Below, piece after piece: positions 1 to 64,000 of a stretch of DNA of 64,000 nt; the first letter of the stretch is position 1, and every line of letters starts with the position of its first letter. A program made the position numbers and the translations under genes. The notes under the pieces were generated by a model. That model saw nothing but the letters and a program-made list of their open reading frames with translations. It was not told where the DNA came from and did not search any database. Source of the stretch: Anaerolineaceae bacterium (GTDB lineage Bacteria > Chloroflexota > Anaerolineae > Anaerolineales > UBA11657); the NCBI GenBank assembly GCA_003569365.1, contig BGOS01000006.1, forward strand, positions 205,198-269,197. Reading direction: 5' to 3'.

Positions 1-1426
1 CCAGCAACACGCTCACCAGCACCCCGAGCGCCACCTTGTCCATAATGGTTACATCGCCCACATGATGCTCAAACTCCGCCGGCAGCTTGGTGAAAAATAC
101 CTGATGCACTGCACGCAAGATGTAAGCTGCGGTAATCGCTATCGCAATCACCGCCACAAGGTCAATCCAAGAGTATTGCTGGCCCAAATAATACTGGCTG
201 GTAGTTTGCCCGGCTGCCCACACACCCATGAAAATTGGCTGTTCCGCAATAAAACCGGAAAAACCCGGCATGCCCATGGACACAAGTCCGCCGATGATGA
301 AAGCCACCGCCACCATTGGCATCTTGGCGCCAAATCCGCCCAGCGAGGGGATGTCGCGCGTATGCGCCTGGTCGTACATCATTCCGACACACGCAAAGAA
401 AAGAGCCGTCATGGCGCCGTGCGAAAACATTTGCAGGCCGGCACCCGTTATGCCGATGGGCGTTAGCGATGCAACGCCCATCGTTACGAGGCCCATGTGC
501 GAAACAGACGAGAAGCCAATCACATACTTAAGGTCGCGCTGCATCATGGCCACAAATGAACCATAGACGATATTGATGAGCGCCAGGAAGACAATCCAAG
601 GCATCCAGTAGTGCGCTCCAGCGGGCAGCAGCATCACGCCCACGCGCAGCGCCGCAAAGGCGCCCAGCTTCATCAGCACACCGGCATGAAACATCGAAAC
701 GGCAGTCGGCGCTGCCACGTGTCCATCCGGGCTCCAGTTGTGGAACGGGAAAATACCAGCCAGCACAGCGAAGCCAAAGAAAATAAATGGAAACCAGAAG
801 CGCTGGAAATCGGCCGGAAAATTCGCATTTTGAAGCGCCAGCATATCAAACGTATTCAAACCAGCCGCAAAATACATTGCCAGCGCACCAACCACCGCCA
901 GCACCGAGCCAATGAACAAATAAAGCGTGAGCTTCATCGCAGCGTATTCGCGCGTCACCTTCCAGCCCCAGATAGCAATCAGCAAGTACATCGGAAAGAC
1001 TGCGATTTCGTAAAAGAAAAACAGGTGGAACAGGTCCAGCGCAACAAACACGCCGAATACACCGGTGGCAAGCAGAAAAAGAAACGCGAAGAACTCGCGC
1101 GGGCGGTCATCAATCTTCCAAGAAATCAATACGCCAGTGAAGATCACAATTCCGGTAAGCAGCACCATCGGCAAACTCAGTCCATCCACGCCAACGTAAT
1201 ACGAGATGCCAAGCGCCGGCACCCAGTTCAGGCGCTCAACAAATTGGTAGCCCGCCAGCGAAATGTCATAACTGAAGTACGCCCAGATTGACAAGAAGAG
1301 TGTGAGCGTTGCGCCAGCCAAAGCCGCGATGCGAATCTCCGTATGGCGGTCCGCCGGAAACAGCAGCAGCAGCATACCCACCGTCACCGGCGTAAAAGTA
1401 ATCGCAGAGAGCAGCGGAAACGACAT
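1..1426 (-). CDS. nuoM: NADH-quinone oxidoreductase subunit M, second copy (partial)
   Basis: Antiporter-like proton-pumping subunit of the complex I membrane arm. The frame is open from ATG at 1426 to the left edge, about 475 residues, so the C-terminus is missing. Visible features are VGVDGLSLPM near residue 80, FFYEIAVFPMY (the conserved TM5 glutamate), the amphipathic FPFHNWSPDGH segment, and SSVSHMG. These are NuoM hallmarks. It starts 4 nt after the stop of another complete nuoM and is clearly diverged from it, so this is a second paralogue and not an assembly duplicate. NuoN would be expected further left. The family call is firm. The pumping role is family knowledge. Confidence 0.93.
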   Translation of the reverse strand, partial: MSFPLLSAITFTPVTVGMLLLLFPADRHTEIRIAALAGATLTLFLSIWAYFSYDISLAGYQFVERLNWVPALGISYYVGVDGLSLPMVLLTGIVIFTGVLISWKIDDRPREFFAFLFLLATGVFGVFVALDLFHLFFFYEIAVFPMYLLIAIWGWKVTREYAAMKLTLYLFIGSVLAVVGALAMYFAAGLNTFDMLALQNANFPADFQRFWFPFIFFGFAVLAGIFPFHNWSPDGHVAAPTAVSMFHAGVLMKLGAFAALRVGVMLLPAGAHYWMPWIVFLALINIVYGSFVAMMQRDLKYVIGFSSVSHMGLVTMGVASLTPIGITGAGLQMFSHGAMTALFFACVGMMYDQAHTRDIPSLGGFGAKMPMVAVAFIIGGLVSMGMPGFSGFIAEQPIFMGVWAAGQTTSQYYLGQQYSWIDLVAVIAIAITAAYILRAVHQVFFTKLPAEFEHHVGDVTIMDKVALGVLVSVLL

Positions 1427-1430
1427 CTGG

Positions 1431-3008
1431 TTAACCAACGAGGCGCAGAACGGTCTGATTGATCATGGTTAGCAGCCAGGCCGGCCAGATGCCGGCCAGC
1501 AGTATAAGCACCATCAGCGGCGCAACAATCAACACCTCGCGCAAACTAATTTCCATCGGGTGATGAGACCATTTTTCATTGCGCGGCCCATGCAAAACCT
1601 GCTGCACGCCCTTGAGAATGTAAGCGCCAGTAAAGAACAAGCCCAGCATGCTGACAGCTGTAGCCAGCGTGAAGACCGGCCATGCGCCGCGCACAATTGC
1701 AAACTCCGCCACAAATCCGCCCAGCCCGGGCAGCCCCAAAGAGGCCATGCTGCTAAAAATGAGAATGCCGCCATACACCGGGGCAAGCTGCCAGATGCCG
1801 CCGCCCAGTTCATCCAGATCGCGCGTATGAGCGCGCTCATAAACTACACCCACCAGGAAGAACATGGCCGCAGCCGACAAGCCGTGGTTGAACATTTGCA
1901 GCACAGCGCCGTTGGCAGCGATGGTGGCGCTCATGCGAATGGCCGGGTCAGACACCTGTGCGGCCCAAGCCGCCACAGCAATGCCCAGCACCACGAAGCC
2001 CATATGATTGACCGAAGAGTACGCAACCAGGCGCTTGAAATCTGTCTGGCCATATGCCGCCATTGCGCCGAGCACAATCGAGAGTGCGGCAAGCGTAGCC
2101 AAAAGCGGTGACGCAGCAGCCGCCTCCGCTGGAAACAGCGGCAGCACCAGGCGCAAAAATCCGTATGCACCAAGCTTGAGCAGCACGCCCGCCAAAATCA
2201 TTGAGCCGGCCGTGGGCGCCTCAGTATGCGCGTCCGGCAGCCAGGTGTGGAACGGCCAAAGTGGAACCTTGATTGCAAAAGCAATCGTGAAGGTCCAAAA
2301 TGCAGCAGTTTTCACGGCTCCCATCGAGATGCCGTCAAACACATCCTGGTTGAAAGATGGCCACTGCGCAATCAGCTCCGGCAGGTCAAAAGTGCCCAGC
2401 GTCTGCGCAATCACTTGAATTGCCATCAACAAGCCAAGCGAGCCAGCCAGCGTATACACAAAAAATTTGAATGATGCGTATTGGCGCGCCGGCACTTTCC
2501 GCCCGCCACCCAGATCCCGCTCGCCACTTGGGCTGCCCCAAAGGCTGATCAGGAAATACATGGGCACGAGGCCAACCTCATAAAACAAAAAGAACAGCAG
2601 CAAATCAAGCGAGACAAAAACGCCGAGCATGCCAACTTCAAGCGCCAGATACAGCACCATGAAAGCCTTGACCCGCTCGTCAATCTTAAAGGACGCCAAA
2701 ATACCGAGCGGCACCAGCAATGCAGTGAGCAGCAGCATGGGCACACTGATTCCATCCACGCCAACGTGATACGAGGAGTGCACAGCGCTGTACCACTCCG
2801 CACGCTGCTCAAACTGGAAGCCAGGGACTGCCGGGTCGTAGGCTGACCACATCACAACTGTGAACGCCAGCGGCACAAGGCTGCCCAGCAGCGCAGCCCA
2901 GCGGATGGCGCTGTGCATGCTGCTGGGAATTAGCAGCAGGATCAGAATCACCGCCACGGGCGAGAACAAAATCAGGCTCAGAAGATTCTGGTAAATAAAA
3001 GTAGCCAT
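1431..3008 (-). CDS. nuoM: NADH-quinone oxidoreductase subunit M, first copy
   Basis: Proton-pumping antiporter-like subunit of complex I, 525 residues with about 14 membrane helices. It has VGVDGISVPM, the TM5 glutamate in FLFYEVGLVPMYFLI, the amphipathic segment PFHTWLPDAHTEAPT and YSSVNHMGFVVLG. Length and motifs are normal for NuoM. It lies 6 nt after nuoL and 4 nt before the second nuoM, so the three pump subunits are translated from one operon. A short loop between TM5 and TM6 (SGERDLGGGRKVPAR) is Gly/Arg-rich. Confidence 0.96.
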   Translation of the reverse strand: MATFIYQNLLSLILFSPVAVILILLLIPSSMHSAIRWAALLGSLVPLAFTVVMWSAYDPAVPGFQFEQRAEWYSAVHSSYHVGVDGISVPMLLLTALLVPLGILASFKIDERVKAFMVLYLALEVGMLGVFVSLDLLLFFLFYEVGLVPMYFLISLWGSPSGERDLGGGRKVPARQYASFKFFVYTLAGSLGLLMAIQVIAQTLGTFDLPELIAQWPSFNQDVFDGISMGAVKTAAFWTFTIAFAIKVPLWPFHTWLPDAHTEAPTAGSMILAGVLLKLGAYGFLRLVLPLFPAEAAAASPLLATLAALSIVLGAMAAYGQTDFKRLVAYSSVNHMGFVVLGIAVAAWAAQVSDPAIRMSATIAANGAVLQMFNHGLSAAAMFFLVGVVYERAHTRDLDELGGGIWQLAPVYGGILIFSSMASLGLPGLGGFVAEFAIVRGAWPVFTLATAVSMLGLFFTGAYILKGVQQVLHGPRNEKWSHHPMEISLREVLIVAPLMVLILLAGIWPAWLLTMINQTVLRLVG

Positions 3009-3014
3009 GAAAGT

Positions 3015-5171
3015 CTAGCGGGCTGCTATCAATAGGGTTGCGGTCATGGCCAGCACCGCTACCACCACGCCCAGCAAGTACGTTTGCACCTGCCCGGTTT
3101 GCACAAAACGCGAGCCATTGCCTGTCGCTTGCACCCCATCCGCCAGCTGATCCGGAACGTAGTTCACGCCCCATTTTTCAAACAGCACCGTGCCACTGCC
3201 AATGCCCATCATCAGGCGCGCCAGCGAATGCAGCAGGCCGTCAATGATGCCACGGTCCAGAATGCGGGAAACGAAAACCGACGAGATCCATTTGGCCGGC
3301 ACAACAAACGCAGCCTGGTAAAACTCGTCCAGATAATATTTATTGCCGAGCAGCGTGTGCACCGGGCCAAGCGCAGCCTGCACGGGATCGGCAGCGCCCG
3401 CAGCCAGCGGACGGCGGCCATAAATCAGCCAGCCCGCCAGCAGCCCGCCCAAGCCCACCAGCACAGAGAGCATTACCGGAGTCCAGCTGAAGCTAAAGCC
3501 CTCCAGCTCAGCCGGCAAAGCTCCCATCAAAAAGTGCTCGAATGGATTCGAGCCGAGGAGATGGCCAAGCACTGGGAACTCGTGATGCACGCCAACGTAG
3601 CCGGCCGTGACCGCAAAGAACGCCAGAATCACAAGCGGCAGCGTCATTGTCCACGCACTCTCATGCGCATGCGCTGCACTCTCCGTGCGCGGCGCACCCC
3701 AAAAAGTCATTGCAATCTGCCGCATGGTGTAGAAAGCTGTGAGGAAGGCCGCCAGCAGCAACACCACAAGCACGGTAGTGTGGCCATGCGCCAGCGCATC
3801 CGCAAGGATTTCATCCTTGGACCAGAAGCCCGCCGTTACAAACGGAAAGCCCGCCAGCGACAAGCCGCCGATTAGAAACGTCAGGTGGGTTACCGGCATG
3901 CGTGCGGCCAGCCCGCCCATATTGCGCATGTCCTGCGGATCGATGTGCTCATGCGAGTGATGCGCACCGTGTTCCATGCCGTGAATGATGGAGCCGGATC
4001 CCAAGAACAGCAGTGCCTTGAAGAAAGCATGCGTCATCAAATGAAACGCTGCCGCAACGTAAGCACCGATGCCGAGTGCGGTAATCATGAAGCCCAGCTG
4101 GCTGATTGTGGAATACGCCAGCACTTTCTTCACGTCGTTCTGGGCAACTGCAATCGTTGCAGCAAAAAGTGCAGTGAAGGAACCAACCACCGTCATTATG
4201 GCCAGCACCGGGCTGCCACCGTGCCCGGCTCCGGCTGCAAGCAACGGGAAGACCCGGATGACCATGTAAACGCCGGCCGACACCATTGCAGCCGCATGAA
4301 TCATTGCACTCACAGGCGTCGGGCCTTCCATTGCATCCGGCAGCCATGTGTGCAGCGGAAATTGCGCGCTCTTGCCGACTGTGCCGGCAAAAATCAGCAG
4401 GCCGATCATATGCGCTGCGGCCAGCCCGCTAATGTAAGACGGAGTAGCAACCAGCTTCTCCATCAATTCCGGATTGAAGAAAATTTCGCGGAAGTTAAGC
4501 GTGCCGGTTTCTGAATATAGATACGCAATGCCGAGCAGCATGACCACGTCCGCCAAACGCGTAGTGAGGAATGCCTTAACCGCTGCCTGGCGCGGTGTGG
4601 TCTGGTGCGGGTCTGCATAATTGCGCCCGTGCCAAAACCCGATCAGCAGGTATGAGCAGAGCCCCATGATTTCCCAGCCGAAGAAAAGCAGCAGCAGATT
4701 GTCTGCCACCACCAGCAGCAGCATTGCGCCGGCAAACAGGGAGAGAAAGGCGAAGAAGCGCGTATACATAGGCTCCACGCCGTTATGTGGCGGGCTGCCC
4801 ACCTCGTCGTGCGCATCCAGCGTCTTGCCAAAATTGGAATAACCGACGCTATAGAGGATGATCAGGGCACACGCCAGCGGCACAAAGAAGAGCATCACAA
4901 CTGTAAGCGGATCCACCGCGACGCCCATGCGCAATGCCGTACTGCCGGTCGGCAGCCAGTCAACGCTGGCAGCCAGCGGATGGTCCGCAAAGTGCGGCGT
5001 GCCAAGCGCGCCAAACACCACCGACCAGCCAAGCACCAAAGAGATTCCAGCCGCTACGAGCGCCACCGTGTGGCTCAGCCAGCGGCTGCGGAATGTGAAC
5101 AGCAGTATCACCGCCGCGGAAAGCAGCGGGGGAACCGGAATCAGCCAGACTGCAAGGGTGCTTGCGTTCAT
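3015..5171 (-). CDS. nuoL: NADH-quinone oxidoreductase subunit L with long C-terminal lateral helix
   Basis: Distal proton-pumping subunit of complex I, 718 residues against about 610 in E. coli. Core motifs are FFGWEIMGLCSYLLIGFW (TM5 glutamate), FPLHTWLPDAMEGPTPVSAM and YSTISQLGFM. The C-terminus carries the lateral helix that clamps the membrane arm, followed by a last TM helix (TYLLGVVVAVLAM). Counting by eye from VVPAKWISSVF to the last TM gives about 78 residues, versus about 46 for the equivalent E. coli stretch (recalled sequence). The extra residues include FEKWGVNYVPDQLADG. A longer helix is what a complex with an added NuoM would need. Confidence 0.96.
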   Translation of the reverse strand: MNASTLAVWLIPVPPLLSAAVILLFTFRSRWLSHTVALVAAGISLVLGWSVVFGALGTPHFADHPLAASVDWLPTGSTALRMGVAVDPLTVVMLFFVPLACALIILYSVGYSNFGKTLDAHDEVGSPPHNGVEPMYTRFFAFLSLFAGAMLLLVVADNLLLLFFGWEIMGLCSYLLIGFWHGRNYADPHQTTPRQAAVKAFLTTRLADVVMLLGIAYLYSETGTLNFREIFFNPELMEKLVATPSYISGLAAAHMIGLLIFAGTVGKSAQFPLHTWLPDAMEGPTPVSAMIHAAAMVSAGVYMVIRVFPLLAAGAGHGGSPVLAIMTVVGSFTALFAATIAVAQNDVKKVLAYSTISQLGFMITALGIGAYVAAAFHLMTHAFFKALLFLGSGSIIHGMEHGAHHSHEHIDPQDMRNMGGLAARMPVTHLTFLIGGLSLAGFPFVTAGFWSKDEILADALAHGHTTVLVVLLLAAFLTAFYTMRQIAMTFWGAPRTESAAHAHESAWTMTLPLVILAFFAVTAGYVGVHHEFPVLGHLLGSNPFEHFLMGALPAELEGFSFSWTPVMLSVLVGLGGLLAGWLIYGRRPLAAGAADPVQAALGPVHTLLGNKYYLDEFYQAAFVVPAKWISSVFVSRILDRGIIDGLLHSLARLMMGIGSGTVLFEKWGVNYVPDQLADGVQATGNGSRFVQTGQVQTYLLGVVVAVLAMTATLLIAAR

Positions 5172-5175
5172 CAGC

Positions 5176-5484
5176 TCACCACTTCAGCAGGCTTACTTCT
5201 TCGGCCACAACTGTGCCCCGGCGCCGGTAAATTGAAATAATGAGCGCGAGACCGACGGCCGCTTCAGCAGCCGCCACCGCAAACACGATGATTGCAAACA
5301 TCTGCCCGCTCACCTGCGTGGGGCCACGGTAGCGCCAGAACGCCACAAGGTTAAGAATCACCGCATTCAGCATCAGCTCAAGCGCCATTAAGATGCCAAT
5401 TGCGTTGGCGCGCGCCAGCACACCATAAATGCCAATGCTGAAGAGCAGCGCTGCCAGCACAAGATACCAGGAAAGCGGGACCAT
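5176..5484 (-). CDS. nuoK: NADH-quinone oxidoreductase subunit K
   Basis: Small membrane subunit (MrpC-like) of complex I, with three TM helices. The segment IGIYGVLARANAIGILMALELMLNAVILN contains the conserved TM2 glutamate (shown here in parts: GILMALELMLNAV). A second acidic position follows in AVAAAEAAVGLAL. I chose ATG at 5484, giving 102 residues, because NuoK is about 100 residues and starts just before TM1. An in-frame ATG at 5520 would add 12 residues. It lies 4 nt before nuoL and 42 nt after nuoJ. Confidence 0.93.
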   Translation of the reverse strand: MVPLSWYLVLAALLFSIGIYGVLARANAIGILMALELMLNAVILNLVAFWRYRGPTQVSGQMFAIIVFAVAAAEAAVGLALIISIYRRRGTVVAEEVSLLKW

Positions 5485-5526
5485 TAGATATTCTGGTTGC
5501 AGCAGAAGTGCGCGAGGCAATGGCGC

Positions 5527-6036
5527 CTAATCACTCTCGCGCTCCGGCAATGCCAGGCTGATGGATCCGACAAGTGCCACGAGCAAAAGTATCGTGGCAA
5601 CCTCAAACGGAATCACAAACCGGTCTGGGTCCACAAACGCCTCGCCCAGCGCCAGCACCGTGTCACTCACGTCCACATCTGGTGCCAACGGCCACGGCAC
5701 CTGCACCAGCAAGTAGGCCAGCCCGCCAAACACCACTAGCGCAACCACTGCAGCCAGCGGCCATTGTGGAATGCGCTGCGGACCAGTGTCCGCCATCACC
5801 CGGCGCGTGAGCATCACAGAAAAAATAATTAGAATTGCAATTGCGCCAATATAGAGGATGACCTGCACCACAGCCAGAAAATCAGCTTCAAGCTGCACAT
5901 AGATTGCCGCCACCGCAGCCAGCGTCATTACCAGCCACAAGCCGGCGTGAATCAGGTTGCGCACCGTGACGACCAGCGCAGCGCTGATCACCGTCACACC
6001 GGCGGTCACCAGAAAAACAATTTGCTGCGCACTCAT
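5527..6036 (-). CDS. nuoJ: NADH-quinone oxidoreductase subunit J
   Basis: Membrane subunit of complex I, about 169 residues and five TM helices. It has the family signature LEADFLAVVQVILYIGAIA, with the pi-bulge region of TM3, and IFSVMLTRR after it. The start is ATG at 6036, right before the first TM (AQQIVFLVTAGVTVISAALV), 10 nt after the nuoH stop. The upstream ATG at 6126 would overlap nuoH by 80 nt and add residues unlike NuoJ. The stop lies 6 nt upstream of a possible early nuoK start. Confidence 0.93.
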   Translation of the reverse strand: MSAQQIVFLVTAGVTVISAALVVTVRNLIHAGLWLVMTLAAVAAIYVQLEADFLAVVQVILYIGAIAILIIFSVMLTRRVMADTGPQRIPQWPLAAVVALVVFGGLAYLLVQVPWPLAPDVDVSDTVLALGEAFVDPDRFVIPFEVATILLLVALVGSISLALPERESD

Positions 6037-6046
6037 TGCATTCGCC

Positions 6047-7240
6047 TTAGTGGCCCGCAGCCACTGGCGCCGGCAGTGAAAGGTTTTGAAGGCGCCGCGA
6101 CTCGGTGCGCAGCATTCCAAAGACAATGACCATCAAGCCCACATTGCTGGCAAAGTGCGCCCACGCCCGGGCGCTGCCCGCCAGCGATGCCGGCAGCAGC
6201 TTGTCCACCAACGCCACCAGCACCAGCGCTGCCAACGCCAGCGGCACCAGAAACTTCCAATTCAGGTTGTTCATCTGGTCAATGCGGATGCGCGGCACAG
6301 TCGCGCGAATCCACATCGAAATGAAGTAGACAAAATACGTCTTTGCGAGCAAATAGACAATGCCCAAGATGGGATAAAGATCTGCCAGCGGACCGCGCCA
6401 GCCGCCCAGGAACAGCACGGAAACAAGTGCTGAAATTGTAAAGGCGTGCAGAAACTCGCCCAGCTGCCAGATGGCAAACAGGAAGCCAGAGTACTCGACG
6501 TGATAGCCGGCAACAATTTCGCTTTCGGCTTCGAGGATGTCAAACGGCGCGCGGCCGATCTCCGCCAAGCTGGACACAAAAAAGATTGTGGCCGCAATCG
6601 GCGCATAAACCACAAACCAGGTGTCCTGCGCCAGCACAATATCTTGCATGCCCATGGAGCCGGTGAGCAGCGTTGGTATTAGCAGCGCCAAAATCAGCGG
6701 CACTTCATACGAAACAAGCTGCGACGCAGCGCGGAATGCACCCAGCAGCGCATATTTGTTGTTGCTTGCCCAGCCACCCATCATGATCGCCAGCGTGCCA
6801 ATTCCGCCGATTGCCACACTGTAAAGCACACCAACATTCAGGTTGGCGCCGATCATCGTGGACGCAAAGGGAATGACCACCCAGATTCCAAGCACCGGTG
6901 CAACGGAGAGGATCGGCCCCACAAAGTACACCACCTTGTCCGCCCCGCTGGGCGTGATGATTTCTTTTGTGAGCAGCTTCAGGATATCTGCGAAGGACTG
7001 AAACAAACCGTACGGCCCCACACGATTGGGGCCCAGCCGGTCTTGAAACCGCGCTGCTATCTTGCGCTCAAGCCAGATTGTAAATATGGGCGTTAGCAGC
7101 GCAAAGTTAGCCAGCAGAAATGCGGCCAGAAACTTTTGAATGATTACAACCAGCTTGGGGTCAAGGCCATAGGTGACCAGCGCCCACCCGATCATGTCGT
7201 AGGCGTAGACCGCAATGTCGCCAAAAGAAAATTCAGGCAT
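6047..7240 (-). CDS. nuoH: NADH-quinone oxidoreductase subunit H
   Basis: Membrane subunit at the junction with the peripheral arm, lining the quinone chamber. It has 397 residues and eight TM helices. Signatures include TIWLERKIAARFQDRLGPNR, VGPYGLFQSFADILKLLTKE and the acidic loop ISSLAEIGRAPFD-type sequence (here VSSLAEIGRAPFDILEAESE). Length is slightly above the usual 325-380 because of the N- and C-terminal ends. It directly follows nuoA with a 103-nt gap and no nuoBCD between them, an unusual order for a nuo operon. Confidence 0.96.
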   Translation of the reverse strand: MPEFSFGDIAVYAYDMIGWALVTYGLDPKLVVIIQKFLAAFLLANFALLTPIFTIWLERKIAARFQDRLGPNRVGPYGLFQSFADILKLLTKEIITPSGADKVVYFVGPILSVAPVLGIWVVIPFASTMIGANLNVGVLYSVAIGGIGTLAIMMGGWASNNKYALLGAFRAASQLVSYEVPLILALLIPTLLTGSMGMQDIVLAQDTWFVVYAPIAATIFFVSSLAEIGRAPFDILEAESEIVAGYHVEYSGFLFAIWQLGEFLHAFTISALVSVLFLGGWRGPLADLYPILGIVYLLAKTYFVYFISMWIRATVPRIRIDQMNNLNWKFLVPLALAALVLVALVDKLLPASLAGSARAWAHFASNVGLMVIVFGMLRTESRRLQNLSLPAPVAAGH

Positions 7241-7343
7241 CGCTGGTTTGATTCAGTAGCCGGGGGCTAGACACACAAAACGGCTGATGGCCGGTGCAAT
7301 CGCTTGCGGCCACCAGCCAGTACCTGCGCGTGTACGGCGCCGG

Positions 7344-7709
7344 TTACACCCATTCAAGCGCACCCTTGCGCCACATGTAAACAAGGCCGCCAGTCAACAA
7401 TAAAATAAATACGAGGCCTTCGAACACGGCAAACAATGCCATCTGCTGGTAAGCAACAGCCCACGGAAACAGAAAGATGCTCTCCACATCGAACACCAAA
7501 AACAACAATCCAAAAATATAGTACTGAATTTTGAACTGCACCCAGGAGTCACCCACCGTTTGCATGCCACACTCAAAGGTTTCATTCTTGGCCGGATTGG
7601 GGCGATGCGGGCCCAAGATTCGCGCAGCAACCACCGGCACCGCCGGAAACACCAGTGCAATCGCAATGAATAGCGACACAAACAGCCAGTTGGAATCAGT
7701 CATGCTCAT
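7344..7709 (-). CDS. nuoA: NADH-quinone oxidoreductase subunit A
   Basis: Small membrane subunit of complex I, 121 residues with three TM helices. It has the typical loop NETFECGMQTVGDSWVQFK, whose cysteine is conserved, followed by YYIFGLLFLVFDVESIFLFP with the DVE acidic motif. It is first in the operon as seen here. The 121 nt upstream to the methyltransferase stop hold no gene and would contain the operon promoter. A second in-frame ATG lies two codons in (7703). Confidence 0.95.
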   Translation of the reverse strand: MSMTDSNWLFVSLFIAIALVFPAVPVVAARILGPHRPNPAKNETFECGMQTVGDSWVQFKIQYYIFGLLFLVFDVESIFLFPWAVAYQQMALFAVFEGLVFILLLTGGLVYMWRKGALEWV

Positions 7710-7830
7710 ATGGAGGGGTCAGCTTACACGAAAGCGCGTGGCTGCGTGTGTGCCAAACGGCACAAATATAGCATAGCGCTTTGCCACTGTCAACGCATTT
7801 TGCGCCCGCGCGCCACCCGCCGCCGCCCTG

Positions 7831-8685
7831 TCACTGCGGCGCCTGCCCCAAAAAATCCAGCTGATGCGCAACATACACCAGCGCCTGGTTCGCAGCCTGT
7901 CCGTGGCGCTGCGCTGCCCAGGCATCCAGTTCAGCACTGCTCACTTGCGGATTGCCGGCAAGCGCACCCTGCATGGTATGAATGATGTAATGAAGAAAGT
8001 ACTCGGCATCGTCAGGATAGGAAGAAGGGGTGGCGTGCACCACCCAGTCCGAACTTCCGCTGGCAAGCAGCGTGACACCAGCGGCGGGCAGCAACATTAA
8101 CAGCTGCCGGCCCGTGCGGCTGTGCCCCGCGCGCCGACCGCGCACTACGCGTTGATCCATTGTCTGGTGGTAAATGCGCTCGAGGCGCGCATCCAGCTCT
8201 GCATCCAGCACCGGCAGCAGCGTGGTCACGCCGTCAAAGTTGAGCGTCAGGTAAAGCAGCCCGCCCGGATGCAGCAGCCGCAGCATGCCGGGCAGCACGC
8301 GTTCAGCATCCACCAAATCCATGAAGGCATGCGCAATCAGTACGTGCCACTTGCGTCCGCTGCGCTCACGCGCAATCATTCCATCCAGGTCAATCGCCTC
8401 GAAGTTAATGCCGGGTTGCGGCAGCTTGTGGCGCGCGCGCGCCTGCTCAACAACGCCGGCATCAGCATCGATGCCCGTGTAATCCAACTCGGCCGGAAAT
8501 GACCACGCGTGCAACCGGTCCAGCATGGTGCCAATGCCCGCGCCAATCTCCAGCACCTGCAAGGGACGCACCGCCGGCAGTGCCGCCAGTAGTGCCTGCC
8601 ACACGTGCAGGTTCAGCGATCGGTCGTCGATGGCGCGCTTGGCCGCAAGATAGCGCTCGAAACTGTATTCAGCTGGCGCAGCCAA
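7831..8685 (-). CDS. class I SAM-dependent methyltransferase
   Basis: Rossmann-fold methyltransferase of 284 residues with a TTG start. The SAM-binding motif I is VLEIGAGIGTMLDRL near residue 44, followed by the acidic TGIDADAGVV (ribose contact) and a motif-II region FEAIDLDGM. N-terminal FERYLAAKRAIDDRSLN looks like a family-specific substrate or dimer helix. It is the last gene of a minus-strand cluster, 3 nt after the glycosyltransferase stop, so it is probably translationally coupled. The target is unknown. Context suggests a glycosylated pterin-like or other small molecule, which is inference. Confidence 0.8.
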   Translation of the reverse strand: MAAPAEYSFERYLAAKRAIDDRSLNLHVWQALLAALPAVRPLQVLEIGAGIGTMLDRLHAWSFPAELDYTGIDADAGVVEQARARHKLPQPGINFEAIDLDGMIARERSGRKWHVLIAHAFMDLVDAERVLPGMLRLLHPGGLLYLTLNFDGVTTLLPVLDAELDARLERIYHQTMDQRVVRGRRAGHSRTGRQLLMLLPAAGVTLLASGSSDWVVHATPSSYPDDAEYFLHYIIHTMQGALAGNPQVSSAELDAWAAQRHGQAANQALVYVAHQLDFLGQAPQ

Positions 8686-8688
8686 AGT

Positions 8689-9768
8689 TCAGCCCGCCAG
8701 CTGCAGTAGATGTGCGCGCACGCGCTGCATGCTCTGTTCCCATGTGGGCTGCAATTCGAATCGCTGACGCGCATTCCGGCTTGCCGTTGCCAGTTGGCTG
8801 CGATCAGCAGCCAACTGTCTCACTCGATCCGCTAGCTGCCCGGCATCGTCCGGGTCCACGAGCCAGCCATCCACTCCATCAGCTATGAACTCCGCCGCTC
8901 CGCCGGAGCGCGCCGCCAGCGCGGGCACGCCAAAACCCATCCCCTCCAAATACGCAATCCCAAAACCTTCGTGCGCCGCCGGCACCGCCAGCACATGACT
9001 TGCTGCCAGCAGTAATGAAAGCTTGTCATCAGGAAGGCTGCCGTGCCACATGATATTGCGGTCAAGATCGAGCGCGGTTGCTTGCTGGTGCACGCGCCGC
9101 GCATAACCGGCGTCTGCCGTGGCGCTGCCCACCACATCCAGATGCCAGGCGCTGCGCGGCACTTTCGCCAGCGCAGGCAGCAGGCAGTGCAGGCCCTTGC
9201 GCGCAATCAAGTTGCCCAGAAAAATAATGCGCAACGCACCCGGCTGTTTGCTGCGCGCTGCGATTGCATCAAGTGTGATTGCCGGCGCAAACCGGTCCCC
9301 GCCGGGCGCTGCCACAATGCCGGCAAGATTGCGGCCGACAGTACTGCGCACCGCTGCCAATGTTGCGGCGCTGTTGCAAATGACGCCCGCCACACTGTTC
9401 AGGTAGCGCGCCTCAAGCGCCTGGTAAAGGCGTTGCACTGGCAGCGGCCAGCGCTCCTGGCAGCGCAAGTGGTGCACAATCGCAATCAGCGGATAGCTCA
9501 CATGCTGCCGCAGCCAGTCATTCAAAACCACAAGCGATGGATGGTTGAGCTCATCCTGCAGCAACACGTCGAGGCGCGCAGCTTGCAGCCACCGCCGGAA
9601 TTGCGCATCAAAGTTTTGCAGCAGGCAGGCGGCGTACGGCCGGGCGGGCAGTGCAAAGACCTCCACGGCATCGCCTTGGCGCTGCAGGTGCTGCACAAGC
9701 ATGCGGTCGTAAAGGTAGCCGCCGGAAACCTGAGCCAGCGAGCCGTAAACCACAAGCCCTACGCGCAC
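8689..9768 (-). CDS. glycosyltransferase family 4 protein
   Basis: GT-B-fold retaining glycosyltransferase of 359 residues, GTG start. The N-terminal half begins VGLVVYGSLAQVSGGYLYDR with the glycine-rich loop. A LLQDELNHPS motif follows near residue 90. The C-terminal donor half has IFLGNLIARKGLH, VPAAHEGFGIAYLEGMGFG (the E-x7-E type nucleotide-sugar site) and a GWLVDPDD end. It sits between the pterin-synthase-like gene (37 nt gap) and the methyltransferase (3 nt gap). The acceptor is unknown. A cytosolic small-molecule acceptor fits the neighbours better than a cell-wall role, but that is inference. Confidence 0.85.
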   Translation of the reverse strand: MRVGLVVYGSLAQVSGGYLYDRMLVQHLQRQGDAVEVFALPARPYAACLLQNFDAQFRRWLQAARLDVLLQDELNHPSLVVLNDWLRQHVSYPLIAIVHHLRCQERWPLPVQRLYQALEARYLNSVAGVICNSAATLAAVRSTVGRNLAGIVAAPGGDRFAPAITLDAIAARSKQPGALRIIFLGNLIARKGLHCLLPALAKVPRSAWHLDVVGSATADAGYARRVHQQATALDLDRNIMWHGSLPDDKLSLLLAASHVLAVPAAHEGFGIAYLEGMGFGVPALAARSGGAAEFIADGVDGWLVDPDDAGQLADRVRQLAADRSQLATASRNARQRFELQPTWEQSMQRVRAHLLQLAG

Positions 9769-9805
9769 GCAAGCGGCCCCGCACGCAGTCCAAGCGGGGC
9801 ACTGC

Positions 9806-10201
9806 TCACGCGCGCTCTATCGTGCAGCTGGCCCACGCGATGTCGTTCTCCCACAGCCGCACCTCAAACGCGCGCACGGTGGGCGCCAGCACGCGCCCGG
9901 CCAGCGCGCCGCACAAGATGTGCGCAAAGTTTTCAATGCTGGGATTGAGGCCCGCAAATGGCGCCAGATCGTTGAGCATTTGGTCGCGGTAGACGGCAAC
10001 CAAAGACTGCAGCTCACGCTCGACATCGACAATGTCCACCATGTAACCATGCTCATCAAGCTCGCTGCCGTGCAAGCGCAGCTCCAGCACAAAATGGTGC
10101 GAGTGCGGCAGATTTTCCGCGCCCCAGTCACCCCCGATTAAATAATGCTGCGCCACAAAGTCGCGCTGCACACACAGACAATATTTGGGCGGTTTCAACA
10201 T
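9806..10201 (-). CDS. 6-pyruvoyl-tetrahydropterin synthase / QueD-like protein, altered active site
   Basis: T-fold pterin enzyme of 131 residues. The three zinc histidines appear intact: H in RDFVAQHYL and the HxH in LPHSHHF. The glutamate of PSIENFA and the pterin-anchoring glutamate in VRLWENDIAW are present. The catalytic Cys, four residues before HxH in E. coli QueD, is Glu here (ENLPHSH). The catalytic Asp-His pair region reads YRDQMLND, with no His. From memory, PTPS-III enzymes also carry Glu for Cys. The protein is therefore unlikely to be a standard QueD. It lies 15 nt after the ABM gene in a dense operon. Confidence 0.82.
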   Translation of the reverse strand: MLKPPKYCLCVQRDFVAQHYLIGGDWGAENLPHSHHFVLELRLHGSELDEHGYMVDIVDVERELQSLVAVYRDQMLNDLAPFAGLNPSIENFAHILCGALAGRVLAPTVRAFEVRLWENDIAWASCTIERA

Positions 10202-10216
10202 GCGGCCAGCCTCCCT

Positions 10217-10528
10217 TTATTCTGCGCCAGCCGCCGGCTGCGCTCTGCCCCAGTGCTCCACCTGCGGCGGACTCGCAAAGTACGGCCCGATGATCGCGCG
10301 CCATTTCGGAAACAGCTCTGACTCTCTAAAGCCAATCGTGTGGTCTGCAAGCGTCTCCCATTGAATTTCAAACATGAAAACATTCTCGCGCTCAACCGAT
10401 TTGTAAACCTCGAAGGCGACAAACCCCGTGGCGGTTGCCAACACCTGGGCGACAGCAAGATTGACCGCAGCCAGAAAGTCCGCGCTTTGGCCCGGCAAAA
10501 TTTCAACTTGGGCAATTTCTTTTATCAT
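10217..10528 (-). CDS. antibiotic biosynthesis monooxygenase (ABM)-like protein
   Basis: Small ferredoxin-like-fold protein of 103 residues. It starts MIKEIAQVEILPGQ and continues with FVAFEVYKSVERENVFMFEI and a W-E-T-L-x-D-H pattern (QWETLADHTIGF), which is the ABM/dimeric alpha-beta-barrel pattern with its conserved His. I chose ATG at 10528. The open frame extends upstream but those residues are not ABM-like. It lies 28 nt after the MDR dehydrogenase and 15 nt before the pterin-synthase-like gene. The reaction is unknown. Such proteins can be cofactor-free oxygenases or simple ligand binders. Confidence 0.7.
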   Translation of the reverse strand: MIKEIAQVEILPGQSADFLAAVNLAVAQVLATATGFVAFEVYKSVERENVFMFEIQWETLADHTIGFRESELFPKWRAIIGPYFASPPQVEHWGRAQPAAGAE

Positions 10529-10556
10529 TTTGCTTCTACTTCGAAAACTGCTGTCT

Positions 10557-11549
10557 TCAATAGGTGAGCAGCACTTGCAGCGCTGCTCCCGGTTCTTTAT
10601 CAAGCAGGCGATAGGCCGCTGGCGCATCTTCAAGCGCAAAGCGATGTGTTACGAGGCGCTCGGGCTGCACCAGCGCACACATGCGCCATGCCTCTTGCAA
10701 ACGCCGCGCCTTGCTCCAGCGCGCAGAAAGCTGCGCACTAATGCTGCTCACCTGGCTGCTGCTGATAGTCTGGCGCGCACGGTGAAAACGCCCGCCAAGA
10801 TTTAGTGGCGCGGTTTTTTGGCCGTACCACGAGCCCACCACCACGCGCCCGAATGCTCCCGTGGCTTGCAGTGCTGCATCCAGCGCCGCGGGGTTGCCGC
10901 TCAACTCGTACGCCAGGTCCGCGTCCAAGTGCTGCAGTTGCGCATCCTGCGGATCAAGGCTGCGGGTTGCGCCAAAAAGCAGTGCCTGCGCGCGCCGCTC
11001 CGGCAGCACATCAAAAGTTGTCAGGCTGGCAAGCGGCACAAGCGCCAGCAGCGCGGTTGTAAGCAGGCCCACCACCCCCTGCCCAAACACCGCCACGCGC
11101 TCGCCCAGCAGCGGCTGGCCGTCGTGCAGTAGATTTACGGCGGTCTCCATGTTGGGCAGCAGCGCAGCCGCCGCACTGCTGATCGACTCAGGCACCGGCA
11201 GCAAGTCTTGTGGTTGTGCAATGAAATGGCTGGCGTGCGGATGAAACGCCAGCACGCGCCGCCCCTCCCAATCGCGCGCAACCGCACTGCCGCACGCAAC
11301 CACGGTGCCAACCGCTGCGTACCCGTAGCGCAGCGGATAGCGCACGGGGCGCTGCAGCGCCGCAATACTGTCATCCAGCGCCATGTCTGGCGGCAGCTGC
11401 CCGCGGTAGGCCAGCAGCTCCGTGCCGGCGCTGATGGCCGAACATTCGCTTTGCACCAGCACCTCGCCGGCCGCAAGCTGCGGCAGTGCGTCCCGCACCA
11501 CGCGCACGTGCAGTGCAGCGCTGAACTCAACGCAGTGCGCCGCCGGCAT
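10557..11549 (-). CDS. zinc-type alcohol dehydrogenase-like (MDR) oxidoreductase
   Basis: Medium-chain dehydrogenase/reductase of 330 residues. The N-terminal GroES-like domain has CSAISAGTELLAYRGQ, RYGYAAVGTVVACG and GRRVLAFHPHASH. The nucleotide fold has VAVFGQGVVGLLTTALL (GxGxxG). The structural four-Cys zinc loop of classical ADHs is absent. The start is ATG at 11549, overlapping the reductase stop as TGATG, which indicates translational coupling. It probably oxidises or reduces a side chain of the cluster's small-molecule product using NAD(P). The substrate is not visible from sequence. Confidence 0.82.
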   Translation of the reverse strand: MPAAHCVEFSAALHVRVVRDALPQLAAGEVLVQSECSAISAGTELLAYRGQLPPDMALDDSIAALQRPVRYPLRYGYAAVGTVVACGSAVARDWEGRRVLAFHPHASHFIAQPQDLLPVPESISSAAAALLPNMETAVNLLHDGQPLLGERVAVFGQGVVGLLTTALLALVPLASLTTFDVLPERRAQALLFGATRSLDPQDAQLQHLDADLAYELSGNPAALDAALQATGAFGRVVVGSWYGQKTAPLNLGGRFHRARQTISSSQVSSISAQLSARWSKARRLQEAWRMCALVQPERLVTHRFALEDAPAAYRLLDKEPGAALQVLLTY

Positions 11550-12238
11550 CACTGCCACGCCAGTTCACCCCACAGCAGCAAGTCCTCGCCCGCGCGGCGC
11601 GCTTGAACTTTGTGCAGCGCGATGCGCGCCTGCGGTGCCAGTGCACCGACCGCGCGGTAGCCGCCCAGCAGGCGCGGCACAATGGTTAACATCAAGTGGT
11701 CTGCAGTGCGCGCGCACAGCATGCTGGTGAGAATCCGCGCGCCGCCCTCTACCATCACACTGTTTATCTCGCGCCGCCCCAGCTCCGCAAGCAGTGCGGC
11801 CAAGCTGACGCGGTGCTGCTCATCCGGCGCGGTCTCCAACACCTGCACCCCGGCCTGCTCCAGCGCAGTGCGGCGCGCCGCATCCACCGGAGCCAGCGCT
11901 GCCACCCACGGCCGCCGCGCTGCGTTTTGCACCAAAAAAGAATCCAGCGGAAGTTGCAAGTGGCTGTCCACAATTACGGGCTGCGGATCCAAACCGGCAC
12001 CGTGGCGAACGTTCAACTGCGGGTTGTCGGCAAGCACGGTGTTGATGCCCACCAGCAGCGCATCATGTGCGCCGCGCAGCTGGTGCGTCAGCCGGCTTGC
12101 CTGCGCACCGCTCAGCGTTAGGGGCCGACCCGGCGCGAGCGCGATGCAGCCATCAATGCTTTGTGCGTAGCTGAGCGTTACCAGTGGCCGCCCGCTGCGC
12201 CGCCGGTGTGCTGCCGCATCCGCCAGCCGGCGCAGCAC
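11549..12238 (-). CDS. RibD C-terminal-type reductase (DHFR-like)
   Basis: Stand-alone RibD_C / dihydrofolate-reductase-fold NADPH reductase. Motifs are RPLVTLSYAQSIDGCIA at the N-terminus, SRLTHQLRGAHDALLVGINT, LADNPQLNVR and the late VMVEGGARILTSML. The RibD deaminase domain is absent. In riboflavin synthesis this fold reduces a ribosylaminopyrimidine. Beside a pterin-synthase-like gene it may act on a pterin or pyrimidine intermediate (inference). GTG at 12238 avoids overlapping the upstream gene. An ATG at 12307 would overlap it by 49 nt. It is coupled to the MDR gene by TGATG. Confidence 0.8.
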   Translation of the reverse strand: MLRRLADAAAHRRRSGRPLVTLSYAQSIDGCIALAPGRPLTLSGAQASRLTHQLRGAHDALLVGINTVLADNPQLNVRHGAGLDPQPVIVDSHLQLPLDSFLVQNAARRPWVAALAPVDAARRTALEQAGVQVLETAPDEQHRVSLAALLAELGRREINSVMVEGGARILTSMLCARTADHLMLTIVPRLLGGYRAVGALAPQARIALHKVQARRAGEDLLLWGELAWQ

Positions 12239-12258
12239 TTGTGCCGGAAGCCCGCGCT

Positions 12259-12630
12259 CTATTGCACGCGATCCTGAATGCTGACGGACGCAGTGGCCTG
12301 GCGCCATTCCAAAACCAGCAAAATCACCAGCAGCACTTCCACCAGCTTGTCTGCGTAGGCAAGTAAATTTTGCTCACCAATTAGTAACCACAGCACAATT
12401 GTGAGCAGCGTATAGCCAATCAATAGAATACGCGCCAGCCGCTTCCAGCGTGAAAGCAATGGCAAGTACAGAGCAATAACCAGCGCGATATATCCAGCAC
12501 CATTCAAATAAAAAGCCACCATCGTTTCTGGTATTGCCAGCCAAATGTGAATCAGCGCCGTGGCGAGAGCAAGCACCACGATAGCCACCTGTCCGAGACC
12601 AAAACGCGATTGGGTGCCTTCAGCAGTCAT
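12259..12630 (-). CDS. small four-helix membrane protein
   Basis: Unrecognised 123-residue protein with four predicted TM segments: VAIVVLALATALIHIWLAI, FYLNGAGYIALVIALYLPL, ILLIGYTLLTIVLWLLI and VEVLLVILLVLEW. There is a His in TM1 (ALIHIWLAI) and a short cytoplasmic basic stretch (SRWKRLAR). There is no signal peptide. It is upstream of the reductase gene with 20 nt between stop and the chosen downstream start, so it may be the first gene of the cluster. No function can be assigned. Confidence 0.7.
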   Translation of the reverse strand: MTAEGTQSRFGLGQVAIVVLALATALIHIWLAIPETMVAFYLNGAGYIALVIALYLPLLSRWKRLARILLIGYTLLTIVLWLLIGEQNLLAYADKLVEVLLVILLVLEWRQATASVSIQDRVQ

Positions 12631-12690
12631 GATGTGCCTTCAAGATGAGTAAAGTGCATTCGCAGTATCGCACAAAACATACGCTACTCG

Positions 12691-13587
12691 TCAACTTTCG
12701 CCAACATAACCGCTGGCATGCTGCAACAGCACCCGCGCAGCACTTGCAACGGTGCGCGTGATTGCAGCGGCGCTCGTGCCGCTGCGCGCCAGAGCAGCAC
12801 CAGACAGCGGCGAGCCAAATGCTAGCTGCACCGGTGCGCGCCGGTAGCCCGGCCACAAAACCTGCAGCGCCACTGCAAAGCGCTGCTGGTCGCGCGGCGC
12901 ACGGCGCAAGCGCGTAAGTGGATTGCGCAAGCTGGCCGGTGAGATTGCGCCACTAACAATGGCCGGGACAATTTGGGTGTGCGGCGCCATGCGCGCAAAC
13001 AACCCCACGCTTTCAGACCAGCGCGTTAGCGCGGCAGCCGCGCCGGGCAGCGCAGCCGGATCCGGCTCGATCTCGCCGCCCGGAAACGTGAGCAGCGCGC
13101 CACCCGCCTGCAGGTGGCGCAGCGCACTGCGCACCGCCCGCAGCTGGTCAGTGCCGTCCGCATTGAGCAGAATGAGGTGTTCACTGGAATGGCGCAAGCA
13201 CTGCAAAAACGGGCGCGCGCCCGCCAGCACGCGCAGGTCAGTCCGGGCAATGCTTGCCAGCAGTGCCAGCGTATCGGCCATGCCGGGATGGTTGCAAACA
13301 ATTAGCAGCGCGCCGCTGCCAGCCACATGCTGCAATCCGGTTACGCGCACGCCGCCGCTGTAATGCGGCAGCAGCCAGTTGGCCGCCGCCCGCAAACCAT
13401 GCCGCGCAACTTGCAAGTCAAACTCCAGCATGCGCGCGGCAAAGCCGTCCGCCGGCCACCACAACAAGTTGCGCAGCAGCCCGCTAAACGCAGCGTTCGG
13501 CTGCACGCCGAACGCTGCCAGGCTGTCATCCAGATTAATCCGCGTTAGTGCGGCCCGCACTTGGCGCGCCCGCTCGCGGGCGGGCAT
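12691..13587 (-). CDS. lysophospholipid acyltransferase family protein (PlsC-like)
   Basis: Acyltransferase of 299 residues. The catalytic block is VCNHPGMADTLAL, i.e. the NH-x4-D motif, followed by a substrate-binding block TFPGGEIEPDP that replaces the usual FPEGTRS. It probably transfers acyl chains to a glycerolipid or related lipid at the membrane. The start is ATG at 13587, sharing one base with the heme A synthase stop (TAATG), so the two are coupled. Divergence from PlsC in the second motif leaves the exact acceptor open. Confidence 0.75.
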   Translation of the reverse strand: MPARERARQVRAALTRINLDDSLAAFGVQPNAAFSGLLRNLLWWPADGFAARMLEFDLQVARHGLRAAANWLLPHYSGGVRVTGLQHVAGSGALLIVCNHPGMADTLALLASIARTDLRVLAGARPFLQCLRHSSEHLILLNADGTDQLRAVRSALRHLQAGGALLTFPGGEIEPDPAALPGAAAALTRWSESVGLFARMAPHTQIVPAIVSGAISPASLRNPLTRLRRAPRDQQRFAVALQVLWPGYRRAPVQLAFGSPLSGAALARSGTSAAAITRTVASAARVLLQHASGYVGES

Positions 13588-14537
13588 TACGCCGGCACGG
13601 GCTGCAGCGGGCTGGCAGCTGCAGCGCGCACTGGGTGCACTGTGGCAACCAGCAGTACCCACAACACCCACAGCACGTCCGCCATTAGAAGATGCGTGAT
13701 TTGAATCCACAACGGCGCAAGCAGTACCACGGCCAGCGTGCCGCCCACCCATTGCAATCCCACCACCGCCATCATTGCCCGCGCCGCCCGGCGCACGGCT
13801 GCTGGTGCGCCGTCCAATCCCCAAATGCGCGCCAGCACAATCAAGTACATGCCCGTACCAATTGCCAGCACCGGATGCCAAACGCGCAGGCGCACAAAAA
13901 GATGCGAGCTTGGATCAAGGTCCTGCTGCAAGCCCTCGGCCAGCGATGCCGCCGGGAAGAGCGTGTCGCCGAGCGCGGTGATGGCGCCACTGCTGCATAC
14001 CAGCACCAGCAAGCCTGTGCCCAGCCAGATGGCTGCGGCGCCGGCTCCGTTTGGCAGTTGCACGGGAGCGCCGCCGGCAGCGTGCCACGCGCACAGTGTG
14101 AGCGCGCCCAGCAGCAGTAACGTGTTGGCAAGATGCACCGCTATAACCACGCCGCGCAAAAGTGCGGGGTTGCCAGCCACCAGCTCCAGCAGCACCAGCG
14201 CTGCGCCCACCAACGCTTCCACCAAAATAAAAACCATGGACCACATGGCAGCCACCCGCACCGGCTGGCCCGGCGCATACAGCCGCCGCGCCCACAGCAG
14301 CAGCCCGCCCACCAGCAGCAGCGCCAGCCCGCTGGTGAGGCGGTGCGAAAATTCAATCAGCGTTGCAACTTCCGGCGCGCGCGGCAGCACCTCCCCATTG
14401 CAAAGCGGCCAGTGGCTGCCACAACCCGCGCCCGAGCCGGATGAGCGCACAAACGCGCCCAGCAGAATTACAAAAATGTTGTAGCCCAGCACGGCCCACG
14501 CGTAACGCGCAAAATTATTTAGCTTGCCAGCGTTCAT
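13587..14537 (-). CDS. ctaA: heme A synthase (COX15/CtaA family)
   Basis: Membrane enzyme that oxidises heme O to heme A for cytochrome c oxidase. It has 316 residues and eight TM helices arranged as two four-helix bundles. Signatures are GAGCGSHWPLCNG after TM1 and four candidate heme-ligand histidines: EFSHRLTSG, AVHLANTLLLLG, RVWHPVLAIG and QITHLLMADVLW. The start is ATG at 14537. A TTG three codons earlier is possible. Its presence indicates an aa3- or caa3-type terminal oxidase elsewhere in the genome. Confidence 0.93.
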   Translation of the reverse strand: MNAGKLNNFARYAWAVLGYNIFVILLGAFVRSSGSGAGCGSHWPLCNGEVLPRAPEVATLIEFSHRLTSGLALLLVGGLLLWARRLYAPGQPVRVAAMWSMVFILVEALVGAALVLLELVAGNPALLRGVVIAVHLANTLLLLGALTLCAWHAAGGAPVQLPNGAGAAAIWLGTGLLVLVCSSGAITALGDTLFPAASLAEGLQQDLDPSSHLFVRLRVWHPVLAIGTGMYLIVLARIWGLDGAPAAVRRAARAMMAVVGLQWVGGTLAVVLLAPLWIQITHLLMADVLWVLWVLLVATVHPVRAAAASPLQPVPA

Positions 14538-14651
14538 GGTTACCAACGGATTGTATCGAAGATCCCGCGCGAACGAAAATTAGCGCAGGCATTGCAAAGG
14601 CAGGCCCGCATTAGCTACAGGCCTGCCCGGAAGGCGGGGCAGCGGACGCTG

Positions 14652-16085
14652 TTAGCCGGCGGCCACCAACCGCCAAACTTGCGCCACCACAAAAGTAACC
14701 ACAAAGCCCAACAGCAACGGCATCAAAGCCGCCACCGTGGTCCACTTTGCACTGCGCGTCTCTTTGTAAATGGTGTGGATGGTGGTGCTGCACGGGTTGT
14801 GAATGAGGCTGAATAGCATCAGGTTCACGGCTGTCAGCAGCGTCCAGCCGCCGGCGGCAAATAACTGCGCCAGCTGCGCATCGGACTCGGCATTGAACAT
14901 CACGCCGGCGCCGGCGCCCACGCCCGCCATCTTGGCCGAGAGTGCGGTCAGCATCAACACAGTTGGAATCACAATCTCATTGGCCGGTATGGCCAGAATG
15001 TAAGCGAGCAGAATTACGCCGTTGAGGCCCAGCACTAGGCCCGCAGGATTCAAAAATCGAATCAGATGCTCGGCAACACTCGCACCGGCGATGTTCACAT
15101 TGCCGGCAAGCCAGATGAGCGCACCCGCCGGCAGCGCCCACATCACAGCGCGCCACAATACAATAATCGTGCGGTCGATAATGGAGGTGTAGATCGTCTG
15201 CCAAATTCGCGGCGGGCGATACGGCGGAAGCTCCAAACTAAATGTTGAGACTTCGCCCTTCAGCACGGTGCGCGAAAGCAGAAAGCTGCTGGCAAATGTA
15301 AGCAGGATGCCCAGCACCGCCACACCCACCACCGCCAGGGCGGAGACCAGGCCACCCCAAGCGGGCGGCGCCAGCACGCCAATGAACACGGTGGCAATCA
15401 TGATCTGGGTCGGCCAGCGGCCGTTGCACAATGCAAAGTTATTGGTGATGATCGCAATCAGCCGCTCGCGCGGGCTGTCGATGATGCGCGTTGCAACTAC
15501 GCCGGCAGCGTTGCAGCCCCAGCCCATCGCCATGGTGAGCGCCTGCTTGCCATGCGCCCCGCTCTTGCGAAAGATGGCATCCAGATTGAACGCAACGCGC
15601 GGCAGGTAGCCAAAATCTTCCAGCAGTGTGAAGAGCGGGAAGAAGATCATCATCGGCGGCAGCATGACCGCCACCACCCACGCACTGCCCAGATACATTC
15701 CATCAATCACCAGCCCGTCCAAAAACAACGGGACACCAAGCGCTGCGCTGCCCTGTTTCAAAAGCGGGTGAATGATCCCGATCAGTAAATCTGAAAGCAG
15801 GCCCGAAGGCACGTTCGCGCCCACGATGGTGATATAAAACACGGTTGCCAGCATCAGCAGCATGAGCGGGAAGCCAAACCAGCGGCTCGTGACAAGCTTG
15901 TCCACCGTGCGGTCAAAATCAAACCGCAGCGGCGCCTCCGGCCGGGTTACGGCGCGGTCCGTGAGGCGCGCCGCGTCCGTGTAGATTGCCTCCACCAGCT
16001 GCTCATGAAAGTTTACGCCGGTGCTCCAGCGCAGCGTCTCTGCGCCCGCAAGAATATCTTCAGCAGTGGGCAAGACAGTGCTCAT
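14652..16085 (-). CDS. feoB: ferrous iron transporter FeoB, membrane (permease) half
   Basis: C-terminal transport part of FeoB as a separate 477-residue protein. It has a soluble N-terminal stretch, then two Gate-type halves with about eight TM helices. Key residues are in [15 protein letters not shown] (the gate Cys) and [14 protein letters not shown]. The ATG at 16085 is preceded by GAGGAG about 8 nt upstream, a proper ribosome-binding site, and lies 27 nt after the stop of the G-domain gene. This supports a genuine gene split over a point frameshift. The two proteins presumably assemble into one Fe(II) transporter in the inner membrane. Confidence 0.92.
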
Positions 16086-16112
16086 GATTTATCTCCTCGC
16101 AGTTACACATGC

Positions 16113-16970
16113 CTATGCGGGCTCGAACGCCGCTTGCGCGCCCGGCGCCGCCGTCTGGCGCAGGGCAAGGTCGCCCAGCTCGCCGCGCTGCAATGCATCA
16201 ATGATGCGCTGATCGCCATCCAGCAGGCGCATGGCCACCCAGCGCGCATTCGGCAGCCCGGGATACACAGCAGTGATCTGGGTCACAAGCTGCGCCACGG
16301 CGCGCTTGAGGCCGGCCGGCTCACTTTGCAAGCGGTGCGGGTTGCACACGGTTGCGCCGGTGGCCACTTCATGCACGGCACGCAGCAAATCGGTGATGCC
16401 CTCGCCGCGCCGCGCAGACATGGGTACAACCGGAATACCGAGGTCACGCGCCAGGCGGCGGTCATCCACCTGCAGCTGGTGGCGGCGCGCCTCATCCATT
16501 AAGTTCAGTCCCAGCACAGCCCGGTCCGTAATCTCCAGCACCTGCAGCACCAGATTCAGATTGCGCTCCAAGCGCGTGGCATCCACAACCACAACCGTCA
16601 CATCCGGCTGCCCAAACAATATAAAATCACGCGCCACTTCTTCATCCAATGTGGTGGACAGCAGCGAGTAGGTGCCCGGCAGATCAACGATCTTGTAGCG
16701 CTTTTGGCCATAAGAGTAAGCGCCTTCAGCGCGGGTAACGGTCTTGCCCGGCCAGTTGCCGGTATGCTGGCGCAGCCCCGTCAGCGCGTTGAACACCGTG
16801 CTCTTGCCTGTGTTGGGATTGCCCGCCAACGCCACCACATAATCACAATCATTTACATTTACACCCAGCCGCAGCAAGTTGGCGGCGTGATGTGCGGGGC
16901 AGGTTTCACACGCCGCACCGGTTGGTTGAATTACTGGAACTGAATTCACTTGGCTGGACTCCTTTGCCAT
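16113..16970 (-). CDS. feoB: ferrous iron transporter FeoB, GTPase half
   Basis: N-terminal G-protein part of FeoB, 285 residues. It has G1 GNPNTGKST, switch [15 protein letters not shown]3 [11 protein letters not shown] and G4 NLMDEA, followed by the helical GDI-like domain. A Cys/His patch precedes the G domain ([11 protein letters not shown]), like the CP-H leader seen in some FeoB proteins. No membrane segment follows. The membrane half is the next gene. The ATG at 16970 lies 4 nt after the regulator stop. A longer start at 17018 would overlap the regulator. Confidence 0.92.
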
Positions 16971-16974
16971 GCTG

Positions 16975-17982
16975 TTACTCCACCCGCACCCATTGCGCCT
17001 GCGTGCGGCGCAATGCAATCAGCGTGTCCCGAATGCGGTAGGCGGTCGGGTCGCCGGACGGGCTGCGCAGCTCGGCATATACCATGGTGCCGGGCAGCAG
17101 TCCCAGGTCCAGCAAGCGCCGGCGTTCAAGCCCGCGGCACGCATGCGAGATGCTCACCACGCGGCTGGCCTGCCCGGGCTCGAGGTCGCTCAACGGCCGC
17201 TGCGCAACTTCCTGTGCCAGCACTTCCACCGGCCGCACCGCCACGTTGGCAGCCAGCAATGGCGCCAGCACATGCTCGCAGCCATCGGCCCACACGCGCA
17301 CGCGCCGCGCAGAGTTTTCCAGCACGCGCAGCTCCATTTCCGGCTGCAGGCCGCTGGCAACAATTTGGGAAAAAATTGCGACGGGCTCGTCTTCGATATG
17401 AACAATTCTGCAGGATTGATTTACCGCAACACTGGAAAGCGGCAGGCCATCTTGCGGGCGCAAGCTGCCGGCATGCGAGGGGATCGGGTCGCCGTGCGGA
17501 TCGCGCAGCGGGTTGCCCATTTGGGCTGCCAGTTTGTCCGCTTCTTGTGGCGAGAGCTGATGTTCAATGCGATCGGCCTGCGCGTGCCACTCACCCTCAG
17601 ACACGCTGGTGCCCTCAGCGAGATGCTGTTCCCACAAGCGGTGCACACGAATGATGTGCAGTGCGGCTTCCACGCCGCGCGGCTGCAGATGCAGCTGGCC
17701 ATCTCGCAATTCTGCCAGTCCAAATTGTGTAAGGCTTTGCGCCACGGTGGCGGCTTCATTGCCGGTCACTTGCAGCGCGCCGGCGAGGCTTTCGAGGGTT
17801 GGCTGCAGGCCGCGCAGGTTGCTGAGATGAATATGCTTTACCGCGTCTTCGGTGCGCACGCGGTCTGTCATTTCCAACTGGGTTTGGCCGCGCCAGTACC
17901 AGCCACTGCCCGGCCGGAATGCCCACAGCGCTCCCACCAGCAGCCCAGCCGCAATTAGAGAAAATAGCAGTGCTTGCGCCAC
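16975..17982 (-). CDS. membrane-anchored DtxR-type regulator fused to FeoA domains
   Basis: Protein of 335 residues, GTG start. Domains in order: one TM helix ([18 protein letters not shown], about residues 5-22), a winged helix ([19 protein letters not shown]), the DtxR metal-binding/dimerisation domain ([18 protein letters not shown] with the E-H ligand pair, DPHGDPIP), an SH3/FeoA-like domain and a C-terminal FeoA domain ([16 protein letters not shown]). It probably senses Fe(II), represses the feo operon and may also contact FeoB through FeoA. The TM anchor on a DNA-binding repressor is odd. A DtxR-like operator lies 33 bp upstream. Confidence 0.85.
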
Positions 17983-18014
17983 CCTAGATTTGGCTCCGAC
18001 TTATGGTAATTAAA

Positions 18015-18056
18015 TTAGGCATGCCTAAATTTTACCAGCTGCGCCGGATCTGTCAA
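18015..18056 (-). promoter_or_regulatory. feo operon promoter with DtxR/IdeR-like operator
   Basis: On the minus strand, TTGACA (18051-18056), a 16-bp spacer and TAAAAT (18029-18034) form a good sigma-70-type promoter. Immediately after the -10 box is the perfect 14-bp palindrome TTAGGCATGCCTAA (18015-18028), placed over the expected transcription start. The TTAGG...CCTAA arms match the general DtxR/IdeR/MntR box pattern. Repressor binding here would block initiation of the dtxR-feoA / feoB operon. Confidence 0.75.
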
Positions 18057-18166
18057 GCCAGCTTTGGGCTGCCGGCCACACTGGCTGCGGGCTTATAAAC
18101 TAATGTAAAAGCAGACCGCAGCCGATGATTGTGCTATATTGCGCAGTGTCGGCTGGCTGGTGATGC

Positions 18167-18373
18167 GTGACCCAAGTTGCCCTAAATTGTGAAACATCTT
18201 TCTGGCTGCTGACGGCAGCGGCCGTGTTGGGCTACCTTGCGCTCGATGCCCTGCTTGAAATGGAGTGGAGGCTTTTCCTCGTGCGCGAAAATGTGCCGGT
18301 AATTATTATGCTGGGCGGCGTAGCCGTGTGCCTGGCAATGCTGGTGCCTGCCGGGTATGGCTGCATCATCTAA
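18167..18373 (+). CDS. possible small membrane protein
   Basis: Open frame of 68 residues, GTG start, with two hydrophobic stretches (FWLLTAAAVLGYLALDALL and VPVIIMLGGVAVCLAMLVP) joined by a charged loop. It overlaps the next gene by 17 nt. It is not a family I recognise. Coding potential is modest and no strong ribosome site is seen, so it may be spurious. The rest of the 374-bp gap between the feo operon and the propeller gene holds the feo promoter/operator and nothing else I can identify. Confidence 0.35.
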   Translation: MTQVALNCETSFWLLTAAAVLGYLALDALLEMEWRLFLVRENVPVIIMLGGVAVCLAMLVPAGYGCII

Positions 18374-20246
18374 GCCGCGCGCAGCCGGCCCGCCCGGCGC
18401 AGACCGAAACTCCGGCCGTGAGCATCGGCGACCGGCCGGCGCGCTTTTGGCGGGCGCGTTGTTGCTGCTCGCCAGCATCGCGTGCAACCCGCCCCAGTTT
18501 TTGGTGGATGCAATCGGCAGCCCGCCGCAGGCGCTGGCAGTGATCGTGTTCACACTCACGCCAACTCCATCGCAAACGCTGACCCCGACGCCCACCCCCA
18601 CTGCCACGCTTGGCCCGCTGCCCACGCCGGCGCCCACTGGATTTATTGGCCGCATTGCGTTTGTGTCAGACCTGGAAGGCAATGCGGAAATTTACGTTAT
18701 GGGATCCACAGGTGCCGGCCGCTCACGCCTCACCAATAATCCGGCAGCTGACAGCGACCCGGCTTGGTCTCCCAACATCGCCCAAATTGCTTTTGCCACT
18801 GACCGCGATGGCAACAGCGAAATTTATCTGATGAATTCGGATGGCAGCGAGCAGACCAACCTCAGCAACACTCCCGGCAATGACTACGATCCCACGTGGC
18901 AACCGGATGGCAAGCGCATCGCATTTGTGTCCTACCGCGATGGCAACGCTGAAATTTATGTGATGAACAGGGATGGCTCGGAGCCAGTGCGCCTCACCAA
19001 CAACGCCGTGCAAGACCTGAGCCCCGCCTGGTCGCGCGACGGCAAGCGCATTGCGTTTGCCTCCATTCGTGACGGGAACTTTGAGATCTACTCGATGAAC
19101 CCGGATGGCTCTGACCAGCTGCGCCTGACCGACAGCGGCGGAGAAGATCTGCAGCCGGCCTGGTCGCCAAAGTCTGACCGGATCACATTTGCATCGCGGC
19201 GCGACGGCAACTACGAAATTTACATGATGGCAGCAGATGGCACGAACCCCGTGCGCATGACGAACTCAGCGGCCGACGAATCTTATCCAACATGGTCGCC
19301 GGATGGCGTACGGCTGGCGTTCGCCAACAATTCCGTTGGCAAGAACGAACTCTTCTCCATGTATTCGCAGGGCTCAGAAGCGCAAAACATGAGCAATGTC
19401 TTCTCTGCCAATGACGACAATGCGGACTGGTCGCCCAGCCCGGCGCGCCTTGTGATGGCATCCTCCCAACAGGACGGCAACTACGACATGTGGTTAATCA
19501 AGTCCGATGCCCCGGGCGCAGTGCGCGTTTCCGCCAATGCTGCAAGCGACCGCAGCCCGGCGTTCGCGCCCGACGGCAACAAAATTGCAATGTATTCCTT
19601 CCGCGACCAGAATGCGGAGATCTATACGATGAACCTGGATGGCACCGACCAGAAGCGCATCACGGACAGCGTTTATTCTGACAAGCAGCCCACGTGGGCG
19701 CCCGATGCCAGCCGGCTGGCCTTTGTGAGCGAGCGTGGCGGCAATGCTGAGATCTACACCATGAGCCCGCAGGGCACTGAGTTGCAGCGCCTCACGAACA
19801 CCGCAGCCAAGGAGGGTTCGCCGGATTGGTCGCCGTTGGGCTCTGAGATCGTTTTTTGGTCTGACCGCGACGGCAATATGGAGCTGTACGTGATGGACGC
19901 TTACGGACATTTTCAGGCGCGCCTGACGAACGACCCGGCAACCGATATGGACCCCGTGTGGTCGCCACGCGGTGACCAGGTTGCGTTCTCTTCCAACCGC
20001 TTTGGCGATTTTGAGATCATGCTGCTCACCGTCGAGACTCTTGAAACCGTGCGCCTGACGGTTGCCCGTGGCGACGACTTCTCGCCCACCTGGTCCGCAA
20101 GCGGTGACCAGATTGCATTTTCTTCCAATCGCAGCGGCACCTTCAAGATTTACATGATGAGCAGCACCGGCGACGCACAAGTCATGATCAGCAATCCGGA
20201 GTCCATCGGCGATGACATTGAGCCGGACTGGCAGCCGGTGCAATGA
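18357..20246 (+). CDS. TolB-like PD40/WD40 beta-propeller protein, exported
   Basis: Exported protein of 629 residues. An N-terminal hydrophobic segment ends at LASIAC, a plausible though non-ideal lipobox. A Thr/Pro-rich linker (TPTPSQTLTPTPTPTATL) follows, then twelve PD40-type repeats of the form (R/Q)IAF-x-S-x-RDGN-x-EIY-x-M-x-x-DG, each ending in a (P/D)-x-WSPDG-like turn. Twelve repeats would make two six-bladed propellers or one large one. Probably anchored outside the cytoplasmic membrane as a protein- or glycan-binding scaffold. No catalytic domain is seen. Confidence 0.85.
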   Translation: MAASSKPRAAGPPGADRNSGREHRRPAGALLAGALLLLASIACNPPQFLVDAIGSPPQALAVIVFTLTPTPSQTLTPTPTPTATLGPLPTPAPTGFIGRIAFVSDLEGNAEIYVMGSTGAGRSRLTNNPAADSDPAWSPNIAQIAFATDRDGNSEIYLMNSDGSEQTNLSNTPGNDYDPTWQPDGKRIAFVSYRDGNAEIYVMNRDGSEPVRLTNNAVQDLSPAWSRDGKRIAFASIRDGNFEIYSMNPDGSDQLRLTDSGGEDLQPAWSPKSDRITFASRRDGNYEIYMMAADGTNPVRMTNSAADESYPTWSPDGVRLAFANNSVGKNELFSMYSQGSEAQNMSNVFSANDDNADWSPSPARLVMASSQQDGNYDMWLIKSDAPGAVRVSANAASDRSPAFAPDGNKIAMYSFRDQNAEIYTMNLDGTDQKRITDSVYSDKQPTWAPDASRLAFVSERGGNAEIYTMSPQGTELQRLTNTAAKEGSPDWSPLGSEIVFWSDRDGNMELYVMDAYGHFQARLTNDPATDMDPVWSPRGDQVAFSSNRFGDFEIMLLTVETLETVRLTVARGDDFSPTWSASGDQIAFSSNRSGTFKIYMMSSTGDAQVMISNPESIGDDIEPDWQPVQ

Positions 20247-20390
20247 TGGGCGGCGGGCAGCAGCCCCAAGCCGGCAGCCGCCGCTTCGAAGTGAGTTGAA
20301 GCGCGCTTGCGAAGACAACAGCGCCCGCGCATTTCCATTTTAGCTTCAGCCTCAAACCAAACCTGGCGAAGTTTATAATGCCGCGCTCAA

Positions 20391-21929
20391 TTGGTGATCG
20401 TGATTAATCTGCACCGTGGATATTTTTTTGCAGTGGGTGTGGCGCTGCTGGCCGCGGGCTGCGTAACGGCGCAGGCCGCCATGCCACAGCCGGCCCGCAA
20501 CGTGGTGCCAGCTGCGGCAACTGCGGAGCCCACCGCTACAACACCGGCGCCGACGCCGGTGCCCACTTTGCCGCCACCCACACCGACGGTGGCTGCTCCG
20601 GCGGCGGAGAGTGCCACAGATAATTTTTATCGCTCACAGCCGGGGGACACGGTGCCCGCGCTCGCGGGGCGCTTCGGGGTGTCAGAGGGTGATCTGCGCG
20701 CATCCAACCCAACTCTGCCAATGACCGGCGGGCTGGTGGCGCCCGGATCCAAGTTGCTGGTGACGATGTTTGATTTTGGCATGGCGCCGCAACCGCAGGT
20801 CATTCCCGACAATGCTTTTGTGTACGGGCCGCTGCAGGATTTGTATCCGGTGACCAATGATGCCGCGCAAGCCAGCCCATGGCTGGCATCCGTGCGGGAC
20901 AAGGACGGTGACACCTATCGCGCCGATGGCTGGCAGGTGCTGCAAAAAGCGGCGCGCACCTACTCCATCAATCCGCGTTTGTTGCTGGCTCTGCTGGAAT
21001 ACGAGTCCGGGTTGTACACCGGCAACACGCCCACCAAGGAACAAGAGGCATATCCGTTTGGATTGAGGGACTGGCAGGATGCAGGTTTTTCAAATCAGGT
21101 GCGCGCCACAGCCCTGTTGTTAAACGAGGGCTACTACGGGTGGCGGGCCGGCACGCTGCGGTCTTTGACGCTGGCAGACGGCTGGGTGTGGCGGCTGGAC
21201 CCGCGCTTGAATGCGGGCAGCGTTGCGCTTTATAACCTGCTGGCACAATTCAGCTCACTGCCGGAGTTCGAGCGCGCGGTGGGTCCAATGGGAGTTAAGG
21301 CAACGCTGCAATCCCTGTTTGGCGAGGCAGCGCCCTACAACGTGGACTTGCTGCCCGCTACCTTGCAGCAGCCCCAATGGCAGCTGCCCTTCACCGATGG
21401 CGTGATTTGGAATTTCACCGGCGGCCCGCACCCCGTAATCGGCGACTCACAACCGTGGGGCGCAATTGACTTTGCGCCCGGCCTCACTTACGCCGGCTGT
21501 GACATTTCCGGGGACTGGGTGGTGGCCGTTGCAGACGGCGTAGTGGCGCGGATTAGCGATGGTGTCCTGATGCTGGACCTGGACGGCGATGGCCGGGAAA
21601 CTACGGGTTGGGTGATGATGTATGTTCATATGGAAGTGGACACCGTGAATATCATTGAGGGCAAGCAAGTGCGGGCGGGCACGCGCTTGGGCCATCCCGG
21701 CTGCGCAGGCGAAACGCGCTCTACCAGCACACACGTGCATCTGGCGCGCAAGTACAACGGCGAGTGGATCGCTGCTGATGGCCCGCTGCCATTTGAGCTG
21801 GGCGGTTGGCGCGCCATCGCCGGCGCAAAAATATATCAGGGGAAGCTGGTGAGCGCCCGGCTGGGGTCCGAGTTGGAAGCGTGCATGTGCGTAGCTGACA
21901 ATCAAGTGCTGAGCGCGTCTGTGCCGTGA
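20391..21929 (+). CDS. LysM and M23-family peptidase lipoprotein, variant metal site
   Basis: Cell-surface lipoprotein of 512 residues with lipobox LLAAGC, a Pro/Thr-rich linker, a LysM domain (YRSQPGDTVPALAGRFGV) near residues 80-125, a central helical region and a C-terminal M23 LytM-like domain. The M23 HxH motif is HVHLARKYNG and an upstream His is in MYVHM. The first metal ligand His of H-x3-D is replaced by Trp (PWGAIDFAP). It may bind peptidoglycan without cleaving it, or use a different ligand. The first codon is TTG, with GTG codons just after, so the start is uncertain by a few residues. Confidence 0.82.
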   Translation: MVIVINLHRGYFFAVGVALLAAGCVTAQAAMPQPARNVVPAAATAEPTATTPAPTPVPTLPPPTPTVAAPAAESATDNFYRSQPGDTVPALAGRFGVSEGDLRASNPTLPMTGGLVAPGSKLLVTMFDFGMAPQPQVIPDNAFVYGPLQDLYPVTNDAAQASPWLASVRDKDGDTYRADGWQVLQKAARTYSINPRLLLALLEYESGLYTGNTPTKEQEAYPFGLRDWQDAGFSNQVRATALLLNEGYYGWRAGTLRSLTLADGWVWRLDPRLNAGSVALYNLLAQFSSLPEFERAVGPMGVKATLQSLFGEAAPYNVDLLPATLQQPQWQLPFTDGVIWNFTGGPHPVIGDSQPWGAIDFAPGLTYAGCDISGDWVVAVADGVVARISDGVLMLDLDGDGRETTGWVMMYVHMEVDTVNIIEGKQVRAGTRLGHPGCAGETRSTSTHVHLARKYNGEWIAADGPLPFELGGWRAIAGAKIYQGKLVSARLGSELEACMCVADNQVLSASVP

Positions 21930-21938
21930 GATTGAAGC

Positions 21939-22787
21939 ATGCCGGCCGCTAATTTCATTTTTGGGACGGTTGGCGCACCCACCTCCACGCCGCCAAAACC
22001 CGGCGGCTCCGCCGGGGCAGTGCAGCAAATGAAAGCGCTCGGCCTTGGCACGCTGGAGCTGGGCTGGGTGCAATCCGTGCGCGTTACGCCCGCAACCTGC
22101 GCGCTAATTGCAGCCACCGCCAAACAACACAGCCTGCCGCTCAGTGTGCATGCGCCTTACTTCATTAACTTGAACGCAAAAAAAGATGAGTGGCCCAACA
22201 GCCGCAAGCGCCTGATGGATGCAGCGCACTTTGGCAATCTGGCTGGTGCCACGGACATCATCTTTCACCCGGGCTCCTACTTTGAGCGGCCGCAGGCGGC
22301 ACTCAAGCTCGCAATTCAGCGCCTGCGGGGCTGCGTGCGCGAGCTGCGCAAGGCGGGCAACCCCGCAACGCTGCGCCCGGAACTGATGGGCAAGAGCGCC
22401 ATGCTGGGCTCACTGGAAGATGTGCTGCAAATGGCGCTGCAGGTGCCGGGCGTGCTGCCCTGCCTCGATATTGCGCACCTGCACGCACGCGGCGGGGACG
22501 GCAGCATCAACACAACGGCGGAGTTCCGCCGTGTACTGCAGCACATGCGCACAGTGCTTGGCGCAGCTGCGCTGGGCAACATGCACATCCACATCTCCGG
22601 CATTGCCTACGGCCCCAAGGGCGAAGAGAAGCACCTGACATTTGAGGAAGGCGATTTGCGCTACCGCGATTTCCTGAAGGTGCTGGCGGAGCTGGGCTGC
22701 AGCGGGCGCATGCTGGTGGAAAGCCCGATCATGGAAACCGATGCGCTGCATCTGCAGCGCGTTTGGCGGCGCATCAATCGCGCCTGA
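21939..22787 (+). CDS. endonuclease IV-family protein (AP endonuclease fold)
   Basis: TIM-barrel protein of 282 residues of the Nfo/xylose-isomerase-like fold. Metal-ligand candidates are SVHAPYF, IIFHPGS, RPELMGK (Glu), CLDIAHLHARG (Asp and His), HIHISG and LVESP (Glu). These match the trinuclear zinc site of endonuclease IV, which nicks DNA 5' to abasic sites in base-excision repair. The ETTAGKG and HLNDSK motifs of E. coli Nfo are diverged, so specificity may differ. It starts 10 nt after the LysM/M23 gene. Confidence 0.82.
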   Translation: MPAANFIFGTVGAPTSTPPKPGGSAGAVQQMKALGLGTLELGWVQSVRVTPATCALIAATAKQHSLPLSVHAPYFINLNAKKDEWPNSRKRLMDAAHFGNLAGATDIIFHPGSYFERPQAALKLAIQRLRGCVRELRKAGNPATLRPELMGKSAMLGSLEDVLQMALQVPGVLPCLDIAHLHARGGDGSINTTAEFRRVLQHMRTVLGAAALGNMHIHISGIAYGPKGEEKHLTFEEGDLRYRDFLKVLAELGCSGRMLVESPIMETDALHLQRVWRRINRA

Positions 22788-22824
22788 GCCCGGGCATTAC
22801 GCGCGCCTCGCGTGCGCCCCGCAC

Positions 22825-23991
22825 TTGCCACAAATTAACCCCGCGCAGGTAACCGAACTGGCACAGCAGCTGGTGCGGCTGCCCGGCGAAGCTGGTGATG
22901 AGCAGCGCGTCAGTGAATTTTTGCTGGCTGCCATGCCCGCGCTCGGCTTTGAGCGCGTGGCCATGGACGCCAATGGCAGCGTCACCGGTGAAATTGCTGG
23001 CACGCGCGCCGGACCGACGCTGCTCTTTGATGCGCACACTGACACCGTGGGCATTGCGCCGGGCGTGCCGTGGCAACAGGCGCCGCACGGCGCTGCCATT
23101 GCCAACGGCCGACTTTACGGGCGTGGCAGCACGGACATGCGCGGCGCACTGGCTGCCATGCTGGCTGCCGCTGCCGGTGTGGAGCGCAACCGGCTGGCTG
23201 GGCGCGTGGTGGTTTGCGCTTCTGTACTGGAGGAAGTGCTGGAGGGCGTGGCACTGCGTGCCGTGATGGAACGCGCACAGCCGGACTTTGTGGTTATCGG
23301 CGAGCCGAGCAACTTGCGCCTGGTGCACGGCGGCCGCGGCCGCGCAGAAATTAAACTGACCGCGATTGGCCGGCCGGGCCACACCTCCGCACCGCAGCAC
23401 GCATTGAACGCCGTGCTCGCGCTGCTGCCCGCGATGCAGGCCATCGAGGCGCTGCCCATGCCGGTGCACCCCCAGGTTGGTTCCGCAATCATTGCGCTCA
23501 CAGACATCATCTCTGAGCCGTACCCCGGCCACTCCGTGGTGCCCAGCATTTGCCGCGCCACTTATGACCGGCGCCTGCTGCCCGGCGAAACAGAATCAGA
23601 TGTACTGGCTGCGCTGACTGCACTGCAGCTGCCGGGCGGCGCGCAGCTGCAAGTGGCAATTGCAACGGGCGAATACCGTGCGTTCACCGGCAGCGTGCTG
23701 GCATGCCGCAAGTGGTTCCCGGCGTGGTACATCGAGCGCAGCCATCCATTGGTGGAAGCAGCCGCGCGCGGACTGCAGGCTGCCGGCCTCGCCGTTGAAT
23801 ATGGCACTTACAACTTTTGCACCAACGGCGCCTATAGTGCCGGCATTGCAGCCGTGCCGACGATTGGCTTTGGGCCTTCGCCGGAAGCACTTGCCCACAC
23901 TGTGGACGAGTACGTGGAGCTGGAGCAATTGCACGGCTGCGCCCGCGGCTACCGCGCCATCATCGAGAGCGTGCTGGGCGGCGACGCGTGA
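22825..23991 (+). CDS. M20-family metallohydrolase (YgeY-like)
   Basis: Zinc amidohydrolase of the M20 peptidase family. Catalytic-domain motifs are LLFDAHTDTVG, YGRGSTDMRGALAAML and VVIGEPSNLRLVHGGRGR. The dimerisation-domain sequence is GRPGHTSAPQHALNAV and the C-terminal metal region is YNFCTNGAYSAG. The CTNGxYxxG and GRGxAEI patterns recall YgeY, annotated as selenium-metabolism-linked from genome context only. The start is unclear: TTG at 22825 gives 388 residues, and an ATG at 22741 would overlap the upstream gene by 47 nt. It hydrolyses an amide or peptide bond, substrate unknown. Confidence 0.83.
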   Translation: MPQINPAQVTELAQQLVRLPGEAGDEQRVSEFLLAAMPALGFERVAMDANGSVTGEIAGTRAGPTLLFDAHTDTVGIAPGVPWQQAPHGAAIANGRLYGRGSTDMRGALAAMLAAAAGVERNRLAGRVVVCASVLEEVLEGVALRAVMERAQPDFVVIGEPSNLRLVHGGRGRAEIKLTAIGRPGHTSAPQHALNAVLALLPAMQAIEALPMPVHPQVGSAIIALTDIISEPYPGHSVVPSICRATYDRRLLPGETESDVLAALTALQLPGGAQLQVAIATGEYRAFTGSVLACRKWFPAWYIERSHPLVEAAARGLQAAGLAVEYGTYNFCTNGAYSAGIAAVPTIGFGPSPEALAHTVDEYVELEQLHGCARGYRAIIESVLGGDA

Positions 23992-24043
23992 CACAAGCCA
24001 GCAGCCCACCGCCGCGCAATGCTGCAGCGGCACGCCGCGGCGC

Positions 24044-24889
24044 GTGATCCCTTTCATTGCGGCCGGCACAAAAGGCCCGCAACTTTCTTTTGCGCACGCC
24101 AACGGCTATCCGCCCGCGGCCTACCAGCCGCTGCTCACGCTGCTGGGTGCGCAGCATCGTGTGCGCGCGCTGGCGCAGCGCCCGCTATGGCCCGGCGCCG
24201 ATCCGCAGCAGCTCAAAGATTGGAATTTGCTCGCGCATGATCTGCTGCAATTTTTAGACGAGCGCGGCACGCCGCAGGTTGTGGGCATCGGCCACTCACT
24301 GGGTGCAATTGCCACTTTACTGGCAGCGCTGCAGCGGCCGGCTGCCTTTAGCGCAGTTGTACTGCTGGATCCTGTTTTGCAGCCGCCGTTAAGCCCGCTG
24401 CAGTGGGTTGGCGCAAAATTGTTTGGCCTGGCGCGCACCCGCGCGCTTGAAGCCAGCGCGCAGCGCCGCCGCACCAGCTTTGGCAGCACGCAAGAAATGT
24501 TTGCAAACTACCGCACCAAGCCCGCATTTGCGCGCCTGAGCGACGCCGGATTGCAAGCCTATGTGGCCGCCATGGCCACTCCGGGCGCAGCCGGCACAGT
24601 GCAGCTGGCCTACCCCCCGGCTTGGGAGGCAAAAATCTACATCACACTGCCGGGCAACTTGTGGCGCAAGCTGCCACTGCTGCAAGTGCCGCTGCTCGTG
24701 GTGGGCGGCGCCGAGTCGGACACTTTCACCAGCGCAGCAGCGCAGGCAGTGGCGCAGCGCCTGCCGCATACCACCATCCGCATCGTCCCGGATGCCGGGC
24801 ACCTTGTGCCGCTGGAGCGGCCGGCGGCCGTGGCCGCGCTGATTTCGGACTTTGTGGCGCAACAGCCGGTACTGGCAACTGCCCCATAG
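24044..24889 (+). CDS. alpha/beta hydrolase
   Basis: Serine hydrolase fold, 281 residues, GTG start. The oxyanion loop is FAHANGYPPAAY, the nucleophile elbow is GIGHSLGAIA, and the late His lies in PDAGHLVPLERP, with an acid in VVGGAESDTF. There is no signal peptide, so it is cytoplasmic. It follows the M20 gene after 52 nt. HANGYP near the N-terminus is typical of an esterase/epoxide-hydrolase-like subgroup. The substrate is unknown. Confidence 0.82.
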   Translation: MIPFIAAGTKGPQLSFAHANGYPPAAYQPLLTLLGAQHRVRALAQRPLWPGADPQQLKDWNLLAHDLLQFLDERGTPQVVGIGHSLGAIATLLAALQRPAAFSAVVLLDPVLQPPLSPLQWVGAKLFGLARTRALEASAQRRRTSFGSTQEMFANYRTKPAFARLSDAGLQAYVAAMATPGAAGTVQLAYPPAWEAKIYITLPGNLWRKLPLLQVPLLVVGGAESDTFTSAAAQAVAQRLPHTTIRIVPDAGHLVPLERPAAVAALISDFVAQQPVLATAP

Positions 24890-24970
24890 TGGCACAGTTG
24901 GCAAGTCTTTTTTTCAGTATCAATCAGCTATAATTCCAACGCACATCAGAAATTCAGCAGGAGATAAATC

Positions 24971-25207
24971 ATGGCCACAAAATCCCAAAAAAGCAAGCGC
25001 AAGCCGGGCAGTGCAGCCGCAGCTGCCGCGCGCAAAGTGGCTGCTGCCAAATCCAAAGCGGCTGCAGCGCGCAAACTAGCTGCTGCCAAATCCAAAGCAG
25101 CTGCTGGCCCGCAGCCCGCAAGCTGGCTGCTGCCAAACCGAAAGCCGCTGCCGCCCGCGCAGCGCGCTCCAGCAGCCCGCGCACTCCCCAATTTAAATAT
25201 TTATTGA
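24971..25207 (+). CDS. Lys/Ala-rich leader, probably the frameshifted N-terminus of the TrpB2 protein
   Basis: Begins with a strong AGGAG site 8 nt before the ATG and encodes repeats of the type [12 protein letters not shown], like histone-H1 tails. In this frame the repeat ends at about 25106 and runs into unrelated sequence to a TGA at 25205-25207. In the next frame, from 25111, the same Lys/Ala pattern resumes ([18 protein letters not shown]) and runs without a stop into the tryptophan-synthase domain. A one-base deletion or two-base insertion near 25103-25112 would explain this. Alternatively TTGA at 25204-25207 couples two separate proteins. Confidence 0.6.
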
Positions 25208-26550
25208 ACGAAAACCGCTTGCCAAAGGCTTGGTACAACATCAATCCGGACATGCCGGTGCCTATGAGCCCACCGCTGCATCCCGGCACCAAGCAACCGG
25301 CTGATCCGGAATTTTTGTCGGCGCTGTTTCCGATGAGCTTGATCATGCAAGAGATGAGCCCGGAGCGCTGGATTGAGATCCCCGAACCCGTGCGCGAAAT
25401 TTACCGCTTGTGGCGCCCGACGCCGATGTTCCGCGCCGTGCGGCTGGAGAAAGCGCTGGGCACGCCGGCGCATATTTATTACAAGTATGAGGGCGTGTCA
25501 CCGGCCGGCTCGCACAAACCGAACACTGCAGTGGCGCAGGCTTTTTACAACAAAGAGGCTGGCACCAAGGCGCTCACCACCGAAACCGGCGCGGGCCAGT
25601 GGGGCTCGGCGCTTTCGATGGCGTGCAAATTCTTTGGGCTTGACCTTGAAGTTTATATGGTGCGCGTGTCCTATGACTCCAAGCCGTACCGGCGCTACAT
25701 TATGGAAAGCTTTGGTGCGCAGGTTTACCCCAGCCCCAGCACAAACACCGAATACGGCCGCGGTGTTCTCGCAGCTGACCCGCACTCCAACGGCTCGCTG
25801 GGGATCGCCATCTCCGAGGCCGTGATTGCAGCCGCCAGCTCGGGCGGCGCCAAAAAGTACAGCCTTGGCTCTGTGCTTGGCCATGTGTTGATGCATCAAA
25901 CTGTGATTGGATTGGAAGCGCTGGAGCAAATGGAAATGGCTGGCGAGTATCCAGACATGGTGATTGGCTGCACCGGCGGTGGCTCCAACTTCGCCGGCTT
26001 CTGCTATCCGTTCCTGCACCAGAATCTGACCAAGGGCCACAAGACGCGCATCATTGCGGTGGAGCCGGCTGCCTGCCCCAGCCTTACCAAGGGCCGCTTT
26101 GCTTATGACTACGGCGACACGGCCGCGATGGCGCCGATTGTAAAGATGTTCACGCTTGGCCATACGTTTATGCCGCCGGGCATTCACGCCGGCGGCTTGC
26201 GCTACCACGGCATGGCGCCCAGCCTCTCCGCGCTGGTGGATGGCGGCTACATTGAGGCGCGCGCGGTTATGCAGCGCCCCACATTTGCTGCGGCGCTCGA
26301 GTTTGCCGCTTCGGAAGGCATTTTGCCCGCGCCGGAAGCTGCGCATGCGGTGCGCGCGGCTATTGATGAAGCGCTACTGTGCAAGCGCGACAATGTGAAG
26401 AAGGTGATTGCGTTCAATCTGTGCGGCCACGGCCACTTTGACATGGCAGCCTATGATGCGTACCACACCGGAAAGCTGCAGGATTACGAATATCCAGCGG
26501 CAGCCGTCAACGAGGCAATGACGCATCTGCCCCAGGTGGACTTTGCCTAG
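25204..26550 (+). CDS. trpB: TrpB2-type tryptophan synthase beta chain
   Basis: PLP enzyme joining indole and serine to make tryptophan, 448 residues from the TTG at 25204. The PLP lysine is in [12 protein letters not shown], the phosphate-binding loop is [11 protein letters not shown], and the start of the domain is [12 protein letters not shown]. Length and the [17 protein letters not shown] segment mark the TrpB2 group, which often works without TrpA. No trpA is nearby. The TTG start overlaps the TGA of the Lys/Ala-rich leader. The true protein probably begins at 24971 if the frameshift is an error. Confidence 0.92.
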
Positions 26551-26564
26551 ATCTGGCGCGTATG

Positions 26565-26593
26565 TTGCGCGCTGCAATGCATGCAGCGCGCAA
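26565..26593 (+). terminator. strong hairpin after trpB
   Basis: Perfect 12-bp inverted repeat, TTGCGCGCTGCA (26565-26576) and TGCAGCGCGCAA (26582-26593), with a 5-nt loop, 15 nt after the trpB stop. There is no T-run after it, so it may be a weak or Rho-assisted terminator or an mRNA stabiliser. Confidence 0.45.
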
Positions 26594-26682
26594 GATGCGC
26601 CGGGCCAACATCGCGCCGCGCGCCAGCCGGAAGCAGCGGGTTTCCGGGGCTGCGCAAATTTATTCGCACGGGAACTTACAAC

Positions 26683-27615
26683 ATGAGATATGTCGCTTTC
26701 TCCCAAAAGAACACCCCGCACCTCGGCGCAGTGGTGGAGGGCGCGGTGTTTGATGTGGGACGCGCCTGCCGTGGCTACTGGCGCCAGTCTGCCCGGCGCT
26801 TGAATGGCATTGCCATACCCACCACACTTGACGCGCTGCTGCAGGGCGGTGAGAAAACCTGGACACAGGCAGCGCGTGCGGTGGCGTGGGCCACAAAACG
26901 CCATGCGCCTGTGGGACGGCTGGACCGCTTGCAGCTGCTGGCACCGCTGCCACACCCCGGAAAGATTCTGTGCGTGGGCCTCAACTACCGGCGGCATGCA
27001 GCCGAGTCCGGAATGGCCGCGCCACTTACGCCGGTGCTCTTCTCCAAATTTAACAACAGCATTGCGGCACCGGACGAGCGCGTGCCGCTGCCGGCCAACG
27101 CCGAGCAATACGACTACGAGGCCGAGCTGGCCGTGGTGATTGGCAAGCGTGCCCGCAATGTATCCAAGCGCGATGCGCTCTCTTATGTGTTTGGTTATTG
27201 CAACAGCAACGACCTGAGCGCCCGCGATTTGCAGATGCGCACCAGCCAGTGGCTGCTGGGCAAAACCCCGGACAAGTTTCTGCCGCTGGGCCCGTGCATT
27301 GTGTCCGCGGACGAAGTGCCCAACCCGCAAAAGCTGCGCATCCGCTGCTGGGTGAATGGCCAGCAGCGCCAGGACTCAAACACGGCGGACATGATCTTCA
27401 GCATTGCGCATGTAATCAGCTACGCCAGCCAGTACTTTACGCTTGAGCCCGGCGATGTGATCAGCACCGGCACGCCTGAGGGCGTGATCTTTGGCATGGA
27501 GCAAAAGCAATGGCTGCGCCCCGGCGACAGCGTGGCGGTGGAAGTCGGCGACTTTGGCCGGCTCACCAACCTGATGGTAAATGTGCCGCGGGCTGCCGGC
27601 GCCAAGTTGCGATGA
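26683..27615 (+). CDS. fumarylacetoacetate hydrolase family protein
   Basis: FAH-fold enzyme, 310 residues. The metal-site acids are in YDYEAELAVVIGK and the Asp of NSNDLSARDLQ. The substrate-binding end is GDVISTGTPEGVIFGM. FAH-family enzymes cleave or isomerise 2-keto acids in catabolism of aromatics or sugars. The start is ATG at 26683, where MRYVAFSQK begins. Earlier codons do not fit. The stop overlaps the next gene as ATGA, so it is coupled to a sugar-epimerase-like enzyme, which hints at sugar-acid or lactone metabolism (inference). Confidence 0.87.
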   Translation: MRYVAFSQKNTPHLGAVVEGAVFDVGRACRGYWRQSARRLNGIAIPTTLDALLQGGEKTWTQAARAVAWATKRHAPVGRLDRLQLLAPLPHPGKILCVGLNYRRHAAESGMAAPLTPVLFSKFNNSIAAPDERVPLPANAEQYDYEAELAVVIGKRARNVSKRDALSYVFGYCNSNDLSARDLQMRTSQWLLGKTPDKFLPLGPCIVSADEVPNPQKLRIRCWVNGQQRQDSNTADMIFSIAHVISYASQYFTLEPGDVISTGTPEGVIFGMEQKQWLRPGDSVAVEVGDFGRLTNLMVNVPRAAGAKLR

Positions 27616-28592
27616 CAGCTGGTGAAAGATTCCTTGTAACCGGCGCACTGGGCTGCATTGGCGCGTGGGTGGTGCGCACGCTGGTGCGCGAGGGCGTGCC
27701 CACCGTCGTGTTCGATGTGGCCAGCGACCCGCACCGCCTGCGGCTTGTAATGACGAGCACAGAGCTGGCGCGCGTCACATTTGTGACTGGCGACATCACC
27801 GACCTTGATGCGGTGGAAGCGGTGATGAAGGACAACGGCATCACGCATGTGATCCATCTGGCTGCCCTGCAGGTGCCTTTTTGCAAGGCCGATCCAACAC
27901 TGGGTGCGCGCGTGAATGTGGTGGGCACTGTAAACATGTTTACAGCGGCCAAGCGCGCCGGCCTGCGCCAGCTGGCGTACGCCAGCAGCATCGCGGTGTA
28001 CGGCCACAGCGAAGACTACCCCGGCGGCCCGCTGGCGCACGATGCCGCGCCGCGGCCGCATGTACTGTACGGCGTTTACAAGCTGGCCAACGAAGGCACA
28101 GCCCGCGTTTACTGGGCCGATGATGGCATTGCCAGCATTGGCCTGCGGCCCTACACCGTGTACGGCCCGGGCCGCGATCAGGGCCTCACCTCAAGCCCGA
28201 CGCGCGCCATGCTGGCGGCAGCCGCGGGCGAACCGTTCCATATTCCATTTGGCGGGCGCTGCGTGTATCAGTACACGCACGACACAGCCGCTGCATTCAT
28301 CACTGCAGCGCGCGCACCCGCGAACGGCGCTGCGGTTTACAATCTGGGCGGCAATGCCGTGCACATGCGCGATATTGTGACGGCGATTGAAGCTGCGGCA
28401 CCAACCGCGCGTGGGCGCATCACCTTTGACGACAAGCCGCTGCCCTTTCCGGAGAACATGGATGATACGGCGGCACGCGCTGCGCTGGGCGCGCTGCCCG
28501 TCACCCCGCTAAAAGCGGGCGTGTTGGAAACTGTGAAAATCTTTGCGGCTGCGCTGGCAAATCAGCAGCTGGTCTACAAGCTGCAGAATTAG
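27612..28592 (+). CDS. NAD-dependent epimerase/dehydratase (extended SDR)
   Basis: Extended short-chain dehydrogenase of 326 residues. The NAD-binding motif is VTGALGCIGAWVVRTL, the structural motif HVIHLAA is present, the catalytic Ser/Tyr/Lys lie in YASSIAVYG and YGVYKLANE, and substrate-side RPYTVYGPGRDQG follows. It is typical of nucleotide-sugar epimerases or sugar-acid (uronate) dehydrogenases. The ATG at 27612 overlaps the FAH stop by four bases. The substrate is not determinable from sequence. Confidence 0.87.
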   Translation: MTAGERFLVTGALGCIGAWVVRTLVREGVPTVVFDVASDPHRLRLVMTSTELARVTFVTGDITDLDAVEAVMKDNGITHVIHLAALQVPFCKADPTLGARVNVVGTVNMFTAAKRAGLRQLAYASSIAVYGHSEDYPGGPLAHDAAPRPHVLYGVYKLANEGTARVYWADDGIASIGLRPYTVYGPGRDQGLTSSPTRAMLAAAAGEPFHIPFGGRCVYQYTHDTAAAFITAARAPANGAAVYNLGGNAVHMRDIVTAIEAAAPTARGRITFDDKPLPFPENMDDTAARAALGALPVTPLKAGVLETVKIFAAALANQQLVYKLQN

Positions 28593-28676
28593 CAGTGCGC
28601 CACACATCTGCGCAGTAGTTGCAAGGCGCGCAGTGCAGTTGCTTGCAGTGCAGCGTTAGGCTAACCGGGGGAAAGT

Positions 28677-29438
28677 ATGCGGGAAAAACCCAACGACAGC
28701 GTGGCAGACATCATCGTCTGCCGCGACGTGCACAAGTGGTTTGGAAACTTCGAGGCGCTGCGCGGCATCTCACTGTCCATCAAGACCGGTGAGGTGGTCG
28801 TAATCATCGGCCCATCCGGCTCTGGCAAATCCACCTTCATCCGCACGCTCAACCACCTCGAGCAGCATGAGCAGGGCCAGATCATGATTGACGGCATCGA
28901 GCTGACGCACGACACACGCAACATTCAAGAAATTCGCGCCGAAGTTGGCATGGTGTTCCAGTCATTCAACCTCTTTCCGCATTTGACCGTGCTGGAGAAT
29001 ATCATGCTGGCGCCGCTAAATGTGCGCCGCTGGCCGCGCGAAAAGGCGCAAGCGCTGGCTGTGCAGTGGCTGGAACGCGTGGGCATCCCAGAACAGGGCG
29101 GCAAGTATCCTGGCCAGCTTTCCGGCGGCCAGCAACAGCGCGTGGCAATTGCGCGCGCTCTGGCCATGCAGCCCAAGATCATGCTGTTCGACGAGCCCAC
29201 TTCCGCGCTTGATCCGGAGATGATCAAGGAAGTGCTGGATGTCATGCGCGACCTTGCCACCAGCGGCTACACCATCGTTGCGGTGACGCACGAGATGGGT
29301 TTCGCCCGCGAGGTGGCAGACCGCGTGATTTTCTTTGACCAGGGGTTAATTGTGGAACAGAATGCGCCAGCCGAATTCTTTAGCAATCCGCAGCACGAGC
29401 GCTCGCGCCTCTTTCTATCTCAAATTTTGCAGCACTAA
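28677..29438 (+). CDS. polar amino-acid ABC transporter ATP-binding protein
   Basis: GlnQ/HisP-type ATPase, 253 residues. Walker A is GPSGSGKST, the Q loop is [16 protein letters not shown], the signature is LSGGQQQR, Walker B is [13 protein letters not shown] and the switch is [14 protein letters not shown]. It energises amino-acid uptake at the cytoplasmic face. No permease or binding-protein gene is adjacent, so its partners are elsewhere. It is preceded by an 84-nt gap with a purine-rich GGGGGAAAG just before the ATG. Confidence 0.9.
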
Positions 29439-29450
29439 CGCTGCGCATCC

Positions 29451-29505
29451 GGCGGCGGGGACGCCGCCCGCTAACCCGGCGCGCAAGCTGCGCCGCGCTT
29501 GTTTT
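29451..29505 (+). terminator. tandem hairpins between convergent genes
   Basis: The stem GGCGGCG/CGCCGCC (29451-29468, loop GGGA) is followed by a second stem CGGCGC/GCGCCG (29477-29495). A CTTGTTTT run ends at 29505. The 68-nt gap separates two convergent genes, so this is a likely terminator, at least for the plus-strand ABC gene. Confidence 0.6.
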
Positions 29506-29506
29506 G

Positions 29507-29920
29507 CTAGTCCGCGATGGCGTGCGCCTTCAAATCCTCCAGCGACATATATTGCAGCGCACTTTCATGCGTTGCCTCCAAATCCACCGGCGCAGCCTGG
29601 CCGGCATCCAGCGCCTCCTTCCAACGCGCGGCACAAACGCACCAGCGGTCCCCGGGCTTCAATCCGGAAAACCCAAACTGCGGCGCCGGCGTGCTTAGGT
29701 CGTTGCCAGTGGCCTTGCTGAACTTTAAAAACTCGGCCGTAACGCGCGTGCACACCACGTGCACGCCGTGGTCATCCGGGCCGGTGTTGCAGCAGCCATC
29801 CCGAAAGAAGCCGGTGAGCGGAGCGCTGCTGCACTCTTTGAGTTTGCCGCCCAGCACATTGCGGGGTACGGGCTTGCGCCCCGAGCCGTTGGAATGGCCG
29901 TTGCCGGAAATTGTGCTCAC
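29507..29920 (-). CDS. DUF2237 family protein
   Basis: Conserved protein of unknown function, 137 residues, GTG start. It shows the family blocks NVLGGKLKECSSAPLTGFFR, DGCCNTGPDDHGVHVVC, FLKFSKATGNDLSTP, PGDRWCVCAARWKEA and LEATHESAL. The several conserved Cys and His residues suggest metal binding or redox use, but no activity is established. It lies 21 nt after the DUF169 gene on the same strand. Confidence 0.88.
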   Translation of the reverse strand: MSTISGNGHSNGSGRKPVPRNVLGGKLKECSSAPLTGFFRDGCCNTGPDDHGVHVVCTRVTAEFLKFSKATGNDLSTPAPQFGFSGLKPGDRWCVCAARWKEALDAGQAAPVDLEATHESALQYMSLEDLKAHAIAD

Positions 29921-29941
29921 ATATCTGCGCCCCTTGGAAAC

Positions 29942-30658
29942 TCAGGCAGCTGCTATCGCTGCGCGCTTCTCCAGATAGTAATGGCCCATATTTGCATTTG
30001 CTTCAACCTTAGCCGTAAGCACCAATTTTACCGCACCCCACTTGGCAGCCGGGATCGAGAGGTACATCTCCGAGTCGGGCAGGTCACTATTGACGCGATT
30101 GCCTTTGCAGCCAAATGAAGCCGATGCAGTGCCACTCTGTACCGTCAGCGGCAGTACCGCGCAAGCCGGCCGCCCCAGCACATTGGTGAGTGGATTGCCC
30201 GCGCCTGCCAGCAGCGCAGCTTCGTAGAGCAGCATTGCCTGCGCCGGCTGCGCAGCAATTAAAACCACGTCGGCAGCAAAGCCGGGGTTGTCTGCCGGCC
30301 CGTAAGCCACAGCACGCGGCGTGCTGGCCAGCACCGGAATGCCGGCAACTTCTTCCGGCGCTATATAGCCGCAATCCGTCATCAATCCGATGGCCTGCCC
30401 CAATTCGCCAGCGCGCTCGGGCGACAGTTCAAGCCGGTGGGTATGGCAGCCCACCGCACAATTAAAATGGTCACTGGCCAGCGTGTAGAACGACCGGCCG
30501 GCCATGGCCTGCGGCCAGAAGCCGCACCCCGCTGCAAGCGCCGGGCCATCCCAGCGCGGCAGCCCCGCCGGCACGCTCTGCAAAAATCCGATTGCAATCG
30601 GCGGCTGGCGCAGCCCCAGCAGCAGTTGAACATCAATCTCAGGGTTTACACGTGGCAT
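29942..30658 (-). CDS. DUF169 family protein
   Basis: 238 residues from ATG at 30658 (a TTG six codons earlier is possible). It shows the DUF169 pattern: PPIAIGFL near the N-terminus, AAGCGFWPQAMAGRSFYT, HFNCAVGCHTHRL with a Cys pair, and GCKGNRVNSDLPDSEMYLSI in the C-terminal half. Family members are suspected to bind metal or cofactor, function unknown. It is in tandem with DUF2237. Confidence 0.83.
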   Translation of the reverse strand: MPRVNPEIDVQLLLGLRQPPIAIGFLQSVPAGLPRWDGPALAAGCGFWPQAMAGRSFYTLASDHFNCAVGCHTHRLELSPERAGELGQAIGLMTDCGYIAPEEVAGIPVLASTPRAVAYGPADNPGFAADVVLIAAQPAQAMLLYEAALLAGAGNPLTNVLGRPACAVLPLTVQSGTASASFGCKGNRVNSDLPDSEMYLSIPAAKWGAVKLVLTAKVEANANMGHYYLEKRAAIAAA

Positions 30659-30734
30659 TTGTTTTCTCGGGGTCAAAATTTAGTTAGCCAGGATGCTTTG
30701 CCGGTGCGCTGTGGCACGGCAGAGTGTACGGTTG

Positions 30735-31250
30735 TCAGCGCCCCACTTCCCACGCCAGATGCTCAAGCTCCGGCGCAATTAGTTTTTCCCACGCCAGCTT
30801 TACCGCGGCATGCGAACCCGGTGTGCAAAACACAACAGTGCCGCGATAGACGCCAGCAGTTGCACGCGAGAGCATTGCCGCTGCACCCACCTGCTCAAAG
30901 CTAAGCATGCGAAATAATTCGCCGAAGCCCGGCATGGCCTTTTCCAGGCGCCCGCTGATCACGTCAAAGGTGGTGTCGCGGGGCGCGATGCCCGTGCCGC
31001 CGTTGAAGAGTATCAAGCGCGCACCGCCGGCTGCCATCTCGTCAAGTGCCGCCGCCACCTGGTCCGGCTCATCTTTGATGATGCGATAGCCGGCGCTGGT
31101 GTGGCCGGCAGCAGCTATCTGCGCCCGCAGGTATTGCGCGTTGGTGTCGGTGTCGACCGTGCGGGTGTCGCTCACCGTAACAATGGCAATCGCCACCGCA
31201 CCGCGCGCCGCGGCAATCTTCTTGTGCTGTTGTGTGCTTTCGGATGTCAC
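30735..31250 (-). CDS. moaB: molybdenum cofactor biosynthesis protein B (MoaB/MogA family)
   Basis: Adenylyltransferase-like protein of 171 residues, GTG start, that activates molybdopterin for metal insertion. Motifs are [16 protein letters not shown], the molybdopterin-binding [14 protein letters not shown], and [22 protein letters not shown]. No other moa gene is next to it. It implies molybdoenzymes in this organism. Confidence 0.9.
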
Positions 31251-31411
31251 TGCAATTCTTCAGTTAGTGGCATGTGTGCGGCGGGCGCGCATGCGGCTTG
31301 GCTTTGGTAGCAAGCGCCAATCATACCGTGCAACACCGGGCAGTTACGCGGGCGCACGGAGCGCAGTCATGTCCGTGCGCTTTTTGGTCAGCCGCCGCTT
31401 GCTCAGGCGCA

Positions 31412-32236
31412 TCACCGTGCAGCGCCAGCCTGCCACAGGCTGCGGTACAGCCACGCTGTGCCAAACAGCAGCGCACAGGTGAGCACAATTGCACTGCCCG
31501 CCGCCACAGAAAAATAGTACGAGGCATACAGTCCCACGCTGGCGGAGCATGCAGCCAGCAGTGCGGCAATCGCCATCATGCGCGGCAGCCGGTTGGTGAG
31601 CAATGCCGCAGCCGCAGCCGGCGTCACAAGCAATGCAGAGGTGAGCACCACGCCGGCCACCTTCAGGCCCGTTACCACCATCAGCGCCAGCAGTGCCAGC
31701 AGGCCATAGCGCACAAGATCGGGATTGAGCCCCATCACCTGCGCATGCAAGGGATCAAATGATGTGAGTTCCAGCTCCTTGTGAAAGAGCGCCAAAACCA
31801 GCAGCACCAGCGCACACATGGCCGAGATCAGCAGCAGGTCTGCGCGCGTGACGCCCAGGATGTTGCCGAACAAAATATGCGTGAAGTCGCGGAAAGAACG
31901 CATGCCGCTGAGCATCAAAATACCAAGGGCAAACATGGCGGTGAAGAGCACCCCAATCGCAGTATCTTCGCGCACAGTTGCACGCCGTGAGATCCACCCG
32001 ATGCCCAGCGCCGTCAGCAGCCCGGCCACCAGCGCACCCACAAAAAGATTCCAGCCGTACAGATAGGCTACCACTACGCCCGGCAGCGCGGTATGCGCCA
32101 GCGCATCCCCGATGAAAGCCATGCGCCGCAGCACCACATACACGCCCAGCACCGCACAAGTGACGCCCACCAGCAGCGCGGCCAGCAGCCCCGTTTGCAT
32201 GAAGGTAAATTGGAGCGGGGCAAGCAGCCAGTTCAT
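31412..32236 (-). CDS. zinc/manganese ABC transporter permease (ABC-3 family)
   Basis: Inner-membrane permease of 274 residues, with seven to eight TM helices, of the ZnuB/MntB family. Landmarks are RRMAFIGDALAHTALPGVV (coupling region with His), TAIGVLFTAMFALGILML and the late ALLVTPAAAAALLT. Its ATG overlaps the ATPase stop (ATGA), so it is coupled. It is part of the binding protein, ATPase and permease set for divalent metal import. Confidence 0.92.
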   Translation of the reverse strand: MNWLLAPLQFTFMQTGLLAALLVGVTCAVLGVYVVLRRMAFIGDALAHTALPGVVVAYLYGWNLFVGALVAGLLTALGIGWISRRATVREDTAIGVLFTAMFALGILMLSGMRSFRDFTHILFGNILGVTRADLLLISAMCALVLLVLALFHKELELTSFDPLHAQVMGLNPDLVRYGLLALLALMVVTGLKVAGVVLTSALLVTPAAAAALLTNRLPRMMAIAALLAACSASVGLYASYYFSVAAGSAIVLTCALLFGTAWLYRSLWQAGAAR

Positions 32237-32985
32237 ACTGCGGGCCCGGCTGCAGTGCGCTGCCGCTGCATTGGTTCGCCGCCTGCGGCTGGCAGCACGC
32301 GCCCCTCACTGAGAAACACGGCGCTGTCAAACTCGGCCGCCAGTCCGCTCACATCGTGCGTCGCAACCAGCAGCGTGCGCCCGCGCGCGCGCAGTTCGTC
32401 CATCACGGTCGCCAGCACTGTGCGCGTCTCCGCGTCAACTGCAATCAGCGGCTCATCCAGCAGCAGCACCTCTGCCTCTTGCGCCAGCGCCCGCGCTAGC
32501 AGCGCGCGCTGCTGCTGGCCGCCGCTGAGCTGCGCAATCTGGCGCGCGGCCATTTGCGCCAACCCCAGGCGCGCAATCAGCGCGTCACAGATTGCGTAGT
32601 CTTGCAGGCTGGGCCGGCGCAACCAACCCAAATGTACATAACGCCCGGTAAGCACCAGCTTGCGCAGTTCGATGGGGAATTGCCAGTCAATCTCGCCGTG
32701 CTGCGGCAGGTATGCCACACGATGATGGCAGGCGCCGATCGGCCGCCCGCAAATGCGCACCCGCCCGCTAAAAGGCAGCAAGCCGGCAACCGCCTTCAGC
32801 AATGTGGACTTGCCAGCCCCGTTGTGGCCCACCAGCGCCACGCGCGCACCCACCGGCACGCTCAGCTGCACTTGCTGCAGCGCCGGCGCAGCCGATCCCG
32901 GATAGCTCACGCTTTCCAAGTCCAGCTCCAGCGCGGGTGCGCCCGCAACCGGGTCAACGTGCCGGCGATTGCCGTAGGGAAACAT
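32233..32985 (-). CDS. zinc/manganese ABC transporter ATP-binding protein
   Basis: ATPase of about 250 residues of the ZnuC/MntA family. Walker A is GHNGAGKST, the Q loop is YLPQHGEIDWQFPI, the signature is LSGGQQQR, Walker B is VLLLDEP and the H loop is LLVATHD. The Q-loop EIDWxFP sequence is typical of Mn/Zn transporters. ATG at 32985 is preferred over the GTG one codon earlier. The gap to the binding-protein gene is 9 nt. Confidence 0.92.
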   Translation of the reverse strand: MFPYGNRRHVDPVAGAPALELDLESVSYPGSAAPALQQVQLSVPVGARVALVGHNGAGKSTLLKAVAGLLPFSGRVRICGRPIGACHHRVAYLPQHGEIDWQFPIELRKLVLTGRYVHLGWLRRPSLQDYAICDALIARLGLAQMAARQIAQLSGGQQQRALLARALAQEAEVLLLDEPLIAVDAETRTVLATVMDELRARGRTLLVATHDVSGLAAEFDSAVFLSEGRVLPAAGGEPMQRQRTAAGPAV

Positions 32986-32994
32986 CACAATGGG

Positions 32995-33960
32995 TTACTT
33001 GCCTAGCGCCCCGGCAATCACAGCTATGTTGCTGCGCATCAGCTTCAGATAAGTCTCGCCAGCAGAACCGGGTTCGCCAAGTGCGTCAGTATACAGTTCG
33101 GGCGCAAAGCTGATGCCCGCCTCAAGTGCAATCTGGTCCATCAACTGCGAGTTGTGCGTGTTCTCCGTGAAGACTGCCGGCACGCCCGCAGCTTTGATCG
33201 CCTGCACCAAATCCGCCACCTGAGCTGCCGACGGGTCAGATGCCTCAGTGCTGAAGGAGGCCAGCGCGGTGCCTGCCACTGCAAACCCGTAGCGCGCAGC
33301 AAAATATCCAAGCGCATCGTGCGAAGTGAACAGCACGCGCCGCGCGGCCGGCAGCGCATTTGCCTGCGCAAATATTTCCACATCCAGTTTCTCCAGCTCT
33401 GCAATGTAAGCCGCGGCGTTGGCCTCATAGGCGCTGGTGTTGGCCGGGTCAGCCTTCACCAGCGCATTGCGCACATTCTTTGCCGCCAGGATCCAGTTGG
33501 AAACGCTGTGCCAGATGTGCGGATCAACCTCGCCGTGATGGTGGTCGCCCTCCGCGGCGTGATCGTCCGCTGCTGCGCCGGCATGGGCTTCGCCTTCTTC
33601 CGCTGCCGCCAGCGGTTCGATGCCTGCACTCACTTCCACCCGCAACGCCTTGGAGTCTGCGGCGGCAAACGCATCGTCCAGCCAGCCTTCAAACTCGAGG
33701 CCGTTTTCAAACATCAGTCCCGCCTTCGCAATCTGCGCTATATCCTGCGGCGTGGGTTCGAAGGTGTGGGCATCCCCGCCCGCACCCACCAGCACCAGCA
33801 GCGCAATCCTGTCGCCGCCCACATTCTTAACAAGGTCGCCAAGAATGCTGTGCGTGGCGACAACCTGCAGCACGCCGCCCGCCATTGGCACCGCGGGCGC
33901 ACCACAAGCTGCTGCGAGCAGCCCGGCTGCGGCAATCATTGCAAAAAGTTTTCTTATCAT
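32995..33960 (-). CDS. zinc/manganese ABC transporter substrate-binding lipoprotein
   Basis: Cluster A-I metal-binding lipoprotein of 321 residues. The lipobox is LLAAACG. Metal ligand candidates are His in VATHSILGD, DPHIWHS and LFTSHDALGY, and an acid near YTDALGEPGS. A His/acid-rich loop (DDHAAEGDHHHGEVDPH) precedes the second ligand, which favours zinc over manganese by family precedent. It captures metal outside the membrane for the adjacent permease and ATPase. The 193-nt gap upstream should hold the promoter. I saw no clear operator in it. Confidence 0.92.
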   Translation of the reverse strand: MIRKLFAMIAAAGLLAAACGAPAVPMAGGVLQVVATHSILGDLVKNVGGDRIALLVLVGAGGDAHTFEPTPQDIAQIAKAGLMFENGLEFEGWLDDAFAAADSKALRVEVSAGIEPLAAAEEGEAHAGAAADDHAAEGDHHHGEVDPHIWHSVSNWILAAKNVRNALVKADPANTSAYEANAAAYIAELEKLDVEIFAQANALPAARRVLFTSHDALGYFAARYGFAVAGTALASFSTEASDPSAAQVADLVQAIKAAGVPAVFTENTHNSQLMDQIALEAGISFAPELYTDALGEPGSAGETYLKLMRSNIAVIAGALGK

Positions 33961-34153
33961 TAAAGTGGCTCTTGCGGAAATTAAATTGGGGTTGCAGGCA
34001 ACAATTTTTGCAGCTGCCCGGCATGCATTGCCAGCCAGTGCGGCTTGGCAATCCTCTGATCCCAAGACGATACTACATTGTGGAGCGGATGGTTGTGTAA
34101 TTTGGCACGCCGGTTAGTGTGCGGTTTTACACCGGCGCCCGCGGCGCAAACTA

Positions 34154-34513
34154 TTAGTGACGCAGGAAATGGGAAGAGTGCGCCGGCGCAGCCGTCAGGC
34201 AAAAACGCTCGGCCTCGCCTTTGCCCACCTGCACCAGCTCGCCGCGCGTGCGCAGGTTGCCCAAAGTGCGCGTGATAGTGGTGCGCGTGGCACCGACGGC
34301 CGCAGCCAGCTGGGCATGCGTGATGCGCACATTCACCAGATGGCCGCTGGCATGCGCTTCGCCAAACTGCTCTGCCAGCAGCGCCAGCAGCCCCATAATG
34401 CGCTGGTCCAGATGCGGGCGCGCTTGCATCGCCGCCCACGCTTCCATCTGCTGCATGCGTAAGCGCGGGCGCAATGGTAAATCAGTTTCTAATATGAAGA
34501 GATACAGTCCCAA
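34154..34513 (-). CDS. Crp/Fnr-type HTH protein lacking the sensor domain
   Basis: 119 residues at most (TTG start). The C-terminal part matches the Crp winged helix: LDQRIMGLLALLAEQFGEAH, ITHAQLAAAVGATRTTITR (helix-turn-helix) and LRTRGELV. The cyclic-nucleotide-binding beta-barrel that normally precedes it is missing, and I cannot find it in any upstream frame. It could be a truncated relic or a stand-alone HTH. It lies upstream of, and in the same direction as, the metal transporter, and divergent from the MerR-redoxin gene, either of which it might regulate. Confidence 0.6.
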   Translation of the reverse strand: MGLYLFILETDLPLRPRLRMQQMEAWAAMQARPHLDQRIMGLLALLAEQFGEAHASGHLVNVRITHAQLAAAVGATRTTITRTLGNLRTRGELVQVGKGEAERFCLTAAPAHSSHFLRH

Positions 34514-34665
34514 CCATCACAAAAGCGCGGGCTGAACCCCGGTCTCCACGAATTGCCGGCGGAATCCTTTTGGCGTCAACAGTTGGAAAATGCGGCGAAA
34601 GTCCCTCGGTAAGTTCACCTCACATTTTTCTGCGCCACATCTTTATAAATTGCTTGTACAAATAT

Positions 34666-34694
34666 GTGACAAGCAGTTTTGATTGCGATATATT
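34666..34694 (+). promoter_or_regulatory. promoter of the MerR-redoxin / selenoprotein genes
   Basis: GTGACA (34666-34671), an exact 17-bp spacer and TATATT (34689-34694) make a near-consensus promoter. Transcription would start near 34701, where an in-frame GTG stands, so the regulator mRNA may be leaderless or nearly so. Confidence 0.6.
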
Positions 34695-34700
34695 CCGCGG

Positions 34701-35570
34701 GTGGACTTCCAGCATGGTCAATCCAGCGGGCGCTTGCCCCACTACAATGTGAAAGCAGTTGCCAATCTGGTGGGAATTGCTCCGGTTACTTTGCGAGCGT
34801 GGGAGCGGCGCTACGGCCTGCCGACACCGCTGCGCGGCAGCCAAGGATACAGGCTTTACTCGGATCACGATGTGCGCACGCTGCTTTGGCTGAAGGCCCG
34901 CACTGCTGAGGGCATGTCCATCAGCCGGGCTGCTGAGCAGCTACTGCACATGCGTAGCACTGGCGCGGACCCGGCTGGCGATGCCGCACTGGTTGAACGC
35001 CGGGAAGGCGCATTGTTGCTTGCCGGCATGCCGGCACCCGGTCTCACACTGCATGACGCGCATGGGGAGCCGGTGGAACTTGCATCCATGTGGGGCACGT
35101 CAAACATTGTTATCAGCCTCATGCGCCATTTTGGCTGCATCTTTTGCCGCGAGTGGCTGCACAAGCTGGAGACCTGTGTGCCGGCACTGCGGGCTGCCAA
35201 TATCCTTCCAATCGTAGTGGGGCTGGGAGACACCGACCATGCACTGCCCGTTGCGTCACAACTGGCTCCCAGCGCACTGTGCCTGATGTCGCAGGGCGCC
35301 AATGCCCACTTCACTTACGGACTAAAACGCGGCAGCCTCTTGCAATTGGCGGGGCCCGCGGTAATTTCTTCCGTGGTGCGCGCGGCACGCTCCGGCCAGA
35401 TGCAGGGTGAAACCACGGGGGACATATCCATGCTCAGTGGCGTCTTTGCCATCGATATGGCCGGCATGGTGCGCTATTCATTTTACGGAAGCCACGCCGG
35501 TGATCATCCGTCGCCCGACACATTCGTCGCTACGGTGCGCAGCGCCTTTCAAGCAGCCCAGCCCGCCTGA
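34701..35570 (+). CDS. MerR-type regulator fused to a thioredoxin-fold (AhpC/TSA-like) domain
   Basis: About 289 residues. The N-terminal DNA-binding domain is of the MerR/CarH type (AVANLVGIAP, LRAWERRYGLPTP, GYRLYSDHDVRTLLWLKA). From about residue 105 there is a redoxin/peroxiredoxin-like domain with LASMWGTSNIVISLMRHFG then CIFCREWL, a CxxC active site. The next gene encodes a paralogue of this second domain with nearly the same active-site sequence. Likely a redox sensor controlling that gene (inference). The start is uncertain: GTG 34701 sits at the predicted transcription start, and TTG 34734 or GTG 34749 are alternatives. Confidence 0.82.
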   Translation: MDFQHGQSSGRLPHYNVKAVANLVGIAPVTLRAWERRYGLPTPLRGSQGYRLYSDHDVRTLLWLKARTAEGMSISRAAEQLLHMRSTGADPAGDAALVERREGALLLAGMPAPGLTLHDAHGEPVELASMWGTSNIVISLMRHFGCIFCREWLHKLETCVPALRAANILPIVVGLGDTDHALPVASQLAPSALCLMSQGANAHFTYGLKRGSLLQLAGPAVISSVVRAARSGQMQGETTGDISMLSGVFAIDMAGMVRYSFYGSHAGDHPSPDTFVATVRSAFQAAQPA

Positions 35571-35580
35571 CCCAAACACA

Positions 35581-36162
35581 ATGACTGAATTAAAATATAC
35601 GAGCGCGGATTCCCTGCGAGTTGGGAGCGTTGCGCCCAGTCTCACCTTGCTGGATGCTGCGGGCGCGCCCGCCGTGCTTTCGGAGCTGTGGGCGGCGGGT
35701 CCGCTGTTGCTTACATTTTTGCGTCACTTTGGCTGAATATTCTGCCGCGAGTGGCTGGCCCAGTTGGGCCGGCATCAAGCCGAAATCGAAGCCGCCGGCC
35801 TGCGCGTGGTCGCCGTCGGCATTGGCGAACCAAAGCATGCCCAACATTTCTGCCCAACCTTAGCGCCGCACGCAACGTGCATTTCCCTGCCAGAGCCGCT
35901 GGCACACCACGCTTACGGGCTGCGGGTGGCGTCGCTTTCAAACCTGGTGAATGTGCAAACTCTTAAACACGGGTGGCGCGCCATGCGCGAAGGGCACATG
36001 CAAACCCGGGCCACTGGCGACGAGCGGCAGCTCGGCGGCACCTTTGTGGTCTCCCGTTCGGGCATTGTGGAGTTCGCTCAAGTTAGCGCTATTGCCGGCG
36101 ATCATGCGGATATTCCAACCGTGCTTGCCGCGCATCGGGCGTGGGAAGCGCACAACTTGTGA
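35581..36162 (+). CDS. selenocysteine-containing redoxin (UxxC, SelU/AhpC-TSA-like)
   Basis: ATG at 35581 to TGA at 36160-36162, 193 codons, with an in-frame TGA at 35734-35736 (codon 52). Around it the protein reads LRHFG-U-IFCREWLAQLG, while the upstream paralogue has RHFG-C-IFCREWL, so TGA replaces the first Cys of the CxxC active site. The frame after it is intact for 141 codons and clearly homologous to redoxin domains (VVAVGIGEPKHAQHF, GGTFVVSRSGIVEF). A hairpin 18 nt after the TGA fits a bacterial SECIS. A conventional caller would split this gene. It probably reduces peroxides or disulfides in the cytoplasm. Confidence 0.85.
35754..35773 (+). promoter_or_regulatory. putative bacterial SECIS element
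   Basis: Stem GCTGGCCC (35754-35761), loop AGTT, stem GGGCCGGC (35766-35773): eight pairs, one of them T-G. The apical loop starts 25 nt after the TGA and contains a G. Known bacterial SECIS hairpins lie just downstream of the UGA with a small loop and an unpaired G. It would recruit SelB for selenocysteine insertion. Confidence 0.7.
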
Positions 36163-36365
36163 GCGCCCGCTGTATGCTTCTCACTGCCAGCCGGTTACTA
36201 ATGCGCGCCATGCGGCTGCGCATCGCAACAAGCCAGGCTGGCAACACGGACGGCAGATCCAGTAAGGCGCCCCGTTGCACAACCGGACCATTGCCCCACA
36301 CATCCAAACGGCCAACACACTTCACACTGCGCTTTGCGCTAAAAAATTCAGACTGAGGTTTACAA

Positions 36366-37562
36366 ATGAATAAACGCTTAATTCCAATCTTTTTGGTTGT
36401 ATTTATAGATTTGGTGGGCTTTGGAATAATCATCCCGTTGCTGCCTACTTTTGCAACTTCGTTCGGCGCCAGTCCGCTTGCAATCGGGCTGCTAACCGCA
36501 TCGTATTCGGCGATGCAGCTGATTGGTGCGCCAGTGCTGGGCCGGTTGTCCGACCGCTTTGGCCGCAAGCCGCTCCTGATCATTTCGCAGTTGGGCACCT
36601 TTGCGGGCTTTGTGCTGATGGGTTTTGCAAACAGCCTGGCGATGCTGTTTGCCGCAAGAATTTTGGATGGCTTCACCGGCGGCAACCTGTCCATCGCGCA
36701 GGCAGCCATTGCAGATGTGACCGAAGAAAAAGACCGCGCCAAATCCTACGGATTGATTGGCGCTGCATTTGGGCTGGGCTTCATTCTGGGACCAGCGATT
36801 GGCGGGCTGCTTTCGCGCTGGGGCAACTCCGTGCCGGCGTTTGCCGCAGCAGCAATTTCCGCCGGCTCGATTGCACTGACGATTGCATTGCTGCCAGAGA
36901 CGCGCCAGGCCAGCGCCGCGCCCGTCGCGCGGCGCGCTTTTACGCTGGCTGCGCTGCGCCAAACCCTTTCTAACTCGGTGCTAACGCGCCTGCTGGGCTA
37001 CGGCCTTGTGTTCAATATCGGCTTTGCAATTTTCCAAACCACCTTCGCGTTGTTTGCCAAAGAAAAGTTTGGCTTCAATGTGGAACAAACCGGCTACATG
37101 CTTGGCTACGTGGGCATTCTGGTTGTCATTGCACAGGTGGTGATTCTGCCGCGCATGGTAAAGCTTGTGGGCGAGCAGCGCCTGATTTTTCTTGGCTCGG
37201 CCACGCTTGGGCTGGGGCTGCTGGGTGTGGGCATGCTTACGCCATGGTGGGCGCTTTTTGGCACGCTGATGCTCACGGCCTTCGGCGGCGGAGTGGTGAA
37301 TCCCTCGCTTCAGAGCCTTTACACGCGCACGGTCAGTGCAGAAGAACGCGGTGGCGTGCTGGGCTTGTCCGCATCGGTGGATGCCTTTTCGCGCATCGTT
37401 GCACCCATTTGGGGCGGCTGGATCCTGGGCGTGGCGGGCGCAGCTTGGCCGGCACTGAGCGGTGCACTGCTCATGCTGATCGTGCTCATCTACGGTGCGG
37501 CGGCGCTGGGCGGGGCAGCTGCCGGAGTGCCGGCTGCACAGGAGGCTGCGGTTCTGCCGTGA
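36366..37562 (+). CDS. MFS transporter, TetA-like drug efflux
   Basis: Twelve-TM major-facilitator protein of 398 residues. The N-terminus IFLVVFIDLVGFGIIIPLLP and motif A GRLSDRFGRKPLLI match the DHA1/TetA group of proton-driven drug exporters. ARILDGFTGGNLSIAQAAIADV corresponds to motif C-type antiporter sequence. It probably exports a hydrophobic compound, but resistance is not proven. The stop overlaps the GTG of the next gene. An AGGAGG site for that gene lies within its last codons. Confidence 0.9.
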   Translation: MNKRLIPIFLVVFIDLVGFGIIIPLLPTFATSFGASPLAIGLLTASYSAMQLIGAPVLGRLSDRFGRKPLLIISQLGTFAGFVLMGFANSLAMLFAARILDGFTGGNLSIAQAAIADVTEEKDRAKSYGLIGAAFGLGFILGPAIGGLLSRWGNSVPAFAAAAISAGSIALTIALLPETRQASAAPVARRAFTLAALRQTLSNSVLTRLLGYGLVFNIGFAIFQTTFALFAKEKFGFNVEQTGYMLGYVGILVVIAQVVILPRMVKLVGEQRLIFLGSATLGLGLLGVGMLTPWWALFGTLMLTAFGGGVVNPSLQSLYTRTVSAEERGGVLGLSASVDAFSRIVAPIWGGWILGVAGAAWPALSGALLMLIVLIYGAAALGGAAAGVPAAQEAAVLP

Positions 37563-37999
37563 TTTTTGATTACGCCTTTACTGTGCGCGCGTCACTGGCT
37601 GCAGTGGCAGACTTTCACCACGATGCGCGCGCGCTGAAGCTGCTTTCACCGCCGCCAATTGTGGTGCAGCTGCATTTGGTGGAGCCCATGGCCAATGGCT
37701 CGATTGCGGAGTTCACACTTTGGTTTGGCCCGCTGCCGGTGCGCTGGCGCGCTGTGCACAGCCAGGTGGCGGCGCAGCGCGGCTTTACAGACACGCAAGC
37801 GCGCGGCCCGCTGCGCGCGTGGCAGCACACGCACAGCTTTGACGAGGTTGCCGGCGGCGTGCGCGTGCAAGAGCATGTGGAATACGAGCACGACAGCGGC
37901 TGGCGCGGCGTGCTGAGCCGCTTGCTCTTCAACCCGCCCGCGCTGGGCTTTCTGTTTTGGTACCGGGGCTGGGCCACGCGCCGCGCGCTGGAGAAATGA
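37559..37999 (+). CDS. SRPBCC-family protein
   Basis: Start-like hydrophobic-ligand-binding fold, 146 residues. GTG at 37559 overlaps the transporter stop and is preceded by AGGAGG. The beginning FDYAFTVRASLAAVADFH and the mid-region RAWQHTHSFDEVAGGVRVQEH-type sequence fit the helix-grip family. There is no signal peptide. It probably binds a lipid or polyketide-like ligand, or acts as a cyclase/chaperone. Its place before a carotenoid-oxidoreductase-like gene suggests a lipophilic pigment or lipid, as inference only. Confidence 0.7.
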   Translation: MIFDYAFTVRASLAAVADFHHDARALKLLSPPPIVVQLHLVEPMANGSIAEFTLWFGPLPVRWRAVHSQVAAQRGFTDTQARGPLRAWQHTHSFDEVAGGVRVQEHVEYEHDSGWRGVLSRLLFNPPALGFLFWYRGWATRRALEK

Positions 38000-38014
38000 G
38001 CAGCGCTGCCCAAG

Positions 38015-39559
38015 ATGCGTAGCGCAGACGGCCGCCGCATTGTAGTGGTCGGCGCCGGTGTCGGCGGCCTCACCACGGCTGCACTCCTCGCGCGCAGCGG
38101 CTATCAGGTTACGGTGCTCGAGGCGCACGTATATGCTGGCGGCTGTGCCGGCACCTTCTATCACAAGGGCTATCGCTTTGATTCGGGCGCTACGCTGGCC
38201 GGCGGATTTTCCGGTGGCGGGCCGCACGCCCAGGTGGCAGCTGCGCTGGACCTGCAATGGCCAGTGAGCCCGGTGGATCCGGCCTGGGTGGTGCACTTGC
38301 CCGGGCGCACCGTAACGCAATGGGCTGATGCCGAACGCTGGCGGGCCGAAAGCGAAGCTGCGTTTCCGGGCAGTGCCGGGTTTTGGCGCGCGCAAGAACA
38401 ACTCGCCGATGTATCGTGGGATATTGCGTCACGGCCATTCCCATGGCCGCCAGAAAGCGCGCGCGACTTGTTTACTGTGGCAGCCGCGTTGCGGCCGCGC
38501 ACACTGCTGGCGCTGCCGCACTTGCTGCGCACGGTGGCGCAGCTGGCCAGTGCGCACGGAGCCAGCACAGAGCTGCGCACCTTCCTGGATGCGCAGCTGC
38601 TGATTGCCGCGCAAACTGTAAGCCGCAATGCGCATGCGCTGTACGGCAGTGCCGCACTGGATTTGCCGCGGCGCGGCGTGAACCATGTGCACGGCGGCAT
38701 CGGTGCGCTGGCCACAACTCTGGCAGACTGGCTGCGCGCCAATGGCGGCGAAGTGTTGTATCGCCAAACGGTGGAAAAAATTGAGGTGCGCAGCGGCAGC
38801 GCGGTTGCCGTGCACACCAGCCAGGGCTTGCGCGTGCCATGCGATTACCTGGTGGCCAACCTCACGCCATGGTCATTGCGGGAATTGCTGGGAGCGCAGG
38901 CGCCCGCCGCACTGACGCGCGAAGTGCAGCGGCGGCCAGCCACATGGGGCGCCTTCACGCTGTACCTTGGCCTTGATGCGCAGGCACTGCCAGCCGGCCT
39001 GGCAGACCACCATCAAGTGGTGGTGGACGCCAGCCAGCCGCTGGGCGAGGGCAACTCTGTTTTTGTTTCACTCTCTGCTGCGGGGGATGCGCGCCGCGCG
39101 CCAGCGGGCATGCGCGCCGCCACCCTTTCCACGCACACCGCAATTGCGCCATGGTGGCAGCTGCACAATGCCGGTGGCAGCGCTTATGCAGACCGCAAGG
39201 CAGCCTACACTGCGCAGCTGCTGGCAGCGGCCGAGCGCGCCGTGCCCGGCATTGGGCGCGCCACGCGCCTTTGCCTGGCCGGCACACCGCTCACATTTGA
39301 GTTTTACACCGGGCGGGCGCAGGGCATGGTTGGCGGCTTTGCGCAAACATCGCTCTTCAATGTGCGCGGGCCGCACACCGGGCTGGCCAACGCCTGGCTG
39401 GTGGGCGACTCGGTGTTCCCGGGACAATCCACCGCGGGAGTTACACTGGGCGGCATGCGCGTGGCGCGCGCCGTCATGACGGCAGCCGGCCCGGCAACCA
39501 GGCAGCTGCCGCAAAGCAAGCAGACAGCTGCCGGCTTGCACGCCACTTCCGCGCAGTAA
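38015..39559 (+). CDS. FAD-dependent carotenoid desaturase/isomerase-like oxidoreductase
   Basis: CrtI/CrtD/CrtH-type flavoprotein, 514 residues. The dinucleotide-binding N-terminus is IVVVGAGVGGLTTAALLARSGY with EAHVYAGGCAGTF. The C-terminal FAD motif is WLVGDSVFPGQSTAGVTLGG. It contains the substrate-domain pattern RFDSGATLAGG. It probably desaturates or isomerises a carotenoid or similar polyene in the membrane. Residues resemble hydroxyneurosporene (CrtD) dehydrogenases as much as phytoene desaturase. It starts 15 nt after the SRPBCC gene. Confidence 0.8.
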   Translation: MRSADGRRIVVVGAGVGGLTTAALLARSGYQVTVLEAHVYAGGCAGTFYHKGYRFDSGATLAGGFSGGGPHAQVAAALDLQWPVSPVDPAWVVHLPGRTVTQWADAERWRAESEAAFPGSAGFWRAQEQLADVSWDIASRPFPWPPESARDLFTVAAALRPRTLLALPHLLRTVAQLASAHGASTELRTFLDAQLLIAAQTVSRNAHALYGSAALDLPRRGVNHVHGGIGALATTLADWLRANGGEVLYRQTVEKIEVRSGSAVAVHTSQGLRVPCDYLVANLTPWSLRELLGAQAPAALTREVQRRPATWGAFTLYLGLDAQALPAGLADHHQVVVDASQPLGEGNSVFVSLSAAGDARRAPAGMRAATLSTHTAIAPWWQLHNAGGSAYADRKAAYTAQLLAAAERAVPGIGRATRLCLAGTPLTFEFYTGRAQGMVGGFAQTSLFNVRGPHTGLANAWLVGDSVFPGQSTAGVTLGGMRVARAVMTAAGPATRQLPQSKQTAAGLHATSAQ

Positions 39560-39572
39560 CCGGAGCACACGC

Positions 39573-40229
39573 ATGCCCAATTCCAACAACACCAGCAGCG
39601 CCACACGCTACGAGCTGCCGCCGGAAGGCATTTCACTTTTGGGCTATGTGGTGCGCCGCATGCACAAGACCAGCCGGCTGCAGGCGGCCGGCGCGCTGCT
39701 GGCGCAGCATTTGTATGCGGAGGCGCTGGCGCAGATTGCGCAATACGCTGCGGGTGCGTCTGCTTCTTACGGGCCGGCTTATTACCAGCCGCGCTTTAAC
39801 CGCGCAGGCGAGAGCGTGGCCGAGGCCGACCCGCACACCGGTGCGTTGGTGAATGCGCATCTGGAGGCGGAGCGTCCACATCTGCGCATCTCTTACACGG
39901 CCAGCCTGCCGGCGCTTGGAAAGTTTAGCGGCACGGAAGAAATCACTGGAACCACCGTCAGCTTGTTTGGGCTGGGCATGCCGGCGCCGTCACGCTTTGA
40001 GTTTGCAAGCGCCGATGGCAGCTACAGCGCGCGCCTGTCCGGCATTATTGTGAGCGAGTTGTTGCCGGGCTTTCTGCGCCAATCGCGCATTCGGGCGCAC
40101 GGCAGCCTGCAGCTGGAAGACAACATGCACAACCGCGGCAAGCTTGTGCTGCGCCGCAACGGCAGCAGTGAAGCCAGCATTGGGCGCGCGGACGGCAGCC
40201 GCCACACACTGGCTGTGGCGTGGGCCTAA
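39573..40229 (+). CDS. hypothetical protein
   Basis: 218 residues, not recognised. It has no signal peptide or clear TM helix. The sequence has a helical N-terminal third (ISLLGYVVRRMHKTSRLQAA) and a beta-rich C-terminal half (YSARLSGIIVSELLPGF, GSLQLEDNMHNRGKLVLRRN). It is 13 nt after the desaturase-like gene and 15 nt before a hydrolase, in a five-gene co-directional run, so it probably shares their pathway. Confidence 0.65.
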   Translation: MPNSNNTSSATRYELPPEGISLLGYVVRRMHKTSRLQAAGALLAQHLYAEALAQIAQYAAGASASYGPAYYQPRFNRAGESVAEADPHTGALVNAHLEAERPHLRISYTASLPALGKFSGTEEITGTTVSLFGLGMPAPSRFEFASADGSYSARLSGIIVSELLPGFLRQSRIRAHGSLQLEDNMHNRGKLVLRRNGSSEASIGRADGSRHTLAVAWA

Positions 40230-40244
40230 GCTGCGCCAGCGCGC

Positions 40245-40988
40245 ATGCGCAAACTAGTGCGCCGGATTCTGCTGGGCTGCGCCGCCGCTGTGGGGCTGGC
40301 AGTGGCCGCAGCCGTGGTGTGGCTGGCAGTGCCGGCGCCGCTGCTGCCGCAAGCCGCTGCTGCGCTGCAGTCCAGTGCAGCCGTCAGCGTCAAGCAAACC
40401 GCGCAGTGGATTGAGTTTCTGCCGCTGCAAGCGCCGGCAGACACAGCGCTGATTTTTTATCCCGGCGGACGCGTGCCAGCTGCGGCTTATGCGCCCGCAG
40501 CGGCGGCGATTGCCGCGCAGAACTTTGCGGTGTTCGTGGTGTCTATGCCTCTGAACCTGGCTGTGTTTGGCAAAGAGCGCGCAGCTGCAGTGCAAGCTGC
40601 CCACCCGCAGATTGTGCACTGGGTGATTGGCGGGCACTCGCTGGGCGGCAGCATGGCAGCGCAATTTGCAGCCGAGCATGCGGGCGCAGTTGCAGGCATG
40701 GTGTTGTGGGCCAGCTATTCACCGGCGGATCTTGCAGAGCAAGACCTGCAGGTGCTTTCAATTTATGGCGAGCTCGAGACAGGCGCGCCCACGTTCACAT
40801 CTGCCGCAGCGCGCGCACTGCTTCCGCCTGGCGCGCGCTTTATTGCACTGGCCGGCGGCAATCATGAACAGTTTGGCTACTACACGGGCCAGCTGGCAGA
40901 CCCGCCCGCCAGCATTGCCCGCGCAGACCAACAAGCCCAAATTGTGGCAGCCACTGTTGCATTGATGCGCAGCGTGGCGAACAACTAG
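40245..40988 (+). CDS. membrane-anchored alpha/beta hydrolase
   Basis: 247 residues with an N-terminal hydrophobic anchor or signal (LLGCAAAVGLAVAAAVVWLAV). The nucleophile elbow is IGGHSLGGSMAA, the oxyanion region is LIFYPGGRVPAAAY, and the late His is in GGNHEQFGYY. It belongs to the alpha/beta-hydrolase family often annotated as dienelactone-hydrolase-like. The active site would face outside the cytoplasm. The substrate is unknown. It is followed after 6 nt by a second hydrolase. Confidence 0.78.
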   Translation: MRKLVRRILLGCAAAVGLAVAAAVVWLAVPAPLLPQAAAALQSSAAVSVKQTAQWIEFLPLQAPADTALIFYPGGRVPAAAYAPAAAAIAAQNFAVFVVSMPLNLAVFGKERAAAVQAAHPQIVHWVIGGHSLGGSMAAQFAAEHAGAVAGMVLWASYSPADLAEQDLQVLSIYGELETGAPTFTSAAARALLPPGARFIALAGGNHEQFGYYTGQLADPPASIARADQQAQIVAATVALMRSVANN

Positions 40989-40994
40989 CACAGC

Positions 40995-41963
40995 ATGCAG
41001 CGCCGCGGCCGCTTATGGGTCAGCCTGATTTTTTTTGTACTGGTGGTGCTGCCGTTTGCGCTGCCACTGCCGCCCCAGCCAGACAAAACTGCTGACGATC
41101 TGCTGCCGGCTGGCGGCCGCTTCATCAAAGTTGGCGGCCTGCGCACAGTGCTCATCGAAGTTGGCAGCGCTGGCCAGCCCGCAGTTGTGCTGGTGCATGG
41201 GCTGGAAGGCTCCACATTTTCATGGCGCCACACACTGCCCGCGCTGCAAGCCGCCGGCTACCACGCCATTGCGTTTGATCTTAAAGGCTTTGGCCTAGCA
41301 GACAAAACTCTTAATACTGATTACGGGCATGCGGCCCAGGCGGATTTTGTTGCGGATGTGATGACTGCCGCCGGCATCGAGCGCGCCACGCTGGTGGGCC
41401 ACAGCCTGGGCGGCAGCGTGATTGCGCACTTTGCCATGCGCCATGCGCAGCGCGTGGACCGGCTGGTGTTTGTGGCTGGCGCCATTCTCGACCGCGCTCA
41501 ATCCCCGGCGCTGCTGCAGCGCTTGGTGCCACTGCTGCTAAACCTGCAGCCCGCGCAGCGCTGGGGGCAGCTGGTTCTGCGCAGCCTGGTAACCCCAGCG
41601 CGCGCTGCGGCAATTGCGCGCAGCATGTACTACAACCCCGCATTGCTGACCCCCGAAATTGAGCAGGCGTATCTGATGCCGCAAACACTGCGCGGCTGGG
41701 ACCTGGCGCAGTTGGGTGTATTGCGCGACACGATGCGCAGCACGCTGCCGGCTGCCCTGCAAAGCATTACCGCGCCCGCGTTGGTGATCTGGGGCGAACA
41801 CGACATCTTGATTCCACTTGCAGCCGGCGAACACCTGCGCAAGCTGCTGCCCGGTTCCGCGTGGGCTGTGGTGCCGGCAGCCGGCCACCTGCCCATGGAG
41901 GAGCAGCCGGATGCGTTCAACACAATCCTGCTGAATTTTCTGGGCACCAGTCCGCACCGCTAG
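40995..41963 (+). CDS. alpha/beta hydrolase with N-terminal membrane anchor
   Basis: 322 residues. An N-terminal hydrophobic helix (LWVSLIFFVLVVLPFAL) precedes a classical alpha/beta-hydrolase domain: oxyanion VLVHGLEGSTFSW, FDLKGFGLADK, nucleophile LVGHSLGGSVIAHF, acid WGEHDILIP and His PAAGHLPMEEQP. It is complete and probably an esterase or C-C/epoxide hydrolase anchored in the membrane. It is last in the co-directional group that starts at 36366. Confidence 0.83.
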   Translation: MQRRGRLWVSLIFFVLVVLPFALPLPPQPDKTADDLLPAGGRFIKVGGLRTVLIEVGSAGQPAVVLVHGLEGSTFSWRHTLPALQAAGYHAIAFDLKGFGLADKTLNTDYGHAAQADFVADVMTAAGIERATLVGHSLGGSVIAHFAMRHAQRVDRLVFVAGAILDRAQSPALLQRLVPLLLNLQPAQRWGQLVLRSLVTPARAAAIARSMYYNPALLTPEIEQAYLMPQTLRGWDLAQLGVLRDTMRSTLPAALQSITAPALVIWGEHDILIPLAAGEHLRKLLPGSAWAVVPAAGHLPMEEQPDAFNTILLNFLGTSPHR

Positions 41964-42000
41964 GAACACGGGTGGCCCAACCGGGTTCGCGCCCGAATTC

Positions 42001-42038
42001 TTAACACTTCTTGCCAAGCGCTTAACCGCGTATTAAAC
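42001..42038 (+). promoter_or_regulatory. Pho-box-like direct repeats before phoB
   Basis: TTAACA (42001), TTGCCA (42011), TTAACC (42022) and TTAAAC (42033), spaced 10-11 bp, end 20 bp before the response-regulator start. A very similar array lies before pstS (49001). The period fits tandem binding of an OmpR/PhoB-type regulator, so phoB may regulate itself. Confidence 0.6.
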
Positions 42039-42058
42039 TGGCACGATTAGACTTTAAT

Positions 42059-42739
42059 ATGCAAAAAATATTAGTGATCGAAGACGAACCAACTGTGCGC
42101 GAGATGCTGGTGCTTAACCTGCAAGCGGAGGGATTTGAGGTGCTGGAAACCGGCGACGGGGTGGACGGCCTGAATCTGGCGCGCGAGCAGCTGCCGGACT
42201 TGCTGCTGCTGGACCTGATGCTCCCCAGCCTGGACGGCATCTCCGTCTGCCGCATGCTGCGGCGCAGCTCGCAAGTACCCATCATCATGCTCACTGCGCG
42301 TGGCGCAGAGCTGGACCGCATCATGGGGCTGGAGAGCGGCGCCGATGATTACGTGGTGAAACCCTTTAGCCTCGGCGAGCTGCTGGCGCGTGTGCGCGCC
42401 CTGCTGCGGCGCGCCGACCCCGCGCAGCGCGACAGCGGCACCAAACTGCAAAGCGGCGACCTGCACCTGGATCTGCTGGCACAGCGTGCGCAACTGGGCG
42501 CGCAAGAGCTGCGCCTCACACACCGCGAGTTCACGCTGCTGGCAGAGCTGATGCGCCACGCCAACACGGCCCTCACCCGCGAAGGCCTGCTCTCAAGCGT
42601 CTGGGGCTACGACTTCCCCGGTGACACGCACACTGTGGATGTGCACATCCACTGGCTGCGAGAAAAAATTGAACCGGACCCCACGAGTCCGCGGCGCATC
42701 GCCACAGTGCGCGGCGTTGGCTACCGCTTTGAGGGCTGA
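42059..42739 (+). CDS. phoB: OmpR/PhoB-family response regulator
   Basis: 226 residues. The receiver domain has IEDE (8-10), phosphoacceptor Asp52 in LLLLDLMLP and Lys101 in YVVKPFS. The C-terminal winged helix (about 130-226) has LTHREFTLLAELMRH and TVDVHIHWLREK with GVGYRFEG at the end. With the adjacent PhoR-type kinase and pst genes 6 kb away sharing the same upstream repeats, it is probably the phosphate-starvation regulator. The pho label is inference from context. Confidence 0.85.
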   Translation: MQKILVIEDEPTVREMLVLNLQAEGFEVLETGDGVDGLNLAREQLPDLLLLDLMLPSLDGISVCRMLRRSSQVPIIMLTARGAELDRIMGLESGADDYVVKPFSLGELLARVRALLRRADPAQRDSGTKLQSGDLHLDLLAQRAQLGAQELRLTHREFTLLAELMRHANTALTREGLLSSVWGYDFPGDTHTVDVHIHWLREKIEPDPTSPRRIATVRGVGYRFEG

Positions 42740-42796
42740 GCCGCCATCAACGCAGCTGCCAGCCCGCTAACCCTTGCCTGCGCAGCGGCTGCGCTT

Positions 42797-43906
42797 GTGC
42801 TGGCTGCGCTGTGGTGGAGCGCCCGCCGCGCACACGCTGCAGCGCTGCAACAACTGCAACGCGCGCAAAGCACTGCAGCCGCAACCGCGCTGCTAAGCGC
42901 CCAAAACGCAGCGCACCTGCAAGCAGTTGCCAGCGCAGAAACCGCGGCCATCTTGCTGCTTGCGCCAAATGGCACCGTGCTGCAACTTAACCAGCCGGCG
43001 CAGGCCCTGTTTGCCCGCGCAGCTGCCGGGCACACCCTGCTGCAAGCCACGCACATGCCGCAATTGGATGAGCTGCTAACGCAAGCCCTGGCGGCTGGCG
43101 CACCAGCAGACCGGCACTTGCAAATTAACGGGCAACCGCATCACGCCTTTGTGGCGCTTGCCGGCCCGGCGGGCCAACATGGCGCCGTGCTGCTGGTGCA
43201 CGATCTAACGCAACTGGAACGGCTAGGCCGCGCCCGCCGCGACTTTGTGGCAAACATCTCACACGAGCTGCGCACGCCAATTACTTCCATCCGCCTCATT
43301 GCCGACACACTGCGCCACCTGCCAGACTTGGACAGCCAGCGCCAGCACAGCCTGCTGGAAAAAATTGCAATTGAGACGGAGGCGCTCGGCCAGCTGTCTG
43401 GCGAGCTGCTGGACCTGGCGCAAATTGAATCCGGGCAGGTGCAGCCCAACTACGAGCTTGTTGCCGCGCGCGATCTGCTTGCCACAGTGCAACAGCGCCT
43501 GCAGGCGCAAGCGAACGGAAAAACGCTGCGCATCCAGATTGAAGCCAGCCCCGTGCTGCGCGTGCGCACTGACCCGCTGCTCTTGGAGCGCACGCTGGTA
43601 AACCTGCTGCACAACGCTGTGAAATTCACGCCCGCCGGCGGCGCCATCACATTGCTGGCGCGCGTTGAAGAACCGCAGCTCGTGTTGGGTGTAATCGACA
43701 GCGGCAATGGCATTCCACCCCTTGAGTTGCCGCGCATCTTTGAGCGCTTCTATCGCGGGGATCCAGCGCGCAGCAAGGGCGGCACCGGCTTGGGTTTGGC
43801 AATTGCAAAACATGCGGTGGAGCTGCTGGGCGGCAGCATTTGGGCGGAGAGCAGCGGCGCACCGGGGGCCGGCGCAGCGTTCTACATCAAACTGCCGTTC
43901 CCATAA
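42797..43906 (+). CDS. phoR: PhoR-like sensor histidine kinase
   Basis: At least 369 residues, starting at GTG 42797. It has an N-terminal hydrophobic segment, a PAS-like domain (ILLLAPNGTVLQLNQPA), the HisKA H-box DFVANISHELRTPITS, N-box LVNLLHNAVKF, G1 DSGNGIPPL and G2 GGTGLGLAIAKHA. Residues encoded just upstream (from ATC 42746, ASPLTLACAAAALVLA) would complete the TM helix and are in frame, but no usual start codon exists there. The N-terminus is therefore uncertain. It phosphorylates the adjacent regulator. Confidence 0.85.
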   Translation: MLAALWWSARRAHAAALQQLQRAQSTAAATALLSAQNAAHLQAVASAETAAILLLAPNGTVLQLNQPAQALFARAAAGHTLLQATHMPQLDELLTQALAAGAPADRHLQINGQPHHAFVALAGPAGQHGAVLLVHDLTQLERLGRARRDFVANISHELRTPITSIRLIADTLRHLPDLDSQRQHSLLEKIAIETEALGQLSGELLDLAQIESGQVQPNYELVAARDLLATVQQRLQAQANGKTLRIQIEASPVLRVRTDPLLLERTLVNLLHNAVKFTPAGGAITLLARVEEPQLVLGVIDSGNGIPPLELPRIFERFYRGDPARSKGGTGLGLAIAKHAVELLGGSIWAESSGAPGAGAAFYIKLPFP

Positions 43907-44260
43907 ACTAAGCTTAAACAATGCTGGCCTGCCACCGCACAAGTTGCGCAGCGCCAACACCCGCTGTGCTCCATCGCTTGTAATCGTAACCGTCCAGCTG
44001 CGCCCGAGCGCCGGCAAGCGAAACCGATCCAAAACTAACCTTTGACTTGCAGGAGCCGGTGTTGAGGCGACAATAAAGCTGGGCGCATTTCTGAGGTCAA
44101 GCTCCGCGACTTTTGATGCTTAGGTACCCAAAGCAACAGCTATAAAACGAACAAGCTTCAAATCTAGGGCGTCTGTAGTGAAGGTTTCCACCTGGTGAGA
44201 AGTTTTATTTTTTGCATGCGTCCGCTTAGGTGATCAACACTGAGGAGTACCCTAACCATC
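43907..44260. other. intergenic region, 354 bp
   Basis: No convincing gene. AT content rises toward the right end. A GAGGAGT ribosome-binding site lies about 15 nt before the DinB ATG. I see no repeat, RNA gene or clear terminator. Confidence 0.5.
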
Positions 44261-44791
44261 ATGAAGCACCTCGACCAACTCCTGCACGATGTAGCATCGG
44301 CCCGGAAGCGTTACACCAGCGCCGTAGAAACGCTCACCGATGAGCAGGCCCACTGGAAGCCATCAACCGATGACTGGAGTGTCGCAGAGAATACCGAGCA
44401 CCTTTATTGGGCTGGGCACGGAGGAATCTGGGGGATGTGGCGGGCGCTACTCGCAAAACAGAACGGCAAACCTGTTTGGGAGGGCGAATTGACTCACAGG
44501 GGCTTACCAATCTAGACAATAATTGAACGGACCTGGCAGCTCAAAGAGAACGCCCCGGCCATTGCAATTCCGCGCATGGGTGGCCCACTTGCCTTCTGGC
44601 TGTCGGCACTTAACAGCCTGCAACAACCCCTGACCGACCTGGCAACTGCTTTGGCTGAAGAAGAGCCCGAATCCATTATTCATCCGCACCCTATTTCTGG
44701 CCCGTTAGACATCTGGCAGCGCTATCAATTCTTGCGTTACCACATAGACTTGCATCGAAATCAGGTCTTGGCGTTGGGGTTGAAGCAATAA
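44261..44791 (+). pseudogene. DinB-family protein gene with an in-frame amber codon
   Basis: DinB/YfiT four-helix-bundle protein of about 176 codons, interrupted by TAG at 44513-44515. The N-terminal part has VETLTDEQAHWKPSTDDWSV and ENTEHLYWAGHGGI. The same frame continues after TAG with TIIERTWQLKENAPA and, at the C-terminus, FLRYHIDLHRNQVL, supplying the usual late His. The codon lost was probably Glu, Gln or Lys. It is a recent nonsense mutation, a sequence error or, less likely, readthrough. Its base composition is lower in GC than its neighbours, which may mean recent acquisition. Confidence 0.75.
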
Positions 44792-45035
44792 GAATCTCCG
44801 CCGACCACAGCCCCGGGTCGCAAAAAAATCAGGAGCTGTAAACCGGCTCGGCACCTTCTCCGTTCGCAACTGCTCCACTTAGAGTTCGCCGTCAGCACCG
44901 TCTTTTGCAACTGCCGCTCGCCTGAAGCCGCGGTTAGTTGCCGCCAGCAATACCTTCCTGATAATTTTGTGGCGGCTGCGGTGAGTGTGCGCACCGCCCC
45001 ATTTGTTGGCAGGGAGACAGATGCGAGCGCGCGGT

Positions 45036-46283
45036 TTATTGCGCCGCAGTGCGTGTTGCCGGCAGGCCGAGCGTCAAGCCCCAGCAAACCAGCAGCAGAG
45101 CTGCGGAACCAGTCAGGCAGGCAGCCAGGCCAGCCCAAGCGTACAGCAGCCCGGACAATAATGTGCCTGCAAAGCGCCCCGCCGCATTTGCAGCGTAGTA
45201 AAAGCCCACATCTTCCGCAGCTTTTTCCGAGCCGGCATAAGCAAGCACAAGATAAGAGTGAACCGATGAGTTGATGGCAAACGCAAAGCCAAACACTGCC
45301 AGCCCGCCCACAACCACCCAATCCGGCCGCGCCACATCACCAAACAGTGCCGCTGCCAGCAGCGCCGGCACCAGCGCCAGCATCAGGGACCACCAGCGCG
45401 CTGCTGGTACTTCGCTGCTTAGCCCGTCCGGGCTGCGCTTTACGAAAGCCGGCGCGGCAGCCTGCACAAGCCCGTACCCAATCGTCCACACCGCCAGGAA
45501 CCCGCCCACCATTGTGAAGGTCCAGCCCGACGCATACAGGAATACCGGCAAGCCAACCACAAACCAAATATCGCGCGCGCCAAACAACGCGACCCGGCCG
45601 GCAGCCAGCAAGTTCACGCCGCGATTCTTTGCAAACAATTCTTTGGCTGATTTGGATGCCTTGGACTTGCCCAGCAGCGGTGGCAGCAAGGCGCCGACCA
45701 ACGCAAGTATGCATGCGAGCGCGCCAGCCATGGCCCACAATGCACCGCGGAAGCCCACGCCTTCAAGCAGCAGGCCGCCCAGAAAAAAGCCGCAGCCTTT
45801 CATTGCGTTCTTGCTGCCGGTAAACCAAGCCACCCATTTGAACAGCCGGCCAGAGGCAGCGCCAGCCGTCAGCTTGATTGCTGATTTGCTGGCAGTCTTG
45901 GTCAGGTCTTTGGCAACGCCGCACACGCCTTGCGCGGCCACCACCCACGCAATGGATAGCAGCGGGCTCCAACCGGGCGACAGCGCAGACAACATCAGGA
46001 AGCCGCCAATCTGGGTAGCGAGGCCCACCGCCAGCATGCGCGCAATCCCAAAGCGGGTTGCCAGCCAGCCGCCAATCAAGTTTGCCCCAACGCCAGCCAG
46101 CTCGTACAGCAGAAATAAAAATGCCAGAGTGAAGGGCGAGTACCCGAGGCGGAAGAAGTTCAACAGCACCAGCATGCGCAGTGCGCCGTCTGTGAGCGTA
46201 AAGCCCCAGTAGGCGGCGGTCACAATGGCGTAGTTCCGCGCGCCAGAACCAGATCCCGCTGCCGGCATGGTTGTGGTGTGCAT
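45036..46283 (-). CDS. arsJ: organoarsenical efflux MFS transporter ArsJ
   Basis: Twelve-TM MFS protein of 415 residues. ArsJ exports 1-arseno-3-phosphoglycerate made by the partner GAPDH, giving arsenate resistance (family knowledge). Sequence marks are YAIVTAAYWGFTLTDGALRM, FRLGYSPFTLAFLFLLYE, CGVAKDLTKTASKSAIK and WFTGSKNAMKGCGFFLGG, which are distinctive for ArsJ. The start codon shares a base with the GAPDH stop (TGATG). The pairing with GAPDH is the main reason for confidence in the call. Confidence 0.88.
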   Translation of the reverse strand: MHTTTMPAAGSGSGARNYAIVTAAYWGFTLTDGALRMLVLLNFFRLGYSPFTLAFLFLLYELAGVGANLIGGWLATRFGIARMLAVGLATQIGGFLMLSALSPGWSPLLSIAWVVAAQGVCGVAKDLTKTASKSAIKLTAGAASGRLFKWVAWFTGSKNAMKGCGFFLGGLLLEGVGFRGALWAMAGALACILALVGALLPPLLGKSKASKSAKELFAKNRGVNLLAAGRVALFGARDIWFVVGLPVFLYASGWTFTMVGGFLAVWTIGYGLVQAAAPAFVKRSPDGLSSEVPAARWWSLMLALVPALLAAALFGDVARPDWVVVGGLAVFGFAFAINSSVHSYLVLAYAGSEKAAEDVGFYYAANAAGRFAGTLLSGLLYAWAGLAACLTGSAALLLVCWGLTLGLPATRTAAQ

Positions 46284-47329
46284 CAGATGCCCGCCGCAAA
46301 CATGTGGCAGGCCAAATCAACCATGCGGCAGGCGTAGCCCATTTCGTTGTCATACCACGCATACACCTTTAGCAGCGTCGCGTCCGTCACCATGGTGGCC
46401 GGCGCATCCACAATGCAGCTGCGCGTATCGCGCGCATAATCAGCTGAGACCAGCGGGCGCTCTTCGTAGCCCAGAATACCAGCCAGCGGCCCCGCCGCCG
46501 CTGCCAGAAACAGCTCATTCACTTCTGCGGATGTCGTTGCGCGCTGCAGTTCAAACACGCAGTCAGTAAGGGACGCATTCAGATTTGGGGCGCGCACGGC
46601 GTGGCCGTTCAGCTTTCCGTTCAACTCCGGATAAATTAACCCAATTGCCGTGGCACTGCCGGTTGTGGTTGGCATCAGGCTTAGCAGCGCACTGCGTGCC
46701 CGGCGCAGATCCTTGTGGGGCGCATCAGTCACCATATTTGTATTTGTAGGATTGTGGATGGTGGTAATCTGGCCATGACGAATGCCGATCGCCTCATGCA
46801 CCACCTTCACCACCGGCCCAAGGCAGTTGGTAGTGCAGGAAGCTGCGGTGACAATAGTGTGCCGCGCTGGATCATAGAGTAAATGGTTCACTCCCATGAC
46901 AACGTTCAGCACGGCTGCATCATTTATAGGCGCAGCCACAATCACGCGCTTGGCTCCACGGCTCAAATGCCCCGCCAGCAGCGCCGGAGTCAGCAGCTTG
47001 CCGGTGCACTCCAGCACCAAATCAACGCCAAGATCGCCCCATGGAATATCAAGCGGGGCCGCCTGCGCCGAAAATGAAAGCTGGCGCGCGCCAACCTGCA
47101 CCACACCCGCACCTGAAGCTTCGATGCGTGGCCCGCGCCAGCGCCCTTGCACACTATCAAACTCCAACAGATGCGCGCAAGCCGCTGCGCCGCCCTTGAT
47201 CTCATTCAAGTGCACCACATCGAGGCGATTGCCGCGGCGCGGGTCTTCCGCCTGCCGCTCCGCCGCCCCCAGCGCTGCGCGCAATACCAGCCGGCCAATC
47301 CGGCCCATGCCATTGATGCCCACACGCAT
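46283..47329 (-). CDS. ArsJ-associated glyceraldehyde-3-phosphate dehydrogenase
   Basis: 348-residue GAPDH. The NAD-binding N-terminus is [15 protein letters not shown], the catalytic Cys is in [11 protein letters not shown], and [28 protein letters not shown] and [15 protein letters not shown] follow. Directly upstream of and coupled to arsJ, it forms 1-arseno-3-phosphoglycerate from glyceraldehyde 3-phosphate and arsenate. A central glycolytic role is less likely given the context. No ArsR-type repressor gene is next to it. Confidence 0.9.
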
Positions 47330-47946
47330 GTCAGCGCGCCGTCACAGCTGAAGCAGCGCGGGCGCACCAGCGCATGTAAAAAAACTTGCAGCGCCGGCGG
47401 GCAGCAACTGTGTGGCTGCAAGCGCTTGGCGCCTGATGCACGAGTAAGTTGACACCGCCGCCGCCAAAAACATGGAGGCAGATCCCTCCAAAAAGAAAAC
47501 TGCAGGCCCAGCGCGAAGAATTCCACGCGGGTCTTCGATAGCAGAAATTGCAGTAGACAGTTGATTTACGTGACCTTGAATATGAGTGCGCACTGTTAGG
47601 TTTTATCACAATGCCCGCAGGAAAAGATTATGCGCTGGTTAAATAATTTAGCTGTTGTGGAAATTCCTTACGGCACATTGGTTGCGACTTGAATACTCAG
47701 TCTCAAGCGAAAGCACCGTGTTTTTCAAGGCGGTACTGCCAGCCGGCCGGCCAGCGCCACCACGTTACTGTCCTGTCCTGTAATGAAGTGAACACCCAAG
47801 CGAGGCAGGCAGCGCGCCTCGAACAGCCTCAACGGACAGCGCCGGTCACCGCCAGCGTAGCGGTCAGGCTGTTACTTCGGCGCCCCCAAAAGGTCCGCCG
47901 TGGCGCACAGCCGGCGCGCAGCAACCCGGCCCGGTAACGCGCCAAG
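47330..47946. other. intergenic region, 617 bp, upstream of the arsenate-resistance pair
   Basis: No credible coding sequence. It includes a short inverted repeat TGGAGG/CCTCCA (about 47473-47490) and an AT-richer stretch near 47570-47690 that could hold the promoter for the minus-strand GAPDH gene. I could not identify an ArsR operator or an RNA gene. Confidence 0.5.
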
Positions 47947-48861
47947 CTACTGCGCCGCAATCTTTTCCGAAACCTCCCACAAACGCCCGGCCAGCTGGGC
48001 ATCATAAGCATCCGCGCGCGCCTTCGCCACGTTACAGTCCGCAAAATATGCGCCGGAGATATTGGCCGCGCCCGCATGAACCGCCGCGTAAATTCCGGTA
48101 GCCGCTCCCTGGGCAGCATCCTTAAGAAAAAGCGGCCCAAACAATGCCATTGAGGCAACGGCAATTGGATTCATGTGGCGTCCCAGATTGGTGCTGATCA
48201 CACCGGGATGAACTGCATTCGCAGTTTTTGTGGTGCCCGCAAAACGGCGTGCCAGTTCACCGGCAAATAGCATATTGGCCAGCTTGGATTGCCCGTATGC
48301 CCCCCACGCCGAGTAGCTCTTTTCGCCGGCAAGATTGTCGAATTCGATGCCGGCTCGTGGTGCCATGGCATGCGCAGCACTGCTCAGCATCACCACGCGC
48401 CCGTTTTCAGTAAGCTGTGGCAGCAAGCCCGTCACCAGAATAAAGTGGCCGATATGATTGGTGAAAAACTGCAGCTCAAAGCCATGCCCCTTTTCCAGCC
48501 TCGGCAGGGCCATGATGCCCGCATTGCAGATGATCGCGTCGAGCCTGATCCGTTGCTCAATTACCGCAGCAACACAAGCGCGGACACTGGCCGGCTCAGA
48601 TAACTCGCACGCCAGTGGCACGGCAGCTCCGCCTGCGTCCGCACAAGCAGCGCGCGCCTTCTCAACAGTTCGCGCAGTGCCCACCACCCGGGCCCCGCGC
48701 AGACTTAACACCCGCAACGCTTCCAAACCCAGGCCGGAGTTGCAGCCTGTCACCAGAATGCACTTGCCGGCCAGAGATAGCCCGGCGGTCACTTCTTCTG
48801 CGGTGGATCCATAGCCGAACCCGCTAGGACCGTTGGACATTAAGTGCTGAATTAAGGACAT
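47947..48861 (-). CDS. short-chain dehydrogenase (retinol-dehydrogenase-like SDR)
   Basis: 304 residues. The cofactor motif is LVTGCNSGLGLEALRVL, the structural motif is ICNAGIM, the catalytic Ser region is MLSSAAHA and the YxxxK is AYGQSKLANM, followed by VHPGVISTNLGRH. The order and the NHIGHF motif are typical of the WWOX/retinol-dehydrogenase-like SDR branch acting on lipophilic alcohols or ketones. The natural substrate is unknown. It is transcribed away from the pst operon. Confidence 0.87.
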   Translation of the reverse strand: MSLIQHLMSNGPSGFGYGSTAEEVTAGLSLAGKCILVTGCNSGLGLEALRVLSLRGARVVGTARTVEKARAACADAGGAAVPLACELSEPASVRACVAAVIEQRIRLDAIICNAGIMALPRLEKGHGFELQFFTNHIGHFILVTGLLPQLTENGRVVMLSSAAHAMAPRAGIEFDNLAGEKSYSAWGAYGQSKLANMLFAGELARRFAGTTKTANAVHPGVISTNLGRHMNPIAVASMALFGPLFLKDAAQGAATGIYAAVHAGAANISGAYFADCNVAKARADAYDAQLAGRLWEVSEKIAAQ

Positions 48862-49000
48862 TGAAATCTCCCAGCGCTGAAATATCGACGTAAATCTAGG
48901 GGGAGCTTAACACAGCGCCGAAAATCTGCTCACCGCCCGTGCATTACCTTGCACCAACCAGCTCATCAACCTGTGCCAATCAAACGCGCTGAATTGAGGA

Positions 49001-49027
49001 TTAACAAATCTTAAACAAGCCTTAATT
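49001..49027 (+). promoter_or_regulatory. Pho-box-like direct repeats before pstS
   Basis: TTAACA (49001), TTAAAC (49011) and TTAATT (49022), spaced 10 and 11 bp, about 60 bp before the pstS ATG. The array mirrors the one before phoB (42001). Confidence 0.6.
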
Positions 49028-49087
49028 ATGCCATTACCGAAAGTTCGTAAACTTTCGCCGCTAGTAAAAAACTTTAGGAGAAAAAAT

Positions 49088-50380
49088 ATGAAACGTTCCG
49101 CACATGTCTTTGTCTATTTGGTTCTAATGCTTGCGATTGCAACTCCGTACCGGATTGCATCGGCCGACGAGGCTGCGCCCCCGGCCGGATACACCAACTA
49201 TACGGTGGTCGCTGGCGACAGCCTCGCAAAAATTGCTGATAAAACCGGCACCTCCATGGAACAGTTGAAGGCGGCAAACCCGTCCCTCACGACCGACGTC
49301 TTGCGAATTGGCCAGGTTCTGTTGGCGCCCGGTTTCGTGGCACCCTCTACAACCGCTTACACGCGCCCGGCAGGCCTGCCAGCCGGGTCGATTCCAATAA
49401 GTGGCACTGGCGCAACCTTCCCTGCTCCCATCTACGCAGCATGGACATTCGCCTACCTCTCGGTTGATCCAGTGGCGGCTGTCAACTACCAGCCAACCGG
49501 CTCAGGAGCCGGCAAAAAGGCAATCGTCGACAGCACTGTGGACTTTGGTGGTTCGGACTCCCTGCTTAAGGACTCCGAATATAAAACCGGCGGCGACCTG
49601 CAAATGTACCCGATGCTGGCTGGAGCAGTGGTACCGGTATTCAACTTGACTGACGACAAGGGCAAGGTAATCTCCAATCTCACGCTCGACCGCAAGACGC
49701 TGAGTGCTATCTTCCTCGGAACAATTACGAAGTGGAATGATGCGGCGCTTGTGAAGCTAAACCCCAAAGTAACCCTTCCCAATAAGCCCATAACGACCGC
49801 ACACCGCTCAGACGGTTCGGGCACAACAGAAATCTTCACGAAAGCACTGTCGTCCTTTAGCGATGAGTGGAAGACCAAGGTCGGCGGAAATTCCACAGTG
49901 CAATGGCCAAATGGCGTAGGCGGCCCGGGCAATGCCGGGGTGGCAGCCGCAGTCAAAAACACGCCCTCATCGATGGGTTATGTTGAGCTGTCGTTTGCGC
50001 TTGAAAACAAAATTCCCTATGCATTGATGGTCAACAAGTCCGGAGTTACAGTCAAAGCTTCTGCCAAAACCCTGCAGTCGGCCATGTCCGACTTCGCCGG
50101 CAAGTTCGACAGCAAACTGACGGTCACTCTGGTGGATGCGCCCGGCAGGCTCAGCTGGCCAATTGCCGGCTACACCTATGTGATCGTGCACACCAAAACA
50201 ATGACCGACTGCAACAAAGCAGCCACCATGCTTGGATACTTCAAGTGGTCCCTTACATCCAAAGAGGCGGGTAGCATGGCATCCAATCTGGGGTACGCAG
50301 TGTTGCCCGGTGAGGTGCGCAGCCAGACGCTTGCGAAACTTGCCGAAGTAACGTGCAACGGTTTGCGCGTACTGCCGTAA
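49088..50380 (+). CDS. pstS: phosphate-binding protein PstS with N-terminal LysM domain
   Basis: 430 residues. ATG at 49088 has AGGAG 7 nt upstream. A signal peptide (HVFVYLVLMLAIATPYRIASA) is followed by a LysM domain (YTVVAGDSLAKIADKTGTSM, residues about 38-85) and then a phosphate-binding domain: ISGTGATFPAPIYAAW, QPTGSGAGKKAI, DFGGSDSLL and HRSDGSGTTEIF. These match phosphate ligands of PstS. It captures phosphate outside the membrane for PstCAB. The LysM domain probably holds it on peptidoglycan in place of, or beside, a lipid anchor. No lipobox Cys is seen. Confidence 0.92.
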   Translation: MKRSAHVFVYLVLMLAIATPYRIASADEAAPPAGYTNYTVVAGDSLAKIADKTGTSMEQLKAANPSLTTDVLRIGQVLLAPGFVAPSTTAYTRPAGLPAGSIPISGTGATFPAPIYAAWTFAYLSVDPVAAVNYQPTGSGAGKKAIVDSTVDFGGSDSLLKDSEYKTGGDLQMYPMLAGAVVPVFNLTDDKGKVISNLTLDRKTLSAIFLGTITKWNDAALVKLNPKVTLPNKPITTAHRSDGSGTTEIFTKALSSFSDEWKTKVGGNSTVQWPNGVGGPGNAGVAAAVKNTPSSMGYVELSFALENKIPYALMVNKSGVTVKASAKTLQSAMSDFAGKFDSKLTVTLVDAPGRLSWPIAGYTYVIVHTKTMTDCNKAATMLGYFKWSLTSKEAGSMASNLGYAVLPGEVRSQTLAKLAEVTCNGLRVLP

Positions 50381-50403
50381 GAACTCAACCCGGCATAACA
50401 GTA

Positions 50404-50448
50404 AAAAGCAACAGGTGCAGCGCTCGCAGCGCTGCACCTGTTGCTTTT
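50404..50448 (+). terminator. long perfect hairpin between pstS and pstC
   Basis: A 20-bp perfect inverted repeat (50404-50423 and 50429-50448) around a 5-nt TCGCA loop, starting 23 nt after the pstS stop. The right arm ends in GCTTTT, a T-run. It works as an intrinsic terminator on either strand and would let pstS be made in excess of pstCAB. Confidence 0.8.
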
Positions 50449-50628
50449 GAGCCGGCTAACATGGCACAATGCGCCCACCGGATTGGAATCGGCTCAATTG
50501 CAGCCTGCAGCACGCGGCGGAATCAGTCTTCGACGCCGGTTACTGGTCGCGCCATAATTTACCATCCTCACAACCTGTATTCCCCTTGGGGTAAACTCGC
50601 TGTCGGCCACTGCGGACCAACCTGAACA

Positions 50629-51636
50629 ATGCTGCACTCAAAAACCTCCGCCCAAGCCACGCCCGACTTCCTTCGCCGGCTTCAAAAATCTCTAAAACAT
50701 GGCGACCGGCTATGGAATGCCGGGATCGCAGCGCTCGCGACGCTTGTTTTGGTGCTCGTGTTTTCAATTGGAGCAATGCTGTGGGTTTCTTCTGAAGCTG
50801 CCCGCAAGCAATTTGGGTTGGGTTTTGTGCTGCCAACAGCTGAATACGCCTGGAACCCGGTCACTGAAAACTTTCAAGCTTGGCCGTTTATCTACGGCAC
50901 CATGGTGACATCTTTGTTCGCGCTTGTGGTTGCGGTGCCCGTCAGCCTCGGTGTGGCCATCTTCCTCGCGGAGCTGAGCCCGGCGTGGCTGCGCGGACCT
51001 TTGGGCTGGATGGTTGAGTTGCTTGCGGCAATTCCAAGTGTGATCTATGGCTTGTGGGGAATCTACGTCTTCCTGCCGGCATTCGTCCGGCCCTTGGGCG
51101 TGTTGCTTGAGGCGCTGGGCAGCGTGCCCGGCTTGCAATTAATTTTTGCGGGCCCCATGCCGGAAAGCGGATCCAGCCTCCTGGCTGCCAGCATCGTGCT
51201 GGCAATCATGATCACGCCCACAATCACCGCCATTACGCGGGATGTGTTACTCGCAATTTCCGCCGATCAGCGCGAAGCTTCGTTGGCGCTCGGAGCCACG
51301 CGCGCCGAAACTATTCTGCGGGTGCTGGTGCCGTATGGCGGATCTGGAATATTAGGTGCAATCGTTCTCGGTTTGGGACGGGCGTTGGGCGAAACGATGG
51401 CTGTAACCATGGTGATTGGAAACAGCCTGATGGGCTCGTACTCGATTCTGCAGCCGGGGTACAGCATGGCAAGCGTTGTGGCCAGCCAGTTTCTAGAGGC
51501 CACAGAAGAGCTGCATGTTACAGCATTGCTCGAAGTTGGGCTGGTTTTATTCGCCATCACCCTGTTCTTAAACATCATTGCGCGCTGGCTGGTCAGCCGG
51601 ATTGACCGCCGGAACTCGCAAGCAGCTGGCGCTTGA
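50629..51636 (+). CDS. pstC: phosphate ABC transporter permease PstC
   Basis: Inner-membrane permease of 335 residues and six core TM helices. The landmarks are IYGTMVTSLFALVVAVPVSL, AAIPSVIYGLWGIYVFLP and the coupling loop EASLALGATRAETILRV, followed by GLGRALGETMAVTMVIGNS. It forms the phosphate channel with PstA. It starts 248 nt after pstS, beyond the hairpin. Its stop overlaps the pstA start. Confidence 0.95.
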   Translation: MLHSKTSAQATPDFLRRLQKSLKHGDRLWNAGIAALATLVLVLVFSIGAMLWVSSEAARKQFGLGFVLPTAEYAWNPVTENFQAWPFIYGTMVTSLFALVVAVPVSLGVAIFLAELSPAWLRGPLGWMVELLAAIPSVIYGLWGIYVFLPAFVRPLGVLLEALGSVPGLQLIFAGPMPESGSSLLAASIVLAIMITPTITAITRDVLLAISADQREASLALGATRAETILRVLVPYGGSGILGAIVLGLGRALGETMAVTMVIGNSLMGSYSILQPGYSMASVVASQFLEATEELHVTALLEVGLVLFAITLFLNIIARWLVSRIDRRNSQAAGA

Positions 51637-52616
51637 TGAACACCACCACTGCAGCCATCGCCGGCAATGCGCAAGCTGTGCCGGCGCGCCGCTTTATCGA
51701 AGCTAAGTCCGGGCTTGCCAGCCGCCACGCCGCTGACATTGCGCTGCAAGCAGTGGCGGTTCTGATGACAGTGCTTGCCCTCATCCCGCTTGTGTGGATC
51801 GTTGGATATGTCATCTATCAAGGCGGCAAATCCATCAACCTGGAGCTATTCACAGAAATGCCACGGCCCGCCGGCATGCTCGGGGGCGGCGTACTGCATT
51901 CCATTCAGGGCACCGTCATCCTCACGTTGCTTGCTTCCGTCTTTGCGATCCCCCCCGGAATATTCGCGGCTTTCTATGTGGTGTATTGGCCCAAAACTCC
52001 GCTCGGGGCTGCCGTGCGCTTTGCCACCGACGTGCTCTCGGGCGTGCCCTCCATCGTAATCGGATTGTTCTGTTACGCGCTGCTGGTAAAAACGACCGGG
52101 CACTACTCGGCGCTGGCAGGCGGCGTTGCAATGGCAATTCTGATGCTGCCAACCATCATCCGCACCACCGAAGAGATGCTCAAGCTTGTGCCCAGAACAC
52201 TGTACGAGGCCTCGGCGGCGCTCGGCGCACCGGAGTGGAAAACATCCCTGAGTGTCATGCTGCCCACCGCCTTGAATGGCATTGCTACCGGTGTAATTTT
52301 GGGCGTGGCCCGCGCAGCCGGAGAAACCGCGCCATTGTTGTTCACCGCGCTCGGCAACGATCGATTTAACGCCGCGCAGACCTTTCGCGGCAGCCGCGCG
52401 CTGGGTGCCAGTGTGCCGCAGGCGTTGTTGGATGTGGTCAACCAGCCCGTAGACTCGCTGCCGTTGACGCTCTATAAGTACGCCTCCCATCCCTCGCCCG
52501 ACCGGGTGGAGCAGGCATGGGCCACAGCATTCGTGTTGTTGGTGCTGGTACTGGCAATCAACATAACGGCGCGCATCTGGGTGGCGCGCCAAACCGCAAA
52601 GCAAAGAGGAAGGTAA
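51636..52616 (+). CDS. pstA: phosphate ABC transporter permease PstA
   Basis: 326 residues, ATG at 51636 overlapping the pstC stop (TGATG). It has six TM helices: [38 protein letters not shown] and the EAA-type coupling loop [20 protein letters not shown], then [18 protein letters not shown]. The N-terminal 30 residues are a hydrophilic extension. It pairs with PstC. The stop shares a base with pstB (TAATG). Confidence 0.95.
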
Positions 52617-53458
52617 TGAGCAACCACGAGCCATCGCAGACTGTGCCGGAACCGGCTGCCGCAGAAACTGCGCCAGAAGTGGCCGTAAACAAGATCGAGA
52701 TTTCCGGCCTTGCTGTTTACTACGGCTCGTTCCAGGCTGTAGTGGACGTCACAATGTTTGCACCGCTGCACCAAATTACCGCAATCATCGGCCCATCGGG
52801 GTGCGGCAAGTCCACGCTGCTGCGGTCGCTAAACCGCATGAACGACTTGGTTCCAAAAAGCCGGATCGAAGGCGAGGTGCGTTTGGATGGCGCAAACATT
52901 TACGCCCCGGCTGTGGATGTGGTGGATGTTCGCCGGCGGGTTGGCATGGTATTTCAACGCCCCAATCCATTTTCAAAAAGCGTTTACGAGAACGTCAGCT
53001 ACGGACCGCGCCTGTATGGGATTAAGCGGCGCTCCGACCTGGACGAGATTGTAGAACAAAGCTTGCGCCAGGCATTTCTGTGGGAAGAAGTGAAGGACAA
53101 GCTGCATCAGTCCGGCACCGCCCTGTCTGGCGGCCAGCAACAGCGCTTGTGCATTGCCCGCGCGCTGGCCGTGGAGCCGGAGGTGATCCTGATGGACGAA
53201 CCGTGCTCGGCCCTCGACCCGATTGCAACCCTCAAAATCGAGGAGTTGATGCAGGAACTCAAGTCGCGCTACACCATTGTCATCGTCACCCACAACATGC
53301 AGCAAGCAGCGCGCGTCTCTGACCATACCGCCATGATGATGCTGGCCGAAGACGGCAGCCGCGCTGGTACCATGATCGAGTTCGCAGTCACAAACACCAT
53401 CTTCACCAACCCCAAAGACCAGCGCACGCAAGATTATGTAGAGGGCCGCTTCGGGTAA
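52616..53458 (+). CDS. pstB: phosphate ABC transporter ATP-binding protein PstB
   Basis: 280 residues. Walker A is GPSGCGKST, followed by [13 protein letters not shown] (PstB-specific), Q loop [15 protein letters not shown], signature LSGGQQQR, Walker [14 protein letters not shown] and H loop [14 protein letters not shown]. The N-terminal 25 residues are Pro/Glu/Ala-rich and not part of the ATPase fold. It powers phosphate import. No phoU gene follows, although most pst operons have one. Confidence 0.96.
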
Positions 53459-53679
53459 CGAACATACTGCAGCTCGAAGCATTGCCGTATTTAGCACCGC
53501 CAGAGCTGCACACAAGCAACCGCCGCCGTTTATCTGGCTGAACACACTTGATTTCCGCCGCGGCATGTATCATTGTCCGGCAGCCTACATTACAATAAGA
53601 AGCAAGCCAATGTTGCAATCTTATTTTCCTCGTTCTCTAACGGGCTACTCCAACCGGGCAGATCCAGCATAAATTGAAG

Positions 53680-54192
53680 ATGACACGAAAAATTCAGATC
53701 TCCACTCAGAGATTTATGCTCCGCGAGTTAACTGTTGCCGACGTCACCGAACGATACCGTGACTGGCTGCTGGAACCCGAAGCGAAAAAGAATATATCAG
53801 CAACTACTGACAGTCTCTCAGAATTAGTCCAGTATGTGGCGGACCGCACTCAGCGTGAAGATGTTTTATTTTTGGGTATTTTTGACCTGCTTTCCGGCTT
53901 GCATGTTGGAAACTTGAAGTATGAGCCGGTCAACACCGAGCTCGGCTATGCCATAGTCGGAGTGCTAATCGGTGAAGTTGAATACCGCGGCCGCGGTGTT
54001 GCAACAGAAGTGCTCGTGGCAAGCACTGCCTGGCTAAAGGAAAACCGCCAGATAAACCAGTTTTTGCTGGGGGTATGGAAAGCCAACTTGGCTGCTGTGC
54101 GGGCGTACGAAAAAGCCGGTTTCAAGCTCGCTGAGACACCACTGCTTCCTAACCGCCCGCCAGAAGCTCCAGTGATGATTCTCAATCTATAG
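53680..54192 (+). CDS. GNAT-family N-acetyltransferase (RimJ-like)
   Basis: 170 residues from ATG at 53680. It begins with the RimJ/RimL-type sequence STQRFMLRELTVADVTERY. The acetyl-CoA site lies in GEVEYRGRGVATEVLVAST, and VWKANLAAVRAYEKAGFKL is the classical motif B end. It transfers acetyl from acetyl-CoA to an amine, either a protein N-terminus or a small molecule. Its coding sequence is less GC-rich than the neighbours. Confidence 0.82.
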   Translation: MTRKIQISTQRFMLRELTVADVTERYRDWLLEPEAKKNISATTDSLSELVQYVADRTQREDVLFLGIFDLLSGLHVGNLKYEPVNTELGYAIVGVLIGEVEYRGRGVATEVLVASTAWLKENRQINQFLLGVWKANLAAVRAYEKAGFKLAETPLLPNRPPEAPVMILNL

Positions 54193-54421
54193 CGGCCCAA
54201 GTCACCGCCAAGCAAGCCACCGAGGGCCTGGTCCTACAACCTTTACAAGTGATTGTTCCATCAATAGATTGAATGGAAACAATAAAGCTCAACGCGGTAC
54301 TTCACAGCCCGCCGCGCTCACCCACGCCACCAGACAATACGGTACAATTTCTCAGTAACTTGGCGTCCATAAATGAAATCCACATGGCGCCCGCGCTGAA
54401 CAGAACCTCCGGAGCACACCC

Positions 54422-55486
54422 ATGACTGAAATTGACCCGCAGCTGCTGCGTGAGCTTGACGCAGACCGGCCCGGCACTGCACCCGGTTTGCTAAGCAATG
54501 CAGAGAAAGACCGCCACATTGAGCGCGCTTTTTTGGGCTTGTACCGCTGGTATCTTTCACGCTCGCAAAAAACCCGCAATTGGAATCCCGACACCAGCTT
54601 TGACTGGCGGGCATTGCGCACCAACCATTCTGACCGGCTAAACAATCTTGTGGAAGGCTTCTTTGCCGTTGAGCAATACGTGCCCGACTATGTGACCGCG
54701 CTGCTGCGCGTCATCCGCCGCAGCCATGGGCGCTCCCACTTCCACATTCGCTGGGGTGCCGAAGAAGAAAAGCACTCCGACCTGTGGCACAATGCGCTGC
54801 TCTTCCTGCGCTTCCGCACGCCACAATGGATCGAGGACTTTAAGCAGACGCTGCGGGCGCGCTCCTGGGAATTGCCGTGGGACAACCCCATGCACATGAT
54901 TTTTTACACAGTAATTCAGGAGCGCGCGACGCAGGTGAACTACCTCAACACTGCGCTCATCGCTGCTGGCAAGAGCCTGCTGGCCCACTACCGTAACGAC
55001 GCCGACCCGGTGCTTGACGAAGCCACGCGCACGATTGCAGTTGATGAAGCCGCGCACTACAACTTCTTTCTCGAAGGCGCGCGCTTATACCTTTACTATT
55101 ACCCCGCGCAGGCCCTGGAAGCCCTTGCGGACGTCATCAAATACTTTTCCATGCCGGCTGCACGCCTGATTCCAAACTATGCTAACTTCTCCGAGATTGT
55201 GGCGGCCGACAGTGTTTACGGCCCGCGCCAGCACTTGCGCGATGTGCTGGATGTGGCGCTTGAAAACTTAAGTGTGCACGGCCGCCGCGCACTTGCGCAG
55301 GGCATTCGCCTCACCCGCCGCGTGCCGCATCCGGATGGCAGCACGCACGATACCGCCATCTTCGATGTGCTGGATTGCGCAGCCGTGCGCGAGAAGGTGC
55401 TGCGCCTCTACGGGCGCATTGCGGAGTTTGAAAAATCTGTTGGGTTCGATTTGGTCGATCCGGTACCGCTGGCACCGCCAATGTAA
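54422..55486 (+). CDS. acyl-ACP desaturase
   Basis: Ferritin-like di-iron enzyme, 354 residues, that introduces a double bond into acyl-ACP with O2 and ferredoxin. The iron ligands fit the family: Glu in FFAVEQYVPDY, EExxH in WGAEEEKHSD, Glu in VIQERATQVNY and DExxH in VDEAAHYNFF. Length matches stearoyl-ACP desaturases. It indicates aerobic unsaturated-lipid synthesis. It is transcribed alone. Confidence 0.88.
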   Translation: MTEIDPQLLRELDADRPGTAPGLLSNAEKDRHIERAFLGLYRWYLSRSQKTRNWNPDTSFDWRALRTNHSDRLNNLVEGFFAVEQYVPDYVTALLRVIRRSHGRSHFHIRWGAEEEKHSDLWHNALLFLRFRTPQWIEDFKQTLRARSWELPWDNPMHMIFYTVIQERATQVNYLNTALIAAGKSLLAHYRNDADPVLDEATRTIAVDEAAHYNFFLEGARLYLYYYPAQALEALADVIKYFSMPAARLIPNYANFSEIVAADSVYGPRQHLRDVLDVALENLSVHGRRALAQGIRLTRRVPHPDGSTHDTAIFDVLDCAAVREKVLRLYGRIAEFEKSVGFDLVDPVPLAPPM

Positions 55487-55675
55487 ACCGCGCTCAGCCG
55501 GCACTCTGGCAGCTGCCAGGTGCTGGCGGTTGAGCTTCACCGGCGGCGGATGCCCGCTCCGAACTCACATCTTCGCAGAGCAGCAAACATTGGGCCCACC
55601 CCCTACTCCCAATGCAGCAGCGTAATAATTTTTTTGCTGCAGTACCCCGGCTGCGCGGGAGCGAAGCGCGGCAGC

Positions 55676-56164
55676 TTAAAGTGCCGCCGTGCGGCGCCAG
55701 TTGCGGTCATGATAAATCAGCGGCGCATCCCCGGCGCCACACTCCGTTGCAACAACCTCGCCGACAATGATGGAATGATCGCCGCCGGCGTAGATTTGCC
55801 ACACCCGGCAATCAAGCCAGGCGAGCGTACCGGGCAGCAATGGACTGCCCGTGATTGCAGTAGGCGTGTCGACCCCCGCAAACCGGTCAGACAGGCCCGG
55901 CACCATGCCGGCAAAGCGCAGGCCAAATTCCAGCTGTTGCACCGCCAGCAGGTTGACGGCAAAGATGCCGCTCGCGCAAATGGCCGCATGCACATCAAGT
56001 TTGCAGTCCACACAAATTGAAACCAAAGGCGGGTTCAAGCTGACGCTGTTGAAAGCGCTGACTGTGAGGCCCCACAGGCTGCCGGCGTGGCTGGTGGTCA
56101 CAACCGTTACGCCACTGGCAAACTGTGCCAGCGACTGTTTGAAAGCCTCCGGCGTTACTGCCAT
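55676..56164 (-). CDS. flavin reductase family protein
   Basis: 162-residue split-barrel flavoprotein. It has FASGVTVVTTSHAG, GLTVSAFNSVSLNPPLVSIC and FAVNLLAVQQLEFGLRFAG near the middle, and GDHSIIVGEV-type flavin-binding residues at the C-terminus. It reduces FMN or FAD with NAD(P)H, usually to feed a monooxygenase. No partner oxygenase is next to it. Confidence 0.87.
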   Translation of the reverse strand: MAVTPEAFKQSLAQFASGVTVVTTSHAGSLWGLTVSAFNSVSLNPPLVSICVDCKLDVHAAICASGIFAVNLLAVQQLEFGLRFAGMVPGLSDRFAGVDTPTAITGSPLLPGTLAWLDCRVWQIYAGGDHSIIVGEVVATECGAGDAPLIYHDRNWRRTAAL

Positions 56165-56572
56165 CGCTGCATTCCATGCAAATCCGCGCTGCGATCTTTA
56201 TCCATTATTTCATCCTATTAAATAAATTATCTACGGCCGCCACAAGATCATAACAAAGCCGACGGCAGCCGCTTGCATAGCCAGGCCAACCACCTGCATA
56301 ACCACCCAAATTGGGCACTGCCCCATGCGTCAACACCAGACCATATTTTCCCACCAGACTTCTCGCAAAGCGGGAAACTTCTTGGTTGCAAGCAACCTCG
56401 GAATTCACTTTTGGCGCAGAATAACGCCGTTCCAGTTCGCTAGTGCGACCGGCGGGGGAACGCTTGGCAAAGTCGCTTAAAAATACCTGCGCCTGCCCGG
56501 ATGGCTACATCCGTTCGCATAACGATGCAAATTAGCGGTGTGCTGCCGACCGAACTCTGCCACCCACCCGCA
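56165..56572. other. intergenic region, 408 bp
   Basis: No gene I can support. An open frame on the minus strand (56205-56408, 67 codons) begins with GTG and has a Gly/Pro-rich middle (VPNLGGYAGGWPGY) but no recognisable family. AT-rich sequence near 56205-56230 could be promoter for the flavin reductase on the minus strand. Confidence 0.45.
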
Positions 56573-57256
56573 CTACGCAGCCCCCGGCCGCTGCATGTTG
56601 ATGTGCTGCATGAATTCCAGGCGCGTGCCCATCTGGTCGCGGAAGGAGCCGCGCAGTGCGCTGGTTACCATGCGCGCATCATGTTTGCGCACACCGCGAA
56701 TGCGTGCACACATGTGCGCCGCCTCCAGTACCACCGCCACACCCTGCGGCTGCAGCGTTGCCACCATGAAGTCTGCAATCTCGGTAGTCAGGCGCTCTTG
56801 CACCTGCAGGCGCTGCGCATACATATCCACAATGCGCGGAATTTTGGACAAGCCCAGTACCTTGCCGTTGGGAATGTAGGCCACGTGTGCATGCCCGATA
56901 AACGGCAGCATGTGGTGCTCACACAGCGATGAGAATTCAATATCGCGCACTACAACCATCTCCTCATAATCCACCTCAAACAGCGCGCCATTAATCAGCA
57001 CATGCGGATCGACGCCGTAGCCCGCCAGCAATTCGGCGTACATGCGCGCCACGCGCTGCGGCGTGCGCTGCAAGCCATCGCGATCCGGATCCTCCCCGAC
57101 GCTGTGCAGGATGGAGCGCGTGGCTTCGGCAATCGCAGCCAGTTGTGCGGGCAACAGCTTGGCATGTTTTCCATCCGCTGCAGCCGCGGGGTTTGCTTCT
57201 TCCAGCTCTGCATCATGCCCGCCGTTGAGCAGGCTCAGTGGGTGACTTTCTTTCAT
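56573..57256 (-). CDS. folE: GTP cyclohydrolase I
   Basis: 227 residues. It makes 7,8-dihydroneopterin triphosphate from GTP, the entry to folate, pterin and queuosine synthesis. The zinc site is in [20 protein letters not shown] and the second Cys in HMCARIRG. The substrate-binding region is [19 protein letters not shown]. The N-terminal 35 residues are variable. A GGAGAG ribosome site precedes the ATG at 57256. It could supply the pterin-synthase-like cluster at 7831-12238. Confidence 0.95.
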
Positions 57257-57298
57257 AATAATCTCTCCGGTGTTTGGATTGAGGTTACCGCCCTGCCC

Positions 57299-58087
57299 TT
57301 AGCGCGGCAAGCGCAGCTGCCGCTTCGCATCCAAAGCCCGCACTGTCAACAGGCCAGCCCAATAAAGATTGTACGGCCCGACGAATGCCCAAGCTGCCCA
57401 CGTGGGCCGGCCCGCACCGGCGCAAAGCGCAATTACCAGCAGCTGCATACCCATGCCCATCCAGCTGGCAGCCGATAACATGCCAGCCGGCAAAGCCCGC
57501 TCTGGCGCCAGCCAGTGGTCAACCCGCGCCATCAGCAAATCTTGCCAGCCATAGATCACCGCATACAACTTGTGCACAAGCCACAGCACGCGCGGATTGT
57601 CGTAGGCATAGCCAGCGCTCGCACTCTCATCGGGCCGGCTGGTCTGGTCGCCACCGCTGGCGGCGCGGTGGCAAACGTAGTAGTAGCTAAATGCGGAGCA
57701 TTGCAAAGTGAGGCACAACGCGGCCAGCGTGTTCAACAGCCAGCGGCCACTGCTAAATCCAAGTGCGGCAAAGAGCATAACAGTCACTGCAAAATCGGCA
57801 AGCGCATCCACAAAGCGGCCCACGCGCGAGGGCCGCTGCCGCGCCCGCGCCAGCGATCCGTCCGCCGCGTCCAGCCAGCTCTTGATGATGAGCAGCGCCG
57901 CCGCCAGCGGCAGATAAATGTTGCGAGCCAGCAAAAGTGCTGCAGTCGCGCCGGCCAGCGTGTAGGCTGCGGTTAGCTGCAGCGGGGTAACGCGCGTGGC
58001 TAGCAAGCGCGCCACCAGCCAGCGTGCAGCCGGCCGCGCGTAGTCGCTGTAATCCACAAATGCAGCACTGGCGGGTACTTTGTCCAT
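57299..58087 (-). CDS. CDP-alcohol phosphatidyltransferase family protein
   Basis: Membrane enzyme of 262 residues that joins a CDP-linked alcohol with an acceptor in phospholipid synthesis. The full catalytic motif D-x2-DG-x2-AR-x8-G-x3-D-x3-D is present (DAADGSLARA, then VGRFVDALAD). About six TM helices surround it. ATG at 58087 is preferred over GTG/ATG further up, because the divergent MFS gene begins at 58097. The exact alcohol (glycerol-P, inositol, serine) is unclear. Confidence 0.87.
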   Translation of the reverse strand: MDKVPASAAFVDYSDYARPAARWLVARLLATRVTPLQLTAAYTLAGATAALLLARNIYLPLAAALLIIKSWLDAADGSLARARQRPSRVGRFVDALADFAVTVMLFAALGFSSGRWLLNTLAALCLTLQCSAFSYYYVCHRAASGGDQTSRPDESASAGYAYDNPRVLWLVHKLYAVIYGWQDLLMARVDHWLAPERALPAGMLSAASWMGMGMQLLVIALCAGAGRPTWAAWAFVGPYNLYWAGLLTVRALDAKRQLRLPR

Positions 58088-58096
58088 CACAGTTGT

Positions 58097-59440
58097 ATGT
58101 GGCAGCGGGGCACGCAAGCCCGGCTCACACGCAAATCTTACCGTAACCGAATTGGTTTGCGCAGGCTGCGGCCGGCACAGTTATACTGCTGGTTCGCCGC
58201 GCTTGTGACAACTGCAGCCTTACTTACCGCCCGCACCTTCCGCCTTGAACGCTGGCGGGCCGGCGCACATGGCATGCTGGAGACAGCTGCGCAAACTTTT
58301 CTGCTGCTGATTGCGGTGCAATATTACGCGGCGGGCCCGACCGCCAAGGCGCTGCTGGCCAGTGGCGGCAGTATCGGCATGCTGCTTTCGCTGCTGGTTG
58401 TCTCAGTGGTTGCCAACCGCGGGCTGCGCCCGGCGCGCGCAGCTGCAATGCTCACCGCGCTTGGCGCACTGAGCATGGGCTTTGCCGCAGCCGTGCCCAC
58501 GCCCACCGGGTTTGTGGCGGGCAGCATCACCGCATTGGCGCTGCTTGCCATGACCATTCCCCTGCTGACTCAGGTGTATCAGGACAACTACCCCGGCCAC
58601 TCACGCGGGCGGCTGTTCTCGCTCACAATGATGATCCGGATTGGAGCGGCCGCTGCCTTTGCCGCGGCCGCCGGGCGCGTTCTGGCTGCGGACATTCAAT
58701 GGAGCCGCTGGCTGCTGCTGGTGTACTCCGGCGCATTTGCCTTCTCTGCAGTGTGCCTCTTCCGCCTCGAGTCCAAGCCACTGGCACGCAGCGGCCGCGC
58801 CAGCCCGCTGCGCGCGCTGCGCTTTGTGCGCGAAGACCGCATCTTCCGCCTGACGCTGATTGTGTGGATGCTGATGGGTTTTGCCAACCTGATGATGTGG
58901 CCGATGCGCGTTGAGTTTCTGGCCAACCCGCGCTATGGCCCGCCGCTGGCGGCCACCAGCATCGCGCTGCTCACCGGGGTCATCCCCAACATTGCGCGCC
59001 TGCTGCTCAGCCCGTTGTGGGGCCGGCTGTTTGACCGGATGGATTTTCTTTCACTGCGCGCCGCACTCAATCTTGGTTTCGCGCTCGGCATTGTGGCATT
59101 CTTTACCAGCCGCGAGATGCCGGGCCTGCTGGCGGGCGCCGTGATCTTTGGCATCTCCAACGCCGGCGGCGATGTGGCATGGACCCTGTGGGTCACCAAG
59201 TTTGCGCCCCCCGAACGCGTGGCCGAATACATGTCCGTGCATACATTCTTCACCGGGCTGCGCGGCGTGGTGGCACCGCTGGTCGCCTTCAACATTGTGG
59301 CCTACATCTCCATCGGCGCACTCGGCTGGGTGTGCGCAGCCATGATTGTGGCTGCCTCGTTAGTGTTGGTTGCGGAAGTGCGCGGGCGCAAGGCGGCCGA
59401 CCCGGCTACAACGCTGATCGAGGAAGGCACGCGCACGTAA
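58097..59440 (+). CDS. MFS transporter
   Basis: 447 residues at most, with about eleven or twelve TM helices: ALVTTAALLTARTF, LLASGGSIGMLLSLLVV, AFAFSAVCLFRLESK, and the second half from LTLIVWMLMGFANLMMW to IGALGWVCAAMIVAA. SRGRLFSLTMMIRIGAA and WGRLFDRMDFLSLR are MFS loop-type sequences. The N-terminal 28 residues are basic and unlike a transporter, so the real start may be a later GTG. The transported compound is unknown. Confidence 0.75.
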   Translation: MWQRGTQARLTRKSYRNRIGLRRLRPAQLYCWFAALVTTAALLTARTFRLERWRAGAHGMLETAAQTFLLLIAVQYYAAGPTAKALLASGGSIGMLLSLLVVSVVANRGLRPARAAAMLTALGALSMGFAAAVPTPTGFVAGSITALALLAMTIPLLTQVYQDNYPGHSRGRLFSLTMMIRIGAAAAFAAAAGRVLAADIQWSRWLLLVYSGAFAFSAVCLFRLESKPLARSGRASPLRALRFVREDRIFRLTLIVWMLMGFANLMMWPMRVEFLANPRYGPPLAATSIALLTGVIPNIARLLLSPLWGRLFDRMDFLSLRAALNLGFALGIVAFFTSREMPGLLAGAVIFGISNAGGDVAWTLWVTKFAPPERVAEYMSVHTFFTGLRGVVAPLVAFNIVAYISIGALGWVCAAMIVAASLVLVAEVRGRKAADPATTLIEEGTRT

Positions 59441-59586
59441 GGGGCACGTTTTGTGCATGCGGGCTTTGCTGCAACCAGCCGGGTGGCTGCCAGCCCCATC
59501 ACTTAGTTTGCCGCCCCGCCGCAACAACCAGCCCCAAAGTTATTTGCGCCTGCCCGCGCCGGCAAACTACTTACTGGAAAGCCGCG

Positions 59587-60960
59587 CTAAATATAGCGAA
59601 CACCCTGCCGCGCCAGTTCGGCCTGCACGCTGCTGATGTCGATCCGGTCGAGATCTTTGCCGGCCTTGATCGAAAGCGCAGCCGCAATCCCGGCCCCCTG
59701 CCCGGCAACCGCGCAGCACGCCATATTGCGCGTGGCAGCATGCGCAATGCGGTCGCCGCCAATCGCCCGCCCGGTAACGAGCAGGTTCTTCACAAGCTTG
59801 GGCAGCATGGCGCGATACGGTACGTGCATGTAGCGCCCGGTGGTCGGCAGAATCAGCACGCCATAGCCATCGATAAACTCCGGGTAGATGCCAACCGAAT
59901 CCTCAAAGCGCGCCTCGTTGCGCACATCGCTTTCGCTCAGGTTGTAAGCCGCATCAATCTTGCGCGTGTCGCGAATGCCAATCGTCATGCCAAAGTTGCG
60001 CAGGCGCGCGCCCACACAGCCGGGCGTGTAGCGCCGCAGCGCCTCAATCGCCAGCATGGCCTGGCGCCGCCCCTCAATCTCAAACTTCGTCATGCTGTCC
60101 GGGTCCGTGCCGTCGCAGCCCGCAAGGTGAATAAGGTTCATGTAAGTCAGTTCACCGGTATCGTGCACTGCGCCCCACGTGCCGCCAATGGTATTCAAGC
60201 GCGCCGGTATCACGCCATCGCGGATGGCTTGCGCAAAAGGTTTGCCGAGAAACGGCGAATACATGCCATCCTCTTTGCCGGATGTTTCAACCACCCATTC
60301 GCCGGTTGACCAGTCCTTGTAAGTTTGCGGATCCGCGCGCACGCCCGCCATAAACGCCGGCTTGTCCACGCCTGCCATGTGGAACATGACCGACGCAGCC
60401 TGCATGTGCTCCACCGGCGTCTTGTGCGTTGGCGCACCCGCCCGAAATGCCACATCCGCATCGCCGCTGGCATCGATGATGCGCCGCGCAAGAATTGCCT
60501 CGCGGCCCGCCTTGGACTCAACAATGATTCCGGTGAGCGTGTCGCCATCCATGATTGGCGCCACAAACAGGCGATGCAGCATAGGGTGCACACCGGCTTC
60601 CTCCACCAGTGTGTCGGCTACCAGCTTGAAGCCCTCCGAGTCAATCTCATAAGACAGTGATTGGCTTTCCGGCACCGCCGCACCCATCGCCTTGGCGCGC
60701 TCCTCAAACTCGCGGCCGATGCCGTTGGCTTCCACCGTCTGCTCGTGCCGGTACCAGGCAAAGCCTTCCACTCCCACCACCGTCAGGTTGCCGCCAAAAC
60801 AACCGAAGCGTTCCACCAGTGCAACGCTCACACCGCAGCGCGCTGCCGCCAGCGCCGCCGCCAGCCCGCCCGGCCCGGAGCCAATCACCAGCACATCGGT
60901 GGTGTGGATCACGTCCACCGCGCGCGCTGGCTCTGTAATTCTCATTCGGTTGCTGTTCAT
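59587..60960 (-). CDS. FAD-dependent oxidoreductase
   Basis: 457 residues. The Rossmann FAD site is TDVLVIGSGPGGLAAALAAA with VALVERFGCFGGN (the FGGN form of FAD_oxidored proteins). RRIIDASGDADVAFRAGAP is the central FAD motif, and AIGGDRIAHAATRNMACCAV at the end supplies a Cys pair. The family includes succinate-dehydrogenase-like and thiol-linked enzymes. The substrate is unknown. ATG at 60960 was chosen. A further ATG five codons on is possible. Confidence 0.85.
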   Translation of the reverse strand: MNSNRMRITEPARAVDVIHTTDVLVIGSGPGGLAAALAAARCGVSVALVERFGCFGGNLTVVGVEGFAWYRHEQTVEANGIGREFEERAKAMGAAVPESQSLSYEIDSEGFKLVADTLVEEAGVHPMLHRLFVAPIMDGDTLTGIIVESKAGREAILARRIIDASGDADVAFRAGAPTHKTPVEHMQAASVMFHMAGVDKPAFMAGVRADPQTYKDWSTGEWVVETSGKEDGMYSPFLGKPFAQAIRDGVIPARLNTIGGTWGAVHDTGELTYMNLIHLAGCDGTDPDSMTKFEIEGRRQAMLAIEALRRYTPGCVGARLRNFGMTIGIRDTRKIDAAYNLSESDVRNEARFEDSVGIYPEFIDGYGVLILPTTGRYMHVPYRAMLPKLVKNLLVTGRAIGGDRIAHAATRNMACCAVAGQGAGIAAALSIKAGKDLDRIDISSVQAELARQGVRYI

Positions 60961-61075
60961 GTTTCGAATCCTACGCGACACAAGCCGCAGGTATTAATTT
61001 TGGCACTGCTTCAGATTATCACACTTCGATGGGCGCGAAATACTGCGGCGCTACTGATGTCTCACGCGAATGCTG

Positions 61076-62314
61076 TCAGTTCAGGCCGGCAGCATTCGTT
61101 TCAACTGCGGTGCCGCCCGCGTACTGCCAAAACTGGCGCAGCGCCACTGCGCAGGCGAGCACGCCCGCCACACATAGCAGCCCGCCGCTCACCAGTGAGA
61201 ACTGCACGGAGGTGAACGCTGCCACGTAACCCGCGCGCGCATTGCCGAGCAGCGGGCCGGTGAGATAGCTGATCATCTCTGTCCCGGCCAGACGCCCGCG
61301 CATCTCGTTGGGCACGGTCTCGTTCCAAATAATGCTGCGAAACAACCCGCTCATCATGTCTGCGGCGCCGGCCAGCGCCAGCAGCAGCACAGCCAGTGGC
61401 AGGCTGTTTGCAAGTCCGGCAGCTGCCACACATACGCCCCACATGCCGGCCGCCACTACCACCGCTGCGCCATGGCGCTGCACCCGCACCGTCCAACCGC
61501 TCAGCGCACTCATCACCAGGCTGCCAACTGCCATGGCAGCAAACAGCATGCCGGCTGCCGGAGCGCCACCCCACGGCACCGCCATCTGCGGGAACAGGGC
61601 CACAGGAAACGCAAACGTCATGGCAACGATATCAACAAGATACGTGCCGATTAGCTCCGGCCGGCTGCGGGCAAAGTTCACGCCGTCCATAATCATCTGC
61701 CAGTGGCCACTGCCGCCCGGCGCAGCGGGCGGTGTGGGCTGCATCAGCACCAGCATCACAACCGAGCACAGGAAAGTGGCGCAATCAGCCCAAAATGCAA
61801 CTTGAGTTCCGCCCCACGCAATCAAGATGCCACCAATAGCCGGACCCAAAATTGCAGCCGCGCTATGGCGCAGCGAACTAAGTGCGCCGATGGCACCGTA
61901 GTCCGCCGGATCCACCAGCTTTTGATTCAGCGCGTCCATTGCCGGGCGGTGAAAAGCATTCACCGCCTGCATGCAGACTGCCATTGCAAAAATTAGCGGC
62001 ACGCTGGGCGCTGCCCGCGCAGCATTCACGGCCAACGCCGCGGCACCCAACGTTAGCAGCACCTCCGACCACACCAGCAGGCGCCGGCGATCCAGCCGGT
62101 CTGCAAATGCGCCCCCCAGCAGCCCCAGCGCCAGCACCGGCAGCAGCTGGGCTGCGCTAACCATGCCCACCAGCCATGACGAATTGGTGAGCTGATAGAT
62201 CTGGTAAGGAACTGCCACATAAGTCAGCATGCTGCCCAGCAGCGAAACTGTCTGCCCGATGAACAGCAGGCGAAACTCACGGTAGCGGCGCAGCGGCGAC
62301 AGGTTGAGCAGCAC
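61076..62314 (-). CDS. MFS transporter, EntS-like (MFS_3) exporter
   Basis: 412 residues from GTG at 62314. It starts LNLSPLRRYREFRLLFIGQT and has motif A-like GGAFADRLDRRRLLVWSEVL, AFHRPAMDALNQKLVDP, and PNEMRGRLAGTEMISYLTGPL in the second half. These features match the enterobactin-exporter-type MFS group. It probably exports a small molecule. The open frame extends upstream to 62485 but those residues are not transporter-like. Confidence 0.85.
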   Translation of the reverse strand: MLLNLSPLRRYREFRLLFIGQTVSLLGSMLTYVAVPYQIYQLTNSSWLVGMVSAAQLLPVLALGLLGGAFADRLDRRRLLVWSEVLLTLGAAALAVNAARAAPSVPLIFAMAVCMQAVNAFHRPAMDALNQKLVDPADYGAIGALSSLRHSAAAILGPAIGGILIAWGGTQVAFWADCATFLCSVVMLVLMQPTPPAAPGGSGHWQMIMDGVNFARSRPELIGTYLVDIVAMTFAFPVALFPQMAVPWGGAPAAGMLFAAMAVGSLVMSALSGWTVRVQRHGAAVVVAAGMWGVCVAAAGLANSLPLAVLLLALAGAADMMSGLFRSIIWNETVPNEMRGRLAGTEMISYLTGPLLGNARAGYVAAFTSVQFSLVSGGLLCVAGVLACAVALRQFWQYAGGTAVETNAAGLN

Positions 62315-62560
62315 GCATGCAGTATGCCATGGCACAGACGCGGCAATCGACTGGGCACAACCGCAACCGCAAACGCCAAGCCCGCGCATCACCACAGCTG
62401 TATCTATCCGCGCCCGCCACAAAAATTCTCCCGCCCCGGCGGGATGCACGCGCTGCAAAATCAAGGAAAGGTCAATCAACCGCAACAGTAGTAGTCGTTT
62501 CTATAATCTAATCGCTAAAACCAAACCTCCGCATCAGTTTCCTCTACGTTATACATTTCT

Positions 62561-62588
62561 TTGACAGCCTTCTACAAGGTGCTAAACT
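62561..62588 (+). promoter_or_regulatory. promoter of the phytoene-desaturase-like gene
   Basis: TTGACA (62561-62566), a 16-bp spacer and TAAACT (62583-62588), ending 20 bp before the GTG at 62609. The -35 box matches consensus exactly. It also shows that the TTG inside TTGACA is not a start codon. Confidence 0.55.
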
Positions 62589-62608
62589 GTCCACTTATAT
62601 TACAAGCA

Positions 62609-64000
62609 GTGGACAATAAAGTTATCGTAATCGGCAGCGGCTTTGGAGGGTTGGCAGCAGCCGTGCGCCTTGCCACCCAGGGTCATGCCGTTGAAATTTT
62701 TGAGAAGCGCGACAAGCCCGGCGGCCGTGCTTATGTTTACGAGCAGAACGGATTCAAATTTGATGGCGGGCCCACCATCATCACGGCGCCCTTCATGCTT
62801 GATGCCATCTTTGCAGCTGCCGGCAAGCGCCGTGAAGACTACTTCAAGCTGGTGCCGTGCGATCCGTTCTATCGCATCTTCGACCACACCGGGCGCCACT
62901 TTGACTACAACGGTGACGAGGCGTTCACGCTTGACCAAATTGAGCGCTGGAGCCCGGCGGACAAAGCCGGCTACAAGAAGTTCATTGGCACCACCAAAGC
63001 TATTTTCCAAAAAGGTTTTGTAGAGCTGGCAAGAAAAGCCATTCCTGAACTTTGGCGACATGCTGCGCGTGGCGCCGGACTTGATGCGCCTGCAGTCTTA
63101 CCGCATGGTGCACGCCTACGTGTCGCAATATGTGAAGCATGATTTTCTGCGGCAGTGCTTTTCATTTCACCCGTTGCTGGTGGGCGGCAACCCCTTTGAT
63201 ACAACTTCCATTTATGCGCTGATCATTATCTGGAACGCGAGTATGGCGTGCACTACGCCATGGGTGGAACTGGCAGCATTGTTACACGGGCTGGTGCAGC
63301 TGCTGGGTGAGCTGGGCGGCACCATCCGGCTGAATGCAGAAGTGGCAGCAATCACCGGCAGTGGACGGCGCGTGAGTGGTGTGCGCCTTGCCGATGCAGC
63401 GAACATGCAGCCGATGTGGTGGTGTGCAACGGCGACGTGGCTTTCACGTACCGCAACTTGCTGCCCAAAACTGTGCGCAATGCGGGCATGCGCCTGCGGC
63501 TCAAGCACATGCATTACAGCATGTCTCTGGTGGTAATATATTTTGGCACGCGCGTGCAATACCGCGACCGGGGCCTCGCGCATCACAACATCCTGCTGGG
63601 CCCGCGCTACAAGGGCCTGCTCGACGACATTTCCACCGCAAGCATCTGGCGCAGGATTTCTCGCTTTACATGCACATGCCCACCATCACGGACCCGTCAA
63701 TTGCGCCGCCGGCATGGAAAACTTTATGTGCTGGCGCCGGTGCCGAACCTAGCGGGCGATGTGGACTGGCGCCAGATGGCAAAACCGTTTCGCGACCGCA
63801 TCATGCAGTTCTTGGAAGACAACTACCTGCCCGGGCTGCAGGCCAACCTTGTGGCCGAGCACATGATTGACCCGCGGCATTTTCGCGACACGCTCAACAG
63901 CCATCTGGGTGCGGCGTTTTCCATCCAGCCCAAGCTCACGCAATCCGCGTGGTTCCGCCCGCACAACCGCGCGACGATTACGACAACCTTTATTTTGTCG
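62609..64000 (+). pseudogene. crtI: phytoene desaturase-like gene (crtI) broken by multiple indels, runs off the edge
   Basis: FAD-dependent carotenoid desaturase. The intact part (62609 to about 63030) has [33 protein letters not shown] and [13 protein letters not shown]. After that the homology continues only by changing frame about eight times: extra A at 63034-63037, missing C near 63224, extra C near 63286, missing G near 63396, missing T near 63630, missing G near 63711, missing T near 63724, missing G near 63970. Repaired, it reads as a normal CrtI ([44 protein letters not shown]). Most hits are in homopolymers, so sequence error is more likely than decay. Confidence 0.8.

Follow-up and report, generated by a model that had tools for sequence, protein, structure and literature searches.

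Does the TGA triplet that stands at the active site of a redoxin gene in an Anaerolineaceae bacterium end the protein, or does it encode a selenocysteine (Sec)? We examined this question in a stretch of 64,000 nucleotides (assembly GCA_003569365.1, contig BGOS01000006.1, positions 205,198 to 269,197; hereafter the window) and in the genome from which it derives (G000; 2.63 Mb in 30 contigs, 95.5% complete). The features under discussion are collected in Table 1. In agreement with the original prediction, the triplet replaces the first cysteine of a CxxC motif: the Sec-redoxin reads RHFG-U-IFC where its upstream neighbour, a paralogue, reads RHFGCIFC, followed by REWL, with TGC at 35136-35138. 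The predicted open frame of 141 codons on the 3' side of the TGA is likewise present, and the other two forward frames contain two stops each over that distance.

Table 1. Coordinates of the features discussed in the text (window positions unless another source is given).
Feature	Position	Strand	Remarks
Candidate operator, TTGTACAAATATGTGACAA with preceding bases; overlaps the -35 box	34651..34672	+	Conserved among three congeneric species
Predicted sigma-70 promoter, GTGACA - 17 nt - TATATT	34666..34694	+	10/12 matches
Fusion of MerR DNA-binding domain and CxxC redoxin, 289 aa	34701..35570	+	Start at GTG 34701
CIFC motif of the fused redoxin	35136..35147	+	
Sec-redoxin gene, UIFC, SelL-related	35581..36162	+	ATG start, TGA stop; 193 codons plus stop
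In-frame TGA, residue 52, predicted selenocysteine	35734..35736	+	Conserved column, hairpin model
TGC, Cys55, predicted resolving cysteine	35743..35745	+	Invariant in a 25-row alignment; role inferred from family
SECIS-like hairpin, 8 pairs, loop AGTT (35762-35765)	35754..35773	+	Stem 35754-35761 with 35766-35773
SelA match, split	L009 and L010, G000:C11:46114-47192		Two overlapping frames

Relative to the orthologue in the same-genus genome G001, the differences at codon positions 1, 2 and 3 number 6/2/18 before the TGA and 17/12/53 after it. They are thus densest at third positions on either side, so that both halves look as if they had been kept as one protein, and the prediction of homologous codons on both flanks is borne out. 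Gene callers end or start the gene at its active-site codon, to judge from P0002 (141 aa), an entry that represents 26 member sequences in the database and whose N-terminus lies directly after the TGA; as a consequence, the enzyme goes unnoticed. Translation could in principle begin where this entry begins, giving a shorter protein with one active-site cysteine, and an ORF of the same genus (L111) does start there with ATG. The corresponding codon of the window is ATA, however, the 51 codons 5' of the TGA are conserved as protein and pass the family profile, and a late start would sacrifice 153 of the 579 coding bases together with the first active-site residue. We consider such a start highly unlikely.

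A homologue search of 101 genomes (the source genome itself and others of its genus, family and order) found homologues in 54, and 30 homologous loci were retained and read, providing the alignment of the Cys/Sec column that the original prediction had proposed as a check. The catalytic column holds TGA in 23 of these loci, all of them read base by base, and cysteine in the other seven. Four of the 23 (L035, L039, L040 and L042) have a second TGA, giving UxxU, and the genus mates G001 and G002 carry the TGA at 81-82% identity. By hand count from the homologue table, 44 genomes have a TGA-bearing match; since the base-by-base reading covers 23 loci, the TGA may sit elsewhere within the match in the other genomes. 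A tblastn search of plasmid records returned four records, at 28-29% identity. Were the TGA due to a nonsense mutation, or to an error of sequencing, in what is really a gene for a cysteine redoxin, a single base change from TGC would be enough; the close paralogue carries TGC, and errors or decay do occur in this genome, since its SelA is itself split over two frames. Such an accident is nevertheless exceedingly improbable in view of the identical TGA in both genus mates and in 23 of the 30 loci, the codon-like divergence before and after it, and the covariation of the hairpin described below. Separately, another branch of short redoxins from the same order (L047-L050) has TGA in the same column, within the motif NRxFxUPFC.

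A hairpin of eight pairs with a loop of four nucleotides had been predicted 18 nt past the TGA, and the structure exists as drawn; counted from the triplet, the 18th base opens the stem. Covariation was assessed in an alignment of 22 distinct rows that contains all 23 TGA loci. In this alignment 68.2% of cells are paired and 34 are doubly changed, and none of 500 shuffles matched the paired share, the doubly changed cells or the covariation score; two weak measures, pairs with a double change and further pair types, were matched by 119 and 205 of the 500 shuffles, respectively. Shifting the stem partners reduced all measures, except for a tie on pair types at a shift of +2. The outer stem pairs are frequently broken across loci, and the loop is shifted in three of the UxxU loci (L035, L039 and L042). 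A second set of 17 loci, drawn up without these three and without the genus (L021-L023), gave 76.5% paired cells and 27 doubly changed cells, again with no match in 500 shuffles, and the two weak measures were matched by 96 and 89 of 500. A hairpin model built from the same 17 out-of-genus loci scored the TGA site of the window at 52.1 bits (E 4.9e-19) and the second-best site in the window at 12.4 bits. The Cys paralogue received 12.0 bits, a useful control because the model captures sequence as well as structure. Across the whole of G000 (150 of 2986 candidates scored) the model found 20 further sites, all at 17.9 bits or below. Five model-site loci were inspected for a second selenoprotein of the same type; four of them have a TGA, and none was convincing.

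Thermodynamic stability was a less discriminating measure. Folding energies range from -6.8 to -17.5 kcal/mol in the Sec loci and from -1.3 to -7.9 kcal/mol in the Cys loci (the paralogue plus seven homologues with Cys), and the two ranges overlap. Among 1000 synonymous recodings of the window hairpin, 1.5% fold equally well or better (p 0.015). The corresponding p is below 0.05 in 10 of the 23 loci and reaches 0.52 in the worst; combined over 21 of the 23 loci (L022 and L023 excluded) it is 1.1e-9, a value that ignores relatedness. Hairpin stability on its own is only modest evidence for a SECIS element.

The genome encodes parts of the machinery for selenium use. SelB was found at 310.6 bits (cut-off 242) and SelD at 364.1 bits (cut-off 125), and the selD gene (L020:1501-2439 = G000:C23:196969-197907) has an in-frame TGA of its own, in the context TCAG-U-ASK and followed by a hairpin. 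This context fits UxxK, which PMC13188914 gives as the motif of Sec-containing SelD, and SelD is likely a second selenoprotein of this genome. SelA is matched by two overlapping pieces in different frames (245.6 and 172.1 bits). Among seven relatives searched, five have SelA in a single frame (G002, G003, G007, G008 and G056), the match in G001, close to the end of a contig, stops at profile position 179 as the one in G000 does, and none was found in G066. SelB is present in 71 of the 101 genomes, with 40 of the 44 that have a TGA-bearing match against 31 of the other 57 (Fisher p 5.9e-5, relatedness ignored). It was not found in four TGA-match genomes, G027, G043, G048 and G050 (90, 78, 86 and 76% complete); for the last of these, the search for tRNA-Sec gave a match at 72.1 bits.

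The tRNA is the missing piece. A search of G000 with Rfam model RF01852 found no tRNA-Sec over the cut-off (150 of 429 candidates scored), and ARAGORN read eight matches below the cut-off as other tRNAs. Neither the G007 locus DNA as a query nor an anticodon-loop/T-loop pattern (0 matches) located the gene in G000, and no match over the cut-off was found in G001 and G002 (150 of 269 and 150 of 303 candidates scored) or in G008. Eleven of 14 relatives do have one over the cut-off, including G007 of the same family, and ARAGORN read tRNA-SeC at all six loci tried. In G007 the gene lies near tRNA-Phe(GAA), tRNA-Gly(GCC) and tRNA-Cys(GCA). A tRNA family search of G000, with all 74 candidates scored, yielded 40 genes, every one of which ARAGORN could read, and among them there is no tRNA for Sec, Phe, Cys, Gly(GCC), Ile(GAT) or Ala(TGC). 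Since tRNA-Phe and tRNA-Cys are indispensable to any cell, the assembly must be missing sequence, plausibly the tRNA cluster that holds selC in G007. We infer that the absence of selC reflects this gap, which accounts for the absence and does not prove that the gene is present. The original prediction had named selA, selB, selD and tRNA-Sec as genes to look for, and the lack of selAB or selC as evidence against it; SelB, SelD and a split SelA were found and tRNA-Sec was not, so that part of this contrary evidence does hold for the assembly.

That absence would suit a suppressor tRNA that reads UGA as cysteine or tryptophan and makes the protein selenium-free. We regard such decoding as very unlikely, given the SelB and TGA-bearing SelD of this genome and the presence of SelB in 40 of the 44 genomes with a TGA-bearing match; the hairpin, moreover, would serve no purpose. 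Selenocysteine is the best reading of the TGA on the strength of the conserved column, the covarying SECIS-like hairpin, the SelA, SelB and SelD matches and the TGA-bearing selD, in line with what had been predicted. It is very probable that the triplet is read in this way by means of the hairpin, yielding a SelL-related enzyme of UxxC type that we predict to be a peroxide or disulfide reductase. SelB would direct insertion at the TGA, aided by the hairpin. By comparison with the family, Sec52 would attack the oxidant, either a peroxide or a disulfide, Cys55 would resolve the resulting intermediate, and a thioredoxin-like partner would reduce the Sec52/Cys55 pair.

With the TGA read as cysteine, the Sec-redoxin matches PF13911 (AhpC-TSA_2) at 36.1 bits (cut-off 27), PF00578 at 33.5 bits (cut-off 26) and the NCBIfam model NF040769, SelL-related redox protein, at 128.4 bits (cut-off 120). 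Because it exceeds this last cut-off, it does not found a new family and represents a UxxC form; the description as a new selenoprotein thus holds for the gene and not for the family, which was already known. The defining motif of SelL proper is UxxU, with two selenocysteines, whereas the window protein has UIFC and falls outside SelL proper. Peroxiredoxin-like thiol:disulfide oxidoreductases with UxxC or UxxU are described in PMC13188914 and PMC9312934, and the window protein resembles the UxxC forms listed there, differing from other SelL-related proteins by the MerR-redoxin fusion that adjoins it. The predicted structure (mean pLDDT 94.4) has a peroxiredoxin fold. The best solved relative by profile is human prostamide/prostaglandin F synthase (PDB 9us9, 9usa; 8.5e-18). 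Together with the PF13911 and NF040769 matches, this shows that the initial assignment to a SelU/AhpC-TSA-like group was close. The CxxC of the human enzyme aligns with UIFC, placing a cysteine where the window protein has Sec; the two share 23% identity and a Foldseek TM-score of 0.66 by query length. Foldseek ranks structures of AhpE from Mycobacterium tuberculosis first (4xih, 1xxu and further entries), with TM-scores of 0.64-0.66 by query length and about 24% identity; the PDB titles name AhpE a 1-Cys peroxiredoxin.

The less expected part of the locus is the MerR-redoxin fusion beside the selenoprotein. Its MerR domain scores 47.1 bits with PF13411 (cut-off 21.6) and its redoxin half 93.7 bits with NF040769, below the cut-off of 120. 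The ORF list begins the fusion at TTG 34683, just 5' of the -10 box. A database search with the fusion gave 3172 matches, and among the best 120, which were examined, we found the window's own protein, ten others with a redoxin half (P0044-P0053) and one single redoxin; B12-binding domains are found in almost all of the remainder. In the tree, the redoxin half of the window fusion joins those of the ten others in one clade (support 100/99), nested with modest support (83/82) in a group with single Sec and Cys redoxins. As far as the tree goes, the fusion likely arose in a single event. RHFGCxxC is kept in all 11 fusions, and both CarH motifs, E/DxHxxG and Wx9EH, are absent from all 11; the three MerR-B12 neighbours tested have both. 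Pfam detects no B12-binding domain in the window fusion. Its MerR domain is common to the B12-dependent light sensors CarH/LitR (PMC8156234), and the best MerR-B12 match shows 71% identity over 34%, but the fusion has a CxxC redoxin in place of the B12-binding domain and the CarH motifs. A literature search by title, mainly of open sources, recognised no MerR-peroxiredoxin fusion.

For seven loci among the 23 with TGA, the gene upstream of the Sec-redoxin was examined. Within the genus, at its three loci (the window, or L021; L022, identical with L111; and L023, identical with L112) a MerR motif lies upstream, and the fusion could be read whole in the window and in L111, in both of which 10 bases separate it from the Sec-redoxin gene. 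In L024, L025 and L027, from related families (two genera of f11, one of f4), the upstream gene is of MerR-B12 type with both CarH motifs, and in L026, from the genus of L027, there is no MerR gene beside the Sec-redoxin. The fusion of the genus therefore occupies the position of the CarH-type gene in L024, L025 and L027. The window, L024 and L025 also have in common the genes that follow, a small protein that lacks a Pfam match and by eye looks SRPBCC-like, and a PF01593 protein that depends on FAD; only in the window, in contrast to L024 and L025, does an MFS transporter lie between the two.

Upstream of the fusion, the three species of the genus share TTGTACAAAT, a -35 box of GAGACA or GTGACA, a spacer of 17 nt and TATATT. 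The promoter is kept in L111 and L112, and in all three species the start codon lies 6 nt past the -10 box, so that the MerR-redoxin message may be nearly leaderless. The operator pattern (34654-34672) occurs once in the window against 0.01 expected in shuffles, a figure to be read with the fact that the pattern was drawn from the same alignment. According to PMC8156234, the CarH operator consists of tandem 11-bp repeats, nAnnTnnACAn, that overlap the promoter. The candidate operator overlaps its promoter as well and is CarH-like only in part: one 11-bp unit at 34651 matches four of the five fixed positions, and a further unit, at 34638, does not fall in register with it. With five fixed positions, a four-of-five match arises by chance about once per 70 positions, which makes this likeness a lead. 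Two TTGTACA units lie 5' of the MerR-B12 gene in L024, and TGTACA is absent before that gene in L025 and L027. It is possible that the window has kept a CarH-type operator and that the fusion regulates itself.

From its own promoter, the MerR-redoxin may regulate both genes, its DNA binding being altered upon oxidation of the CxxC, a proposal that we put forward tentatively, at somewhat below even probability. It would be in keeping with GCxxC in 11 of 11 fusions, the 10-base spacing, the conserved promoter and the operator-like sequence; the partly CarH-like nature of the operator repeats and the Sec-redoxin of L026, with no MerR neighbour, count against it. Alternatively, the redoxin half may be no redox switch and may instead be used for dimerisation or for another ligand, as its score under the NF040769 cut-off and the moderate confidence of the fusion's predicted structure (mean pLDDT 74.9) would allow. 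We give this second account about an even chance of being right; against it stand the RHFGCxxC kept in every fusion and the gene for a redoxin enzyme that lies directly 3' in the genus.

Should the redox-switch proposal apply, a more specific scenario, speculative and rather doubtful at present, is that a light repressor of CarH type became a thiol sensor when its B12 domain was swapped for a redoxin. The neighbouring kind of redoxin would have supplied the new half, with the fusion retaining CxxC and the enzyme using Sec. The two proteins would act as a relay: the Sec-redoxin would encounter the oxidant first, the oxidation would move on to the MerR-redoxin's CxxC, and the regulator would then open its own operon. 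A regulator working in this manner would be a natural case, in one and the same gene order, of light sensing giving way to the sensing of redox state. A Sec enzyme and its Cys relative would also stand side by side in one operon, where the contribution of selenium could be measured directly, if the reading is true.

On the minus strand of the window, at 31412-34065, three ORFs resemble by eye the parts of a zinc/manganese ABC transporter, namely a permease, an ATPase and a His-rich binding protein.
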